DNA of 36,742 nucleotides. Source: Minisyncoccota bacterium. GTDB taxonomy: Bacteria > Patescibacteriota > Minisyncoccia > UBA6257 > 2-01-FULL-56-20. The translations under genes were made by a program, and so were the position numbers. How positions within the stretch are numbered: the first letter of the stretch is position 1; the number at the start of each line of letters is the position of its first letter. This document shows positions 1 through 36,742 of the stretch, in pieces. The notes beneath the pieces were generated by a model. It had not been told where the DNA came from. It was given only the letters and a program-made list of their open reading frames with translations, and did no database searches. The stretch lies in assembly GCA_025449695.1 (NCBI GenBank), contig JANWIW010000008.1, positions 1 through 36,742 of the forward strand, written 5' to 3'.

Positions 1-323
1 GCGGTGTACTCGGGGATGTCGAAGCTGACCTTCACGTGGGATTGGGCGGCGAGGTTGTAGATCTCGTCCGGCGATTCGCCTTTCCAGGGATACTGGCCGC
101 CTATCAGGCGCACCAGGCTGTGCATGTCGGACAGATCCCCGGACTCCCGGAATCGGCGCACCCCTTTCTTGTGCAGGTCCGGCAGGAGATGGTCGATGCG
201 CGGAGTGTTGAAGGTGGATGCGCGGCGTACCACGCCCAGGACCTCATAACCCTTCTCCAACAGGAGTTCTGCCAAATACGAGCCGTCCTGGCCCGTGACG
301 CCGGTGATGAGCGCGCGTTTCAT
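1..323 (-). CDS. gmd: GDP-mannose 4,6-dehydratase, N-terminal part (runs off left edge)
   Basis: The reverse strand reads from an ATG at 323 without a stop to base 1, giving about 107 residues. It opens with [20 protein letters not shown], the NAD(P)-binding Rossmann signature of extended short-chain dehydrogenases, followed by [14 protein letters not shown] and [19 protein letters not shown], which are typical of GDP-mannose 4,6-dehydratase. That enzyme converts GDP-mannose to GDP-4-keto-6-deoxymannose, precursor of GDP-fucose or GDP-rhamnose for surface glycans. It is the last visible gene of a minus-strand operon after the glycan ligase and a second gmd-like gene, separated from the latter by a palindromic repeat. 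The catalytic YxxxK lies beyond the window. The first 30 codons are nearly identical to those of the neighbouring paralog. Confidence 0.9.
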
Positions 324-352
324 GATATTTAATCTACTCCAAAAATAAAAAC

Positions 353-442
353 CTGTCATCCTGACTCCGCACTTGATGCGGAGGAGTGATCCCGGACAAC
401 GTGCACGCACATCGGGGTCCTTCGCTTCGCTCAGGATGACAG
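353..442. repeat. Palindromic element, TGTCATCC family, between the two gmd genes
   Basis: Outer arms are perfect: CTGTCATCCTGA at 353-364 and TCAGGATGACAG at 431-442. Inside is a smaller hairpin, CCGCA(CTTGA)TGCGG. The right arm supplies the last codons and the TGA stop of the upstream gmd2 gene (residues LSS then stop). Related elements occur at 6741-6975, 15378-15716, 18543-18630, 21642-21747 and probably 32699-32830. Confidence 0.8.
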
Positions 443-1396
443 GCGCTCGAGTTCCGCGTCCACCATCATCGCGATGAGCTCCTCAAAGCTCGCTCGCGGC
501 TCCCAGCCGAGCTCGCGCCCGGCCTTCGCGGGATCGGCCAGCGTGACCGGTATGTCGAGCGGCCGCAGGAGCTCGGGATCGGAGACGACGTGCTCATGCC
601 AATCCAGTCCGACATGGCCGAAGGCCAGGTCCAGGAACTCGGTCAGGGCGTGGTTCCTGCCCGTCCCGATCACGTAATCGGCGGCCTGCTCCTTCTGGAG
701 CATGCGCCACATCGCATCCACGTAATCCCCTGCGAAGCCCCAGTCGCGGCGCACCTCCAGATTGCCGAGGCGCAGCTCCTTCGCCCGGCCGAGCGATATC
801 GCCGCGGCCGCATGCGCGATCTTGCGCGTCACGAAGCTCGCGCCACGACGGGGCGATTCGTGATTGAAAGCGATACCGGACGAGGCATGCAGGCCGTACG
901 CTTCGCGATACATGCGGGTCAGGTAAAACCCCGCCACCTTGGATACCGCGTAGGGCGAAACGGGGTTCAGCGGGGATGTTTCGTTCTGGGGCCGACCGGA
1001 GGTGGGGCCGAACATCTCCGAGCTGGCCGCGAAATAGAACCTGGTTCCCGGAGAATCTTTGCGCAGGCCGCGCAGGATGAGCTCGGTGGTCGCGATGTTG
1101 AATTGGAAGGTGCTCATTTCCTTCCAGAACGATTCGTCTACCCGGCTCTCCGCGGCGAGATGGTAGAGCTCATCCGGCCGTGCGGCCGCGGCGATCTCGC
1201 CGATATCCGAGTAGTCCGTGACTATAAGGGACAAGCGGCCGGCGAAAGGCGCGATCCGCCACAAGGCATCCGCTCCCTCGCTCTTCCGCATGGTGCCCAG
1301 GACCTCGTAACCTTTCTCCAATAGGAGTTCTGCCAGGTACGAGCCGTCCTGGCCGGTGATCCCGGTGATGAGCGCGCGTTTGGAACCGGTCTCCAT
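431..1396 (-). CDS. GDP-mannose 4,6-dehydratase family protein (second copy)
   Basis: A protein of 321 residues, slightly shorter than usual for Gmd (about 340-370). It has the cofactor motif GITGQDGS at residues 12-19, the SSEMFG segment carrying the catalytic Ser/Thr region, YAVSK (the YxxxK catalytic pair), and FNHESPRRG and [10 protein letters not shown], all Gmd-like. It probably acts on GDP-mannose or a related GDP-hexose in the cytoplasm. It starts 10 bp after the stop of the ligase gene and precedes canonical gmd, so the three are likely co-transcribed. Its sequence after residue 38 diverges strongly from canonical Gmd (the RRSSxFNTxRI segment is missing), so it could be a 4-keto-6-deoxy reductase or an epimerase of the same superfamily. 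Its last codons lie inside a palindromic repeat. Confidence 0.8.
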
Positions 1397-1406
1397 ATCG
1401 GCGGCC

Positions 1407-3470
1407 TTACTCGGACGAAGTGGCGGTCGAAGTGGTTACCGATTCGAGAAGCGCCTTTTGTTCCGGCCAGAGGGAGATCAAGTGCTCCCTGATCGTCATC
1501 GCCTTGTCGTTGTCCCCGTGGAGCAGATAGAGCGCATGGAGTCCCTCGAGCGGCTGGGGCAGGGTGGGTCCCAGTTCCCGTGCTTTGAGGAACGCGCGCT
1601 CCGAGGCCTGGAAATCGCTCTCGTCTTTGAAGTTGTGCCAAAGAATCACATGGAGCTGGGCCACGATGATCTGATGGCGGACATCGTTCTGCAAGTGGCC
1701 GGCGAGGAGAGGCTCCTCTATATACCGTGCAAGCTCGCGTGCAGCGACCTCCGAATCGATACGCGGGAGTATGCCCATGACGTCGTTCGAGAGGAATTTG
1801 GACACCTCCTCGTCGCCCACCGGCGAGTAGTATTTCAAAGCGTGATCGAAATTATCCTCGAACTCCTGAAGATTGCGTACGCTGTTGATGCGTGCCTCGG
1901 CCCCGATAAAGCGGCTGGCTTTAACGTAGGGCAGGATGGCGCCGGCATAGATGGCCGCGAGGGCGAAGACGAGGCCGCCGAAGCCCGCGATGAATGCCGG
2001 CGCTCCGGGCCGGAATTCCTTGAGGCGCCCCTCGGCCGGAGGCAGGAAAAGGTAAAGCGCGAAGGCAAGGAAGATGAAGAGATTTACGTAAATGGTGAGC
2101 ACATCAAAGAGGACGATGCCCTGCACCAGGTAAGCGGCGGCGAGCCCCGCCACGAAGGCAAGAAACACGGGTCCAGGTGACGGCCCGTCCGCGGAAGGTA
2201 TGTTCCCGCGCGCCGCCCGGAAAAGCAGGAGGCCGAGCGCTGCAAAGATGGACAGGAAAGAGAGCAGTCCCAGGATACCCGTCGCGGCGAGATAATCGAA
2301 AATAATGCTATGCGCGCGGTCGAACCAGGCCGAGAAGCCCTGGCCCGGATGGTAGTAGCGGGTATCGAAGAAACGGTCAAAAACCCAAATGAAGTTCTCG
2401 GGGCCGTAGCCGAGGAGCGGCCGCTCCTGCCAGGCCCGCCAGGCGATGGACCACATGACGGTGCGCGTGCCGAAGGTCCCCTCCTGCCCGCCCTGCACGA
2501 GCCGTTCCAGGGAGATGTCGAAAATGCGGGAACCAGGAATCGCCTTGACCAGAGGGGTCCCGCGGAACGTGACCATGAGGCCGGCCAGGACGATCACCAC
2601 GGCGACCGCAGCGAAGATGACGCGGCGCCGGCGGACATCCTTCGTGAGGAACGCGAAAACCACGGCCCCCACGAAGAGGCCGGAAAGGAGGCCGAGGAAC
2701 GCGCCGCGCGTGCCGGCGGAGTAGAACATGGCGAGCAGGTATACCCCGAGCAGGCCGAAACCCGCGGCTTTTCTCTTGTCGAGCCAGCCTCTCGCCCACA
2801 GGAAGAGCATGCTCATATAAAAGAGGACGAATAATAGGTAGCCGGCAACGTAGGCGGGATTGCCGATGGATCCCTGGAAGCGGTAAGTGGGGCCGAACTC
2901 GGGTCCCACGAACATGCGGAATGTGTTGAACCACGGCCCGCCCTCGCCGGTGAACTGGGTAATCTCCTCGCCGTTCTGCATGACTATGGTCCTCTCCGCG
3001 TCCAGATATTTCAGCCCGGCGCAGAATCCGTACACGCCCATGAGCACCGCGACGATAATGGTGAGCCAGAATAGGCGCTTCCAATCCGCCCGTTCCCGGA
3101 AAAGGGCCGCGAGCATTAGGAAAAACACGTACAGGGTGATCATCTGGAACCCGCCCTCACCGCGCTCGAAGTTGGACCAGAAGGAGAAACTAGGCCGCAT
3201 GCCGGTGAATCCGGCCAGTACGAATATGAAGACGAAAGCGGTCAGGGCCCACACCACCGGGGACCGGAAGAGGCGCTTCAGCTCGGCCAAGTACACCTCC
3301 GCGCCGCTTTCGAACATGAGGCCAAGCAGGAAGAAGCCCGCAGAGAGGAAGGTCAGGGCGCGGAAGAGCACGTACTTGCCGACGATGAACGGGAAAAGCG
3401 TGCCGGTCGAAACCACAAGCACAGTAAAGGGAATTATGAAGAGGCAGAGCTTGGCGAGGCGGAAGAACAT
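1407..3470 (-). CDS. O-antigen ligase/polymerase family membrane protein with C-terminal TPR-like region
   Basis: The 687-residue protein has about a dozen hydrophobic segments across residues 1-480, including the family landmark TRGAFLGLLSGL and the extramembrane loop before the last helices with GYGPENFIWVFDRFF and FDRAHSIIFDYLAATG. This arrangement fits the Wzy_C/WaaL superfamily (PF04932), which joins or polymerises lipid-linked glycans on the outer face of the cytoplasmic membrane. Residues 520-687 are soluble and helical, ending in TPR-like ALKYYSP and LKARELGPTLPQPLEGLHALY segments, as in many ligases of this family from CPR bacteria. It heads the minus-strand glycan operon. Whether it acts as ligase, polymerase or protein glycosyltransferase cannot be told from sequence. 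Confidence 0.82.
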   Translation of the reverse strand: MFFRLAKLCLFIIPFTVLVVSTGTLFPFIVGKYVLFRALTFLSAGFFLLGLMFESGAEVYLAELKRLFRSPVVWALTAFVFIFVLAGFTGMRPSFSFWSNFERGEGGFQMITLYVFFLMLAALFRERADWKRLFWLTIIVAVLMGVYGFCAGLKYLDAERTIVMQNGEEITQFTGEGGPWFNTFRMFVGPEFGPTYRFQGSIGNPAYVAGYLLFVLFYMSMLFLWARGWLDKRKAAGFGLLGVYLLAMFYSAGTRGAFLGLLSGLFVGAVVFAFLTKDVRRRRVIFAAVAVVIVLAGLMVTFRGTPLVKAIPGSRIFDISLERLVQGGQEGTFGTRTVMWSIAWRAWQERPLLGYGPENFIWVFDRFFDTRYYHPGQGFSAWFDRAHSIIFDYLAATGILGLLSFLSIFAALGLLLFRAARGNIPSADGPSPGPVFLAFVAGLAAAYLVQGIVLFDVLTIYVNLFIFLAFALYLFLPPAEGRLKEFRPGAPAFIAGFGGLVFALAAIYAGAILPYVKASRFIGAEARINSVRNLQEFEDNFDHALKYYSPVGDEEVSKFLSNDVMGILPRIDSEVAARELARYIEEPLLAGHLQNDVRHQIIVAQLHVILWHNFKDESDFQASERAFLKARELGPTLPQPLEGLHALYLLHGDNDKAMTIREHLISLWPEQKALLESVTTSTATSSE

Positions 3471-3475
3471 TTACT

Positions 3476-3950
3476 AGTGAGTAGGTTGTAGTGAGTAGTG
3501 AGTAAGGGGCGGTCACTCCAACTTCCGGATCAATACATTGAGCATTTTCATCACTTCCCCGAGCAATGCATCCATCTTAGCAAATTGCACATCTTTACCA
3601 AAGGGCAGCCGTTCCGCAATGGTGGCCTGGGTTTCTAGCTCTGCGCCGGAACCAAATGCCTCGCAAAGATATTTGCGAAAATCTTTCCGAGAATTCCTCC
3701 TGCTTCCCTCGGCGATATTCGAAGCTATCGAAACAACGGCTCTTCTCATTTGCGAGACCAGACCGTAGGTTTCGGAACGAGGAAACCGTTCTGTAACCGC
3801 ATATACTTCTTGCGCTAATTCAATGGATCGTTGCCATACGACAAGATCCCGATATGAGGAAATGCCCACGGTCAAAGAATTTCACACTCTTTAGTTGAGC
3901 ACAAAAGACGAGGTTGTGGACTACTCACTACGCACTACAAACTATTCACT
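3476..3950. repeat. Inverted repeat pair flanking the first S23 gene
   Basis: The left arm at 3476-3504 and the right arm at 3922-3950 are inverted copies of a 29-bp sequence with 26 of 29 positions matching. The arms consist of the quasi-repetitive unit AGTGAGTAG. The gene at 3513-3875 is the only thing between them. The left arm begins 6 bases beyond the start codon of the ligase gene. Confidence 0.85.
3513..3875 (-). CDS. Four helix bundle protein, S23 / 23S rRNA intervening-sequence protein family
   Basis: A 120-residue protein with the family signature: SYRDLVVWQRSIELAQEVY near the N-terminus, then FPRSETYGLVSQMRRA, SIASNIAEGSRR, and FGSGAELETQ. The family (PF05635) was first seen as the ORF inside 23S rRNA intervening sequences and forms a four-helix bundle; its biochemical role is not established. 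Here it is not inside rRNA but lies between the glycan operon and rny, enclosed by a 29-bp imperfect inverted repeat. Start chosen as the first ATG giving the usual short leader before SYRDL; a start a few codons on is possible. No convincing Shine-Dalgarno site. Confidence 0.85.
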   Translation of the reverse strand: MTVGISSYRDLVVWQRSIELAQEVYAVTERFPRSETYGLVSQMRRAVVSIASNIAEGSRRNSRKDFRKYLCEAFGSGAELETQATIAERLPFGKDVQFAKMDALLGEVMKMLNVLIRKLE

Positions 3951-3965
3951 GCGGTTGAATACGCG

Positions 3966-5483
3966 CTAGCGCGCGTATTCAACCGCGCGCATCTCCCGGA
4001 TCACGTTCACCTTGATCTCGCCCGGGTACTTCAGCTCGCTCTGGACGCGGTTCGCGATCTCCCGCGCCATCTCCAGGGCGCGGAAGTCATCCACCTTCTC
4101 CGGGATCACGAAGACCCTGAGCTCGCGGCCGGCAGAGATCGCGTAGGACTGCTTCACGCCGGGGAATTCGTTCGCGATCTTCTCCAGGTCCTGCAAGCGC
4201 TTGATGTAGTTCTCCATTGTGCCGCGCCGGGCGCCCGGACGGGCGGCGGACAGCACGTCCGCAGCGGTCACCACGTACGCCTCTGAAGACGCGTAGGGGT
4301 AGTCGTCGTGATGGGACTTCATCGCATCTATGATCTTCTCGTCGATGCCGTATTTCTTGAGAAGCTTCATGCCGAGATCCACGTGCGTGCCCTCAACCTC
4401 GTGGTCTATGGCCTTGCCGATGTCGTGGACGAGAGCGCCCTTCTTGGCGACAGCCACGTTCAGGTTCAGTTCCGCGGCGATCATGCCGGCCACGTGCGCC
4501 ATCTCGACGGAGTGGGTCAGGACGTTCTGGCCGAAGCTGGTGCGGAAGTGCAGCCTGCCCAAGAGCTGGACTATCTCCTTCGGCAGGTCGTAGATGCCCA
4601 CCTCCGCCACCGCCTGCTCGCCGATATCCATAGTGCGGCGGGCAATCTCCTGCTTGGCCTCCTCGACCGCCTCCTCGATCTTGGCGGGCTGGATGCGGCC
4701 ATCCTTCACGAGCTTCTCGAGGGCGATGCGGGCGATCTCCCGGCGATAGGGATCGAAGGAAGAGATGACTATGGCGCCGGGCGCCTCGTCGATCACGAAC
4801 TCCACGCCGGTGGCGCGCTCCAGGGCGCGGATGTTGCGGCCCTCGCGGCCGATGATCTTGCCCTTGATCTCCTCATCCGGCAGATGGAAGACGGTGGTGG
4901 TCAGCTCGGCGATGTGCGAGCGCGCGAAGCGCTGCAGGGCGATGGTGATGACCTCGCCTGCCTTCCTTTCCATCTCGTCCCGCCGCTCCGTCTCGAAGAA
5001 TTGGACGCTCTTGGCCAGGTCCTCCGCATGGCGGCCCTTCACCTCCTCGAAAAGCGCCTGCTTGGCCTCTTCCGCGGAGAGACCGGTGATGCGGCGCAAC
5101 TCCGCCTCCGCCTTGTCGTGCATGACGTCGAGCTCGCCCTCCTTCTTCTTTACCTCCTCCTCTTTGCGCTTGATGCCTTTCTCTTCCTCCGCGATGTCGC
5201 CAAGGCGCTTGTCCAAAAGCCCCTCGCGCTCGAGGAGACGATGCTCCAGCGCTGCGATCTGATTCTTGCGTTCCTTCTCCTCGTTCTTGCCCTCGAGCAA
5301 AACCTGCGCGGCCTTGTCCTTGGCCTCGACAATGATCTCTTTGGCCTTCGCTTCGGCCTCTTTGGTCTTCCGATCGCTCAGCTCTTCGAGCGAACCGATC
5401 TGTTTAGCCGCCCAAGACCTGCGGGCCAGGTACCCCAACCCTCCGCCCAAAACGAGCGCGGCGAGCGCTAGTATGTACTGCAT
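3966..5483 (-). CDS. rny: Ribonuclease Y
   Basis: The 505-residue protein has the full RNase Y order: one N-terminal transmembrane helix (about residues 2-20), a long charged coiled coil (about 30-190, rich in KAKE, EERE and RRKEEE), a KH domain with IIGREGRNIRALE near 208-220, and an HD domain with HSVEMAHVAG and GALVHDIGKAIDHE (about 320-410) supplying the metal-binding His/Asp residues. It is a membrane-anchored endoribonuclease that starts mRNA decay. The length is typical (about 510-520). Upstream on the minus strand TATAAA stands only five bases before the ATG, so the mRNA may be leaderless. The protein ends in the family-like KVNVIREMRAVEYAR. Confidence 0.97.
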   Translation of the reverse strand: MQYILALAALVLGGGLGYLARRSWAAKQIGSLEELSDRKTKEAEAKAKEIIVEAKDKAAQVLLEGKNEEKERKNQIAALEHRLLEREGLLDKRLGDIAEEEKGIKRKEEEVKKKEGELDVMHDKAEAELRRITGLSAEEAKQALFEEVKGRHAEDLAKSVQFFETERRDEMERKAGEVITIALQRFARSHIAELTTTVFHLPDEEIKGKIIGREGRNIRALERATGVEFVIDEAPGAIVISSFDPYRREIARIALEKLVKDGRIQPAKIEEAVEEAKQEIARRTMDIGEQAVAEVGIYDLPKEIVQLLGRLHFRTSFGQNVLTHSVEMAHVAGMIAAELNLNVAVAKKGALVHDIGKAIDHEVEGTHVDLGMKLLKKYGIDEKIIDAMKSHHDDYPYASSEAYVVTAADVLSAARPGARRGTMENYIKRLQDLEKIANEFPGVKQSYAISAGRELRVFVIPEKVDDFRALEMAREIANRVQSELKYPGEIKVNVIREMRAVEYAR

Positions 5484-5791
5484 TGTGTTTTATAATCCCT
5501 AAATTCTCCGTCATTCGAATTCTTTAGGAAAAGGCTTATATATGAATGGTGACTTTTAAGTGTTTGCATTATGCGCCGTTCGGCCCGGGAAGTAAAGAGG
5601 CTTGTATTGATTTCTATCACCTTTTATGGTATAATGCGCCCAGCTTGCTTGAATCAGCGTTGTCAGGTTGGACGGTTCCAACCGCTTCGGCAGGCATTTC
5701 CGCACCCCAGAGAAGGTCCACCCGGAAGGGCGACGCTCTGGCATCGGCCTGTTCACCGTCCTCAGGGACGGCTGCAGGTCGAAGGAGGTCT
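5484..5791 (+). other. Intergenic region holding promoter and structured leader of the next unit
   Basis: No gene supported. The first 60 bases hold the rny upstream region. A promoter at 5607-5635 is followed by a leader of about 150 bases with two clear hairpins: GGTTGGA/TCCAACC with loop CGGT at 5666-5683, and CCGTCC/GGACGG with loop TCAG at 5756-5771. The second hairpin ends 11 bases before the Shine-Dalgarno site at 5782-5788. The longer upstream frame that begins at 5546 starts before the promoter and was not accepted as coding. Confidence 0.6.
5607..5635 (+). promoter_or_regulatory. Sigma-70-type promoter of the 5792-6549 unit
   Basis: TTGATT at 5607-5612, spacer of 17 bases, TATAAT at 5630-5635. 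Transcription would start near 5642, about 150 bases before the first start codon. Confidence 0.75.
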
Positions 5792-6166
5792 ATGGTGACT
5801 ACGAAAGTGGCAGATGTGCAGTTCACAGCCTATCGGGATTTCCTCCTCGTCATGGCAACCCCGGAGGGAACATTGTTCGATGCTCTGAGGGTCAAGCTCC
5901 TCGCTCACTCCCGGGACGCGTCTCCGTGGATGCCTGTCTGGGTCTTCCGCAAGGAGCCCGGCTTCGATTCCGACTACAAGGGCAATGTCCGGGACGGAAG
6001 GGCGCTCATCGGCATGATGCGTGGAGCGGGACTTAAGGTCGAGCGGGCGAACCTGGAGATCCTCCAGGCGCGCAGGAACTACGACCGGCAGGAATTCCGG
6101 ACGATGCCATTGCCGGAAACCGCTTCCATTCTCCTCGCCGCGCGCGTGAAGCGGGGGGGGAAGTAG
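5792..6166 (+). CDS. Hypothetical protein, first gene of a two-gene unit
   Basis: Unrecognised soluble protein of 124 residues. The start is fixed by a strong Shine-Dalgarno site, AAGGAGG, three bases before the ATG at 5792; the frame is open further upstream, but that stretch precedes or overlaps the promoter and leader. The sequence begins MVTTKVADVQFTAYRDFLLV, has mixed alpha/beta character, a basic C-terminus (ARVKRGGK), no signal peptide and no membrane segment. It is preceded by a near-consensus promoter with a structured leader, and the next gene starts two bases after its stop, so the two are co-transcribed. No function is proposed. Confidence 0.75.
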   Translation: MVTTKVADVQFTAYRDFLLVMATPEGTLFDALRVKLLAHSRDASPWMPVWVFRKEPGFDSDYKGNVRDGRALIGMMRGAGLKVERANLEILQARRNYDRQEFRTMPLPETASILLAARVKRGGK

Positions 6167-6168
6167 CC

Positions 6169-6549
6169 ATGGCCCAATACGCGCAAGTCATCCAGCAACT
6201 GCTCGACGATGCCGTGGAATGGGCCTCGACGCTCGGCAAGATCCTTGTGAGCGAGGGCTTCGATCCGAAGCCCGGCTTCACCAGGCCCAATCGCACCAGC
6301 CCCAAGGATTCGGAACTCGCGAACGATGAGTTCACCGTGCAGACCTTCCAGTCCATTTTGGTCTCGACCGGCGCGAGCGCGACGCTCATGGGCCAGTTCC
6401 GCTTCCTGCGAACGCGGGGTCAATGGGGACTGGCTAACTCCACCTTCCGCCGCTCTGACACCGGCCGGCAGGAGCGATTCGCGACTGCCGCGGCAATGGC
6501 GGCCTTCATCCTGGAGAACCCGCCCACCACCCCCCTTCCCTCCGGTTAA
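6169..6549 (+). CDS. Hypothetical protein, second gene of a two-gene unit
   Basis: Unrecognised protein of 126 residues starting MAQYAQVIQQLLDDAVEWAS. The ATG is two bases after the stop of the preceding gene, which points to translational coupling. It is predicted soluble, with an N-terminal helix (about residues 4-27), a polar middle and a proline-rich tail (ILENPPTTPLPSG). An intrinsic-type hairpin at 6590-6615 closes the unit. The pair may act together, but no motif gives a function. Confidence 0.75.
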   Translation: MAQYAQVIQQLLDDAVEWASTLGKILVSEGFDPKPGFTRPNRTSPKDSELANDEFTVQTFQSILVSTGASATLMGQFRFLRTRGQWGLANSTFRRSDTGRQERFATAAAMAAFILENPPTTPLPSG

Positions 6550-6589
6550 CGCGCGGCGGCGGGGAGATTCACGAACTAGCATGATCATC

Positions 6590-6624
6590 GTCACCCGTCC
6601 TCAAAGGCGGGTGACTTTGTATTT
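6590..6624 (+). terminator. Rho-independent-type terminator of the 5792-6549 unit
   Basis: Hairpin GTCACCCG (6590-6597) with CGGGTGAC (6608-6615), followed by TTTGTATTT. Confidence 0.75.
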
Positions 6625-6660
6625 CGGTTAGGATAGGTTCTCGAATCAGCTTCTGTCATC

Positions 6661-6714
6661 CCCCGCCGGAGTTTATCCTCGTCCCCGCCTGCGCGGGGAT
6701 AAACTCCGGCGGGG
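6661..6714. repeat. Long palindrome (CCCCGCCGGAGTTTATCC arms)
   Basis: The left arm at 6661-6678 and the right arm ending at 6714 pair perfectly over 18 bp. The loop is itself GC-rich. It is preceded by CTGTCATC, the outer motif of the other repeat family, so it may be a variant of the same element. Confidence 0.75.
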
Positions 6715-6740
6715 ACGGGAGTCAACTCCTGCGACCACTC

Positions 6741-6975
6741 TGTCATCCCGCCGCGCCCTTTCGAAGCTTCATGCGAAGAAGGGAGCAAGGCGAGGGACCT
6801 CTGAGCGATATCAAGGCATCATTGTTTGAGCGAGCGAAAAATGTGATTCGTGTCCGAGCCGGCTTATAAAGCCTGATGACGCCAAAAACAAATCCCTGCC
6901 TTAAAACTTGGGGTAACCGAGGGGTCCCTCGCCGCTGCTCGGGATGACAGAAACGCTGCGGGGCTCGGGATGACA
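6741..6975. repeat. Composite TGTCATCC-family repeat
   Basis: Begins TGTCATCCCGCC at 6741 and ends with two tandem copies of CTCGGGATGACA (ending 6952 and 6975). The inner motifs AAGGCGAGGGACCTCT (near 6787) and GGGGTCCCTCGCC (near 6921) are inverted copies and match the arms that enclose the GIY-YIG gene at 15408. About 120 bases between them contain no recognisable gene; a decayed cargo or an empty element is possible. Confidence 0.75.
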
Positions 6976-6985
6976 AAATTTGTTC

Positions 6986-6991
6986 TATAAT
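6986..6991 (+). promoter_or_regulatory. Candidate -10 box of gpmI, leaderless geometry
   Basis: TATAAT lies seven bases before the gpmI ATG, which would put transcription start at or next to the start codon. No good -35 is visible at 16-18 bases. Confidence 0.45.
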
Positions 6992-6998
6992 CTTTTAT

Positions 6999-8528
6999 AT
7001 GAAACGTACCGTGGTGCTCGTCGTCCTGGACGGCTGGGGTATTGGCCGCGACGACGAATCGAACCCCATCCATATGGTCCATCCTCCGACACTGGAGCGG
7101 CTGGCCGCGGAGTATCCCATGACCTCGCTCCAGGCATCGGGCATCGCCGTGGGACTGCCCTGGGGAGAGGTGGGTAATTCCGAGGTGGGCCACCTCACCC
7201 TGGGCGCGGGCAAGGTCCTCTACCAGTACTATCCGAAGATAAGCCTCGCCATCCGGGACCGCACGTTCTTTGAGAACGCCGCGCTTCTCGCGGCCTTCGC
7301 GCACGCGAAGAAGAACAACTCCGCCGTGAACCTGGTGGGACTTTTGAGCAAGGGCAACGTGCATGCATCCCTGGAGCACGTGGAGGCGCTCCTCAAGATG
7401 GCCGGCGAGCAGGGGGTGACCGACGTGAAGCTCCATCTTTTTGCGGACGGGAAAGACACCCCGCCCAAGTCTTTGGAGCGTTTTCTTGAACTCCTGCCGC
7501 GCGACAAGGTTGCGACGCTCGCCGGGCGGTACTACGCCATGGACCGGGAAGGGAACTGGGGCCTGACCCAGGAGACCTATAACCTGCTCACCGAGGACGG
7601 GCCCGCCGCGCCCGGCCTCGCGGCCGTCATCCAGGCCTGTTATGCCAAGGGTTTGAGCGAGGAATTCCTGCCGCCGACGCGGGTGGCCGCCGGAAAACAG
7701 ATCGCCGACGGCGACGCGCTCATCTTTTTCAACTATCGCGAGGATTCCATCCGCCAGCTCGCGGAAGCCTTCATCGCCAAGGAATTCGACAAGTTCCCGC
7801 GAGCATCCCTGCCGAACCTCTTCACCGTGACCATGACCCATTATAAGGAGGGATTTGAGGCGCCGGCGGCGTTTCCGGCGGACGTGGTGAAGAACCCTTT
7901 GGGCAAGGTGATCGCGGACCAGGGGCTCGTCCAGCTGCGCCTCGCGGAGACCTACAAGTACGCGCACGTGACTTACTTTTTCAATGGTTACATCGAGGAG
8001 AAATTCCAGAACGAGTACCGCGTGGTGATCCCCTCCGAGCCCATCCCCCATCCGGACGAGCGGCCGGCAATGATGGCAACGGCAATCACCGACCGCCTGG
8101 TCGCCGCCATCGAAGAGCGCGCGTACAGCTTCATATTGGTGAATTATGCGAACGGCGACACCGTCGCTCATACGGGCAACTACAAGGCCGCCGAGGAAAC
8201 GGTCAAGGTGATCGACCGGGAGCTGAGCCGGGTCGTTGCCGCGGTGGAGGCGACCGGGACCGTCCTCCTTATTACTTCCGATCACGGCAACGTGGAGGAG
8301 CTCCTGAATCCCATGACCGGCGAGCCGGAGACGCAGCATGACCCGAGTCCCGTGCCTTTCCACCTGATCGCTCCGGAACTCCGGGGTCGCCGTTTCGGCA
8401 ACTGGCCGCACGTGCGCGAGGAAACGGGCGGCATCCTTTCCGATGTCGCGCCGACTATCCTTGAACTCATGGGGATCCAGAAGCCGGAAGACATGACCGG
8501 CGAGAGCCTGCTGAAGGAACTTGTATAG
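6999..8528 (+). CDS. gpmI: 2,3-bisphosphoglycerate-independent phosphoglycerate mutase
   Basis: The 509-residue length is typical of iPGM. The N-terminus VVLVVLDGWGIG carries a metal-binding Asp; GEVGNSEVGH contains the catalytic Ser (Ser61); YAMDREGNW, FFNYREDSIRQL, NYANGDTVAHTG and ITSDHGNVEEL carry the remaining metal-binding Asp/His residues. It interconverts 3- and 2-phosphoglycerate in lower glycolysis in the cytoplasm, Mn-dependent. No Shine-Dalgarno site is visible, but TATAAT stands seven bases before the ATG, so the mRNA may be leaderless. The gene sits between repeat-rich spacers and is followed by a semi-palindromic CTAGATT/AATCTGG spacer that begins at its stop codon. Confidence 0.97.
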   Translation: MKRTVVLVVLDGWGIGRDDESNPIHMVHPPTLERLAAEYPMTSLQASGIAVGLPWGEVGNSEVGHLTLGAGKVLYQYYPKISLAIRDRTFFENAALLAAFAHAKKNNSAVNLVGLLSKGNVHASLEHVEALLKMAGEQGVTDVKLHLFADGKDTPPKSLERFLELLPRDKVATLAGRYYAMDREGNWGLTQETYNLLTEDGPAAPGLAAVIQACYAKGLSEEFLPPTRVAAGKQIADGDALIFFNYREDSIRQLAEAFIAKEFDKFPRASLPNLFTVTMTHYKEGFEAPAAFPADVVKNPLGKVIADQGLVQLRLAETYKYAHVTYFFNGYIEEKFQNEYRVVIPSEPIPHPDERPAMMATAITDRLVAAIEERAYSFILVNYANGDTVAHTGNYKAAEETVKVIDRELSRVVAAVEATGTVLLITSDHGNVEELLNPMTGEPETQHDPSPVPFHLIAPELRGRRFGNWPHVREETGGILSDVAPTILELMGIQKPEDMTGESLLKELV

Positions 8529-8586
8529 AATCTGGAAACTGGAATCTGGACAATCCCTAGATTCTAGATTCTAGTTACCAGATTCT
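8527..8586. repeat. Imperfect inverted repeat of the AATCTGG/CTAGATT type
   Basis: The first 23 bases (AGAATCTGGAAACTGGAATC and on) pair with the last 23 bases with about three mismatches. It fills the spacer between gpmI and the PF04020 gene. The same motif family occurs at 11592-11668 and inside ileS at 16318-16349. It could act as a transcript-stabilising or terminating hairpin. Confidence 0.7.
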
Positions 8587-8599
8587 GTATGCTTATTCC

Positions 8600-8953
8600 A
8601 TGCGTCTTATAGCTCGCATCATCCTCGTCGTGCTGGGCAACGTCCTTGGCATCCTCGCCGCAGCGCGCTGGGTCCAGGGCTTCGTCCTCACGGGCGACAT
8701 GAAGGACCTGGCGATCGCCGCGATCGCCCTCACCGTGATGAATGTGGTTCTCCGGCCGGTGCTGAAGCTTTTCTTCGGACCGCTTATCATCATCACCCTC
8801 GGCCTTGGCGCGTTGTTAGTGAACGTCGCGATCCTCCTTTTGCTTGACTTTTTGCTGCCGGGCATTAGCATTCAGGGGATCGAGCCCCTGCTCGTATCCA
8901 CCGTACTGATCGCCGTCATCAACTTCCTGATTCACCTACTTGCAGGCATATAA
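8600..8953 (+). CDS. PF04020-type four-helix membrane protein (phage holin family 4 / DUF360)
   Basis: A 117-residue protein made almost wholly of four hydrophobic segments at about residues 4-24, 31-53, 58-82 and 91-115. Between segments two and three it has the characteristic VLRPVLKLFFGPLIIITLGL motif. The family is widespread and usually chromosomal; despite the holin name its role is unknown and nothing here suggests a prophage. It sits between gpmI and secG with short repeat-filled spacers. No strong Shine-Dalgarno site; the ATG at 8600 gives the family-standard start before the first helix. Confidence 0.88.
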   Translation: MRLIARIILVVLGNVLGILAAARWVQGFVLTGDMKDLAIAAIALTVMNVVLRPVLKLFFGPLIIITLGLGALLVNVAILLLLDFLLPGISIQGIEPLLVSTVLIAVINFLIHLLAGI

Positions 8954-9035
8954 AGTTCTACCGTTCAAACCGTTCTAGTCGCCCAACCAACCGTCTTGCA
9001 CGCTTACAACGATTAGAACGTCTGCAACTCCCCCC

Positions 9036-9257
9036 ATGAAATTAATTCCTGTCATTCAAATAATCGTGTCTGTGGTCCTCGTCGTGCTGATCCTCCTCCA
9101 AGAACGCTCCGCCGGCATGTCCGGCATCTTCGGCGGAGGAGACAGCGGCGGCATCTACCAGACGCGCCGGGGCCTGGAACGGATGATTTTCTACGGCACC
9201 ATCGTCTGCGCGGTCATATTCGCGGGATTGGCGATCGCCCAATTGTGGGTCAAATAG
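9036..9257 (+). CDS. secG: Preprotein translocase subunit SecG
   Basis: The 73-residue protein has two transmembrane helices (about residues 4-22 and 50-71) separated by the conserved cytoplasmic loop ERSAGMSGIFGGG, typical of SecG. SecG is the accessory subunit of the SecYEG channel in the cytoplasmic membrane. The length agrees with short SecG proteins. Its neighbour is a substrate-binding protein that itself needs Sec export, but the spacer between them is repeat-filled and co-transcription is uncertain. Confidence 0.93.
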   Translation: MKLIPVIQIIVSVVLVVLILLQERSAGMSGIFGGGDSGGIYQTRRGLERMIFYGTIVCAVIFAGLAIAQLWVK

Positions 9258-9262
9258 GACAG

Positions 9263-9345
9263 TTTTTAGTTTTCAGTTTTTAGTTGTTAGGAAAACAACT
9301 TTATTTGCAACGGCCACTAGAAACCATCAACTAGGAACTGAGACC
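9263..9345. repeat. Imperfect inverted repeat of the AGTTTTCAGTT type
   Basis: Left half repeats CAGTTTTTAGTTTTCAGTT; right half (near 9317-9343) contains a diverged inverted copy with CATCAACTAGGAACTGAG. A related sequence, CTAACAACTGAAAACTAACC, stands at 11703-11722 upstream of rnj. It fills the spacer between secG and the next gene. Confidence 0.5.
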
Positions 9346-9352
9346 TATCCTC

Positions 9353-10990
9353 ATGCGCTTCATTCCTTCTTTCTGGACAGTCCTTTCACGGCGCGAACGC
9401 CTTATCTTCTTCGTCGCCGCAGGCCTCGCCGCGGCATCCGCGCTCGCCCTCGGCGCGATATTCTACATGACGCACACAGTGGAAGCGCCAGCCTTGGGCG
9501 GCACCTATCAGGAAGGGATGGTGGGCCAGCCCGCTTTCGTGAACCCGGTGGCCGCGCGAAGCCCGGTGGACAAGAGTTTGAGCATCCTGCTCTTCGCAAG
9601 CGTCGCCGATCTCGCCGACCACATAGAGACCGCGGGCGACGGCCGGACGGTCAAGGTCCACCTGAAGGAGGGCCTGCGCTGGTCGGACGGTGAAGAGATC
9701 AGCTCGGACGACGTGATCTTCACCGTAGAATCCATCCAGAACCCCGATGCCGCATCGCCCTTGGCCCCCGCCTGGCAGGGCGTTGCTGCGCGGCGCATCT
9801 CCAAGCTGGAGATCGACTTCGTCTTGCCGGGCGCATATGCCTTCTTCGGACAGAACCTCGAGAATCTGCGGCCGGTTCCCAAGCATCTTTGGAGCCAGAT
9901 CCCTCCCGCCAACTGGCGCCTCTCCGACTATAACCTGCGTCCCGTCGGCAGCGGCCCTTACGTGTTCGCCTCGCGAGCGATGAGCAAGGACGGTTTCGTC
10001 TCGACCTATCACCTGAAGGCCAATTCGCACTTCGACGGCGGGAAGACTTTCCTCGACACGATCGATTTCGTATTTGAACGGAACCGGGGCGACTTGCTCA
10101 AGGCATTCAACAGCGGGCGCGTGGACGGGCTGTTCTTCACCGACCCAAGCTCGCTCGGGGATATCCGCCGTCCCTATCAGGGCGTGAGGTTCACGACGCC
10201 CACCTACTACGCGGTCTTCTGGAACCAGAGCGCCAACCCGGCCCTCGCCGTGGACGATGTTCGGGCCGCACTTGCCCTGGCCGTGGACCGCAACGCCCTC
10301 ACGAAGAGCATTTTGGACGATGCCGGAGCGCCGTCCACCGATCCGTTCTCGCCCGCCTTCCTGCCGCCGCTCGATTGGCGCGCGTCATCCACCGATCCCG
10401 GCGGCATGCTGGACGATGCGGGCTGGCCGCTCGGCGAAGACGGGGTCCGGGTGAAGAAAACCGCGAAATCCTCCGTTCCCCTCTCCTTCACGGTGCTCGT
10501 GCCTGACGTGCCGTTCCTCGTGCGCGCGGCGGAGGAACTGAGGAGCGACTGGCTGCGCATCGGCGCCAAGGTGACTTTTATCACGATGCCCATAGACGAG
10601 CTTCTGGCCGGGCCGCTCAAGAACCGCACGTACGACGCGGTTATTTTCGGCAACACTCCTACCAAGGACGGGGATACGTTCTCATTCTGGCATTCCTCCC
10701 AGAGGCTCTCTCCCGGCCTGAATCTCGCGCTCTACCAAAACAAGTCCGCGGACGGGCTCATCCAGTCCATCCGCGAGGAGGAAGATGGAGCGAAGAGACT
10801 GGACCTCATGGACCAGCTCCGTAAGATCATCGCCGCCGGCAACCCCGCGCTCTTCCTCTTTTCTCCCACCGCCGTGTATGCGGTCTCGAAAGACCTGCGC
10901 GGCATCTCCGCGGGCATGGTGGCGGACCCCTCCGAGCGGTTCGCGGAAGCAACCTCATGGTATCTGACCACGAAGCGCGTCTGGAAATGA
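9353..10990 (+). CDS. Peptide ABC transporter substrate-binding protein, family 5
   Basis: The 545-residue protein starts with basic residues and one hydrophobic segment (about residues 17-40) that acts as an uncleaved or lipid-free anchor; no lipobox Cys is seen. The body fits the OppA/DppA family (SBP_bac_5): LKEGLRWSDGEEISSDDVIF, NLRPVGSGPYVF, and VDDVRAALALAVDRNALTKS are family landmarks. It would bind peptides outside the cytoplasmic membrane. No permease or ATPase genes adjoin it, which is common for the orphan family-5 proteins of CPR genomes. The start ATG at 9353 directly precedes the arginine-rich anchor sequence. Confidence 0.92.
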   Translation: MRFIPSFWTVLSRRERLIFFVAAGLAAASALALGAIFYMTHTVEAPALGGTYQEGMVGQPAFVNPVAARSPVDKSLSILLFASVADLADHIETAGDGRTVKVHLKEGLRWSDGEEISSDDVIFTVESIQNPDAASPLAPAWQGVAARRISKLEIDFVLPGAYAFFGQNLENLRPVPKHLWSQIPPANWRLSDYNLRPVGSGPYVFASRAMSKDGFVSTYHLKANSHFDGGKTFLDTIDFVFERNRGDLLKAFNSGRVDGLFFTDPSSLGDIRRPYQGVRFTTPTYYAVFWNQSANPALAVDDVRAALALAVDRNALTKSILDDAGAPSTDPFSPAFLPPLDWRASSTDPGGMLDDAGWPLGEDGVRVKKTAKSSVPLSFTVLVPDVPFLVRAAEELRSDWLRIGAKVTFITMPIDELLAGPLKNRTYDAVIFGNTPTKDGDTFSFWHSSQRLSPGLNLALYQNKSADGLIQSIREEEDGAKRLDLMDQLRKIIAAGNPALFLFSPTAVYAVSKDLRGISAGMVADPSERFAEATSWYLTTKRVWK

Positions 10991-10993
10991 TCC

Positions 10994-11022
10994 TTGTAAA
11001 CCTCGGTGCTTCGTGATAGAAA
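10994..11022 (+). promoter_or_regulatory. Candidate promoter of the 11043 gene
   Basis: TTGTAA at 10994-10999, spacer of 17, TAGAAA at 11017-11022; each box matches 4 of 6 consensus bases. Its position rules out the upstream ATG at 11013 as translation start. Confidence 0.45.
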
Positions 11023-11042
11023 ACAAGGAGAAGGAGGATGAG

Positions 11043-11297
11043 ATGCCAAACGATCCCCAAGCGTCCACAAACGCACGCGGATTGCATGTGGACCAGCAAT
11101 ACCTTTCCGCAGTCATGGGCAAGCTGCAAGCGGAGGGTTGGGCACCGACTGCTCACGTCACCGAAACGTCCAGTGCGGAGAGTGACTGGCCTACTGCCGT
11201 GCGCTTCCAGGTCACGATCCACACGAGCAATGCCGCCCGGGTCACCGCCCTCAACAATGAAGTGGAGCAGCTCCAATCGCGAGGATGGATCACCTGA
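11043..11297 (+). CDS. Small hypothetical protein
   Basis: Unrecognised soluble protein of 84 residues. The ATG at 11043 follows AAGGAGG (11031-11037) by five bases, a strong ribosome-binding site; an in-frame ATG at 11013 lies before the likely transcription start. Features: polar N-terminus, a helix around LSAVMGKLQAEGW, a strand-like RFQVTIHTS, and a second helix around VTALNNEVEQLQSRGW. The two GW-ending helices suggest a pseudo-repeat. It is monocistronic, closed by a 10-bp hairpin terminator. Confidence 0.75.
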   Translation: MPNDPQASTNARGLHVDQQYLSAVMGKLQAEGWAPTAHVTETSSAESDWPTAVRFQVTIHTSNAARVTALNNEVEQLQSRGWIT

Positions 11298-11321
11298 AGG
11301 CGCGTGATCCACGCCATGTCC

Positions 11322-11358
11322 GGTCCGGCGCGTAAATGCGCCGGACCATATTCTATTT
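11322..11358 (+). terminator. Terminator after the 11043 gene
   Basis: Perfect 10-bp stem GGTCCGGCGC (11322-11331) with GCGCCGGACC (11338-11347), loop GTAAAT, followed by an AT-rich tail ATATTCTATTT. Confidence 0.75.
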
Positions 11359-11385
11359 GACTTTTTCCCCATGCTTTGATAGTAT
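11357..11385 (+). promoter_or_regulatory. Candidate promoter of tRNA-Leu
   Basis: TTGACT at 11357-11362, spacer of 17, TAGTAT at 11380-11385. Start would fall near 11392, giving a precursor leader of about 110 bases that contains a small GCACC/GGTGC hairpin before the tRNA. Confidence 0.5.
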
Positions 11386-11501
11386 CCTTGGTATCTTCAC
11401 ACTCCGTCCATAAGTTCTGATCCATGCAGGCATCTTCTTTCCGCACGCGCACCGTACGCTGCACGGCACCAGCCGGTGCGTAAGTACGTCATCACCCATA
11501 T

Positions 11502-11585
11502 GGGCAAGTGGTGGAATTGGCAGACACGTAGCGTTCAGGGCGCTATGACCGCAAGGTCGTGAGGGTTCAAGTCCCTCCTTGCCCA
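11502..11585 (+). tRNA. tRNA-Leu (anticodon CAG)
   Basis: The acceptor stem GGGCAAG (11502-11508) pairs with CTTGCCC (11578-11584), with discriminator A at 11585. The D-arm contains GGAATTGGCAGAC; the anticodon stem TAGCG/CGCTA encloses loop TTCAGGG, anticodon CAG. A long variable arm (GACC GCAA GGTC) marks it as class II, as expected for leucine. The T-arm is GAGGGTTCAAGTCCCTC. The CCA end is not encoded (CAC follows). No other tRNA was seen in the window. Confidence 0.95.
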
Positions 11586-11591
11586 CACAGA

Positions 11592-11668
11592 AGAATCTAG
11601 TATCTGGAATTTAGAATCTGGCTGTCACCTTCCGCAACGCAGATTCTAGGTTCTAAATTCCAGATTCT
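11592..11668. repeat. Imperfect inverted repeat of the AATCTGG/CTAGATT type downstream of tRNA-Leu
   Basis: The first 29 and last 29 bases are inverted copies with about 23 of 29 matching; both halves are built from AGAATCTGG and AATTTAG motifs also found at 8527-8586. It begins seven bases after the tRNA. Confidence 0.65.
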
Positions 11669-11740
11669 CTCTACCTTACCGCTGCAGCAAGTTCGGTCGA
11701 GCCTAACAACTGAAAACTAACCACTGAAAACTATTCGCAT

Positions 11741-13546
11741 ATGCGCACTCGCACATACATCGCGCCAGGGGCCAAACGCCCCGGCACCGCTCCCAGAAAC
11801 GACGGGGGTAAAAAAAATAAACCCGCCTCCAATCCCCGCCTGGCCCGGACCCTGAAGCCCGGCCCCGTGAAGGGTGCCGCGCTCCGGCCGGACGAACTCA
11901 AGTTCGTCCCATTGGGAGGGATGGAGGAGATCGGCCGCAACTGCTACTACTTCGAGTACAAGGACGAGATCGTGGTGGTGGACGTCGGCATCCAGTTTCC
12001 CGAAGAGGAAACGCCCGGCATCGACTTCATCATTCCGAACGTAAGCTCGCTCGAGCCCAAGAAGAAGAACATCCGTGGCATCATCCTGACCCACGGCCAC
12101 TACGACCACATCGCGGCCATCCACTATGTCATCGAAAAACTCGGCAACCCGGTCATCTACACGACCGCCTTCACGAAGGGCATCGTGGAGAAGCGCCATG
12201 AGGAGTTCCCGAACGCGCCCAAACTGCGCTTCGAGGTGATCACCGACGGCTCCAAGGTCAAGATCTCCGAGCACTTCTCCGCTGAGTTCATGCACGTGGA
12301 ACACACCATCCCCGAGGCGTGCGCCTTCATCCTGGATACCCCCGCCGGCAAGATGGTGTCCTTCGGCGACTTCCGCCTGGACAACGACCCCGAAGGCAAC
12401 CCGCGCGAGCTGGACGCCTTCGAGAGGATCGGCAAGATGGGCATTAACAGCGTGTTCATGGATTCCACGAACGCCGATTTCAGCGGGTTCTCCATGTCCG
12501 AACGCGTCGTGGAGCAAAACCTGGAACAGCTCATCAAGGACGCCCCCGGCCGCATCATCATCGCCACCTTTTCCTCCCTTGTGGACCGGCTGATCGAGAT
12601 CATCAGCATATCCGAGCGCCTGGGCAAGAAGGTCGCCGTGAACGGCCGCTCCATGGTTTCCAACCTGGAGATCGCGAAGAACCTCGGCTTCCTGAAGGCC
12701 CGCACGGAAACGATGATCACTATCGAGGAAGTGCACAAGCACCGCGACGACCGGGTGGTGATCCTCACGACCGGCGCGCAGGGCGAGAAGAACGCGGCCC
12801 TGACCCGCATCGCCCGCGGCGAGCACCGCACGATATCGTTCAAGACCACCGATACCGTGGTGTTCTCGTCGTCCGTAGTGCCCGGCAACGAGCGCAGCGT
12901 GCAGATGCTGCAGGACATGATCTCGAGACAAGTGGAAGAAGTGCACAATTCCAGCCTGCTCGACATCCACTCTTCGGGCCACGCCTACGCCGACGACTTG
13001 AAGATCGTGCTGGAGCTCGTGAAGCCGCAGTACATCGTGCCGATCCACGGCTACTATTACAAACGCCGCGCGTACAAGAAGATCGCCAAAGCGGTCGGCA
13101 TGGACCAGAAGCAGGTCATGATGATGGACAACGGCCAGGTGGCCACGATCGGCAAGGATAGCTTCATCATCACCGGCCACCAGGTGCCCGCATCCTACGT
13201 CATGGTGGACGGCCTCGGGGTAGGCGACGTGGAGGAAGTCGTCCTGCGGGACCGCCTGAACCTGGCCGAGGAAGGCATGGTAGTCATCATCGCTACCGTG
13301 AACGGCCATGGCCAGCTCATCAAGAGCCCGGACATCATCTCCCGCGGGTTCATCTACATCAAAGACAACGGCGGAGTGCTCGAGGATGTGCGCAAGCGCA
13401 TCAAGGGCCTCTTTGACCGCGTGCCCAAGGACAAAGAGATAGACCCCGATTACTTCAAGGTACTGATCCGCGACCAGATCGCGCAGTTCCTGTACAACCG
13501 GACGAAGCGAAGACCGATGATCCTGCCTGTCATCATTAGGGTGTAG
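11741..13546 (+). CDS. rnj: Ribonuclease J
   Basis: The 601-residue protein is a metallo-beta-lactamase/beta-CASP nuclease. The metal motif is HGHYDH (residues 118-123), followed by EHTIPEACAF, FGDFRLD, TTGAQGEKNA of the beta-CASP domain, IHSSGHA and PIHGYYY. The C-terminal third carries KSPDIISRGFIYIKDN, typical of RNase J. The enzyme combines 5'-exonuclease and endonuclease activity in rRNA maturation and mRNA decay. The first 45 residues are basic, proline-rich and probably disordered, an extension found in other RNase J proteins. Glu of the usual HGHxDH motif variant is Tyr here, which does not affect the metal ligands. It is followed by an S23 gene unit, as rny is preceded by one. Confidence 0.96.
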   Translation: MRTRTYIAPGAKRPGTAPRNDGGKKNKPASNPRLARTLKPGPVKGAALRPDELKFVPLGGMEEIGRNCYYFEYKDEIVVVDVGIQFPEEETPGIDFIIPNVSSLEPKKKNIRGIILTHGHYDHIAAIHYVIEKLGNPVIYTTAFTKGIVEKRHEEFPNAPKLRFEVITDGSKVKISEHFSAEFMHVEHTIPEACAFILDTPAGKMVSFGDFRLDNDPEGNPRELDAFERIGKMGINSVFMDSTNADFSGFSMSERVVEQNLEQLIKDAPGRIIIATFSSLVDRLIEIISISERLGKKVAVNGRSMVSNLEIAKNLGFLKARTETMITIEEVHKHRDDRVVILTTGAQGEKNAALTRIARGEHRTISFKTTDTVVFSSSVVPGNERSVQMLQDMISRQVEEVHNSSLLDIHSSGHAYADDLKIVLELVKPQYIVPIHGYYYKRRAYKKIAKAVGMDQKQVMMMDNGQVATIGKDSFIITGHQVPASYVMVDGLGVGDVEEVVLRDRLNLAEEGMVVIIATVNGHGQLIKSPDIISRGFIYIKDNGGVLEDVRKRIKGLFDRVPKDKEIDPDYFKVLIRDQIAQFLYNRTKRRPMILPVIIRV

Positions 13547-13570
13547 GACTAGCATAGGGTATAGGGTATT

Positions 13571-14039
13571 AGGGTGTAGGGTTTCGGGTATTGGGTTTGA
13601 CAATCCACAGCCCTCTGGCTGTGCGAATGGAATGGCAAAGCTTAGGATGCGTAAGTGCTGACTTCCTATCGCGAACTACTCGTCTGGCAAAGAGGCATCG
13701 AGCTTGTTTCTCGGGTGTACGAGTTAACCCAACAGTTCCCGAAGACAGAACTCTATGGCCTAACAAGTCAAATGCGCCGGGCTGCAATATCCATACCGGC
13801 GAACATCGCTGAGGGTTACTCGCGCAGGTATCGTGCGGAGTATTTACAGTTCCTTCGGATCGCTTTCGGCTCCGGGGCCGAGCTTGAGACCCATCTTGCA
13901 ATAGCAGAGAAACTTGGCTTTACTTCCATAGAGACATCCGGGCCGGTTTTGAAATTGTTAACCGATGTCCTAAAATTACTGAACCGCCTCATGCAGTCTC
14001 TGGCCAGCCCTAAACCCAATACCCGAAACCCCACACCCT
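13571..14039. repeat. Inverted repeat pair flanking the second S23 gene
   Basis: The arm at 13571-13598 and the arm at 14012-14039 are inverted copies over 28 bp with a single mismatch; the core is GGGTTTCGGGTATTGGGTTT. The left arm continues outward as TAGGGTATAGGGTATTAGGG. The right arm encodes the C-terminal residues PNTRNPTP and abuts the stop codon of the S23 gene; trpS begins four bases later. Confidence 0.9.
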
Positions 14040-14041
14040 GA
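13655..14041 (+). CDS. Four helix bundle protein, S23 / 23S rRNA intervening-sequence protein family
   Basis: A 128-residue protein with the family signature SYRELLVWQRGIELVSRVYEL, FPKTELYGLTSQMRRA, SIPANIAEGYSRR and FGSGAELETHLAIAEKL; clearly related to the S23 protein at 3513. Function of the family is not established. The best start is GTG at 13655, three codons before SYREL; no ATG is available in frame. The last residues, PKPNTRNPTP, are encoded by the right arm of the flanking inverted repeat and are not part of the conserved family fold. Like the first copy it sits next to a major RNase gene, here rnj. Confidence 0.83.
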   Translation: MLTSYRELLVWQRGIELVSRVYELTQQFPKTELYGLTSQMRRAAISIPANIAEGYSRRYRAEYLQFLRIAFGSGAELETHLAIAEKLGFTSIETSGPVLKLLTDVLKLLNRLMQSLASPKPNTRNPTP

Positions 14042-14044
14042 TTC

Positions 14045-15034
14045 ATGCCCAAACCCGCCACCCTCTCCGGTATCCAGCCCACGGGCAAGCTGCACATCGG
14101 CAACTATCTCGGCGCGCTCAAGAACTTCGTCGAGCTCCAGGATTCCGGGAAGCACCGCTGCTTCTTCGCGGTCGTGGACCTGCACTCGCTCACCGAGGAC
14201 TTCACCGCCGGAGAGAAACGGCAACAGATCCTGGAATTGACCGCGGACTTCCTGGCCGCGGGACTCGACCCGGAACGGTCGGTTATCTTCCAGCAGTCCC
14301 AGGTGCCCGCGCACGCGGAGTTGACCTGGATATTCCTCACCGGCACGCCCATGGGCGAGCTGGAACGCATGACCCAGTACAAGGACAAAGCCTCCCGGCA
14401 ACAGAATAACCTCAACGCCGGGCTGCTCACCTACCCCGTCCTCCAAGCCGCGGACATCTTGCTCTATTCTCCGCCGGTCGTCCCCGTCGGCGAAGATCAG
14501 GCCCAGCACATCGAGCTGGCCCGCACCATCGCCCGCAAGTTCAACAAGAACTTTGGCCCCACATTCGTCGAGCCGAAGATCCTGCTCACCCAGGCGCCAC
14601 GGATCATGAGCCTGAAGGACTCCTCGAAGAAGATGTCCAAGTCCCAGCCGGAAGGATGTCTCTTCCTGGATGACGAGCCAAAGGTGGTCATGGACAAACT
14701 GAAGCGGGCGGTCACCGATTCCGGGACGACGGTCTTCTACGATCCGGAGAACAAGCCTGCGATCTCCAATCTCCTGCGCATCTGGGCGGGCCTCACGGGT
14801 GAAAGCCTGGACAATGCAGAGGAGCGCTTTGCCGGCAAGACCTATGCCCAATTCAAAGGCGAGCTTGGGGAGACCGTGGCCGGCCATTTCGCCGCTTACC
14901 GGACGAAGAAGACCGCGCTCATGAAAAAACCCGGCACCTTGAAGAGGGTATTGAAGGAAGGTTCCGAGAAGGCAGCCACGGTGGCTCAGAAGAAACTCTT
15001 AGAGGTAAAGAAAAAAATGGGCATACTCATATAA
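14045..15034 (+). CDS. trpS: Tryptophanyl-tRNA synthetase
   Basis: The 329-residue protein is a normal-length bacterial TrpRS. It starts LSGIQPTGKLHIGNYLGALK, with HIGN (17-20) as the class I HIGH signature; KKMSKS near residue 195 is the second ATP-binding motif. GTPMGELERMTQYKDK, LTYPVLQAADILLY and VPVGEDQAQHIELAR form the tryptophan pocket region. It charges tRNA-Trp in the cytoplasm. The ATG follows the S23 stop by three bases and the TM2 gene starts four bases after the trpS stop. Confidence 0.97.
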   Translation: MPKPATLSGIQPTGKLHIGNYLGALKNFVELQDSGKHRCFFAVVDLHSLTEDFTAGEKRQQILELTADFLAAGLDPERSVIFQQSQVPAHAELTWIFLTGTPMGELERMTQYKDKASRQQNNLNAGLLTYPVLQAADILLYSPPVVPVGEDQAQHIELARTIARKFNKNFGPTFVEPKILLTQAPRIMSLKDSSKKMSKSQPEGCLFLDDEPKVVMDKLKRAVTDSGTTVFYDPENKPAISNLLRIWAGLTGESLDNAEERFAGKTYAQFKGELGETVAGHFAAYRTKKTALMKKPGTLKRVLKEGSEKAATVAQKKLLEVKKKMGILI

Positions 15035-15038
15035 GATC

Positions 15039-15293
15039 ATGGAAACTACTGTGCAGAACGAAGTCATTTCCCCGAAATCACGCCTCGCCACGGCATTATT
15101 CGCGGGTTTCCTTGGCCACTTTGGCATCCATCGTTTCTACGTCGGTAAGACCGGCACGGCCATCCTCATGCTCCTCACTTTCGGAGGATTGGGCATCTGG
15201 TACGTCATAGACCTCATCCTGATCATCCTCGGCGAGTTCCGAGACAAGGAAGGACGCCTGATCAAGGATTGGCAGACGGACATGCTGAAGTAG
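15039..15293 (+). CDS. TM2 domain-containing membrane protein
   Basis: An 84-residue protein with the TM2 domain (PF05154): KSRLATALFAGFLGHFGIHRFYVGK, then a second helix (about residues 42-66) with LLTFGGLGIWYVIDLILI. Glycines and the HRFYVGK turn between two helices are diagnostic. The role of bacterial TM2 proteins is unknown. It begins four bases after trpS, so it is probably co-transcribed or coupled. The tail FRDKEGRLIKDWQ is hydrophilic. Confidence 0.9.
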   Translation: METTVQNEVISPKSRLATALFAGFLGHFGIHRFYVGKTGTAILMLLTFGGLGIWYVIDLILIILGEFRDKEGRLIKDWQTDMLK

Positions 15294-15377
15294 TTCGTTC
15301 TCTCATCCAATCCACAACCTGTCATAACAGGTCTGCACGAGGCTTTATTTTGGATTTACCTCCAAGCGCCATAGTAT

Positions 15378-15716
15378 TGTCATCCCGAGCAGCGGCGAGG
15401 GACCTCTATGCCATATTATTGCTATATCATGACCAACAAGCTGCGGACCGTGCTGTATGCGGGAGTGACCGGTGATATGCAAACACGGCTAGCTGAGCAT
15501 GTTTCGAAGTTCAATAAGGACAGCTTCACCGCCAATTACAACGTGAACCGCCTGGTGTGGTCTGAAAGCTTTCAGAGGGTAGAAGATGCCATTGCGATGG
15601 AGAAGCGGATCAAAGGGTGGAGTCGGGCAAAGAAGCTGGAGCTTACACAAAGCAGGAACCCACGGTTCCAAGTCCTGAACTAGCTCTGGGGTCCCTCGCC
15701 TTCGCTCGGGATGACA
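15378..15716. repeat. TGTCATCCCGAG inverted-repeat arms enclosing a GIY-YIG gene
   Basis: The left arm is 15378-15407 and the right arm 15685-15716. Both read outward-in as TGTCATCCCGAGC, three variable bases, GGCGAGGGACC; 24 of the first 27 positions match. The left arm ends at the base before the ATG of the GIY-YIG gene and the right arm starts one base after its stop, so the gene exactly fills the element. Direct repeats of target DNA were not found. Confidence 0.85.
15408..15683 (+). CDS. GIY-YIG nuclease superfamily protein
   Basis: A 91-residue single-domain protein. The signature is YYCYIMTN followed by VLYAGVTGDMQTRLAEH (a GIY-x-YIG variant, with Y..Y and YAGVT), then the catalytic-type Arg in TRLAEH and the Glu in AIAMEKRIKGWSRAKKLELI-like helix (EDAIAMEKRIKGW). 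The usual GIY-YIG mini-proteins (UPF0213-like) of this length are thought to be DNA endonucleases, but their substrates are unknown. The gene is bounded on both sides, with no spare sequence, by inverted arms of the TGTCATCCCGAG repeat. No Shine-Dalgarno site: the arm itself occupies the upstream position. Confidence 0.87.
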   Translation: MPYYCYIMTNKLRTVLYAGVTGDMQTRLAEHVSKFNKDSFTANYNVNRLVWSESFQRVEDAIAMEKRIKGWSRAKKLELTQSRNPRFQVLN

Positions 15717-15736
15717 GAGCGGACGAGTGACAATTA

Positions 15737-18700
15737 CTAAACCTTCACGAGCGCGATCTTCGCGCGGCCCTCGAAATCCCCCGCCTGCACCAAGGCTTCG
15801 GCGGGCGCGGTCGCCTTCTCGATCTTGGAGATATAGGTTTTCTTCGCGTCGAACAAATTGAACGCCTGTTCTATCTCCGCATCGGCGGTCTCATAGCGCA
15901 ACGCCGCCATCTCGCCCACTTTGAAACCCTGCGCCTTGCGCATTCCCTGTACGAAACGCTCCAAGCCGCGGGTCAAGCCTTCGAGCTTCAGTTCGGGGGT
16001 CAGTTCCGTATCGAGCTTGGCGATGGGAACATCGCCCGTCATTTTAAAGATGCCTGCCTTTTTGACATTGAGCTCGTCGCACAGGATACGGGTCAGTTCG
16101 GGGTCCAGCTTCGCATCTTCCGTCCCCATCTCGATGGTGACGCCGGCGAGGGGCTGACGAACTGGCAGGTTCAAAGCCTTGCGCGCCGCCAAACCCAAGC
16201 TGGCTGCCTCGCGCACGGTACGCATCTGCTTCAAAAGCTCCTGTTCTTTCTCCGTGAGAGCCTGCTTCTCCGGCCAGCTTTGCAGATGCACGCTCTCGAC
16301 CTTCTTTGTTCCGCCTTCCAGATTCCAGATTCCAGATTCCAGATTCTGGTATATCGCCTCCGCAAGGTGCGGCATAACCGGAGCGATGACCTTGGAAACG
16401 GTGATTAAAGTTTCGCGGAACGCGGGATAGAACCCGGCATCTTCCCGGCCGCGCGAGCGGCGCAAGTACCAGGTGGAAAGGTCGTCAATGAAATTCTCCA
16501 TGGAGCGCGTCGCATGCACGGTGTCATAGCTGTCCAGGTGATCGGTCACCTCGTTGACCAATTCCTTGGTGCGCGCGGTGATCCAGCGATCCAAAGCAAA
16601 GCCATGCTTTGGATCGCTGTCCCGCGTAGCTTTAGCGAAGTGGGACTCGTCACTTTTCTCTTGCGGCGCACCCGCCTTCGCTAAAGCTTCGGCGGGCAAG
16701 TAAGTAACATAGTACTGGTACACGTTCCAGAGGATCATGACCACCTTGCGATAGACGTTCCCGAGGTCTTTCTCGCTGAAGTTCACATTGTCGCCCTGCA
16801 TCACGACCGAGTTCATGAGATAGAAGCGCAGGCTGTCCACGCCATACTTGCCGATGGTAAGCCACGGGTCCGGAAAGTTGTTCTTGGACTTGGACATCTT
16901 GCTGCCGTCCTCGGCAAGGATGTTGCCCGTCGTGACCACGTTCTCGAAGGGAGCGCGGTCGAAGATCACTTGCGAGATCACATGCATCACATAGAACCAG
17001 GCGCGGGTCTGGGCGATATACTCGGCCACGAATTGTGCTGGGAAGCGGCTCTCAAATAATTCCTTGTTTTGGAAGGGATAGTGATACTCGGCGAAGGGCA
17101 TGGAACCAGCCTCCACCCATGAGTCGAAGATCTCCGGCGTGCGCCGCATCTTGCCGCCGCACTCGCAGGCGAGAATCACCTCGTCTATGTAGGGGCGGTG
17201 GAGATCGGTCAAGCCCGTCACCACCTCGCGCGGCGTCGCGTAGTCCGGCTCTACCAGGATGTCCTCTCCGAGCGCTTCCATGACGAGCCAGAGCGGATCG
17301 CCGTGACTCACGATGACGATGCTCTTGCCGGGGTGTTTGGCGGTCAGCTCGTTCACGATTTCCACCATGCGACTGCGGATGCCGGTCCAGGTCTCGCCCC
17401 CCTCCGGAGCTATCTTCCACCATCCCGCCGCAGGACGAGACTTGTCAAAATCCTTCTCTGATTTCCCGTTCCAGATCCCCACATTGAACTCCCGGAGGCG
17501 GGGGTCGGTCACGACCGGCACGCCGGTTGCCTCGGCCACGATCTCCGCGGTTTCCCTGGTGCGGAGGAGATCGGAGGAGAAAATCAGGTCCACGCCCTTC
17601 GCTTTCAGGGCTTCCGCCGCGGCGCGCGCCCCTTCTTTGCCCTTCTCCGTGAGGTGGTACACGCCCGGCTCCGGGTAAGCGCTGATAATATCCTCCACGT
17701 TCTGTTCTGCCTCGCCGTGCCGCATGAAATGGAACGTCGTGGGCGCGAGGCCGAGATCGGCGACGCTGCCTGCCACTTTCTGCCTGCCGCAATCCCCGCA
17801 TTTCCACACGGGGATGGGATTCCCCCAGTAGCGATTGCGGGAGATGTTCCAGTCCGGCGCGGCCTCCACCGACTTCTCGTAACGGCCGTGCTTCAGATGG
17901 CCGGGAAACCAGTTGATCTGCCCGGCATTAGTGCGCAGGAGATCGGGCTTTATCTTCTGCACATTGATGAACCAGGCCGGGATCGCATTGTAGTAGAGGG
18001 CGGTACCGCAGCGCCAGCAGTGCGGATAAGAGTGGGTATGCATGGTCCGCTTGAGGAGCAGGCCGCGCTGTTCCAGGTCCTCCTTGATAGCCTTCTCGGA
18101 ATGTTTGAAATACTGCCCGCGGATGAGTTCCGGCGCTTCCATGTTGAATTTCCCTTTCTCGTCGAGAAGCGGCACGATCGGCAATCCCTCCCGCAGGCCC
18201 AGCTGGTAATCGTCCTCGCCGTATACGACTGCGGTGTGCACAATGCCGGTGCCCTCCTCAGTGGTCACGAAATCGGCCGTATAGACCTTGAACGCCCTCT
18301 CACTCCTCAGTGCCGGGATATCGAAGAGAGGCTCGTAGGCCAGACCGGCCAGGTCCTTGCCCTTGGACTCCGAAAGTATCTCGTATCCTTCCGGCGCGAC
18401 CTTCGCCACCAGCTCCTTCGCGAGGACGTATGTTTCTCCGCCGATCTTTGCCTTCACGTAATCGATCTCGGCGCCCACCGCGAGGGCGACGTTCCCCGGC
18501 AGCGTCCAGGGCGTGGTGGTCCACGCCAGGAGATACACATTGCTGTCATCCTGAGCCCCATACTTCATACGGGGCGAAGGACCTTCTCCCTTTGAAACAG
18601 AAGGTTCTTCGCCGGCGCTCAGAATGACAGAGGGAGGGGTGCTTATTCTGAATTTTACATACACCGACTCCTCGCTCACGTCCTTGTAGCTGTTGTCCAT

Positions 18701-19357
18701 CGCCACCTCGAAGTTCGAGACTGGCGTCTCGCACCGGGGGCAATAGAGCAAGACCTTGCGGCCCTCGTATACGAGGCCTTTGTCGTATACCTGTTTGAAC
18801 GCCCACCAGACCGACTCCATGAAGGTGCGGTCCATGGTCTTGTAGGAATTCTCGAACTCGGTCCAGCGCCCCATGCGGCGAACCATCTTGGCCCATTCGT
18901 CCACGAACTGGAGCACCATGGAGCGGCAGGTCTCGTTGAACCGCTGGATGCCGATCTCTTCGATCTGCTTTTTGCCGGAGATGCCGAGTTTGCGCTCCAC
19001 GATCTCCTCGATCGGCAATCCGTGGCAATCCCAGCCCCAGCGGCGGCGGACGAACCGCCCGTGCATCGTCTGATAGCGCGGTATGAGATCTTTAATAGTG
19101 GAAGCGAGAATGTGTCCGTAATGCGGAATGCCCGTCGCGAACGGCGGTCCGTCGTAGAACGTGAAGGGCTTGCCATCCTTGGTACGCTCCAGGGATTTTG
19201 CGAACGTGGTGTCCTTTTCCCAGAATTCGATAACCCTCTCCTCAAGCTCGGGGATGGACAGCGTGTCGTCAAAGGGCTTTCCTGCGGCCGGCTTTTCGAA
19301 TCCCTCGAGCATGTCCCTCAAAGTACCAGAAAGCCAAGGAAAATCAAAGGCGCCCAT
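15737..19357 (-). CDS. ileS: Isoleucyl-tRNA synthetase with embedded histidine phosphatase domain
   Basis: About 1206 residues from the ATG at 19357; ATG at 19312 (MLEGFEKP) is an alternative. Longer frames to 19516 overlap the promoter and start of the divergent gene and were rejected. Class I core: HYGH at 79-82, editing domain beginning LLAWTTTPWTLPGN (near 275), NRYWGNPIPVW, KMSKS near 820, and a C-terminal anticodon-binding region. Zinc-type CxxC pairs occur at CPRC, CGDC and CECG. Between GSVADLGL and VVTGLTDLHRPYIDEV, residues about 540-701 form a complete histidine phosphatase domain: RHG in FMRHGEAEQN, Arg in SSDLLRTRETAE, Glu in LREFNVGIWNGK and His in IVSHGDPLW, so all four catalytic residues are kept. 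Three further insertions come from repeats: about 243-272, 888-925 and 1003-1014. The core charges tRNA-Ile; the role of the phosphatase domain is unknown. Confidence 0.93.
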   Translation of the reverse strand: MGAFDFPWLSGTLRDMLEGFEKPAAGKPFDDTLSIPELEERVIEFWEKDTTFAKSLERTKDGKPFTFYDGPPFATGIPHYGHILASTIKDLIPRYQTMHGRFVRRRWGWDCHGLPIEEIVERKLGISGKKQIEEIGIQRFNETCRSMVLQFVDEWAKMVRRMGRWTEFENSYKTMDRTFMESVWWAFKQVYDKGLVYEGRKVLLYCPRCETPVSNFEVAMDNSYKDVSEESVYVKFRISTPPSVILSAGEEPSVSKGEGPSPRMKYGAQDDSNVYLLAWTTTPWTLPGNVALAVGAEIDYVKAKIGGETYVLAKELVAKVAPEGYEILSESKGKDLAGLAYEPLFDIPALRSERAFKVYTADFVTTEEGTGIVHTAVVYGEDDYQLGLREGLPIVPLLDEKGKFNMEAPELIRGQYFKHSEKAIKEDLEQRGLLLKRTMHTHSYPHCWRCGTALYYNAIPAWFINVQKIKPDLLRTNAGQINWFPGHLKHGRYEKSVEAAPDWNISRNRYWGNPIPVWKCGDCGRQKVAGSVADLGLAPTTFHFMRHGEAEQNVEDIISAYPEPGVYHLTEKGKEGARAAAEALKAKGVDLIFSSDLLRTRETAEIVAEATGVPVVTDPRLREFNVGIWNGKSEKDFDKSRPAAGWWKIAPEGGETWTGIRSRMVEIVNELTAKHPGKSIVIVSHGDPLWLVMEALGEDILVEPDYATPREVVTGLTDLHRPYIDEVILACECGGKMRRTPEIFDSWVEAGSMPFAEYHYPFQNKELFESRFPAQFVAEYIAQTRAWFYVMHVISQVIFDRAPFENVVTTGNILAEDGSKMSKSKNNFPDPWLTIGKYGVDSLRFYLMNSVVMQGDNVNFSEKDLGNVYRKVVMILWNVYQYYVTYLPAEALAKAGAPQEKSDESHFAKATRDSDPKHGFALDRWITARTKELVNEVTDHLDSYDTVHATRSMENFIDDLSTWYLRRSRGREDAGFYPAFRETLITVSKVIAPVMPHLAEAIYQNLESGIWNLEGGTKKVESVHLQSWPEKQALTEKEQELLKQMRTVREAASLGLAARKALNLPVRQPLAGVTIEMGTEDAKLDPELTRILCDELNVKKAGIFKMTGDVPIAKLDTELTPELKLEGLTRGLERFVQGMRKAQGFKVGEMAALRYETADAEIEQAFNLFDAKKTYISKIEKATAPAEALVQAGDFEGRAKIALVKV
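16318..16349. repeat. Tandem CCAGATT heptamers inside ileS
   Basis: Four tandem copies of CCAGATT at 16318-16345 followed by CTGG. On the ileS strand they encode NLESGIWNLEGG. The same motif builds the intergenic inverted repeats at 8527-8586 and 11592-11668. Confidence 0.85.
16585..16696. repeat. Palindromic repeat cluster inside ileS (AGCGATCCAAAGC hairpin and neighbours)
   Basis: A perfect 13-bp hairpin, AGCGATCCAAAGC (16585-16597) with GCTTTGGATCGCT (16606-16618), is followed by GTAGCTTTAGCGAAGTGGGA (near 16626) and by CCCGCCTTCGCTAAAGCTTC with GGCGGG (16671-16696). On the ileS strand the cluster encodes SHFAKATRDSDPKHGFALDR and neighbours, a low-conservation stretch before the anticodon-binding part. 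Confidence 0.8.
18543..18630. repeat. TGTCATCC-family palindromic element inserted in frame in ileS
   Basis: The outer arms CTGTCATCCTGAGC (18543-18556) and GCTCAGAATGACAG (18617-18630) match 13 of 14. The inner arms GGCGAAGGACCTTCT and AGAAGGTTCTTCGCC match 14 of 15. On the ileS strand the element adds about 30 residues (SVILSAGEEPSVSKGEG and on) between YVKF and the editing-domain motif, leaving the frame intact. Confidence 0.88.
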
Positions 19358-19415
19358 GACGACCCCGTCGTGTAGGCAGGCTCGTTTTTTCTGTGCCGCG
19401 CCGCAGATGCGGGTT

Positions 19416-19444
19416 TTGACAGAGGCTTCCTTATCCGATATAAG
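19416..19444 (+). promoter_or_regulatory. Promoter of the 19462 gene
   Basis: Consensus TTGACA at 19416-19421, spacer of 17, TATAAG at 19439-19444, followed by GGAGG and the ATG at 19462. It overlaps the upstream extension that a longer ileS start would need. Confidence 0.8.
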
Positions 19445-19461
19445 GACCTTGGAGGCTTCAC

Positions 19462-19824
19462 ATGAACAATCAGGATGTCCGAGTGCTTCAAGCGGAGCAC
19501 TCTCACCATTACGCAATTGTGAGCGAGCCGAGCAACGGCGTTGCCATTCTCCTCATCGCTGATCGACAGAGAAACGCGCTGGTTGCGCTCTTGCTCAAAG
19601 GGCCGCTCCAGGGTGACAACAATCTCACGCTCTCCTTTGTCGACACGAGAAACCGGGGCGAGCTCGAACCGGGATTTCCCCTGACCGGCTGGCGGCAGAG
19701 CAACACGATCTTCCGGAGCGCCCTGGCCCGCTGGCTCATGAACGTGAGCGAGTTCCCGCACGTGTGCCGTAACGAGGACCTGATCAGATCCTTCCACGAA
19801 CACATCGAGGCATCGACGCGCTAA
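19462..19824 (+). CDS. Hypothetical protein divergent from ileS
   Basis: Unrecognised soluble protein of 120 residues. The ATG follows GGAGG (19450-19454) by seven bases and a consensus promoter by 17 bases, so the transcript leader is short. The sequence has a beta-rich N-terminal half (VRVLQAEHSHHYAIVSEP, GVAILLIADRQRNALVALLL, NLTLSFVDTRNRG) and a helical C-terminal half (SALARWLMNVSEF, LIRSFHEHIEAS). No signal peptide or membrane segment. Monocistronic, ended by the hairpin at 19881-19905. Confidence 0.75.
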   Translation: MNNQDVRVLQAEHSHHYAIVSEPSNGVAILLIADRQRNALVALLLKGPLQGDNNLTLSFVDTRNRGELEPGFPLTGWRQSNTIFRSALARWLMNVSEFPHVCRNEDLIRSFHEHIEASTR

Positions 19825-19880
19825 TGATCCCTCGCGAGCGCGTCGTCCTTCCGAAGCCCGCATGCCGGCCCGCGAGAAAT

Positions 19881-19905
19881 GCGCCGCTCTCTCCGAGAGC
19901 GGCGC
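19881..19905. terminator. Hairpin between convergent genes 19462 and argS
   Basis: Perfect 11-bp stem GCGCCGCTCTC (19881-19891) with GAGAGCGGCGC (19895-19905), loop TCC. It lies two bases beyond the argS stop and 57 bases after the plus-strand stop, so it may serve both. No long T-run on either side. Confidence 0.65.
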
Positions 19906-19907
19906 TG

Positions 19908-21599
19908 CTATATCGCCTCGAGCGTCTCGATGCCGAGGAACTCCAGGCCGCGGGAGAGGATGTGCGCGGCGGTCTCCGCGAGCATAAGACGCGCGGTGCG
20001 GCGCGCGGCATGGGTGTCGGCCAGAATCGCCTCGTCCTCGTAAAAACGGTTGGCGAGCGTCGAGAGTTCGTAGAGGTAGTTGGTTAGGTTGTTGGTTATG
20101 AGCCCTTCCGTGCTCCGGCGCACCTCGACCGGGAAATGGAACATCTTGCGCATGAGACGGAGCTCATGCTCCGTCGTGAGATGCGAGGCGTCTCCTTTGG
20201 CCGGCCCCCCGCCTTTCTCCAGCAGACGGTGCAGGCGCGCGTAGGTATAGAGCAGGTAGGGGCCGCTATCCCCCTTGAGGTCCAGTATCTTGTCCCAATC
20301 GAAGCGGATGTCCGAGGTGCGCGCCTCCCGCAGCATGAAATACTTGAGCGAGCCGAGCCCCACTTTCTCCGCGGTGCGCATGACCTGCCCCGGCGCCATG
20401 CCGGGGTTCTTTTGAACGACGATCCTGCGGACCCGTTCCACCGCTTCGTTGGCCAGGTCCTCGATGGAAACGCTCGTGCCCTCGCGGGTGGACATCTTGG
20501 CGCCGTTCGCCCCGAGGAGCAGCCCGTACTTCACGTGCCGCAGCTCCACGTCATGATCCAGCCCCAGCCTGCCGGCGATGGCGAAGAGCTGCTGGAACTG
20601 CAAGGTCTGCTCGTTCCCGATCACGTAGAGCAGGCGCTTCGGCCCGTAGTTCAGGACCCGGTAGGCGAGGGCTACGATGTCGCGCGTAAGGTAGAGGCTC
20701 GCGCCGTCGGTTTTGCGGATGAGGGCGGGCGGCAGGCCCACGTCGTCCAGCTTCACGATCACCGCGCCCTCGCTGAACTCCGCGATGCCGCGCTCCAGGA
20801 GATCCTTGATCAGGGGCTCGAGCTCCCTTTCAAAGAAGGACTCCCCGATATACTCGTCGAAGCGGATGGTGAAGCGCCGGTAGATCGCCTCGATCTCGAG
20901 GAGCGTCGCCGTGCGGAACTTGTTCCAAAGCTCGCGGTTCTCGCTGTCCCCCGTCTCGAGCTTCCTGAACTCCTCGCGGGCATTGTCGAGCAGTGCCGGG
21001 TCGTTCTTGGCCGCCTCGTTGAAGCGCACGTACATCCGTTCCAGCGCGCGCACGGGATGGTCGTTCAGCTCCACGGCATCGCCCCACATCTTGTAGGCGG
21101 CGATGATCTTGCCGAACTGCGTGCCCCAGTCCCCGACGTAGTTCCAGCGGATCACCTGGTATCCGTTCACCTGGTGGAGCCGCGCCAGAGCTTCTCCCAG
21201 GGAGTTGTTGCGCAGATGGCCGGCGTGCATCTCTTTGGCCATGTTGGGGCTCGAGAACTCCACGATGACCTTCAACCCCTCTCCCGTCTTGTTCTGCCCG
21301 TAGGCCTTGTTCTCGGCGATGCGCGCGAACTCCGCCTGGACCGCGGCCGGAGAAAGCCACATGTTGATGAAGCCGGGTCCCGCGACCTCTAGCCGCTCGA
21401 AGAACCCTTCCGGAGCTTCCCGCTCGATCGCCCGCAGGATGTCCTCCGCCGTGACCCGCGGATTGGTGTGCCGTTCCTTGGCGAGCTGGAGCGCGATCGG
21501 CGTCGTATAGTGGCCGAACTCTTCCCTTGCCTCTGCGGCAACCTCTCCGCGAGGCTCGCCCACCGCCTTATGCAAAAGTTTTTCCAAAATGTCCTTCAT
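19908..21599 (-). CDS. argS: Arginyl-tRNA synthetase
   Basis: 563 residues from the ATG at 21599, a normal ArgRS length. The N-terminal Add-1 domain is followed by the class I site VEFSSPNMAKEMHAGHLRNN (HAGH as HIGH), WNYVGDWGTQFG, and KMSTREG as the KMSKS equivalent; the C-terminal DALR anticodon-binding domain begins near LLYTYARLHRLL. It charges tRNA-Arg. The frame extends to ATG at 21614, but that codon overlaps the likely -10 box TATGAT, so 21599 is preferred; the leader would be only a few bases. It converges with the small gene at 19462 and diverges from smpB, with a palindromic repeat in the shared upstream region. Confidence 0.96.
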   Translation of the reverse strand: MKDILEKLLHKAVGEPRGEVAAEAREEFGHYTTPIALQLAKERHTNPRVTAEDILRAIEREAPEGFFERLEVAGPGFINMWLSPAAVQAEFARIAENKAYGQNKTGEGLKVIVEFSSPNMAKEMHAGHLRNNSLGEALARLHQVNGYQVIRWNYVGDWGTQFGKIIAAYKMWGDAVELNDHPVRALERMYVRFNEAAKNDPALLDNAREEFRKLETGDSENRELWNKFRTATLLEIEAIYRRFTIRFDEYIGESFFERELEPLIKDLLERGIAEFSEGAVIVKLDDVGLPPALIRKTDGASLYLTRDIVALAYRVLNYGPKRLLYVIGNEQTLQFQQLFAIAGRLGLDHDVELRHVKYGLLLGANGAKMSTREGTSVSIEDLANEAVERVRRIVVQKNPGMAPGQVMRTAEKVGLGSLKYFMLREARTSDIRFDWDKILDLKGDSGPYLLYTYARLHRLLEKGGGPAKGDASHLTTEHELRLMRKMFHFPVEVRRSTEGLITNNLTNYLYELSTLANRFYEDEAILADTHAARRTARLMLAETAAHILSRGLEFLGIETLEAI

Positions 21600-21609
21600 T
21601 GTCGTAATA

Positions 21610-21639
21610 ATCATAACTGCCTGTGTAATATAGCCGCAA
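21610..21639 (-). promoter_or_regulatory. Candidate promoter of argS
   Basis: On the minus strand TTGCGG (21639-21634), spacer of 18, TATGAT (21615-21610). Transcription would start about four bases before the ATG at 21599. Confidence 0.5.
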
Positions 21640-21641
21640 CT

Positions 21642-21747
21642 CTGTCATCCCCGTCCCCGCGAAGGCGGAGACGGGGATCAGGCAAGGCGAAAGAAGTTGA
21701 TTCCCGCCGGAGTCTATTCAGTACTTGATACGGGATGGGAATGACAG
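21642..21747. repeat. TGTCATCC-family palindromic element between argS and smpB
   Basis: The outer arms CTGTCATCCCCGTCCC (from 21642) and GGGATGGGAATGACAG (to 21747) are inverted with mismatches; inside is CCCCGTCCCCGC/GCGGAGACGGGG. The right end supplies ATGACA, which sits 18 bases before a TACAAT upstream of smpB. Confidence 0.8.
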
Positions 21748-21770
21748 AGCTTGGTGTTTCCATTTACAAT
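21741..21770 (+). promoter_or_regulatory. Candidate smpB promoter using the repeat end as -35
   Basis: ATGACA at 21741-21746 (end of the palindromic element), spacer of 18, TACAAT at 21765-21770, nine bases before the smpB ATG. Confidence 0.4.
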
Positions 21771-21779
21771 ACATCTGAT

Positions 21780-22223
21780 ATGTCGCCCAAGCTAATTTCA
21801 GAGAACCGCCGGGCCCGCTTCGATTACGAGATCCTGGACACCGTCGAGGCCGGCATCGAGCTTAAAGGATACGAGGTCAAGGCCGCGAAGAGCGGCCGCT
21901 TGGAACTCGCCGGAAGTTACGCGGTGGTCCGGCACGGCGAAGCGGAGCTTCTGAACGCGCAGATACCTCCTTACCAGCCCAAGAACACTCCTCCCGAGTA
22001 CGACCCCGCCCGCACCCGGCGCCTGCTCCTTCATAAGGAGGAGATCGCCACCCTTATCGGGAAGCTCAAAGAGAAAGGAACCATCCTCGCGCCCCTCGAG
22101 GCCCATCTGAAGAACGGGAAGATCAAGCTCACCCTCGGCTTCGGCCGCTCGAAAAAACGGGCGGACAAGCGCGAGGCCATCAAGAAACGCGACATCGAGC
22201 GCGAGATCGGCCGCAGGCTATAA
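21780..22223 (+). CDS. smpB: SsrA-binding protein SmpB
   Basis: 147 residues from the ATG at 21780, the usual SmpB length. Landmarks: ISENRRARFDYEILDTVEAGIELKG at the N-terminus, EVKAAKSGRLELAGSYA, and the positively charged tail FGRSKKRADKREAIKKRDI that enters the ribosomal mRNA channel. SmpB binds tmRNA and starts trans-translation on stalled ribosomes; its partner ssrA is in this window at 30722-31071. The open frame continues upstream to 21735, but that part lies in a palindromic element. Its stop overlaps the end of the convergent MFS gene by six bases. Confidence 0.96.
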   Translation: MSPKLISENRRARFDYEILDTVEAGIELKGYEVKAAKSGRLELAGSYAVVRHGEAELLNAQIPPYQPKNTPPEYDPARTRRLLLHKEEIATLIGKLKEKGTILAPLEAHLKNGKIKLTLGFGRSKKRADKREAIKKRDIEREIGRRL

Positions 22224-23450
22224 GGATCGCTCCTGCGGCCGCGGGACCATCCGCGCGAAGAGCGAGGCGAGCAGCACGAGCATGAGCATGCTTACCGCGG
22301 CGATGGCGAAGCTTATCTTGAACACCTCGAGCAGAACAAACAGGACGAGGTAAAGGAGAAATGGGGTGAACATGGACGCCGCGTTCCTATAAGTCATAGC
22401 CGAGAGCGGCTCGGTCTCCTTGCCGCGCGCGAGTATGCCCCCTTCGAGGGGGATGGATATAAATAGAGCGAAGAAACCGACCAGGACCAGGCTGACGTAA
22501 TAGAAAGAGGAGACGAAGGACGCTCCCTCGAAGACGGGTGTGGAGAGGGAGATACGGCCAAGCCAGATAAGCATGATGGCGAAGCTGCCGATGGCGATAA
22601 GCCCTACGGCGTGATACTTGGATATCCTGCCGGCGATGTAAGAGAAGATCAGGCTGGCCGCGGCGGCAATGGATGCGAGCAGAGCGACGGAGCCTATCGT
22701 TCCGAACGTCAGGAATATAAAAATGGGCCAGAGGTCGTCCTCCGCCGTCCCGTGGAAGGCGTAAAGCAGCATGGTCGAGAGATTGAATCTGTCCCGCGGG
22801 TGCTTCAGGAACTCGAGGAGCGGACGCGGAGAGGTGCGCGGCTTGTCCACGAGCCGGCGCATGAAAAGGAGCGGCACCATGGACATGCCGAGGAGGGCAA
22901 TGCTTCCCGCAATGAGGACATACTCCGTGCCCAAGATAAGCAGGACGCCGCCCACCATCGGCCCCGCCATGCTGCCCAGCTTGCGGACGATCTGCATGAT
23001 ACCGGCATCCGTGGAGGAATCCGCCTTGGTGTCCTCTGACACTGCGAAGATATACATATGGCCCACCCAGAAGAAAGTGTCGTAGATGGCGAGGAAGAGC
23101 GCCATGACAAGAAGAGTGCCCCAGCCCGAAGGCGGCATGAGGGAAAAAGCCAGAAGGAAAGCTATATAGGACCCTATGCCCGCGATGGTCACTTCCACCG
23201 CCCCGAAGCGGCGGATCAGGCGGTCCGCCACCCAGTTAAGAGGCACATCCACGCCAAAGAATATTATGAAGTACACGATCACCGCCTGCAGGGTATAGCC
23301 GTGCTGGAGGAGCAAGACCGGTATGAATATGGAAACGAGGGACCGGCCGAGCATGTGGAACCAGACCGAAAGTTCGAAGAGCCGGAAGTTCGTGAGCCAA
23401 TGCCCCTGCCGCCTATGGTGGAACGTGTGATAAAAGCGGATCAGCTTCAT
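22218..23450 (-). CDS. Major facilitator superfamily transporter
   Basis: 410 residues from the ATG at 23450 (MKLIRFYHTFHHRRQGHW); an upstream ATG at 23492 lies in a terminator-like hairpin and is unlikely. Around twelve hydrophobic segments are visible, in two halves separated by a loop near RRLVDKPRTSPRPLLEFLKHPRDR. The loop between helices two and three has NWVADRLIRRFGAVEV, a diverged form of the MFS GxxxDRxGRR motif. Substrate cannot be predicted. The gene ends convergently with smpB, sharing six bases. Upstream on the same strand is an unrelated small-gene unit with its own terminator. Confidence 0.85.
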   Translation of the reverse strand: MKLIRFYHTFHHRRQGHWLTNFRLFELSVWFHMLGRSLVSIFIPVLLLQHGYTLQAVIVYFIIFFGVDVPLNWVADRLIRRFGAVEVTIAGIGSYIAFLLAFSLMPPSGWGTLLVMALFLAIYDTFFWVGHMYIFAVSEDTKADSSTDAGIMQIVRKLGSMAGPMVGGVLLILGTEYVLIAGSIALLGMSMVPLLFMRRLVDKPRTSPRPLLEFLKHPRDRFNLSTMLLYAFHGTAEDDLWPIFIFLTFGTIGSVALLASIAAAASLIFSYIAGRISKYHAVGLIAIGSFAIMLIWLGRISLSTPVFEGASFVSSFYYVSLVLVGFFALFISIPLEGGILARGKETEPLSAMTYRNAASMFTPFLLYLVLFVLLEVFKISFAIAAVSMLMLVLLASLFARMVPRPQERSL

Positions 23451-23481
23451 CGCGTATATGGATTCATAGTAACAAATGCTC

Positions 23482-23529
23482 GGGCCCCGCACGGATGCGC
23501 GCGACTCGAGTCACGCCCGTACGGGGCCC
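23482..23529 (-). terminator. Terminator of the 24333-23540 unit (shared design with 28171-28215)
   Basis: Arms GGGCCCCGCACGG (23482-23494) and CCGTACGGGGCCC (23517-23529) pair with one mismatch; the loop contains GCGCGCGACTCGAGTCACGC. The whole block, from CAAATGCTC to TGAATGATG, is closely similar to the block at 28163-28225. Confidence 0.75.
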
Positions 23530-23539
23530 TGAATGATGA

Positions 23540-23848
23540 TCAGCTGGAGGAAGAACTATCGTCTTCATCGAGGCCGGTGATCCCGGCGATGATGGCGAGG
23601 CCGTTGCCGCGCCCTCCGATGTCGCAGATCCCCTTGGCTCCGCCCTCGATGAAAGCCAGCGCCGCCGGGATCGCGTCCTCATTGACGCCTTCTCCCGACT
23701 CCGCCTCGGCCTGGGTAATGAGCTCCACGTCCAGTCCCGCCGCGGGGGCCAGATCGTCCAGCCTGTTCGCGATGGCGAGAGTGGCGACGAAAAAGTGCGC
23801 GTGCCCGCCGTCCAGAACCTTGATGAATACTGCTTGATCCATGTCCAT
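23540..23848 (-). CDS. Small hypothetical protein, HxHF paralog family (copy 1)
   Basis: 102 residues from the ATG at 23848, which follows AAGGAG by four bases and overlaps the TGA stop of the upstream gene (TGATG), so translation is coupled. The core FIKVLDGGHAHFFVAT, ANRLDDLAPAAGLDVELITQAEAE aligns well with FLRVLHDGHWHFLIAS, VLEDAAPRAGLAIGIMTREEAE of the protein at 28237; the rest diverges. The C-terminus is acidic with a run of serines (DEDDSSSSS). No signal peptide; a hydrophobic stretch (about residues 68-90) could be a helix. Function unknown. The HxHF motif might bind a metal, which is inference only. Confidence 0.75.
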   Translation of the reverse strand: MDMDQAVFIKVLDGGHAHFFVATLAIANRLDDLAPAAGLDVELITQAEAESGEGVNEDAIPAALAFIEGGAKGICDIGGRGNGLAIIAGITGLDEDDSSSSS

Positions 23849-24333
23849 CACGCTCCTTCCTTCGCCCAGCGTCCCGGCCGTGGCAGACATGGCGCTCGCA
23901 TGTAATCCCGGCGGGAAAGCTCAATCCTAACGCCCCCGGCGCTGTCCCCACCGAGAACCTCAACCGTGGGCGCGGCGCGGCTTTCGTTCAGGACCACCGT
24001 GACGGCGCGCATCGGCCTTGTCTCGCGGGTGTTCAGGAGATACACCAGGGTATCCTCCGGCACCTTGGGCGGGTCGGCGTTCCAGCGGCGGAAATACTCC
24101 CCGCATTGAACGTCGCCGGGCCCCACTACCGCGTCCGGCGGGATGATCCGCACCGTCCGCGGGCTGGCGGTAAACGTCGCGGCCTCCGCGACGCGTCCCG
24201 GCTTTACTGGCGCCTCCTTTTCGCGCAGCGCCCCGCTGATCGCGAGGACGATGACTACGAGCGTCGCGAGCTGCAGCCAGGGAGAGCTGCGGCGAGGGGC
24301 GGTTGTTTTGACTTGGGGTATGTTCCTTCTCAT
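23848..24333 (-). CDS. Hypothetical membrane-anchored protein, first gene of a coupled pair
   Basis: Unrecognised protein of 161 residues. It starts with a basic segment, then one hydrophobic helix (about residues 18-35, LQLATLVVIVLAISGAL), after which the chain would be outside the membrane. The exported part is beta-rich (TFTASPRTVRIIPPDAVVGPG, TLVYLLNTRETRPMRAVTVVLNE, VRIELSRRDY) and has two Cys. The ATG follows a very strong Shine-Dalgarno site (AGGAGGAGG) that stands directly at the base of a perfect 15-bp stem-loop at 24347-24390. The stop overlaps the next ATG by one base. Confidence 0.72.
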   Translation of the reverse strand: MRRNIPQVKTTAPRRSSPWLQLATLVVIVLAISGALREKEAPVKPGRVAEAATFTASPRTVRIIPPDAVVGPGDVQCGEYFRRWNADPPKVPEDTLVYLLNTRETRPMRAVTVVLNESRAAPTVEVLGGDSAGGVRIELSRRDYMRAPCLPRPGRWAKEGA

Positions 24334-24337
24334 GGAT

Positions 24338-24390
24338 CCTCCTCCTAACTTGGGAACCTAAACGCCCCGCTTCGCTTAGGTTCCCAAGTT
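24338..24390 (-). promoter_or_regulatory. 15-bp stem-loop abutting the Shine-Dalgarno site of gene 23848-24333
   Basis: Perfect arms AACTTGGGAACCTAA at 24347-24361 and its complement at 24376-24390, loop of 14. The Shine-Dalgarno AGGAGGAGG is at 24338-24346, the next base after the stem. Two AAAGGAGCTA direct repeats lie just upstream in the leader. It could be an operator or an RNA control element. Confidence 0.6.
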
Positions 24391-24721
24391 AGCTCCTTTC
24401 AAAGAACGTAGCTCCTTTTTGCACTAAATTTATTTTCTTGTCAATGAGACCGTTCATCTGCCTTGTAGTCCTGGATCCCGGAAGCCGCTGGAACCTCCGG
24501 GGAAAAATGGTTTAGCGATCAATTCTTCCAAACGGCGTTGCGTTCAGTGAAGTAAATTTCGGGTGAAGAACGCCGCGCGAAGCTCAGCAGTTTTTCTCGC
24601 GCGCCTTGATGAGCTACATCATAAAATCTGACTCAGCATTTTATAAAATTTCCTTACTCTCGGCAGACGAGGTCACTCGAACATTTGTAGGTCGAGAACA
24701 AAAAACAAACCAAAATAACCA
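24391..24721. other. Intergenic region between divergent units
   Basis: No gene supported. It is the least GC-rich stretch nearby. A minus-strand TTGACA at 24439-24444 has no good -10 at the usual distance. On the plus strand TTTTATAAAATTT near 24639-24651 is the best AT-rich box before the secreted-protein gene, but no matching -35 was found. Confidence 0.4.
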
Positions 24722-26677
24722 ATGAAGAAAATTCTTCAGAAGATAGGGGCCGGCGCGGCCATCGTACCGTTGCTCGCCTTGGCTATAGTGAGCATCGCTC
24801 CGGCGCGCGCGGCGGAAGGCGACGTCTGCTCCACGATAACGCTCGTGAGCGGGGCGAGCACGCAGACTGCGGGATGGACCGAGATCAACACGGGCGCCCC
24901 TCCCGTCGCTCCGCTGAATCCCTCGCTCTACAGCGGCGCGTCTTTCAGCGCGGCAGTTGCGACTGAAACCGTCATTCCTCCTTGGGTGGATCCGTCCGTA
25001 GAGGCCAACCTGTCCGGGGCGACCTGGATGTCGAGCGGAGCCAGCTGGCCCGGAGGCAGCGGCAATACGGAGGGTTCCCCCACGAACGACCAATGGCGGC
25101 TCTTCCAGCATGGTTTCGACCTGCCGGCGGGCGCAACGGTGAGTTCGGCCCAGCTTTGGTTCAGCGCTGACAACGCTGCAAGCGTCTATCTGAACGGCGG
25201 TCCGGATCCGATCGCAAGCACCCAGAGCGGAGCGGCTGAAGTTTACGGCACCTCCACCTCGGGTTTCGCGAACTTCAGCGTGGTATCGAACACTTCCTTC
25301 TCTCCTATGGCGGGAAGCAACGCGCTCTCCTTCGTGGTGCGGAACTGGGCGGACGCCAGCGCCACCACGAACCCCACTGGCCTGATCTACAAAGCGGTAG
25401 TGGATTACTGCGTCCCTGCGGTCGAGGATACGGTCGTCAAAGTGACGATCGTGAAGTACGTGAACGGCGAGATGGCAACCGCAGCTTCCGCAGCGAGCGC
25501 GAGCTTCGCCATGAGCGCGACCTGGGACGCCGAGAATATCGGCTCGGGCAGCGGAAGCTTCAGCTTGAGCCCGGCCGGGTACAACAGTCCCGATCCCTAT
25601 CATGCCGTGACCGCGGATATGAGCGCGGGCGCGGACTACAGCACGAACGAGGTGATGGACTCGACGACCGACGCGACCTGCGAAGCAGGACGTCCGTTCG
25701 CGCTCCTCGGTTATACGAGCGGCAACACCCTGGCCGAAGCCGAAGCCGGCACGCCCAGCCTGACCGCGCCGAGCTTCACCGGCCTTGAGGATGACAAGTA
25801 CGTCATCGTGTGGAACCGCGATTGCGCCACGCCATACACCATCAAGGTGCGCGTACTGAAGCATCTGAACGGCCTCGAAGCCACGGCCAGCTCTTCGAAC
25901 AGCTACCTGTTCCCAATAAGCGCCACCTGGCAGGCCGCGAACCTGAACGGCGGCGCGGAAACGACCGGCAGCTTCTCGCTCGGTAACAACTTCGGCGGCG
26001 CGAGCGCCCTTTACGGAGCGGATAGCGCGGCCATGGAGGCCGGTGCGTCCTACAGCCTCTCCGAGGTTACGACCGGCACTTCCACCCAGGTAGTGGCGAC
26101 CTCGACCGACTGCGCCCCGGGCAAATACTTGCTTCAGGGCTACCGGACGAGCTCGCTCAGCTTCGCGGACGCCGCGGCGGCTTCCCTGCAGCAGACAGCT
26201 CCTGCCTTCACGAATCTTCAGAGCGACCGCTGGGTGATCGTAGATAACGCGTCCTGCCCCGCGGAACCTGGTCAGGGTAGCTTGGAGGTAACTGGGGTGG
26301 ATGTCCTTGACGGCAACGGCATCGCGAACGGCACGTACGAGGATGGCTGGAAGTACGTCTTCCACATCACCATTCCCGATGACGAACAGAATGTCGCCAT
26401 GAAGTTCAGTGACTGGAGCAACAATTCGACATCCAGTCCGGGCAGCATCGCTGTCGCGAACAACATGCGCATCTCCTCCGCGCAGGCCGATAACAGCGGG
26501 GCGACGGTGACGCTCAGCGCGGCAGATACCTACTCAAGCCCCGATCTGCACATCACGGGTGACATGTCCACCTCCACTCCCGGACGCCAGGTCGACGTCA
26601 CGGTAGAGGTGAAGATTCCCTCAGGCACCGCGAACGGCTCGTACACCACCTCGTACGGCCTGCGCAGCTTGCCCTAA
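24722..26677 (+). CDS. Large secreted protein with two tandem repeat domains
   Basis: 651 residues. A Sec signal peptide is clear: MKKILQKIGAGAAIVPLLAL, with a likely cleavage after ARA near residue 31. Residues 40-230 form an extracellular domain with WRLFQHGFDLPAG and SSAQLWFSADNAASVYLNG, like carbohydrate-binding or exosortase-type beta-sandwich modules. Two tandem homologous domains follow: VKVTIVKYVNGEMATA ... YVIVWNRDCA (about 240-375) and IKVRVLKHLNGLEATA ... WVIVDNASCP (about 378-515), each ending with a Cys and a TxPxFTxL(Q/E)xD(R/K) segment. The C-terminal part (520-651) is beta-rich and resembles a conserved-repeat or DUF11-like module. No LPXTG or transmembrane anchor. It is followed 15 bp later by a Gly-rich membrane-anchored protein, probably co-transcribed. 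Confidence 0.78.
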   Translation: MKKILQKIGAGAAIVPLLALAIVSIAPARAAEGDVCSTITLVSGASTQTAGWTEINTGAPPVAPLNPSLYSGASFSAAVATETVIPPWVDPSVEANLSGATWMSSGASWPGGSGNTEGSPTNDQWRLFQHGFDLPAGATVSSAQLWFSADNAASVYLNGGPDPIASTQSGAAEVYGTSTSGFANFSVVSNTSFSPMAGSNALSFVVRNWADASATTNPTGLIYKAVVDYCVPAVEDTVVKVTIVKYVNGEMATAASAASASFAMSATWDAENIGSGSGSFSLSPAGYNSPDPYHAVTADMSAGADYSTNEVMDSTTDATCEAGRPFALLGYTSGNTLAEAEAGTPSLTAPSFTGLEDDKYVIVWNRDCATPYTIKVRVLKHLNGLEATASSSNSYLFPISATWQAANLNGGAETTGSFSLGNNFGGASALYGADSAAMEAGASYSLSEVTTGTSTQVVATSTDCAPGKYLLQGYRTSSLSFADAAAASLQQTAPAFTNLQSDRWVIVDNASCPAEPGQGSLEVTGVDVLDGNGIANGTYEDGWKYVFHITIPDDEQNVAMKFSDWSNNSTSSPGSIAVANNMRISSAQADNSGATVTLSAADTYSSPDLHITGDMSTSTPGRQVDVTVEVKIPSGTANGSYTTSYGLRSLP

Positions 26678-26692
26678 CCGGTCTAAACTCCT

Positions 26693-27259
26693 ATGACCAA
26701 AAAACATATTCCCGCCCAGATCGTAGCGCTCATCGCCCTGGCCTTTCTGGCCCCCGGCTTCGCAGCCTACGCTTCTGAGGTCACCGGTACCTTGTCCTCC
26801 GACGGCACAGTCACGAGCGGCGCGAGCGGCACGGTCGGGGGAACGGTCGGTGGAGGCGGAGGCACGATCGGGGGTACCGTCGGAGGTGGAGGCGGTACCG
26901 TCGGTGGCACGGTCGGTGGCGGCAGTACTATTGGTGGCACCGTCGGTGGCGGCGGCGGAGGTGGAGGCGGCATCCTGACGCTCGGCGGGGGCGGCGCGAT
27001 CACTCCCACGGGAGCGGTTCTCGGTGCCAGTACGCCCGGCGCGGTAACCGCCCCCGGCACGTCCGTGTCCGGCCAAATAAACACCACTCCGCTCTTCGAG
27101 ATCATGCCTACTGCCGATACGGCCCCCGGCATGCCCCTGAGCGGCGAGCCGCACGATCCGGCCACGGACCTCTGGCTACTCGCCTTCGCGGCAATGGCCA
27201 GCTTCGTGACCGCAGTCCTCTTCTACCTCTTCGAGGAGAAAAGGCGCAGGGCCGGTTAG
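26693..27259 (+). CDS. Glycine-rich surface protein with signal peptide and C-terminal membrane anchor
   Basis: 188 residues. Residues 1-28 are a signal peptide (HIPAQIVALIALAFLAPGFA), about 45-95 are imperfect tandem repeats of GGTVGGGGGT(I/V), then a linker with VLGASTPGAVTAPG, and residues 155-180 form a helix (WLLAFAAMASFVTAVLFYLF) followed by the basic stop-transfer tail EEKRRRAG. This layout matches cell-wall or membrane-anchored stalk proteins, though no LPXTG is present. The repeat DNA is a run of GGTGGC/GGAGGC units prone to slippage. It probably forms a unit with the large secreted protein upstream and ends at a 12-bp hairpin terminator. Confidence 0.75.
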   Translation: MTKKHIPAQIVALIALAFLAPGFAAYASEVTGTLSSDGTVTSGASGTVGGTVGGGGGTIGGTVGGGGGTVGGTVGGGSTIGGTVGGGGGGGGGILTLGGGGAITPTGAVLGASTPGAVTAPGTSVSGQINTTPLFEIMPTADTAPGMPLSGEPHDPATDLWLLAFAAMASFVTAVLFYLFEEKRRRAG

Positions 27260-27276
27260 CCGGTACGGCTTTTCCA

Positions 27277-27304
27277 GAAACACGCCCCATGAGGGGCGTG
27301 TTTC
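27277..27304 (+). terminator. Terminator after the Gly-rich gene
   Basis: Perfect 12-bp stem GAAACACGCCCC (27277-27288) with GGGGCGTGTTTC (27293-27304), loop ATGA. Confidence 0.75.
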
Positions 27305-27311
27305 GTCATGC

Positions 27312-27353
27312 AAAAAAAACGACGCCCACGGAGACCGTGGGTCGCCGTGGGCG
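27312..27353 (-). terminator. Rho-independent terminator of gene 27375-28079
   Basis: Arms CGCCCACGG (27323-27331) and CCGTGGGCG (27345-27353); on the minus strand the stem is followed by GTCG and eight T residues (27319-27312). Confidence 0.9.
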
Positions 27354-27374
27354 AATTTGCTCGTGAAGCTGCGA

Positions 27375-28079
27375 TTACGGGCCGAGCTCTCCCGTCATCG
27401 CTTCTTGTTCCCGCCGGTGAGCGAGAAAGAAGGTGGGCAGGGTGATCGCGTGCACCGTGAGATAGCCCAGAGACACGACGAACACTTTCCAGTCCTGGAA
27501 CGCAAACCCGTAGAGCATCCAGAAAATGGAGCTCGCCGCGTACACGGCCAGGAACTGCCACGCCACCTCGCCCGTGCCGTTCTTCCGGATCTCAAAGACC
27601 TGGGTGGCGGAGGCGAAAATGCCGCCGGCGGAGAACACGAAATAGCACCAGGCCTTGTCCTCCGATAAAATGTTCAGCACGATGGCCAACGTCAGGGCGG
27701 CAAGCACCCATCTCTCGAACCAGCCAAACTTCTTGAACTTAGCCAGGCCGATGATGAGCGGGATATGGAAGAAGGTCCGGATCGCTCCCTGGAAAAGGAG
27801 GGCGAAGCGATGACTCTCCGCGCCGTAGATGTAGGTCGAAACGAACATGAAGGCGAAGAAGAGGAACCAGCTCGTCGGCACCGATTTCCCCCGTTCCCGA
27901 TGCCAGATCTTCGCGTTCTGGATGATGAGTCCACGGGAGCCCCACAGGCCGAAGAGGACGACGCCGGTGAACCCCAGCGTTTTCTGGTTCAGGCCCAAGT
28001 CCTCCATGTCCGTGAAATGCAGACCGAACGGCAGGATGAGAAGGATCGCGACCGCGATCCCTATTAAAAGAGGGCGCAT
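27375..28079 (-). CDS. Multi-spanning membrane protein, PQ-loop/SWEET-like
   Basis: 234 residues with about seven hydrophobic segments. Two parts look like inverted PQ-loop-type repeats: GFTGVVLFGLWGSRGLIIQN with SVPTSWFLFFAF and YIYGA, and SAGGIFASATQVFEIRKNGT with VAWQFLAVYAASSIFWMLYG. The family includes SWEET/SemiSWEET sugar transporters and the small LAB_N proteins; the assignment here is inference from the W..YG and xQ motifs. The ATG follows AAAGGAAAG by six bases. It is monocistronic with a strong terminator. Confidence 0.6.
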   Translation of the reverse strand: MRPLLIGIAVAILLILPFGLHFTDMEDLGLNQKTLGFTGVVLFGLWGSRGLIIQNAKIWHRERGKSVPTSWFLFFAFMFVSTYIYGAESHRFALLFQGAIRTFFHIPLIIGLAKFKKFGWFERWVLAALTLAIVLNILSEDKAWCYFVFSAGGIFASATQVFEIRKNGTGEVAWQFLAVYAASSIFWMLYGFAFQDWKVFVVSLGYLTVHAITLPTFFLAHRREQEAMTGELGP

Positions 28080-28170
28080 CGCGGCTTTCCTTTCTCAAAG
28101 AACAAGATTCCCCGAAGGGTTCGTGGATTATGATACAAAAACCTAGTTCGTGCAACTTATCAAATGCTCA

Positions 28171-28215
28171 GGCCCCGTACGATACGCGCGACCTGAGTCA
28201 CGCCCGCACGGGGCC
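28171..28215 (-). terminator. Terminator of the 29138-28237 unit
   Basis: Arms GGCCCCGTACG (28171-28181) and CGCACGGGGCC (28205-28215) with one mismatch and loop containing GACCTGAGTCACGC. Closely similar over more than 60 bases to the terminator block at 23482-23529. Confidence 0.75.
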
Positions 28216-28236
28216 TTGAATGATGCATAAGTGCAA

Positions 28237-28533
28237 CTAATACGGAATTCCGATCTCGATGATCTGGAGCATGCCGACTGCAACCGCGGCCACCAGACTC
28301 GGGATCATGACCGCGTAGACGCGCGGATCCGCTTCGGCCTCTTCCCGGGTCATGATCCCGATGGCGAGACCGGCGCGCGGCGCGGCGTCTTCGAGCACGT
28401 GCGACATTTCCGGACTCGCGATCAGGAAATGCCAGTGGCCATCGTGCAGGACCCGCAGGAACACCGGTTCGATCCTGGCAGGCCCGAAGATGGCCTCCAG
28501 GAGCTCCAGGGTGGTAGCTCTCTCGTTGCTCAT
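28237..28533 (-). CDS. Small hypothetical protein, HxHF paralog family (copy 2)
   Basis: 98 residues from the ATG at 28533, chosen because GGAGG lies seven bases before it; a longer frame to 28569 overlaps the upstream gene. The middle part, FLRVLHDGHWHFLIAS and VLEDAAPRAGLAIGIMTREEAE, aligns with the small protein at 23540. The C-terminus is hydrophobic (SLVAAVAVGMLQIIEIGIPY). As with copy 1 it is the second gene of a two-gene unit whose first gene encodes an exported beta-rich protein, and it ends at a nearly identical terminator. Function unknown. Confidence 0.75.
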   Translation of the reverse strand: MSNERATTLELLEAIFGPARIEPVFLRVLHDGHWHFLIASPEMSHVLEDAAPRAGLAIGIMTREEAEADPRVYAVMIPSLVAAVAVGMLQIIEIGIPY

Positions 28534-28547
28534 GGCCGTCCTCCTCT

Positions 28548-29138
28548 CTATTTTTTGCCGACACTCCACACCAGGCGGATCCAGAACTGGTCATCGCCAA
28601 ACCGGTGCTTCTGGAACGCCGCCATGACGAAGAGATGATCGTCCGCCGCGACGCCGACGTGGGCGCCGAGGGAAACGGTATCCGGTCCCGGCAGGAACTC
28701 GTTGTCCGTCTCGAGACCGACGAGCACCTTCTGCGTGAGGTTGTAGTTCACCTCCAGGTAAGGCGCGATGTCCGGGCCGCCTTCGGGACGAACGACCTGC
28801 AGGATGGAGAAGGCGGACCATCTGCCGGACTTGAGATTGCCCCGGATGTCGACGAGTGGACGAACCGGACTGTCGGCTCCCGGATCCAGGAAGGTTCCCA
28901 CCATCGGCTCGATCCACCATCCTTCGCCTTCAAAGCGCGGCCCGAAGACGACGAGCTGCTTCTCCCAGCGGTGGACCAGGTTGGGCATGATCACCCATAC
29001 TGCGAAACCCGCCTGCCCTTCCCGGGGCTTCTGGGTCACATGCACGAGAACGGCAGCGCTGCCTGTGGTAGCCTGCGCGAAAGCGCCGGCCGGCACAAAC
29101 ATCGCCGTGACAAGGACCAACATCCATAGGTATCGCAT
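28548..29138 (-). CDS. Secreted beta-rich protein, paralog of 34955-35530
   Basis: 196 residues with a signal peptide (MRYLWMLVLVTAMFVPAGAF, cleavage near AFA-QA). The mature part alternates short strands with aromatic ends, for example GFAVWVIMPNLVHRW, QLVVFGPRFEGEGWWIEPMVGTF, VRPLVDIRGNLKSGRWSAFSILQ and APYLEVNYNLTQKVLVGLE, ending in FWIRLVWSVGKK. This resembles a small outer-membrane-type barrel or transport-associated porin, odd for a CPR cell, which has no outer membrane. It aligns with the protein at 34955 around VFGP, the Gly-rich strand and the SPxLNVR/RPLVDIR segment. Start: AGGAG nine bases upstream. It is the first gene of a two-gene unit with the HxHF protein, 14 bases apart. Confidence 0.75.
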   Translation of the reverse strand: MRYLWMLVLVTAMFVPAGAFAQATTGSAAVLVHVTQKPREGQAGFAVWVIMPNLVHRWEKQLVVFGPRFEGEGWWIEPMVGTFLDPGADSPVRPLVDIRGNLKSGRWSAFSILQVVRPEGGPDIAPYLEVNYNLTQKVLVGLETDNEFLPGPDTVSLGAHVGVAADDHLFVMAAFQKHRFGDDQFWIRLVWSVGKK

Positions 29139-29211
29139 CTAGCACGCTCCTTTTAGGTTTTCTAAGAGCGGCCCAGAGGCCGCCCGTGATTGGGGCCATC
29201 TGAGTGATTGT

Positions 29212-29240
29212 ATTATACTGAATAAATTGCTCGTCGTCAA
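29212..29240 (-). promoter_or_regulatory. Promoter of the 29138-28237 unit
   Basis: On the minus strand TTGACG (29240-29235), spacer of 17, TATAAT (29217-29212). The leader of about 65 bases contains GCGGCC/GGCCGC with loop TCTG. Confidence 0.8.
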
Positions 29241-29282
29241 TAACTGCGTGAGTCGGGAAGGTTTTTCTCCCGTTCCCGCTTG

Positions 29283-29765
29283 TCAACTCACGATGTCTTC
29301 CACGCGGGGGTTCTCCAGCGCGAGGTAATCTTCGGACCGCAGAGCCACGGAGAATCTCCTGTCCCCCGCGTTGAACACGATCTTCTCATTATCGAAAAGC
29401 GTTTTGTCCGCCAGGACGGGCAGGCTGAAAAGATGCCCGAACGGAGGCACTGCACCCGTCTCCACGCCGTTCGTGATCTCCACCAGTTCCTCCTTGGTGG
29501 CGAAACGGATATCTTTTGCGCTGAGGAGCGTCTTCAGTTTCTCGTTGTCGAATCTCTTGTCCGCCGGGAACACGACCATATGAAAATGCCTTCCTTCCGC
29601 GTCTTTCACCCGGAAGATTATTGCCTTCGCGCCCTGCTTCAAGGTATAGCCCGGGCGCACCTTGGCGGCCTCTTCGCTCGTCTTCACCGGCTCGTGCTGG
29701 AACGTCTCGAACCAGATCTTCTTGGGTTTCAGCATTCTTAATATCTGGGCGGTGACGGGATGCAT
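29283..29765 (-). CDS. YbaK/EbsC-type aminoacyl-tRNA deacylase (prolyl-tRNA editing family)
   Basis: 160 residues matching the single-domain YbaK/ProX editing fold (PF04073). Landmarks: GYTLKQGAKAIIFRV near residues 39-53, HMVVFPADKRFDNEKLKTLL, IRFATKEELVEITNGVETGAVPPFG (the catalytic GxxPP-type loop) and LFDNEKIVFNAGDRRFSVALRSEDY. Family members hydrolyse mischarged tRNAs such as Ala-, Cys- or other aa-tRNAs; the exact substrate is not predictable. It stands alone between accessory units. TATAGA lies four bases before the ATG, so the mRNA may be leaderless. Confidence 0.85.
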   Translation of the reverse strand: MHPVTAQILRMLKPKKIWFETFQHEPVKTSEEAAKVRPGYTLKQGAKAIIFRVKDAEGRHFHMVVFPADKRFDNEKLKTLLSAKDIRFATKEELVEITNGVETGAVPPFGHLFSLPVLADKTLFDNEKIVFNAGDRRFSVALRSEDYLALENPRVEDIVS

Positions 29766-29813
29766 ATCTTCTATAGTACCTCATCCATCGCTGATGGCAG
29801 GCAGCATAAGAAC

Positions 29814-29846
29814 GACTAGAGCCCCACGCGAGGTGGGACTCTAGTC
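29814..29846 (-). terminator. Terminator of the 30151-29876 gene
   Basis: 14-bp stem of GACTAGAG(C/T)CCCAC type (29814-29827 with 29833-29846), one G-U pair on the minus strand. The adjacent block CGCCACGCATGGGGCCCGGG resembles the right arm of the terminators at 23517 and 28205. Confidence 0.65.
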
Positions 29847-29875
29847 GCCACGCATGGGGCCCGGGTGATGAGTGA

Positions 29876-30151
29876 TTACGGAGCGGGACGGGCGCTGCCG
29901 ACGTAGTAGCTGCGTACGAGACCCGATTGAACGCTCGAGATGCCGTTGTCGAGGGTGCCGAAGTTCGCAGCCGCCCGGACGTCCTCCTCGCTCACAAGCC
30001 GGTGATTAGTGAGCTTGAACGCTCCGAACCCTGTTCCCGACTGGGTGTCGGCGAGAACGGCTCCCAGTCCGGAACCGACCATGAAGATCCGATCCCCGGT
30101 TTCCCCCGAAAACTCGACAAAGACGACTTTAGCTTCCGATGACATTGACAT
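29876..30151 (-). CDS. Small hypothetical protein
   Basis: Unrecognised soluble protein of 91 residues. Start at 30151 (MSMSSEAKVVFVEF), eight to nine bases after AAGGAG; the open frame extends ten residues further but that part holds the ribosome-binding site. Strand-rich N-terminus (KVVFVEFSGE, DRIFMVGSGLGAVLAD) followed by GFGAFKLTNHRLVSEEDVRAA and a serine/glycine-rich tail. A minus-strand TTGACG near 30270 with a weak -10 (TTAAAA) may be the promoter. Monocistronic, with a hairpin terminator. No function proposed. Confidence 0.7.
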   Translation of the reverse strand: MSMSSEAKVVFVEFSGETGDRIFMVGSGLGAVLADTQSGTGFGAFKLTNHRLVSEEDVRAAANFGTLDNGISSVQSGLVRSYYVGSARPAP

Positions 30152-30274
30152 AAAGAAGGCTCCTTCCCATTTGCTCCACACTGAGAATCAACGAGCGAAC
30201 CTGCCGCTCTTTGGCGTATTCGCGACACAAGGTATCTAACCTTTTAACACTATGGATGCTTTGCCGTCAATCAC

Positions 30275-30514
30275 CTAGATAAGATGCTTGTTGCGAAAGG
30301 CGAAGCCGGAGCTGGATTTTAAGTATCTTTCGAACATATAGGCCAATTCCCTGTTTTTGAAAGCGCCGTACCAGGCCAAGGCATAAGGTGCCTTGGATCT
30401 TGAGTGTTTTCCTTCGTGTGCATTGTGCTCTCTGAACCTATTGCGTAAATCTCCGGTTGTTCCTATGTAATACCTCTCATCCTTTAGGCTTTTCAAGACG
30501 TATACATAATGCAT
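30275..30514 (-). CDS. GIY-YIG nuclease superfamily protein (second copy)
   Basis: 79 residues in the classical GIY-YIG mini-protein form: HYVYVLKSLKDERYYIGTTG, the catalytic-type Arg in LRNRFREHNAHEGKHSRSKA, and the Glu in NRELAYMFERYLKSSSG. The family resembles UPF0213/YhbQ; presumed DNA nuclease of unknown role. Unlike the copy at 15408 it is not bounded by the TGTCATCCCGAG arms; only a weak AACCTT/AAGGTT pair was seen. It lies downstream of tmRNA on the same strand. No Shine-Dalgarno site is apparent. Confidence 0.88.
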   Translation of the reverse strand: MHYVYVLKSLKDERYYIGTTGDLRNRFREHNAHEGKHSRSKAPYALAWYGAFKNRELAYMFERYLKSSSGFAFRNKHLI

Positions 30515-30721
30515 GCCTCAAGGTTACGAATGATCTCTAAACTACGCTTAAACCCCATGTCGTTCTAACGAACTCTGCGCGGGGTCCACCCCACTTCAGT
30601 AAACCTTCGCGGGGTCCACCACTCCGCTCCTTCGCGAGCTTCTTTTTCAAACTACACTATCCCGCCTTAAGGCGGGATAGTGTAGTGGTGCTGCGCACCG
30701 CGTAGCTCCGAAGGAGCGGAG
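30515..30721. other. Repeat-rich region downstream of tmRNA
   Basis: No gene supported. It contains two direct copies of CGCGGGGTCCACC (about 30577-30589 and 30608-30620), the left arm of the tmRNA-end inverted repeat and a 36-base palindrome. Confidence 0.6.
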
Positions 30722-30728
30722 TGGTGGA
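30615..30728. repeat. Perfect 20-bp inverted repeat that includes the tmRNA 3' end
   Basis: The left arm TCCACCACTCCGCTCCTTCG (30615-30634) is the exact inverse complement of 30709-30728. The right arm contains the encoded CCA and first acceptor bases of tmRNA. A 36-base perfect palindrome lies between the arms. Confidence 0.9.
30651..30686 (-). terminator. 36-base perfect palindrome, likely tmRNA terminator
   Basis: ACTACACTATCCCGCCTT followed directly by its inverse complement, 18-bp stem. On the minus strand it is followed by TTTGAAAAAG and lies 36 bases downstream of the mature tmRNA end. Confidence 0.65.
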
Positions 30729-31071
30729 GATGGGCGGAATCGAACCGCCGTCTAACGATGCAATCGATGAGCCTTCTACGGGCGTAGTTTCCTTGCGGAA
30801 GCGAAATTGGTCCTAATTTAGCGCCTGAGCCAGGACCATCGCTCCGGCGCGAGCCTCCTTATATAAGACCGCTACCCGCCTAAGAGGCGAAAGCGGGGCG
30901 ATCCTCAGACATTACGCGTAAGCGTAAGCGGCCGGAGCTGCAACTTTGGAGTTGGCAGTTAAGAGTTGTGCGGGTTTAACCCTCCTTCGCGTAAAGCTAC
31001 GGAGGGCGCTGCGAGTCCGCGCTCGGCCCGCGAGCTCATGAAGCAAGCGTTATCGATGCCAGTGCATCCCC
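30722..31071 (-). ncRNA. ssrA: Transfer-messenger RNA (tmRNA)
   Basis: On the minus strand the RNA starts GGGGATGCACTGGCATCGAT at 31071 and ends GGTTCGATTCCGCCCATCTC plus CACCA at 30722. The acceptor stem GGGGATG pairs with CATCTCC (one G-U), the T-arm is GGCGG/CCGCC around TTCGATT, and CCA is encoded. The tag reading frame is best read at 30956-30912: GCC AAC TCC ... TAC GCG TAA, giving ANSKVAAPAAYAYA, 14 residues, with the usual A-N start and an AYAYA end in place of the common ALAA. Length about 350 bases, standard order and not permuted. It acts with SmpB (gene at 21780) in ribosome rescue. A near-consensus promoter lies at 31096-31124. Confidence 0.95.
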
Positions 31072-31095
31072 ATATGCGGTTATCAACGGAAACAC

Positions 31096-31124
31096 ATTAT
31101 ACCTCGATCCGGAAAGAGAATCAA
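31096..31124 (-). promoter_or_regulatory. tmRNA promoter
   Basis: On the minus strand TTGATT (31124-31119), spacer of 17, TATAAT (31101-31096). Start near 31089, about 18 bases before the mature 5' end. Confidence 0.85.
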
Positions 31125-31133
31125 CGTCTTTGT

Positions 31134-31162
31134 TTGACATTACCTCTCTTTACTTGCATCAT
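31134..31162 (+). promoter_or_regulatory. Candidate divergent promoter of gene 31191
   Basis: TTGACA at 31134-31139, spacer of 17, CATCAT at 31157-31162. The -35 boxes of this and the tmRNA promoter are nine bases apart. Confidence 0.5.
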
Positions 31163-31190
31163 AGGCAGAGCCAAAGGAGGGCGAAACTAA

Positions 31191-31880
31191 GTGGCAACAT
31201 TGAGAAAAGAGAGGTGGCTGTTTAGCCTCGGTACCGGGGCCAACATCGTCGTGGCCTGCTTCCTACTCCTCGTAACGTGGTACGTGGGCAGCCAGTCCTA
31301 CGCCGGAGTCCTCGGCATGGGATGGGCGGGCATATGCGCCGTCGGGTGCGTCTTCATCCTAGGCGTGATGACGAAAAGTGGCCTGGAGGTGTTCTTAGCT
31401 GTCATGCTGGGTGGGGCGTTCGGCCTGGCTCGCGTGCCGATCATCTGGTTCACCGCCCTCCACGACAGGTGGGAGCTCGCCTTCTGGGCCAGCGTTTCCG
31501 GCACCGCTTCCGCCACGACCATGTTCTTCTTTCTTTGCCTTGCGGTAAGCATTCCGATCCGCATCTGGAAGAGAACCGGAATACCGCCTTGGCTGCCATG
31601 GCCCTGGCTGAACCTGATCCACCCCGGCCGTGGCAAAAGGCTGAACGAGGAGCTCGCCGCTGCGCTGCGAGCCATCAAGGGCCTTATCGCCCCCGAGGCT
31701 CGGAACACCGAGGAGATTCTGGCGCGCCTGGAAGAGATGGAAGATCCCGACCGCATCCTCCTTCTCCAGATGATCGTGCGCAGCGTCATGTCCGGAACGA
31801 GCGATCTCAGGCTGGATGGCCAGAAGAGCGACCAGCTCTTCACCGGCATCCTGGTGATCGGCCGGTCTCAGGGATTTTGA
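31191..31880 (+). CDS. Hypothetical membrane protein divergent from tmRNA
   Basis: Unrecognised protein of 229 residues. GTG start at 31191, ten bases after AAAGGAGG. Four hydrophobic segments at about residues 12-32, 38-58, 62-86 and 95-122, then a cytoplasmic amphipathic C-terminal domain (about 140-229) rich in charged helices: GKRLNEELAAALRAIKGLI, NTEEILARLEEMEDPDRILLLQMIVR. It has its own promoter and terminator and stands divergent to ssrA with 30 bases between -10 boxes. No function is proposed; an effect on tmRNA expression through shared promoter space is possible but untested. Confidence 0.75.
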   Translation: MATLRKERWLFSLGTGANIVVACFLLLVTWYVGSQSYAGVLGMGWAGICAVGCVFILGVMTKSGLEVFLAVMLGGAFGLARVPIIWFTALHDRWELAFWASVSGTASATTMFFFLCLAVSIPIRIWKRTGIPPWLPWPWLNLIHPGRGKRLNEELAAALRAIKGLIAPEARNTEEILARLEEMEDPDRILLLQMIVRSVMSGTSDLRLDGQKSDQLFTGILVIGRSQGF

Positions 31881-31896
31881 CGCGCATCCGCATTCT

Positions 31897-31938
31897 ACCC
31901 CACCCTGGCCCTGCCACGCGGTGGGGTCAGTCATTTTT
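31897..31938 (+). terminator. Rho-independent terminator of gene 31191
   Basis: Stem ACCCCACC (31897-31904) with GGTGGGGT (31920-31927), followed by CAGTCATTTTT. Confidence 0.85.
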
Positions 31939-32009
31939 AAACATCGAAATTGTGAGAGCCCCGCCAGGTGCGGCCAAGCAGCGCTCCCAACAGGGCTCGA
32001 TGAATGCTT

Positions 32010-32258
32010 TTATGTCGTCGATACGATCGCAACCGGGCCGGCATAGCGGCGTTCGGCGCCCTCTCCCGTAACACTGAGGCGGCCGCTTCTCATCAGCCTG
32101 GTCAGGGTGTTGCCAAGCAACACCGGGGAGATGAGCCTGCACGACTCCGCCGGAGTCCAGTCATTCCTCGCCCCCAGCGCTGCGCGGATTTCCACGAAAG
32201 TCGCTGATCCGAGCTGGAGGATGACTCTCATCACCACGTCAGCATGCGGGTAGTACAT
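32010..32258 (-). CDS. Small helical protein, possibly winged-helix (tandem paralog B)
   Basis: 82 residues, ATG at 32258 preceded by GAGGAGG six bases upstream. The layout MYYPHADVVMRVILQLGSATFVEIRAAL, RLISPVLLGNTLTRLMRSGRLSV, then a short strand YAGPVAIV matches a winged-helix fold, in which a TF-EI helix, a LxxLxxxGxL recognition region and a wing can be seen. It is the second gene of a pair; the protein encoded just upstream aligns over its full length (MYxPxxxV, ATFxEI, RxISxP, LxxLxxxGxLxV). A DNA-binding role is inference from the fold pattern only. Downstream a weak GAGCCC/GGGCTC pair may end the transcript. Confidence 0.65.
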   Translation of the reverse strand: MYYPHADVVMRVILQLGSATFVEIRAALGARNDWTPAESCRLISPVLLGNTLTRLMRSGRLSVTGEGAERRYAGPVAIVSTT

Positions 32259-32282
32259 GGATACCTCCTCTCTGAAGTAACG

Positions 32283-32558
32283 CTACCTCCACCACGGGGC
32301 TTGGCGTCTCCGGCGCGGGGGCGGCGGTTGCTTCGGAACGACGACGGTGGCGAGCAGGTACTCGTTTCCGTCCTGAACGACAAGGCCATCGCTTAAGAGG
32401 CCGTTCAGGACCACTCTCATGGCGGGAACGGAGATGAAGCGGGCCTGGTCGGCCCTCTGCCCCCTCCGTTCGTTGATGCGATACAGGATATCTTCGAATG
32501 TCCCTGCGTAAAGGTCCCTGATGGCGCCAAGCACCATCGCGCGATCCGGTTCGTACAT
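32283..32558 (-). CDS. Small helical protein, possibly winged-helix (tandem paralog A)
   Basis: 91 residues from the ATG at 32558 (MYEPDRAMVLGAIRDL), which has GGGAGG three bases upstream; the frame runs up to 32654 but that part overlaps the promoter and a leader hairpin. The core GTFEDILYRINERRG, RFISVPAMRVVLNGLLSDGLVVQDGNEYLL suggests a winged helix similar to the next gene 24 bases downstream. The tail is proline- and arginine-rich (PKQPPPPRRRRQAPWWR), likely nucleic-acid binding or disordered. The leader contains a 10-bp palindrome, AGGTGCGGCC/GGCCGTACCT (one mismatch), near 32575-32596, which could be an operator. Confidence 0.65.
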   Translation of the reverse strand: MYEPDRAMVLGAIRDLYAGTFEDILYRINERRGQRADQARFISVPAMRVVLNGLLSDGLVVQDGNEYLLATVVVPKQPPPPRRRRQAPWWR

Positions 32559-32625
32559 ATGCCTCCCATGTAAAGGTGCGGCCTTGGCCGTACCTTTCGA
32601 AATCCTCAACGGCTTAGGTTTGCGC

Positions 32626-32654
32626 ATTAAAGCATCTTGAGGCGGGGGCGTCAA
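32626..32654 (-). promoter_or_regulatory. Promoter of the tandem small-gene pair
   Basis: On the minus strand TTGACG (32654-32649), spacer of 17, TTTAAT (32631-32626). Confidence 0.65.
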
Positions 32655-32698
32655 TTTCAGCTCGCTCTACATCGATCAGATTGATCTCCATGCCCGCT

Positions 32699-32830
32699 TG
32701 TCATCCTGGAAGCCCAGCCCCAGTTTTCCAAACTGGAGCTGGGCTATCCGGGATCCAGCACAAGGACTGTACTGGATTCCGGCTCCCTCCTTCGCCTAAG
32801 CTTCGAAGGGCACTGCAAGGCCGGGATAAC
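32699..32830. repeat. Composite palindromic element
   Basis: Starts TTGTCATCCTGG and ends CCGGGATAACAG, a weak outer pair of the TGTCATCC family. Inside are a 16-bp stem (AGCCCAGC..CAGTTT with AAACTGGAGCTGGGCT, near 32710-32744) and CTCCTTCGCCTAAGCTTCGAA, similar to the repeat cluster in ileS. Confidence 0.6.
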
Positions 32831-32968
32831 AGATGCCGGACAGAGCCTATGCTTTCATTCTACCTTTCCGGCGTGCGCTATACTGAACCAATGCCCGCCT
32901 TCGGTCCGCCGTAGCGGACCTTCGGCGAGGCGAAGCCCGCGCCGAATCCGCGGAGGCGACCTTGCCAC

Positions 32969-34789
32969 ATGGAGATCCAACAGAGAGATTGTCAAAACTG
33001 TAAAGCGCAGTTCGAGGTCACAGAGGACGACCTGGACTTCTACGCGAAGCTCAAGGTCCCCTCCCCGACCTTTTGCCCGGAGTGCCGGATGCAGCGGCGC
33101 ATCATGTGGCGCTGCGAGCGGAGCCTCTACAAGCGCGACTGCGACCTCTGCGGCCGCGGCATCATTTCGGTTTACTCGAAAGACAAGCCTTACAAGGTCT
33201 ACTGCCGGGAGTGTTTCCACGGCGATAAATGGAATCCGCTCGACTACGGGCAGGACTATGACTTCTCCCGTCCCTTCTTCGAGCAGTTCCGGGAACTGCA
33301 GCGCAAGGTGCCGCGGCAGTTCGCCTTCGCCTTCCAGAACGTAAACAGCGACTACACAAACGGTTCCGCTTTCAACAAGAATTGCTACCTCATCTTCGTG
33401 AGCGACCACAACGAGGACTCCCAGTATTCCTATTCCATCTTTTATTGCCGCAATTCCGCCGACCTCCTAAACAGCACGGAGTGCGAACTCTGTTACGAGT
33501 GCATCACCTGCCGCAAGTGCTATCAGGTTTCTTACTCCGAGGATTGCTCCAATTCCCAGAACCTGGCCTTCTGCCGCAACTGCGTGAACTGCCAGAACTG
33601 CGTAGGCTCGGTGGACCTGAAGAACCAGCAATACTGCATCCTGAACGAGCAGTACACGAAAGAGGAATATGAGAAGAAGGTGGCGGAGATGCGCCTCGAC
33701 ACTCGCGAGGGCCTGGAAAAGATGCGCGTGGAGGCCCAGGCCTTCTGGCAGAAGTATCCAGTGAAGTACATCCACGGCCAGCAGAACGTGAACGTGGTGG
33801 GGGACTACATTTTCAACTCCAAGAGCTCCTACCGCTGCTTCGACTCGGATATGCTGGAGGACTGCAAGTACATGAATCACGGCAATAGCAGCAAGTTCGT
33901 GTACGACGCCTACGTCTGCGTGGACTCGAGCGAATACTCCCTCGAGATCATCGGCGCCTTGGGCGCGAAGAACTGCAACTTTTCCATGTGGCCTTTCAGC
34001 TCATTCGAATGCGATTATATAGATACCTGCGAGAACTCCGGCAATCTCTTCGGCTGTGTGAGCCTGCACAAGCAGCAATACTGCATCCTGAACAAGCAGT
34101 ATGCAAAGGAGGACTACGAAGCGCTGCGGGCGAAGATCCTGAAACACATGGACGAGATGCCCTATGTAGACGGCAAAGGCAGGACCTACAAGTACGGCGA
34201 ATTCATCCCGACGGACCTCTGTGAGTTCGGCTACAACGAAACCGTGGTCCAGGAATACTTCCCCCTCACCAAGGAAGAGGCCCTCGCGGCCGGATATAAA
34301 TGGAAGGACCCCGAGGAGAAGTCTTATGCCGTCACCCTAAAGCCGGAGGATATCCCCGCCACGATTACGGAGGTGAAGGACGACGTGCTAAAAGAAACCA
34401 TCGGCTGCGCTCATCAAGGAACCTGCAACCACGGCTGCACTACCGCTTTCCGCGTCACCCCTGCAGAGCTCCAGCTCTACCAGCGACTCGGCGCGCCGCT
34501 GCCGCTCCTCTGCTTCAATTGCCGCCACTTTGCCCGGCTCGCGAGGAAGAACCCTATTGAGCTTCACCATCGCGCCTGCCAGTGCGCAGGTTCGACCAGC
34601 TCACTGCAAGCAGGAACATCTGGAGGCGGCTCATACAATAACGTGGCCTCACATCCTCATGGCGATGGGAAATGTCCGAACGAGTTCGAGACGACCTACG
34701 CCCCGGACTCGCCTCGCTCAAGCTCCGGCGGAGCGGGCCGGAAGGAGATCGTATACTGCGAGGCCTGCTATCAACAAGAGGTAGTGTAG
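32969..34789 (+). CDS. Cys-rich zinc-ribbon repeat protein of the CPR type
   Basis: 606 residues with more than 40 cysteines. The N-terminus has two zinc-ribbon pairs (CQNCKAQF ... CPECRMQRR and CDLCGRG ... YCREC). The middle (about 120-400) is a series of Cys/Asn/Ser-rich units such as CELCYECITCRKCYQ, CRNCVNCQNCVGSVDLKNQQ and YCILNEQYTKEEYE, the last repeated as YCILNKQYAKEDYE; this pattern suits a solenoid with stacked residues. A further ribbon near 460-510 has CNHGCTTAF and CFNCRHFAR, and the end VYCEACYQQEVV a last CxxC. Proteins of this build are frequent in Parcubacteria and are often mislabelled Caib/BaiF; function is unknown. Directly downstream are two degenerate copies of the gene's 3' end. 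Confidence 0.82.
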   Translation: MEIQQRDCQNCKAQFEVTEDDLDFYAKLKVPSPTFCPECRMQRRIMWRCERSLYKRDCDLCGRGIISVYSKDKPYKVYCRECFHGDKWNPLDYGQDYDFSRPFFEQFRELQRKVPRQFAFAFQNVNSDYTNGSAFNKNCYLIFVSDHNEDSQYSYSIFYCRNSADLLNSTECELCYECITCRKCYQVSYSEDCSNSQNLAFCRNCVNCQNCVGSVDLKNQQYCILNEQYTKEEYEKKVAEMRLDTREGLEKMRVEAQAFWQKYPVKYIHGQQNVNVVGDYIFNSKSSYRCFDSDMLEDCKYMNHGNSSKFVYDAYVCVDSSEYSLEIIGALGAKNCNFSMWPFSSFECDYIDTCENSGNLFGCVSLHKQQYCILNKQYAKEDYEALRAKILKHMDEMPYVDGKGRTYKYGEFIPTDLCEFGYNETVVQEYFPLTKEEALAAGYKWKDPEEKSYAVTLKPEDIPATITEVKDDVLKETIGCAHQGTCNHGCTTAFRVTPAELQLYQRLGAPLPLLCFNCRHFARLARKNPIELHHRACQCAGSTSSLQAGTSGGGSYNNVASHPHGDGKCPNEFETTYAPDSPRSSSGGAGRKEIVYCEACYQQEVV

Positions 34790-34920
34790 CGAGGCCGAAG
34801 TGCCGCAGTATCCACTGCGACCGAGGCCTGCTACCAAAGCGAAGGCGCATAGGGAGGCCGAAGTGCCGTCCCTATGGATGATCGGACGGCCGAAAGTTGT
34901 TATCAGACGGAGGTTGCATA
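34755..34920 (+). repeat. Degenerate tandem copies of the Cys-rich gene's 3' end
   Basis: Three segments each encode E-x-C-Y-Q-x-E-x-x-stop: the true gene end (EACYQQEVV, stop 34787-34789), a second (EACYQSEGA, stop near 34850) and a third (ESCYQTEVA, stop near 34919). The spacer GAGGCCGAAGTGCCG is also duplicated. Small hairpins such as CGCAGT/ACTGCG lie within. Confidence 0.7.
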
Positions 34921-34926
34921 AAGCGC

Positions 34927-34948
34927 GACCCCGGCGTCAGCCAGGGTC
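34927..34948 (-). terminator. Hairpin after gene 34955
   Basis: On the minus strand GACCCTGGC, loop TGAC, GCCGGGGTC (one mismatched or G-U position), seven bases after the stop, followed by GCGCTTTAT. Confidence 0.55.
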
Positions 34949-34954
34949 TTTGCT

Positions 34955-35530
34955 TCATTGTCGTACGTACGTGACCGGCACGTACGTCCGCACCACCCGA
35001 GTCCCGAAGAAATACGTGACCGCGACGGCGCACTTGAGGGGACCGCATGGGACGGCAAGCGCAGCGCGCGGACCAATCCCAAGAGCCGGCTCTCCCCTGC
35101 CGATGGTCGTCTCGGCCTCGATTCCGATCTTCAACCTGCCTGCCGGAAAGAGCGCGTATTGGGTAAGCGTCCACCTGCCGGTGCGGAAGTTGTAGGTCTC
35201 TTCGAGGTAGAGATCCACCTTGGGAACCGAGCGGAAGGCGCGCACATTGAGCGCCGGGCTCACCACGGTGTTCCCATCGATGAAACCTCCGGCCATGACC
35301 TCCAGCCACTTCTTGAGCCCCGCCTCCTTGTTCTCTTGTCTCCACATGGGACCGAAGACGGTGAGGATTCTCGGATACTCCGCCGTCCAGTCGGTGCCGA
35401 CGCTCCAACCGGCCCACCGCCCATCCTGGTAATGGAACAGACTACGCGCCTGCAAGTCCGGCTCGGCAGCCGACGCCCGTGCCGCCAAGACAGCGATGAT
35501 CAATGCCGTTACTTCAAATGCTCTCCGCAT
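34955..35530 (-). CDS. Secreted beta-rich protein, paralog of 28548-29138
   Basis: 191 residues from the ATG at 35530, fixed by AGGAGG four bases upstream; an upstream in-frame ATG at 35548 lies before the ribosome-binding site. A signal peptide (RRAFEVTALIIAVLAARASA, cleavage near ASA-AE) is followed by alternating strands ending in aromatic or charged residues: SLFHYQDGRWAGWSVGTDW, PRILTVFGPMW, VDLYLEETYNFRTGRWTLTQ, LFPAGRLKIGIEAETTIG, CAVAVTYFFG. It aligns in part with the protein at 28548 (VFGP, a GGFIDG/GTFLDPG turn, PALNVR/PLVDIR). Barrel-like, function unknown. Own promoter with a short leader; divergent to the TrmB-type gene. Confidence 0.75.
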   Translation of the reverse strand: MRRAFEVTALIIAVLAARASAAEPDLQARSLFHYQDGRWAGWSVGTDWTAEYPRILTVFGPMWRQENKEAGLKKWLEVMAGGFIDGNTVVSPALNVRAFRSVPKVDLYLEETYNFRTGRWTLTQYALFPAGRLKIGIEAETTIGRGEPALGIGPRAALAVPCGPLKCAVAVTYFFGTRVVRTYVPVTYVRQ

Positions 35531-35565
35531 GCTTCCTCCTGTTTTCAATTCTTGACCTGGTTGTA

Positions 35566-35594
35566 CTTATACAGCATAGTCTTGGAGTGGCCAA
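35566..35594 (-). promoter_or_regulatory. Promoter of gene 34955-35530
   Basis: On the minus strand TTGGCC (35594-35589), spacer of 17, TATAAG (35571-35566). Confidence 0.6.
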
Positions 35595-35611
35595 CACCAC
35601 CACAATGACCC

Positions 35612-36361
35612 ATGTACCAACCCCTGCTTGAAGCCTTGGGACTCAGTCCTAACGAGGCGAAGATATACGAAGCCCTGGTCGAGCGCGGCGAGCTCGGCGT
35701 GAGCGACATATCGGTCGCGGCCAAGGTCCACCGGCGGAACGCCTACGACGCCATCGAGCGCCTCATCGACAAAGGCCTCTGCTTCGAGATCGTCGCCACG
35801 AACGAGAACCGCTACAACGCGGTTGATCCCGACAAGCTGACGGAGATGCTCGCGGAGAAAGAACGGAAATTACAGGAGGTGCTCCCTTCTCTCAAAAAGA
35901 AATTCGGGAAGCGTCTTGCCCCGGAAGAGGCCTATATTTACAGGGGCTACGAAGGGCAAAAGAACATCTGGCGGGAGATCATGAGGGTCGGTAAGGACGT
36001 TACCATTGTCGGCGCCAAGGCGCAGTGGTTTGATCCGAAGCTCGATCTTCCCCGGGCGGCCTTTTATAAGGAGGCTCGGAAGCAAGACATCACCTTCCAT
36101 CTTCTTCTCGACCATGAGATCAAGACGGGCTGGCCCCAATTTCCACGAACCTATCCGGCCAAGGTGAAATACCGGTTCCTGCCGAAGGAATATTCCACGA
36201 ATTCCATCATCGTCATCTTCGGCGAGTATGTGGTCATGTACACGGGCGTCGGCATCGGGCAGATGAGCGACCATACGGTCTTTTTCATCATCCGCAGCCG
36301 CGACCTGGCGGAGAGCTATCGTAAATGGTTCGATTACATGTGGGCCCAGTCCTCCAAGTAA
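35612..36361 (+). CDS. TrmB family transcriptional regulator
   Basis: 249 residues. The N-terminal TrmB winged helix (PF01978) is clear: LEALGLSPNEAKIYEALVERGELGVSDIS, then VHRRNAYDAIERLIDKGL, as in sugar-responsive TrmB regulators. A short coiled linker (KLTEMLAEKERKLQEVLPSLKKKF) leads to a C-terminal ligand or effector domain with YRGYEGQKNIWREIMRVGKD, as in the many CPR TrmB-like proteins. It probably binds DNA as a dimer; the target is unknown. It is divergent from the secreted-protein gene (81 bases between starts) and one base upstream of the histidine phosphatase gene, with which it may be co-transcribed. Confidence 0.88.
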   Translation: MYQPLLEALGLSPNEAKIYEALVERGELGVSDISVAAKVHRRNAYDAIERLIDKGLCFEIVATNENRYNAVDPDKLTEMLAEKERKLQEVLPSLKKKFGKRLAPEEAYIYRGYEGQKNIWREIMRVGKDVTIVGAKAQWFDPKLDLPRAAFYKEARKQDITFHLLLDHEIKTGWPQFPRTYPAKVKYRFLPKEYSTNSIIVIFGEYVVMYTGVGIGQMSDHTVFFIIRSRDLAESYRKWFDYMWAQSSK

Positions 36362-36362
36362 C

Positions 36363-36742
36363 ATGGTCACCATCATCTTCGAAGCACACGGAACGACGAC
36401 GGACAATGAGGCTAAGCTCGCGTCCGGCTGGAACGACGTGGGCCTCTCGCCTCTTGGCGAGGCACAAGCCCGGGAGCTCGGGGAACGGCGGAAGGGTGAG
36501 GAGATCGCGACCGTGTTCTGCTCTGACCTCATGCGCTCATACCGGACGGCGCAGCTCGCCTTCGGCAGGAAGCTCCCCATCGTGGAGGACCGCCGGCTCC
36601 GCGAGTGCGACTACGGCGACCTGAATGGCGAACCGAGCGAGTAAGGTGGATGCGGAAAAGGGCGCGCGCCTTCTCGTCCCCTTCCCGAACGGAGAAAGCT
36701 ACGCGGGCACGACCAGGCGCATGCGCGAATTCCTGCTGGACC
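36363..36742 (+). pseudogene. Histidine phosphatase family protein, frameshifted and cut by right edge
   Basis: The frame from the ATG at 36363 encodes 93 residues: VTIIFEAHGTTTDNEAKLAS, GWNDVGLSPLGEAQARELG, FCSDLMRSYRTAQLAFG, LRECDYGDLNGEPSE, then TAA at 36642. The +1 frame continues the family sequence without interruption (KVDAEKGARLLVPFPNGESY, TTRRMREFLLD) to the window end, so a single-base change near 36640 breaks the gene. The motif is EAHG in place of RHG, a known variant group in this superfamily. It may be a true pseudogene, a sequencing error or a rare frameshift. It follows the TrmB gene directly. Confidence 0.75.

Follow-up and report, generated by a model that had tools for sequence, protein, structure and literature searches.

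An S23 gene enclosed by inverted heptamer arms

Within the 36,742-nt stretch of Minisyncoccota DNA analyzed here (the window), an S23 gene lies between rny and a gene for an O-antigen-ligase-like membrane protein, and all three genes have the same direction. The features of this locus are:

1407-3470, minus strand: O-antigen-ligase-like membrane protein gene, the left neighbor
3476-3504, minus strand: downstream arm, the complement of the upstream arm
3513-3875, minus strand: S23 (23S_rRNA_IVP) four-helix-bundle gene encoding 120 aa; listed with a TTG start, GTG being possible
3922-3950, minus strand: upstream arm (relative to the S23 gene), a degenerate heptamer array with coding strand AGTGAATAGTTTGTAGTGCGTAGTGAGTA, complementary to 3476-3504
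3951-3986, no strand: perfect 16-bp palindrome with a 4-nt spacer (halves 3951-3966 and 3971-3986), directly outside the rny-side arm
3966-5483, minus strand: rny (RNase Y), the conserved right neighbor, by which occupied and empty junctions are defined

The 29-nt arms are complementary at 26 of 29 positions (90%) with a spacing of 417 nt, and the sole protein-like ORF between them, 3513-3875, belongs to the S23 family (PF05635 23S_rRNA_IVP, E 1.4e-34; TIGR02436, E 1e-33). A first-pass annotation, made from the sequence alone, had reported these arms, their 26/29 match, the S23 gene as their only content and a location outside rRNA. All of this held; Rfam identified no rRNA in the window and found tmRNA and tRNA instead. 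What that annotation did not contain is that the arms are degenerate heptamer arrays (AGTGAGT AGGTTGT AGTGAGT ...). The score of this arm pair, 20, was reached by 2 of 1687 equally spaced control windows taken elsewhere in 75 named S23 loci. The predicted RNA fold of positions 3470-3990 was 5.0 s.d. better than 100 shuffles (z -5.0), with the arms paired in a long stem; the folded stretch includes the additional palindrome at 3951-3986, which adds to the fold score. One half of that palindrome consists of the last nucleotides of rny, stop codon included, and the other is an inverted copy lying against the arm. Such a copy would fit snap-back copying of target DNA at insertion, a possibility inferred from a single observation, and a plain terminator is a possible alternative.

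A second element is present in the same window:

13568-13598, plus strand: upstream arm of the second element (AGGGTGT class), with more heptamers from 13535
13655-14041, plus strand: second S23 gene (128 aa), which runs into the downstream arm with its C-terminal codons and stop
14012-14042, plus strand: downstream arm of the second element, 29/31 complementary to 13568-13598

Its gene likewise matches PF05635 (E 5.8e-36) and its RNA fold gave a z of -3.9, and its arms are wholly unrelated in sequence to those of the element at rny. The ribonuclease J gene (11741-13546) runs into the S23 arm, where heptamers supply its final codons and its TAG stop (ATT AGG GTG TAG). Across the genome (983 kb) there are five S23 matches, one of them interrupted by a stop, and a gene for RNase III is present.

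Judged by the criteria of a 23S rRNA intervening sequence (IVS), the unit carries an S23 (PF05635) protein, with the E-values given above for the two genes, and possesses stem-forming complementary ends around the S23 ORF, the latter on sequence and predicted fold only. The criterion of location inside an rRNA gene was not met, the neighbors being rny and the ligase-like gene.

Occupied and empty junctions in related genomes

We found rny in 33 of the 37 genomes of the family, and 30 loci were read. S23 lay downstream of rny in one of these, that of the window's own genome, and the other 29 were free of S23. A homolog of the ligase-like gene followed rny in 28 of the 30 loci (the genome's own and those of 27 relatives, all 27 without S23), and gene order has therefore been retained in 27 relatives. 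The gap between rny and the ligase gene is 495 nt here vs. 1-227 nt in 24 measurable relatives; gap estimates for three truncated loci (L151, L153, and L165) were wrong, and these loci were used for gene order only. Short-repeat hairpins lacking S23 were seen by eye at the rny junction in some relatives (e.g., L138, L140, L143, and L151).

At a second site, S23 precedes trpS in four of 30 loci read, and other rnj-trpS junctions are without it. A single origin of these trpS-junction copies was rejected; a tree of 47 S23 rows needs at least two for the four. One long-branch pair makes some deep joins in that tree unsure, and L281, which repeats L010, was omitted. The tree showed no significant grouping of S23 copies by genome (122 and 118 of 500 shuffles were as low for G009 and G020, respectively), in a set that includes two repeated rows.

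The criterion for a mobile element, filled and empty orthologous sites, is met. The first-pass annotation had inferred an IVS-type unit in intergenic DNA, perhaps mobile, had proposed looking for an empty ligase-rny junction in relatives, and had named two results that would refute it: S23 and arms at the same place in all relatives with no empty sites, or arms not conserved with the gene. Neither occurred. The empty junction, with the ligase homolog after rny and no S23, was found in the 27 relatives, and paired heptamer arms accompany S23 across phyla (below). Mobility is supported by the empty and filled sites, the mover of the unit remaining unidentified; the IVS-type reading is also supported, with RNA excision inferred only, as there are no RNA data.

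Filled and empty sites on plasmids

A tblastn search located S23 on 31 of 72,556 plasmid records. On two plasmids of Calothrix brevissima, S23 lies between an integrase gene and the next gene. This region matched 41 records; among 30 of them, two were filled and 20 had both flanks with a span ~507 nt shorter; of eight records fetched, seven were without the insert and one had a different gene there. The empty counterparts come from Tolypothrix, Aulosira, Nostoc, Nodularia, and Anabaena. At another site, S23 is present in Trichormus variabilis (two identical records) and Scytonema and missing from Nostoc linckia, Aulosira, Microchaete, two Tolypothrix, and Nostoc carneum. Filled and empty versions of this site are 97.4-97.7% identical and measure 2501 vs. 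2073 nt, a difference of 428 nt, and a seventh plasmid holds a decayed remnant; the comparison covers 15 of 48 matching records. Gain of the insert is the simpler interpretation at the Calothrix and Trichormus sites, where more records are empty than filled.

Further filled/empty pairs were Nostoc C052 vs. C057, Nostoc ATCC 53789 vs. C052, Picosynechococcus PCC 7003 vs. 7002 (between cmr2 and cmr3; junction unresolved by alignment), and Nostoc edaphicum vs. Calothrix (between nrdB and nrdA, with S23 opposite in direction to these neighbors). Several plasmid insertions occurred at or beside a stop codon. Imperfect direct repeats flank two sites (GTAATAAA/GTAATTAA and GGTTCTAA/GATTCTAG); other than these, no clear target-site duplication was seen at the six plasmid sites, and none was constant.

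As a separate observation, S23 occurs inside CRISPR gene runs of cyanobacterial plasmids (L295 and L300; between cmr2 and cmr3 and between cas6 and cas4), and so may appear CRISPR-associated in neighborhood surveys merely by insertion.

Element limits, selection, and direction

Related elements at different plasmid sites share 78-81% DNA identity over ~420 bp, with similarity stopping ~40 nt outside the ORF upstream and sooner downstream. The dN/dS of S23 was 0.10-0.14 in five cross-site comparisons; the sixth pair consisted of same-site copies whose divergence is too small to judge. S23 is thus under purifying selection between related elements at different sites, and the protein must therefore be needed by something that outlasts any single insertion.

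In the 43 loci where the neighbors agree in direction, S23 is co-directional with both in 39 (p 3e-8 vs. one half), the neighbors being estimated from ORFs of at least 100 aa. Other adjacent gene pairs in those loci are also mostly co-directional (157/215). We infer that the bias fits a reliance on read-through transcription, as in rRNA.

Paired heptamer arrays flank S23 in distant phyla

S23 is patchy and often multicopy among this genome and 60 relatives, occurring in 41 of the 61. To score flank pairing, the left flank was locally aligned with the right flank in reverse complement. This was done for 34 loci, namely the five of this genome and the top one from each relative, a sample biased to well-preserved genes and with a few loci truncated at contig ends. 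Scores were at least 12 in 28 of the 34; mismatched pairs averaged 8-10.

A collection of 84,980 genomes was then scanned with an alignment of 14 S23 proteins, and the best 80 of at least 587 candidates were taken as named loci. They come from Patescibacteria, Cyanobacteria, Planctomycetes, Bacteroidetes, Proteobacteria, Clostridia, Acidobacteria, Methanophagales archaea, and others. Five of the 80 were dropped from the arm-pairing count for contig edges. Of the remaining 75, 41 had flanks pairing at a score of at least 14 and 51 at a score of at least 12; among 1687 control windows, drawn from these loci at matching spacing, the corresponding numbers were 10 and 45. As 34 of the 75 score below 14 and 24 below 12, the arms are weak or decayed in many.

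The seven-nucleotide period is equally evident. At lag 7, self-identity over 100 nt averaged 0.407 on the upstream side (z 19.9) and 0.391 on the downstream side (z 17.8), compared with 0.262 in the controls, six of the 80 loci having been dropped for contig edges. Lag 8 was weaker (z 6.8 and 6.0), and other lags up to 13 gave z between -5 and 4. Seven was the top-scoring lag for 47 upstream and 48 downstream flanks, out of 74 in each case, compared with 133 of the 1742 control windows. Clear arrays comprised 65 arms in 42 loci (20 of 909 control windows), and they share a loose form, ~NRNTAGK (G at 0.87), on the coding strand upstream. The common period, the paired arms and the clear arrays in distant phyla together mean that each element has its own heptamer, that its arms match each other, and that one period holds throughout. 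The arms of the element at rny are one case of this general architecture, in which inverted, degenerate, locus-specific 7-nt tandem arrays flank S23. Chance or low complexity as a full explanation is ruled out by the same-locus control windows, the other lags, and the S23-free genomes described below.

No rRNA was seen in the 20 of the 80 named loci that were checked, and conserved rRNA words, applied as a crude check, had no match in the S23 loci examined. Phages gave no tblastn match with the second S23 protein, and IMG/VR contained one S23 locus. It is possible, if not proven, that a TAG-bearing heptamer, which puts a stop in every frame within 21 nt, shields upstream genes; such a stop is seen at rnj, but many arms carry CAG or CGG in place of TAG.

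Solo heptamer hairpins without S23

Heptamer arrays also occur apart from S23, including two in the window:

8523-8592 (end approximate), no strand: solo heptamer hairpin without S23, between gene 6999-8528 and the next gene
16299-16361, no strand: heptamer array (CCAGATT)n, inside the IleRS-like reading frame 15737-19516

The array at 8523-8592 scored 21 against the S23 arms of this genome and at most 8 against the arms of nine other genomes. The (CCAGATT)n array shares its class with one of this genome's S23 arms and leaves the IleRS-like frame unbroken.

A genome search with the second element's upstream arm, at E up to 1, gave 11 matches: the arm itself, its partner arm, and nine others. 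Loci were returned for eight of the nine (L118-L125); by eye they are compact intergenic hairpins without S23, two of these loci splitting a single hairpin between them. Stretches sampled from 11 S23-bearing genomes (816,597 bp) contained 27 inverted heptamer arrays away from S23, spread over seven of the genomes, and those from 10 S23-free genomes (674,000 bp) contained two, one each in two genomes. The density is ~11 times higher in the S23-bearing stretches, and lag 7 stood far above other lags. These counts are uncorrected for genome relatedness; the S23-free set excludes L185, L229, and L232, and L272 was used without its first 8 kb, which overlap L230. No solo hairpins were found in the sampled stretches of the S23 genomes G020, G023, G054, and G003.

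Eight of nine solos of the window's genome that were found without prior similarity match its resident S23 arms best, in addition to three found by similarity. The solo near 15,897 in L199 has TACTCACTACGCACTAC in common with an arm of the element at rny. Among 11 solos from three other genomes, one best matches its own genome, three tie, and seven better match another genome; with only one clear own-genome match, the class link is not general in these data. In this matching the arms of L002 were mis-cut (score 8), and L280 and L285 had no S23 by phmmer and hence no arms. Another intergenic hairpin family, made of TTTCTAATTTC-like units (L206, L209, and L210 in G038; L203 and L204 in G026), did not match the S23 arms examined and makes up much of the solo list of G038.

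Other palindromic units in the window

A GIY-YIG gene (15408-15683; PF01541) also lies inside inverted arms, of TGTCATCCCGAGC type (window positions 15378-15716). The TGTCATCCCGAGC 13-mer occurs 35 times in the genome, and its reversed control is absent. There are nine inverted pairs with a spacing of 163-168 bp and without a GIY-YIG gene; for the pair around the GIY-YIG gene the spacing is 326 bp. This unit resembles a second gene-bearing element with short gene-less relatives. A perfect 18+18 nt palindrome at 30651-30686 has a second GIY-YIG gene (30275-30514) ~140 nt away and the tmRNA gene (30722-31071) nearby.

A proposed mobile element and its rivals

The most probable explanation is that the unit, ~420-500 bp long, is a mobile element related to the 23S rRNA IVS but free-living, with one S23 gene between inverted degenerate heptamer arrays; its excision and its mover are not established. 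The architecture, its recurrence across phyla, the empty and filled sites, purifying selection, co-directional insertion, and the concentration of solo hairpins mostly in S23 genomes are direct observations. The mechanism is inferred. The element would be transcribed together with its neighbor genes, and the arms would pair as a dsRNA stem with the S23 message in the loop. RNase III may then cut the stem as in rRNA, freeing the S23 message from the host transcript (there are no RNA data); under this proposal, insertion between cotranscribed genes would be tolerated because the cut separates the two. The S23 protein is proposed to recognize the stem that the heptamers form, both in its own element and in solo hairpins, and to promote the spread of both. 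The catalytic step would be supplied by host enzymes, and the step that copies the element to a new site has not been identified. Several points stand against this explanation: the unit contains no transposase, recombinase, or reverse transcriptase; target-site duplication is not constant; the arms are weak or decayed in many loci; solos in three other genomes seldom match their resident arms best, four S23 genomes yielded none, and two S23-free genomes yielded one each; other adjacent genes are mostly co-directional as well; and the best-studied S23 protein, that of Coxiella, is thought not to be made in vivo (PMC4990558).

The strongest rival, which we nonetheless regard as unlikely, makes S23 a passive passenger: heptamer hairpins would owe their origin and spread to replication slippage, template switching or another system, with S23 tending to occupy their loops but having no action on them. 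In its favor, solo hairpins without S23 exist, including one each in two S23-free genomes; S23-less hairpins were seen by eye at the rny junction of several relatives; and the variable heptamer number in Coxiella is consistent with slippage (PMC4990558). Against it are the purifying selection on S23 between elements at different sites, the ~11-fold denser solos in S23-bearing stretches, and the arms of the same period around S23 in many phyla.

A second rival, mobilization in trans, has a resident transposase or recombinase using the heptamer arrays as ends, with S23 in another role, e.g., RNA stability. The unit is small, with mirrored ends like those of a MITE, its neighbors vary, and it has no enzyme of its own. 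However, the end sequences vary between elements, unlike transposase-recognized ends, and target duplication is not constant, leaving this reading with very little probability. There is even less to recommend a domesticated host gene with a regulatory hairpin, in which S23 would regulate neighboring operons and not be mobile in this genome. Insertions within the gene runs cmr2/cmr3, cas6/cas4, and nrdB/nrdA (the last opposite in direction to its neighbors) favor it, but the neighbors are unrelated between cases and close relatives lack S23 in the same gene run. Coincidence or an assembly artefact at rny, for which only the low complexity of the arms speaks, is practically excluded by the second element in the window and by the plasmid and genome cases.

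On the preferred reading, that of a mobile element, S23, a widespread family without known function and known mainly from rRNA, becomes the conserved core of a free-living unit marked by mirrored heptamers, with a testable function, heptamer-stem binding. The unit also offers a model for how 400 bp of DNA could spread among operons with little damage, and a possible source for heptanucleotide repeats so far reported as regulatory or slippage products. A bolder reading, somewhat less likely than not, treats S23 elements as a class of mobile DNA found in bacteria and some archaea. Their ends would be self-complementary heptamer arrays, with no fixed sequence, and the copying or maintenance of these arrays would go together with the S23 ring protein. 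Together with gene-less hairpins, these elements would be the source of long-unexplained heptanucleotide repeats (TAACTGA, STRR, and P6b of the tRNA-Leu intron), and the rRNA IVS would be the minority that landed in rRNA.

Comparison with known systems

We found no link between S23 and intergenic heptamer hairpins in the open-licence literature searched (subscription papers and other preprints were not covered), and the relevant passages of PMC5041132, PMC10910872, PMC4853749, and PMC3542288 contained nothing on it. Bacterial heptamer repeats, for which earlier descriptions give no source, resemble the S23 arms in their 7-nt period. For the TAACTGA repeats, a mobile repeat-binding protein has been raised only as a possibility (MacGregor, 2015; PMC4679880); the P6b stem of the Nostoc tRNA-Leu intron is built of heptamers, class I TDNGATT and class II NNTGAGT (PMC4476775), which thus form a stem. 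The passages of these two papers bearing on the repeats do not tie them to S23. TCAGTTA, which is TAACTGA in reverse complement, occurs in an arm of the S23 locus L103. The STRR of cyanobacteria are also heptamer repeats.

Sequence searches identified two solved structures homologous to S23 (2gsc and 2rld), and the protein forms a pentamer ring (PMC4990558). S23 is not known to have catalytic activity. Its homolog Avd (PF22296/NF033474) is required for DGR retrohoming (PMC10053308) and shares the four-helix bundle, with weak, sub-threshold matches from the S23 proteins found here. DGR membership was rejected for lack of any RVT_1 (reverse transcriptase) match in this genome (0 matches; completeness 92.7%).

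The unit does not meet the criteria of an IS element or classical transposon. There is no transposase, S23 being alone between the arms, and fixed terminal repeats with target-site duplication are missing, as the arms vary and duplication is not constant. REP/RAYT elements and MITEs are small, dispersed intergenic hairpins with a rarer gene-bearing form flanked by inverted copies. The S23 system is similar in having dispersed hairpins and a rarer gene-bearing form. RAYTs, however, encode a nuclease, whereas the S23 arms are tandem heptamers that vary between elements.

The closest likeness is to the 23S rRNA IVS of Coxiella, Leptospira, and Brucella, in which a single S23 ORF also lies between complementary ends. 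Insertions in the rRNA of CPR bacteria have likewise been reported to contain S23 (PMC11270868). The Coxiella IVS is 428 nt long with a 28-bp stem, is cut by RNase III, and likewise has heptamers (GACAGAT), just before its ORF (PMC4990558). In contrast to the IVS, the units described here lie between protein genes, their arm sequence varies by element, and many of their sites are empty in other genomes and plasmids.

Follow-up and report, generated by a model that had tools for sequence, protein, structure and literature searches.

Between rnj and trpS of the window, by which we mean the whole 36,742-nucleotide stretch analysed here, an S23 gene lies enclosed by two inverted arms made of quasi-tandem 7-mers, and this layout of an S23 gene between inverted arms is the rule for S23 genes. 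In our judgement the feature probably represents a coding copy within a family of miniature hairpin elements, with S23 as the coding member of a REPIN-like system that also includes the intervening sequences (IVSs) of rRNA, and the data suggest a widespread family of mobile hairpins, little recognised so far, to which the gene belongs and which inserts into rRNA genes as well. The focal element has the following parts:

13568 to 13598, plus strand: left arm, found by inverted-repeat search, made of heptad units
13655 to 14041, plus strand: focal S23 (23S_rRNA_IVP) gene, L002, an open reading frame matching PF05635, with a GTG start and a TGA stop within the right arm
14012 to 14042, plus strand: right arm, the reverse complement of the left arm, ending 2 nt before trpS

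A single inverted repeat was found between 13300 and 14300, its arms of 31 nt being 94% complementary (29/31) and 413 nt apart, and the 28-bp arms with one mismatch that the first-pass annotation had placed around the gene are real and contained within them. On the left side the outer repeats extend beyond the matched arm to approximately position 13552 (ATAGGGTATAGGGTATTAGGG...), and since the rnj stop codon is at 13544-13546 and trpS starts at 14045, the element occupies the entire gap. The reading frame of 128 residues is a member of PF05635 (E 5.8e-36, 123.4 bits vs a cut-off of 33.8) and the right arm encodes its C-terminus, SPKPNTRNPTP, which bears out the annotated claim that this arm codes for the last residues PNTRNPTP. 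The predicted RNA fold of the element pairs both arms (z -4.05, 100 shuffles), and the arm score is 26.0 as compared to a 99th percentile of 13.8 and a maximum of 31 among 1232 same-size control positions from 94 S23-bearing loci, some of the high-scoring controls being a neighbouring S23 element as judged from gene positions. The Rfam search matched no family at the focal element, and S23 is the sole recognised gene between the arms (PF05635 plus a sub-threshold bAvd match in Pfam), with no transposase gene among them. The window contains another element of the same kind:

3476 to 3504, no strand assigned: one arm of the first S23 element, found by inverted-repeat search, AGTGAGTAGGTTGTAGTGAGTAGTGAGTA
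3513 to 3875, minus strand: first S23 gene (PF05635, 1.4e-34), adjoining RNase Y (3966-5483, minus strand)
3922 to 3950, no strand assigned: other arm of the first S23 element, found by inverted-repeat search

As had been noted, the arms of the two elements are unrelated in sequence while the layout is alike, and both elements span 475 nt in total.

At least one PF05635 match was found in 28 of 41 genomes including the source genome, which has five in the profile search. Arms were sought at 94 fetched S23 loci by aligning the 160-nt upstream flank with the reverse-complemented 160-nt downstream flank, the threshold being the 99th percentile (13.8) of the 1232 same-size positions in the same loci; this positional control was adopted because mononucleotide shuffles gave a lower ceiling, their maximum of only 14 being below that of the positional controls. 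Among the 91 loci with complete flanks, inverted arms exceed the threshold in 71 of the 88 S23 genes scoring at least 40 bits vs 13 of the 1232 controls, and in none of the three loci below 40 bits (L030, L031 and L032), of which L032, a broken fragment, shows its arms (score 18) only with 200-nt flanks. The argument that two unrelated arm pairs around one gene family speak against chance is thereby sustained, as the arms do accompany the gene, and the flanks of S23 genes in relatives, which it had been proposed to compare with a control, lie far above that control. For named genomes of other phyla, the best 80 of 573 S23 loci gave 43 above the 99th percentile of 1406 controls, and the armed loci among these 80 include Nostoc, Anabaena, Phormidium, Brucella, Mesorhizobium, Clostridia, Bacteroidota and Planctomycetota. 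The count of 43 of 80 includes L181, a duplicate of the L043 locus in G022 with the same arms on a contig of 27745 nt, which was kept in the named-genome arm and cognate counts and in the 174-locus neighbour count and omitted from the 173-element set used for the unit, arm-similarity and tree analyses. In 33 of 94 rows, 3 of them without credible arms, the S23 stop codon lies at or past the start of the right arm. Two loci deserve separate mention: in L015 (1239-2027) the S23 frame continues through the right arm into the downstream frame to give 263 residues in all, possibly a fusion created by the arm, and around a Planctomycetota S23 gene (L207, 2848-3192 plus flanks) inverted heptad arrays (ACGGTGG/ACAGTGG) fill most of the 220 nt on each side, with a score of 132.5.

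The first-pass annotation had also remarked that both S23 genes of the window sit beside genes of decay nucleases, and this does not hold in general: within approximately 1.5 kb rnj-like sequence is found at 7 and RNase Y at 2 of 174 S23 loci, and of the 7 rnj-like neighbours one is a duplicate and all except L200 represent the same rnj-trpS junction. The earlier interpretation is supported in that the arms belong with the gene and unsupported in its RNase theme. It overlooked the 7-bp units, the outward extension of the repeats on the left, the presence of cognate hairpins elsewhere in the genome and the connection with inserts in 23S rRNA.

The arm unit varies between S23 genes. Its best length is 7 in 66, 8 in 15, 6 in 2 and 9 in 2 of the 85 elements that were testable among 128 well-armed ones, and upstream arms rich in G outnumber those rich in C by 101 to 21, with 244 occurrences of TAG vs 76 of CTA. 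The unit follows the S23 protein and not the genome. For cross-genome pairs of S23 genes in gene orientation, mean arm similarity starts at 5.4-5.7 where the proteins are less than 40% identical, is 6.2 at 40-50% and 6.8 at 50-60%, and then reaches 10.7 at 60-70% (n=73) and 16.2 at 70% or above (n=6), whereas in the opposite orientation it is flat at 4.5-6.3 whatever the S23 identity, and S23 pairs within one genome have unlike arms with a mean similarity of 6.0 (n=101). Shared descent alone could yield this trend, genome-wide composition could not, and the sharing of arms among similar S23 proteins can be plain common descent and not recognition.

Hairpins without a gene occur as well. In the long stretches of the source genome that were scanned, many such hairpins have the units AATCTGG, GGGTATT and AACTAGC and the 9-mer GTTCTAATC, which are those of the S23 genes L001, L002 (the focal gene), L004 and L005, respectively, and two of them fall within the window:

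8524 to 8589, no strand assigned: bare hairpin of the AATCTGG unit between two open reading frames, cognate to S23 gene L001 on contig C26
11599 to 11668, no strand assigned: bare hairpin of AATCTGG/AATTTAG units between a tRNA gene and rnj, present in one hairpin scan and absent from the list of the other

A lone AATCTGG array, with no partner arm reported, is found on the minus strand at 16320-16346 inside a 1259-residue reading frame (15737-19516), and at locus L130 of the source genome an AATCTGG hairpin (17265-17348) lies in frame within the plus-strand reading frame 17023-17403 of that locus. L004 (G000:C36:66350-66595), the fourth S23 gene of the source genome, has arms and bare hairpins and may be a recent pseudogene because of an in-frame TGA. 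Two inverted repeats of other kinds were encountered in the window: one (TGTCATCCCGAGCAGCGGCGAGGGACC) at 15378-15404 and 15690-15716 around a span of 339 nt, which recurs in the source genome with perfect 31-nt arms at L134:7536-7715 and is a REP-like dispersed palindrome, and a perfect 20-nt repeat (30615-30634 and 30709-30728), one arm of which overlaps the tmRNA gene (30722-31071, minus strand) at its end and which could be a scar left by integration or a structure like a terminator.

For 27 hairpins drawn from S23-bearing genomes, from which two beside S23 genes (L123:12389 and L138:5581) had been removed before the cognate tests, the best-matching of the 86 S23 arm sets belongs to the hairpin's own genome in 19.5 cases, as compared to a mean of 1.38 and a maximum of 13 over 5000 permutations. 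The replicate in other phyla (best 80 of 573 loci) gave 6.5 of 28 hairpins tested, 33 having been found, against a permutation mean of 0.45 and a maximum of 4.5. Collapsed to S23 families, the counts become 11 vs 0.92 expected in the first sample and 12 vs 1.15 for all data, and a hold-out of newly fetched stretches gave 3 families vs 0.38 expected (p 0.0028). A similarity of at least 18 is reached by 17 of 163 same-genome pairs vs 19 of 3621 other pairs, and in G026 three hairpin units match three of its own S23 genes. Many hairpins are without a cognate S23 gene within the sampled set, and some hairpins of S23-less genomes resemble S23 arms from other genomes, which would fit S23 gene loss, missing contigs or a non-S23 agent. 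Hairpin density was tried as a measure of S23 dependence and set aside, since the ratio is in the expected direction, yet the 39 hairpins in 1,233,612 bp of 14 S23-bearing genomes vs 7 in 751,931 bp of 10 S23-less ones correspond to a Mann-Whitney p of 0.13 over genomes; the hold-out gave 10 in 397,000 bp vs 4 in 400,000 bp. We consider it highly probable that S23 genes and hairpins are associated. It could be imagined that the arms arose by replication slippage of short repeats and local inverted copying with S23 uninvolved, as degenerate tandem units are what slippage produces and the in-register test left independent arms possible, the local alignment itself setting the register; the cognate tests, the correlation between protein and arms and the positional controls are however in poor agreement with this, and we regard it as very improbable.

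Some hairpins reside in 23S rRNA. When 16 23S genes were compared with the compact 23S of G032 as reference, the 23S of G026 was found to have a 131-nt insert at reference 587-606, placed after model position 583 by the Rfam alignment, the hairpin of which scores 30.0 with that genome's own S23 gene L076, joint best among the S23 arm sets compared, and a 119-nt insert at 1799 with a 9-mer hairpin best matched by its own S23 gene L046. An insert of 81 nt in G028 (714-718) carries the 8-mer unit of that genome's S23 gene L007 (rank 2), and periodic hairpins without a cognate S23 in the set are found in a 23S insert of G003 and of the source genome. The latter (L110, 3890-3984) is a 93-nt heptad hairpin of an AGGTTNN unit with no cognate among the five S23 genes of the genome. 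Unit hairpins thus occur in 4 of the 16 genes compared, most 23S inserts being of other kinds. Comparison by eye placed none of the clade's S23 matches in a located 23S gene, and a blastn search of the S23 loci against 17 23S loci gave short matches only, two of which (L076 and L091, via their arms) pointed to a 23S hairpin. The inserts with cognate hairpins tie the known IVSs to free-standing S23 genes.

A comparison of occupied and empty sites gives signs of movement. Empty sites, which had been suggested as a check, do exist, a clean case being L061/L140, where a 448-nt S23 element of G003 corresponds to 4 nt in G024 of the same genus with flanks approximately 80% identical; this one empty site (448 nt vs 4 nt), at that flank identity of some 80%, established no target-site duplication. 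Other cases are provided by the rnj-trpS junction of relatives, for which 30 loci were fetched, 22 of them having rnj upstream in the stretch. An S23 element occupies this junction in four genomes (G000, G015, G003 and G009), inverted arms of other units without S23 are found in G007, G036 and G029, the hairpin of G036 matching by eye the unit of its own S23 gene L087, G028 has an 8-mer array by eye, and the remaining 14 have neither S23 element nor hairpin, the shortest gaps being 17-31 nt (G034, G014, G018 and G030). A fifth S23 element at the junction is found in G022, outside the 30-locus survey, and there the repeat runs from the rnj stop codon to the trpS start. Since the five S23 proteins split into two groups (L002, L016 and L043 at 56-60% identity and L047 and L049 at 67%, with 40-44% for the between-group pairs compared), S23 likely arrived at least twice at this junction. 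On a quick S23 tree the five genes require 4 changes, and the same tree has 29 phylum changes for 24 phyla over 55 labelled rows and is uninformative in this respect. Within genes, tsaD of the source genome contains an in-frame GGGTATC hairpin (L130:3208-3276) of the focal gene's unit, in a stretch that is mostly unaligned in the best PDB homologue, and an AATCTGG half-array is coded closer to the start of the gene.

These positions also bear on the notion that the hairpins act at the RNA level as regulatory or protective structures, such as mRNA stabilisers or processing sites, S23 being a host RNA-binding regulator with autoregulating arms and movement being rare and incidental. The elements do fit tightly between the stop and start codons of their neighbours, the G-rich and TAG-rich upstream arm (101 vs 21; 244 TAG vs 76 CTA) suggests action in RNA, and a regulatory role has been guessed for the STRRs (PMC2670836). 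Such a function is however difficult to reconcile with hairpins inside tsaD and inside 23S rRNA and with the patchy presence at the rnj-trpS junction, and we find it quite unlikely.

The S23 family is a four-helix bundle (PMC4990558), and its homology to Avd has been discussed (PMC10053308). Solved relatives are 2gsc and 2rld. The differences by codon position over ten S23 pairs (299/184/635) indicate that S23 is under purifying selection. The focal protein matches bAvd (PF22296) with an E value of 0.00035, below the bAvd cut-off. Three weak PF05635 matches near reverse-transcriptase matches, L029-L031, are without arms (scores 5.5, 8.0 and 10.0, the left flank of L029 being only 100 nt), and L030 and L031 score better as bAvd than as S23; these three provide a small negative control for arms from within the data. 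To our knowledge S23 has no known catalytic domain and no recognised nuclease motif. This would suit an explanation in which a different agent, either a RAYT/Y1 transposase or a reverse transcriptase, had spread the hairpins and S23 is a passenger that settled inside some of them, as would the presence of Y1_Tnp in 11 and of an RVT_1 match in 19 of the 41 genomes and of hairpins in S23-less genomes. However, Y1_Tnp and RVT_1 have no match in the source genome (93% completeness), which is the hairpin-richest (15 in 216,742 bp), nor in G020, and within that completeness a RAYT or a reverse transcriptase of those families therefore does not explain the hairpins of the source genome. Furthermore, a unit of its own for each protein lineage and a fixed orientation are unexpected of a passenger, and we hold this explanation to be unlikely.

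We lean towards a role for S23 itself in mobility. The element would be a long stem of degenerate units of 6-9 bp, mostly 7, in most copies closed by a short empty loop, the S23-carrying copy having the same unit as its bare hairpins. RAYT proteins are thought to support the spread of REPINs. By analogy with Avd and with the RAYT-REPIN pair, S23, which is related to the DGR factor Avd and like it a four-helix bundle, may recognise its own unit, whether in folded RNA or in single-stranded DNA, and may support the spread of the hairpins as RAYTs would for REPINs. The folded strand would be copied by host enzymes, and cutting and joining would likewise fall to host enzymes, since S23 has no recognised nuclease motif. 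Both the bias in orientation and the close fit of the elements between one gene's stop codon and the next gene's start codon speak for an action on transcripts, or on strands that become exposed during transcription. As the copy would fold on itself, it may be tolerated in intergenic positions, as an in-frame part of genes and within rRNA, from which RNase III could excise it as is known for rRNA intervening sequences, and these IVSs would then be the rRNA-resident members of the S23 hairpin family.

S23/IVP genes are still called uncharacterised, and the origin of rRNA IVSs and of STRR heptad hairpins is left open in the literature cited here (PMC4990558, PMC2670836, PMC11270868). The cognate pairing makes the S23, IVS and STRR questions testable together, as there are several protein-repeat pairs per genome and the other pairs provide built-in controls. 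It would also explain S23 genes lying between genes of a cas locus without a CRISPR role, such as the IVP gene between cmr3 and cmr2 that starts 86 nt after one and ends 6 nt before the next (PMC3936711). In the open-access literature, outside which most subscription papers lie, the texts available describe neither heptad arms at free-standing S23 genes nor cognate hairpins.

Among known systems, DNA transposons with terminal inverted repeats differ from the focal element in having a transposase gene. The DGR proteins Avd and bAvd share the four-helix-bundle superfamily with S23, but the source genome has no RVT_1 match and the bAvd-like L029-L031, found near reverse-transcriptase matches, are without arms. 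The REPIN/RAYT system (PMC3116915) is similar in its protein gene beside the repeat, its many non-autonomous hairpins of the same type and its several families per genome each with a protein of its own, and by the cognate tests the dispersed hairpins here likewise match the repeat flanking one protein gene; here, however, the protein is S23 and not a Y1 (HUH) transposase, for which the source genome has no Y1_Tnp match, and the repeat is a tandem unit of 6-9 bp and not a fixed REP. In CPR rRNA, 23S_rRNA_IVP ORFs are scattered over several 16S and 23S sites and inserts occur with and without an ORF (PMC11270868), as do the elements described here, but the main text of that paper mentions no hairpin, inverted repeat or repeat, and free-standing copies and cognate hairpins are not described in its passages available. 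The Coxiella burnetii 23S IVS has an S23 ORF in the loop of an element of approximately 430 nt with a 28-bp closing stem and is cut out by RNase III, and Ralph and McClelland (1993, as cited in PMC4990558) proposed that it is of mobile origin and that the ORF is its mobility component. The focal S23 ORF likewise sits in the loop of a closing stem, with 31-nt arms and 475 nt in all, whereas the element is free-standing between the protein genes rnj and trpS and not in an rRNA gene, its arms are degenerate 7-mers and bare cognate copies are found elsewhere in the genome; in G026 bare cognate hairpins do sit in 23S. The cyanobacterial STRRs are 7-bp repeat hairpins of unknown function (PMC2670836) found between genes and inside structural RNAs, with the heptanucleotide repeats in P6b of the Nostoc trnL intron (PMC4476775) as a comparison case and Vioque 1997 (in the reference list of PMC2858038) treating repeats of this type, and the cyanobacterial S23 genes examined here have heptad arms. 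We propose, from the description of STRRs, that they are perhaps S23 hairpins. Whether S23/IVP represents a pan-bacterial class of mobile hairpins, in which a short tandem unit is read by a protein that is not a transposase, the unit code is specific to each S23 lineage, and free-standing S23 genes, rRNA IVSs and cyanobacterial STRR hairpins are all members, seems to us an evenly balanced matter.

Follow-up and report, generated by a model that had tools for sequence, protein, structure and literature searches.

A predicted histidine phosphatase nested in or encoded beside isoleucyl- and valyl-tRNA synthetases of Patescibacteria

Few enzymes have been studied as closely as the aminoacyl-tRNA synthetases. 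Across a large branch of ultra-small bacteria, however, the synthetase for isoleucine, and sometimes that for valine, comes with a complete phosphatase. This is a striking example of a predicted-active enzyme domain lodged at several different sites within an essential enzyme, and it raises a concrete question: which phosphorylated molecule needs to be cleared during the charging of isoleucine and valine? The analysis concerns a locus on contig JANWIW010000008.1, of which the whole analysed stretch of 36,742 nucleotides is referred to as the window; the genome is about 0.98 Mb in size and its relatives are Patescibacteria. The synthetase gene, its parts and its upstream neighbor are located in the window as follows.

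15737..19312, minus strand: ileS, encoding an isoleucyl-tRNA synthetase (IleRS) of 1191 residues with a nested histidine phosphatase (HP).
17747..19312, minus strand: N-terminal part of IleRS, with the first half of the catalytic domain (HYGH), the CP1 editing domain (WTTTPWT), CP2, the linker DWNISRNRYWG and the start of CP3, assigned by Pfam and by comparison with yeast IleRS (PMC7955072).
17789..17800, minus strand: first Cys pair of the CP3 zinc hairpin (CGDC, residues 505–508), just before the insert; the two Cys are kept in 46/50 and 42/50 aligned IleRS.
17159..17167, minus strand: second Cys pair of the hairpin (CEC, residues 716–718), just after the insert; kept in 47/50 and 46/50.
15740..17218, minus strand: C-terminal part of IleRS, with the remainder of CP3, the second half of the catalytic domain (KMSKS) and the anticodon-binding and C-terminal domains, assigned by Pfam.
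19908..21614, minus strand: argS, the neighboring gene upstream of ileS and on its strand; a stand-alone HP gene separates argS from ileS in several other genomes.

The ileS frame is a single open stretch (15737–19516, minus strand) that extends to a TTG at 19516, with the ATG at 19312 as the likely start of the protein analyzed here (P0001). P0001 scores 795 bits against the NCBIfam ileS model (cut-off 621.4) and contains the class I signatures HYGH and KMSKS as well as the CP1 editing motif WTTTPWT; a normal editing domain is present alongside the nested HP. Pfam divides tRNA-synt_1 into two stretches with a complete His_Phos_1 domain in between (E 3.9e-39), in agreement with the initial annotation, which had reported a complete HP domain inside IleRS and placed it at 17255–17740, close to the ~17219–17746 determined here (Pfam match 17270–17731). 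The insert is preceded by DWNISRNRYWGNPIPVWKCGDCG and followed by DLHRPYIDEVILACECGG, and thus separates the two Cys pairs of the second zinc hairpin, which are retained in most nested enzymes. In yeast IleRS the matching linker, ARDWNVSRNRYWG, bridges CP2 and CP3 and lines the pocket for the CCA end (PMC7955072); we therefore assign the nested HP to CP3. A full-length AlphaFold2 model of P0001 (mean pLDDT 87.5, pTM 0.81) contains a well-folded insert and an intact synthetase core, which the insertion does not disrupt. The best PDB match of this model is the type 2 (eukaryote-like) bacterial IleRS of Priestia megaterium, IleRS2 (8c8v), with which it shares the CP1 editing domain and the CP3 zinc hairpin; unlike the window IleRS, known IleRS2 structures have a CP3 without an enzyme domain.

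IleRS sequence resumes in frame beyond the insert, and 55 of 61 genomes in our first set carry the nested domain, in support of the original proposal of a nested insertion and not an end fusion or assembly join. We rejected an assembly artefact because the same nested domain recurs across dozens of independent genomes, and this recurrence, together with an invariant catalytic set, places the nested domain far beyond chance. A survey of the class to which the source genome belongs detected this type of HP in 216 of 286 genomes; about 17 of the approximately 150 HP frames among the matches listed were short, and nearly all of the rest were IleRS-sized (~680–1353 residues). Carriers of the nested domain include, by name, Doudna-, Lipton-, Uhr-, Terry-, Jorgensen-, Specht-, Moran-, Harrison-, Sung-, Nealson-, Kaiser-, Azam-, Adler-, Colwell-, Wolfe-, Vogel-, Yanofsky-, Brenner- and Campbellbacteria, and outside the class, within the same phylum, the distribution is patchier. 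In 37 relatives the large HP-bearing frames are IleRS and valyl-tRNA synthetase (ValRS), save for one of 838 residues (L050; 484–2997, plus strand), a non-synthetase with HP on its C-terminal side that appears phage-like (portal-like) by eye. LeuRS, also an editing synthetase, was without HP. For many of the 37 relatives the nested copy is the sole HP of the genome. An HP-ileS pair of the Nealsonbacteria type was also present on one small contig (L089) of a metagenome-assembled genome labeled WOR-3; because this is 1 of 147 genomes of that phylum, the contig is probably misplaced, and we do not regard WOR-3 as a second phylum with HP-IleRS.

The nested domain and its catalytic positions are listed below, with conservation given over 104 aligned rows labeled IleRS, a set that includes two ValRS sequences (L080 and L123).

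~17219..17746, minus strand: nested HP, branch 1, residues ~523–698 (Pfam match 17270–17731).
17717..17722, minus strand: catalytic Arg531-His532 (RHG), the His being the expected phospho-acceptor; invariant (104/104).
17561..17563, minus strand: catalytic Arg584 (LLRTRETAE); invariant.
17489..17491, minus strand: Glu608 (LREFNVG), the expected proton donor; Glu in 96/104 and Asp in 8/104.
17393..17395, minus strand: Glu640 of the GGET motif; invariant.
17303..17305, minus strand: second catalytic His670 (VSHGD); 103/104, with one gap.

HP chemistry acts on phosphoesters; a cis-editing domain of a synthetase would hydrolyze mischarged tRNA or adenylate. The insert belongs to PF00300 branch 1 (134.8 bits against a cut-off of 21.7), with the Arg-His pair, the second Arg and the second His in place, and all four catalytic positions noted at the outset (R531-H532, R584, E608 and H670 of P0001) are present. 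L080 and L123 were rejected as IleRS once they proved to be ValRS, and both were left out of a cleaned set of 114 main-clade sequences, in which the catalytic positions are likewise the most conserved of the domain. The catalytic residues are also the same in the tandem copies and in 14 of 14 stand-alone relatives, with an overall identity of about 40% across the nested IleRS rows and these relatives. The active site of the insert is under constraint, and its sequence predicts a catalytically competent phosphatase. Modeled alone, the domain reaches a pLDDT of 95.5. The PDB structures that it matches best are those of phosphatases: PhoE (1h2e), mycobacterial GpgP (4pz9, 6s2q) and Hydrogenobacter phosphoserine phosphatase 1 (4ij5). 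These enzymes, the nearest relatives of the nested HP, share its fold, its RHG/Arg/Glu/His site, its size and the GE motif; they are free enzymes, whereas the HP described here is nested in IleRS or ValRS or encoded beside ileS. The main IleRS clade further differs from other HPs by the signature SHGDPLW, with Trp where the others mostly have Arg or Lys.

More specific family assignments failed. The insert scores 92.9 bits against the cofactor-dependent phosphoglycerate mutase model dPGM_arch (cut-off 225), with PDB mutases aligning to HP mostly over the N-terminal half only, and 78 bits against alpha-ribazole phosphatase CobC (cut-off 162.9). Among the best HP family scores of the window protein is that of the RNase H/acid phosphatase fusion PRK07238, which similarly joins HP to a nucleic-acid enzyme; PRK07238, however, is an end-to-end fusion with RNase H, and the window score is far below its 326-bit cut-off. 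The NCBIfam family NF040702 (IleRS with a GNAT domain) likewise has a second enzyme domain in IleRS, with a different inserted chemistry; P0001 scores 286 bits against its cut-off of 1999 and contains no GNAT domain. NF040702 shows that curators already know of catalytic insertions in IleRS. Whether relatives were already described had been left open by the initial annotation: the curated NF040702 family carries another enzyme in IleRS, and no description of an HP nested in IleRS was found in the open-access literature, to which the search was confined. A complete phosphatase in or beside IleRS across much of this bacterial radiation seems to be undescribed.

Beyond what had been annotated, we found stand-alone HP genes beside insert-free ileS, separate ValRS insertions, tandem copies and a second IleRS insertion site. 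A stand-alone HP gene is present in 25 genomes and adjoins ileS in 19 of them, usually just upstream, and among the IleRS found in those 25 genomes none contains a nested copy. An initial group of 12 stand-alone HPs, from among the 80 best matches, falls entirely inside the IleRS-HP clade. IleRS is insert-free in all 12 of these genomes (frames of 900–1090 residues), and 10 of them have the HP gene upstream of ileS and in the same orientation; eight of these 10 pairs are within ~50 bases of each other or overlap, with a spacing of ~120 bases in L107 and a larger one in L087. The gene preceding the stand-alone HP is argS in most of these loci, as argS is upstream of ileS in the window. In a second set from the class survey (13 genomes, that is, 15 listed minus two already counted), HP lies beside ileS in 9 of 13, and a nested copy is present in 0 of the 11 genomes with a detected IleRS. 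Under a crude model, computed on 26 genomes that included one duplicate later removed, the HP-ileS adjacency would arise by chance with a probability of ~1e-40. Two genomes (G047 and G057) combine an insert-free IleRS with a stand-alone HP of this type elsewhere in the genome. The exclusion between nested and stand-alone copies is not absolute, as one genome (G004) has a nested HP plus a free HP of the same clade. In the window, the spot occupied elsewhere by the stand-alone HP, between argS and ileS, contains a 120-residue open frame on the opposite strand (19462–19824, plus strand) without a PHROGs match.

ValRS also carries HP, in at least three lineages and at several sites. The main ValRS-HP group carries the domain in a place equivalent to that of the IleRS insert, with the zinc hairpin gone; a second group comprises L171 and L172, and a third, from Magasanikbacteria (L080 and L123), has HP at a later site. 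One family of IleRS (frames of 1441–1551 residues) contains two tandem HPs; with moderate support, one of them is placed outside the main IleRS clade and its partner close to the ValRS copies and PhoE. In another Patescibacteria IleRS (L167; 1138–5490, minus strand), a GNAT-like insert (residues 666–764), comparable to NF040702, occurs together with an HP located after KMSKS (residues 917–1069). An unrelated insert of ~150 residues occupies the same CP3 place in three IleRS of family f43 (L201–L203). A free HP that follows a CxxC segment (L181; 6284–6961, minus strand) falls in the ValRS-HP clade, and may have been cut out of ValRS or been the source of a ValRS copy.

Simple descent from a single origin does not fit these data: on the IleRS core tree, nested, neighboring and missing HPs occur dispersed across both deep lineages, and in the HP trees the copies from ValRS and the tandem copies stand apart from the main IleRS clade. 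The starred branches of the core tree (a quick SH-aLRT tree) force at least 12 state changes; the HP trees rest on a domain of ~170 residues and are only partly supported, and we treat event numbers as approximate and claim none exactly. The pattern is consistent with repeated gain, loss, excision or swapping, in either direction, such that an apparently active phosphatase has been joined to IleRS or ValRS repeatedly, in cis or as a neighbor. What would set this apart from other IleRS insertions is the recurring cis-or-neighbor link of one predicted-active phosphatase family to two synthetases. The nested-or-neighboring pattern constitutes a natural experiment that ties the phosphatase to one or two synthetases. 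Since HP occurs in cis at several sites and also as a separate gene, closeness to and co-production with the synthetase seem to outweigh fixed geometry. Direct transfer between the active sites of HP and synthetase is unlikely, because the HP sites differ widely and a stand-alone gene exists.

A glycolytic role for the nested HP was evaluated against one further gene of the window.

6999..8528, plus strand: iPGM, cofactor-independent phosphoglycerate mutase.

Because iPGM is present in 16 of the 17 genomes tested, the window genome included, the nested HP is not needed as a glycolytic mutase, and we rejected a mutase hidden in IleRS. Compensation for a missing pyrophosphatase likewise found no support: family I pyrophosphatase, the type compared, is absent from 9 of 16 HP-bearing genomes and also from 4 of 6 without nested HP.

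We infer a phosphatase activity with a charging-linked role. The insert would be a phosphomonoesterase of the PhoE/GpgP/phosphoserine-phosphatase kind, predicted to be catalytically competent, that may have specialized, in Patescibacteria, as a partner of IleRS and, independently, of ValRS. Following the usual HP route, phosphate would be transferred to His532 and then hydrolyzed. The substrate would be a small phosphorylated molecule produced or encountered by the synthetase, or inhibitory to it, with by-products of amino-acid activation and editing (for example AMP, pyrophosphate or dinucleotides) or a phosphorylated inhibitor as candidates that might be cleared near the enzyme. The data speak neither for nor against the substrates suggested in the initial annotation (an adenylate by-product, a pyrophosphate-like or nucleotide ligand, or tRNA 3' phosphate) or the regulation of the synthetase that it also suggested. 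The presence of iPGM, the conservation of the catalytic residues together with the separate copies, and the several sites together with the stand-alone form lead us to favor such local removal of a by-product or inhibitor. The absence of HP from LeuRS, a further editing synthetase, counts against this explanation, and the distribution of family I pyrophosphatase ties HP to no particular ligand. We consider it fairly likely that an active phosphatase serves IleRS and ValRS, and the explanation as a whole, a predicted phosphatase as dedicated partner of the two synthetases in Patescibacteria, is on balance probable; the assignment of the substrate class to by-products or inhibitors of charging is tentative and less likely than not. 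We would give an even chance to a wider proposal: that isoleucine and valine charging in Patescibacteria is specifically coupled to a phosphohydrolytic step not described before, which would serve quality control, clear a by-product or undo a phospho-inhibition, and that the HP responsible has time and again been inserted into, released from or placed next to IleRS and ValRS. The association could reveal a new form of synthetase quality control, regulation or self-protection.

Four other explanations were weighed. HP might instead be a protein phosphatase that reverses phosphorylation of the synthetase, for example on its KMSKS loop, or of a His or Ser of a partner, and so regulates charging. 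HipA-type kinases phosphorylate other synthetases at the KMSKS loop, and HPs that act on proteins exist (SixA and PGAM5); such a role would suit an HP that works in trans as well as in cis from more than one site, and would agree with the restriction of HP to two synthetases. The closest solved HP relatives nonetheless act on small molecules, and we regard this explanation as unlikely. As the null explanation, a general PhoE-like metabolic phosphatase could also simply be housed in a permissive IleRS or ValRS loop of a small genome, its substrate unrelated to translation. That the nested copy is the only HP in many genomes, and that the CP3 loop accepts other inserts (the unrelated one in L201–L203), would suit this idea, which is made improbable by stand-alone copies that remain beside ileS and by insertions that recur solely in IleRS and ValRS, one of them at a different site.

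It is less plausible still that HP heals tRNA ends by stripping a 3' (or 2') phosphate from damaged, synthetase-bound tRNA to enable charging or rebuilding. Precedent for a phosphohydrolase attached to a tRNA enzyme comes from the E. coli CCA-adding enzyme with its HD domain; we know of no HP that acts on RNA ends. The location of the insert is suggestive, in that it follows the DWNISRNRYWG linker and the corresponding yeast segment lines the pocket for the CCA end (PMC7955072); on the other hand, some HP copies are separate genes or come after KMSKS, and only two tRNA families would benefit. A purely structural role, with the HP fold acting as a brace for CP3 or tRNA and its chemistry left over as a relic, would suit an HP anchored in CP3 between zinc-binding Cys pairs but is very improbable, given that conservation within the domain is highest at the catalytic residues and that separate HP copies exist.

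Finally, a second, partial HP frame lies at the contig end of the window (36366–36640, plus strand). Its first catalytic Arg is replaced by Ala (EAHG) and it ends in an early stop; gene decay, a frame shift or an error in sequencing would account for this.

Follow-up and report, generated by a model that had tools for sequence, protein, structure and literature searches.

Repeat segments within ileS

Palindromic repeats that are read in frame have been described in Rickettsia and in some free-living bacteria. The isoleucyl-tRNA synthetase gene (ileS) of an uncultured dwarf bacterium raises the question of how several unrelated repeats come to be read through in a single essential gene. The gene lies in a window of 36,742 nt, the whole stretch of DNA that was analysed (contig JANWIW010000008.1, assembly GCA_025449695.1, Minisyncoccota bacterium; Patescibacteria). 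The genome is a 983-kb draft in 37 contigs, estimated to be 92.7% complete, and was surveyed as stretches around matches and as samples. Genes were called with a simple home-made scorer, with score thresholds of our own choice.

We found that ileS carries at least three repeat families that are dispersed in its own genome: a TGTC-tagged paired REP, a CCCGCC hairpin and an AATCTGG array (Table 1). A sequence-only reading had placed three repeat segments in this gene, between conserved IleRS blocks. All three were recovered in place and in frame within one open frame, and the translation retains the HIGH-like PHYGH, the KMSKS and the editing WTTTPWT motifs. Insert 1 occupies the loop immediately preceding WTTTPWTLP, insert 2 the linker leading to the anticodon-binding domain, and insert 3 a variable loop of the anticodon-binding region. 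Predicted read-through peptides include SGIWNLE and AEALAKAGAPQEK. Alignment bears out that the segments are absent from relatives (the nearest known ileS is about 60% identical), which have intact flanks around shorter, unalignable loops, and conserved alignable residues were not seen in unrelated orthologues. In the AlphaFold model, the only internal stretches with pLDDT < 50 are at the three inserts (residues 300-324, 948-971 and 1063-1070).

The lengths of about 30, 38 and 12 residues first given to the inserted segments hold for the in-frame spans but not for the growth of the protein. The three loops measure 38, 39 and 20 aa, and orthologues free of arrays have median lengths of 14, 20 and 12 aa; the net gain is about +24, +19 and +8 aa, less than the span. 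The histidine phosphatase domain, which had been listed alongside the repeats, is from its presence across the family an old insertion, and therefore a separate matter.

Table 1. Positions of ileS, its repeat-derived segments and related elements in the window; residues are those of the ileS product, P0001
Feature	Position	Strand	Remarks
ileS, isoleucyl-tRNA synthetase	15740..19357	(-)	class I motifs intact; internal His_Phos_1 domain
Insert 1, complete paired TGTC-tagged REP	18544..18629	(-)	read as SVILSAGEEPSVSKGEGPSPRMKYGAQDDS, P0001 about 296-325
Histidine phosphatase domain within IleRS	17270..17731	(-)	common to most family members
Insert 2, three-hairpin cluster	16583..16698	(-)	read as PAEALAKAGAPQEKSDESHFAKATRDSDPKHGFAL, P0001 about 941-977
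Hairpin CCCGCCTTCGCTAAAGCTTCGGCGGG of insert 2, dispersed family	16671..16696	(-)	related hairpins read in frame in valS, DHFR and further genes
Hairpin with perfect 13-bp arms, insert 2	16586..16617	(-)	
Insert 3, heptamer array	16316..16346	(-)	coding strand (AATCTGG)4.4, read as NLESGIWNLE, P0001 1057-1067
Fourth CCCGCC hairpin-family copy in ileS	15780..15805	(-)	near C-terminus, PAEALVQAG
S23/IVP element B, PF05635 ORF 3513-3875	3476..3950	(-)	inverted AGTGAGT arms 3476-3504 and 3922-3950
S23/IVP element C, PF05635 ORF 13655-14041	13554..14042	(+)	inverted period-7 arms about 13554-13598 and 14012-14042
Intergenic inverted pair of AGATTCT/CCAGATT-type heptamer arrays	8524..8589	(.)	
Two AGATTCT-type heptamer arrays, mutually inverted and intergenic	11592..11668	(.)	19 nt apart

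Palindromic inserts

Insert 1 is a complete head-to-head REP pair of 86 bp (TGTCATCCTGAG...CTCAGAATGACA) with a predicted RNA fold of -50.1 kcal/mol (z -7.1) that was equalled by none of 200 shuffles. The REP motif TGTCATCCNNAG occurs 99 times in this genome and its backward reading not at all, while TGTCATCCTGAG has 55 matches versus 0-3 per relative. The majority have the form ATCCTGAG-[variable hairpin]-CGAAGGACC, with a first pair that is often A.C and a variable middle, and about 100 copies have TGTCAT[CT]C at their ends. This includes the terminal TGTC of CGTC/TGTC-tagged REPs, which are further defined by a stem of 8-9 bp that opens with A-T pairs, a 4-5 nt loop and a CCA tail (PMC3733652). 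Many copies form inverted pairs of 48-140 bp, that is, head-to-head dimers that lack a dedicated transposase. A RAYT (Y1_Tnp, tyrosine transposase) was searched for as a candidate mobiliser and rejected, since none was present in this genome at its 92.7% completeness; a Y1_Tnp gene was identified in five of 38 family genomes. Two small GIY-YIG ORFs (15408-15683 in the window and G000:C10:3200-3418) are bracketed by inverted REPs. The nine remaining small GIY-YIG ORFs showed no bracketing REP pair, so we regard this as a curiosity, and GIY-YIG was set aside as a mobiliser.

Insert 2 is predicted to fold even more stably (-67.3, z -7.9; 0/200 shuffles). The claim that every segment matches repeats elsewhere stands for the REP, the heptamer and the two hairpins neighbouring 16586-16617, which are members of a dispersed family, and is not borne out for the hairpin with perfect 13-bp arms, of which no other copy was found in a 312-kb sample of this genome. 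The fourth ileS copy of the CCCGCC family had been missed; it is weaker, and its fold alone is not significant (z -1.1).

Heptamer arrays in ileS and other core genes

Insert 3 is a perfect period-7 run of 4.4 copies of CCAGATT. Its unit in triplicate, (AATCTGG)3, has 45 matches in this genome versus one across 37 family genomes; by these sequence counts, expansion of the REP and of the heptamer is peculiar to this genome. Within 252 kb chosen regardless of heptamers, we detected 18 strong arrays of period 7 and 13 of period 14 and none of other periods from 2 to 17, and 150 kb of E. coli used as a control held no strong tandem array of any period. Units of 7 nt are over-represented relative to other unit lengths, the mark of heptanucleotide repeats.

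Repeats are also read through in frame in uvrC, mnmA, tsaD, tatD, glyS, valS and DHFR of this genome. As with Rickettsia palindromic elements (RPEs), a palindromic repeat lies in frame in ileS and uvrC, genes that are presumably functional from their intact domains. A class-V aminotransferase gene (L146) contains several heptamer arrays and one in-frame TAG, and was therefore excluded from the read-through cases. The proposal that this lineage tolerates repeats in coding DNA thus extends to other genes, but the trait is not peculiar to it: among 102 ileS genes from Patescibacteria, 29 contain arrays of period 7, and others have palindromes of their own. The strong in-frame arrays in these 102 genes comprise 39 of period 7, 26 of period 14 and one of period 8, with none of the other periods between 4 and 15 and no arrays after codon shuffling. 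They occupy the least conserved loops, with a median conservation at the 6th percentile (p 1.6e-10), and the same loops hold different repeats in different relatives. Within the family, 18 arrays were found in 29 ileS genes (102 kb), three in 29 uvrC genes (39 kb) and no strong array in 29 rpoB genes (120 kb).

Loops bearing heptamers exceed array-free ones by only about 2-5 aa, although the arrays encode about 10 aa, and domains of UvrC and GlyRS that contain arrays show no net difference in length from the Pfam profile. Such small changes fit formation in place better than simple insertion. Insertion, proposed for all three segments, suits the REP and the hairpins, which add length, while the heptamer arrays appear for the most part to have replaced native loop sequence.

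Inverted heptamer arrays at S23/IVP genes

All four S23/IVP genes (PF05635) identified in this genome are bracketed by inverted period-7 arrays, and one of these elements has the ileS heptamer as its terminal array. A 32-bp heptamer stem was seen to close an S23 element. Among S23 loci from plasmids and viral contigs, 45 of 60 have an inverted-flank match of at least 14, versus one of 60 in a control with mismatched flanks; the other 15 lack clear inverted flanks. Period-7 arrays cover 19% and 9% of the sequence within 100 bp on the two sides of the S23 ORF, versus about 0-1% at 300-900 bp. The dispersed arrays of this genome match one of its own S23 termini in 28 of 35 cases (8 of 700 for permuted units), leaving seven that match none, and in about 12 of 18 cases in the sample not chosen by heptamer. 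In another genome (G008), about 490 bp separate the heptamer of ileS, AAGTATC, from an S23 ORF, and the array adjoining that ORF is only similar. No further S23 ORF was found in 400 kb from five relatives, and no S23 in annotated phages.

The elements have the architecture of 23S rRNA intervening sequences (IVS), a PF05635 ORF enclosed by terminal inverted repeats. As they lie outside 23S rRNA (Rfam detected no rRNA in the window, and the other copies are located between protein genes), they are not classed as IVS. The heptamers are thereby recognised as characteristic of the ends of S23 (or "intervening sequence") elements, which are putatively selfish and little understood. This link appears unreported in the literature searched, which included few subscription papers and gives weak evidence of novelty: we found nothing joining S23/IVP with heptamers, or heptamers with CPR/Parcubacteria.

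Origin of the inserts

Taken as a whole, the observations are likely best explained by in-frame repeats tolerated in loops, together with heptamer arrays linked to S23 elements. Repeats would land at random in the genome, and those copies that are free of stops, keep the frame and fall in length-tolerant surface loops would survive purifying selection, the rest being lost or remaining intergenic. The inserts would then be tolerated passengers that lengthen or replace loops rather than functional parts. That the inserts instead serve a function, as RNA hairpins regulating ileS or as binding loops of the enzyme under selection, seems quite unlikely: the predicted mRNA hairpins are very stable and identical loops are used repeatedly across lineages, but the sequences are unrelated from lineage to lineage, absent from most, predicted to be disordered and shared with unrelated genes. 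Inserts 1 and 2 form long stems resembling RNase III substrates, and 23S IVS are excised as RNA without religation (PMC4990558), yet such excision would break an mRNA, and removal or skipping by the ribosome would make frame-keeping, stop-free inserts unneeded; we consider this very improbable. Native variable loops with low-complexity drift would account for the varying loop lengths of relatives at these sites, but are extremely doubtful as a source of a full 86-bp REP pair from a family with 99 sites or of a perfect array of a genome-private heptamer, and no residues align. An assembly or binning artefact, which a draft of 37 contigs might invite, is scarcely credible, as about 100 independent assemblies show the pattern, with the frame kept every time, and the S23 arrangement is present on complete plasmids.

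For the heptamers, two sources can be weighed. Dispersed arrays may have spread from, or together with, S23 elements, each with its own heptamer, which the S23 protein would be expected to bind as DNA or RNA; the route of entry into genes we infer. In its strongest form, S23/IVP would be widespread small mobile elements with private 7-nt inverted ends, whose S23 recognises its own heptamer and seeds solo arrays elsewhere in the genome, including within essential genes, whose loops they would overwrite without shifting the frame. We propose this only tentatively; if true, it would account jointly for the mobility of 23S rRNA IVS and for the heptamers, long without an explanation, that occur in cyanobacteria, Xanthomonas and Patescibacteria. 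Replication slippage, with 7 nt as the favoured unit, local sequence bias behind shared heptamers and no mobile element, is likewise a possible though doubtful source. In several genomes, no long simple repeats are more frequent than heptamers, and a polymerase footprint has been put forward as the explanation (PMC4679880, citing Mrazek 2007); the small net length change in loops, UvrC and GlyRS agrees with slippage. Slippage does not readily account for one exact heptamer at about 30 sites of this genome and almost never in 37 relatives, nor for arrays that peak sharply, and inverted, at both ends of S23 ORFs.

Comparison with known systems

In-frame palindromes and, more strikingly, 7-nt arrays are present in core enzymes of bacteria with tiny genomes and have thus withstood genome reduction. 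The REP part of ileS is RPE-like and known in kind. The likeness first drawn to RPEs is one of behaviour, as the host is not one of the Rickettsiales, and holds for the REP and the hairpins but not for the heptamer array, which is non-palindromic and tied to S23/IVP. As in RPEs and the GTAG/CGTC-tagged intragenic REPs (PMC3733652), dispersed palindromes are read in frame within functional genes, among them repair genes and tRNA synthetases; also shared are the paired dimers, the TGTC tag, the lack of a tyrosine transposase and ends that give neighbouring genes their stop codons. The differences are the patescibacterial host, a longer variable hairpin between conserved ends, a stem and tail consensus only partly matched, and the combination of several unrelated families in one gene. 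REPs mobilised by RAYT are similarly dispersed as pairs between genes, but here Y1_Tnp is absent.

Heptanucleotide repeats have been described as TAACTGA in Beggiatoaceae and cyanobacteria (PMC4679880) and as GGGAATC in Xanthomonas and GGGGA(C/T)T in Nostoc, in a study that reports no link to mobile elements (PMC4692102). The arrays studied here share their period of 7, 2-14 or more copies, mostly intergenic position, genome specificity and frequent inverted pairing. Unlike those arrays, found at gene ends and in hypothetical proteins, many here are inside conserved housekeeping proteins, and they coincide with the ends of S23 elements. The origin and mobility of the 23S rRNA IVS that encode S23 protein, for example in Coxiella, have been described as unclear (PMC4990558), and inverted heptamers around S23/IVP make both this puzzle and the origin of heptamers directly testable with existing genomes. 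The elements described here resemble those IVS in the PF05635 ORF within terminal inverted repeats and in a stem of about 28-32 bp, and differ in being located between protein genes and in having inverted repeats that are period-7 arrays.

Repeat segments within ileS

The window's ileS carries three repeat segments and the coding strand is continuous through each, as a sequence-only reading had claimed. Insert 1 pairs two copies of the genome's dispersed palindromic repeat (REP), laid out as TGTCATCCTGAG, a variable hairpin, CGAAGGACCTTC and then the mirror copy. The claim that every segment matches repeats elsewhere holds for the REP, the heptamer of insert 3 and the CCCGCC...GGCGGG hairpin of insert 2, a member of a dispersed family; it was not borne out for the insert 2 hairpin with perfect 13-bp arms, for which no second copy was found in the sample of the same genome.

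Features in the window and at other loci of the same genome
Feature	Position	Strand	Fold
ileS, intact isoleucyl-tRNA synthetase (IleRS) with internal histidine-phosphatase domain	15740-19357	-	
Insert 1, complete head-to-head pair of TGTC-tagged REP	18544-18629	-	z -7.1
Insert 2, three hairpins	16583-16698	-	z -7.9
Insert 3, CCAGATT x4.4	16316-16346	-	
Fourth CCCGCC-family piece in ileS	15780-15805	-	unremarkable
His_Phos_1 domain inside IleRS	17270-17731		
GIY-YIG ORF, 91 aa	15408-15683		
REP-bracketed GIY-YIG unit, 339 bp	15378-15716		
Similar arrangement	G000:C10:3200-3418		
REP end at a gene 3' end (example)	430-441		
Class-V aminotransferase gene	L146 1763-3091		
GlyRS ORF	L133 2182-3702		
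MITE-like copies	L114, L115, L118, L122, L123, L124, L126, L129, L135, L141, L145, L146		

Orthologues from 37 family genomes and 80 named loci, Liptonbacteria and Doudnabacteria among them but no close sister strain, retain the blocks on both sides, and their loops at the insert sites are shorter and cannot be aligned (38, 39 and 20 aa here versus orthologue medians of 14, 20 and 12 aa for inserts 1, 2 and 3). The same is seen in Thermus IleRS, and conserved residues that would mark the segments as native loops were not found in unrelated orthologues. In an AlphaFold2 model of the protein (mean pLDDT 84), pLDDT falls below 50 internally only at residues 300-324, 948-971 and 1063-1070. These stretches correspond to the three inserts, and the scarcity of aligned relatives contributes to the low score. 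The phosphatase domain is present in most family members and absent from one relative (G033, locus L019) and several Doudnabacteria orthologues.

Repeat families across the genome

The REP motif has 99 matches in the 0.98-Mb draft genome and none as a reversed-reading control; TGTCATCCTGAG occurs 55 times versus 0-3 times per relative, and (AATCTGG)3, with one mismatch allowed, 45 times versus once in 37 relatives. Another family member has a private heptamer unit, AAGTATC. In the stretches read, 98 of the 99 REP ends were recovered (86 intergenic, 7 at gene ends and 5 within ORFs, including ileS and uvrC). At the seven gene 3' ends, GGATGACA can provide a TGA stop codon.

Short tandem periods of this genome are 7 and multiples of 7 only. 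With genes called by our own scorer and thresholds that we set, 16 of 38 arrays lie within ORFs (312 kb, 60 kb of it picked at AATCTGG sites). In-frame coding copies, for which a scan had been proposed, include the REP in uvrC and heptamers read through in uvrC, TatD, GlyRS, TsaD, MnmA (where there are two arrays) and a pair of glycosyltransferase-type membrane proteins. ValRS, DHFR and a member of the ribulose-phosphate epimerase family contain in-frame relatives of the hairpins. CCAGATT-type arrays recur in two reading phases, PDSRFQIPDS and NLESGIWNLE. Since 7 is not divisible by 3, an array is read in every phase, so only stop-free heptamers can persist inside genes. A class-V aminotransferase gene also bears several AATCTGG-type arrays, together with one REP, and keeps its frame but for a single TAG beside an array; it is possibly a failed insertion or a pseudogene.

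Other repeat arrangements were observed. Ahead of a likelier start (MTQPSLMEK), the GlyRS ORF is extended at its N-terminus by a segment similar to another dispersed repeat, read in frame (SLPRKRESG...LRGDD). About 15 MITE-like copies, each measuring 174-181 bp between TGTCATCCCGAG ends, form a family with REP-type inverted ends; most of them share a conserved AGCCGGCTT core, and no ORF was seen. The window's GIY-YIG ORF has a REP just before its start and an inverted REP just after its end; of the genome's 11 small GIY-YIG ORFs, the nine outside this unit and the similar one showed no REP pair bracketing them.

Arrays in ileS across Patescibacteria

Scanned for periods 4 to 15, 102 distinct ileS genes hold strong tandem arrays of period 7 (39 arrays), period 14 (26) and period 8 (one) only; codon-shuffled controls gave none. 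A looser cut yields 46 arrays in 29 ileS genes. They occupy about a dozen loop regions, the same loop holding differing heptamers, and the median conservation of their sites lies at the 6th percentile (p 1.6e-10). Among 29 genes of each, 18 arrays were found in ileS, 3 in uvrC and 0 in rpoB; one of the uvrC arrays occupies the exact loop used in our genome's uvrC, with another heptamer. Palindromic inserts occur in five other ileS genes (L105, L083, L087, L073 and L032) at sites empty in ~75%-identical relatives, and that of L105 is a repeat found elsewhere in its genome. The repeats in genes are in frame, in tolerant loops and lineage-specific. Because heptamer-bearing loops are only ~2-5 aa longer than other loops, the arrays appear to replace native loop sequence; REPs and hairpins lengthen the loops. 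Repeats may land randomly or grow in place, followed by purifying selection.

S23 elements and heptamer arrays

Two PF05635 (S23/IVP) ORFs in the window, and two more in the sampled genome, lie between inverted period-7 arms. One element (L161) is bracketed by AATCTGG, the heptamer of ileS, in arms that form a 32-bp stem enclosing the gene. Generality was assessed on plasmids (mostly Nostoc, Calothrix and Anabaena) and host-unassigned viral contigs from IMG/VR. An inverted flank match of at least 14 was found at 45 of 60 distinct S23 loci versus 1 of 60 with mismatched flanks, and a period-7 signal at 38 upstream and 32 downstream flanks of 60 loci versus 0-7 for unrelated periods. Period-7 sequence covers 19% and 9% of the adjacent 100 bp on the two sides of the ORFs, dropping to ~0-1% at 300-900 bp. 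Dispersed arrays match a terminus of the genome's own S23 elements in 28 of 35 cases versus 8 of 700 permuted units in a sample partly picked at AATCTGG sites; by our reading, the part chosen otherwise gives about 12 matches among 18 arrays. These sequence matches suggest that S23 elements may be the source or partner of the heptamer arrays. On three plasmids (L270, L274 and L271), S23 elements sit within CRISPR operons, in the cas6-cas4 interval in Pseudanabaena and Anabaena and in the cas10-cmr3 interval in Picosynechococcus.

Comparison with known repeats

Intervening sequences that carry an S23 ORF and end in inverted repeats are documented, their origin being described as unclear (PMC4990558); we found no report of a heptamer-S23 link in the literature searched, which was covered in part. 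The heptamer repeats already described from Beggiatoaceae, cyanobacteria and Xanthomonas are mostly intergenic; those that fall within ORFs are for the most part peripheral or belong to hypothetical proteins (PMC4679880, PMC4692102). In-frame REPs in genes, uvr genes and tRNA synthetases among them, have already been documented (PMC3733652).
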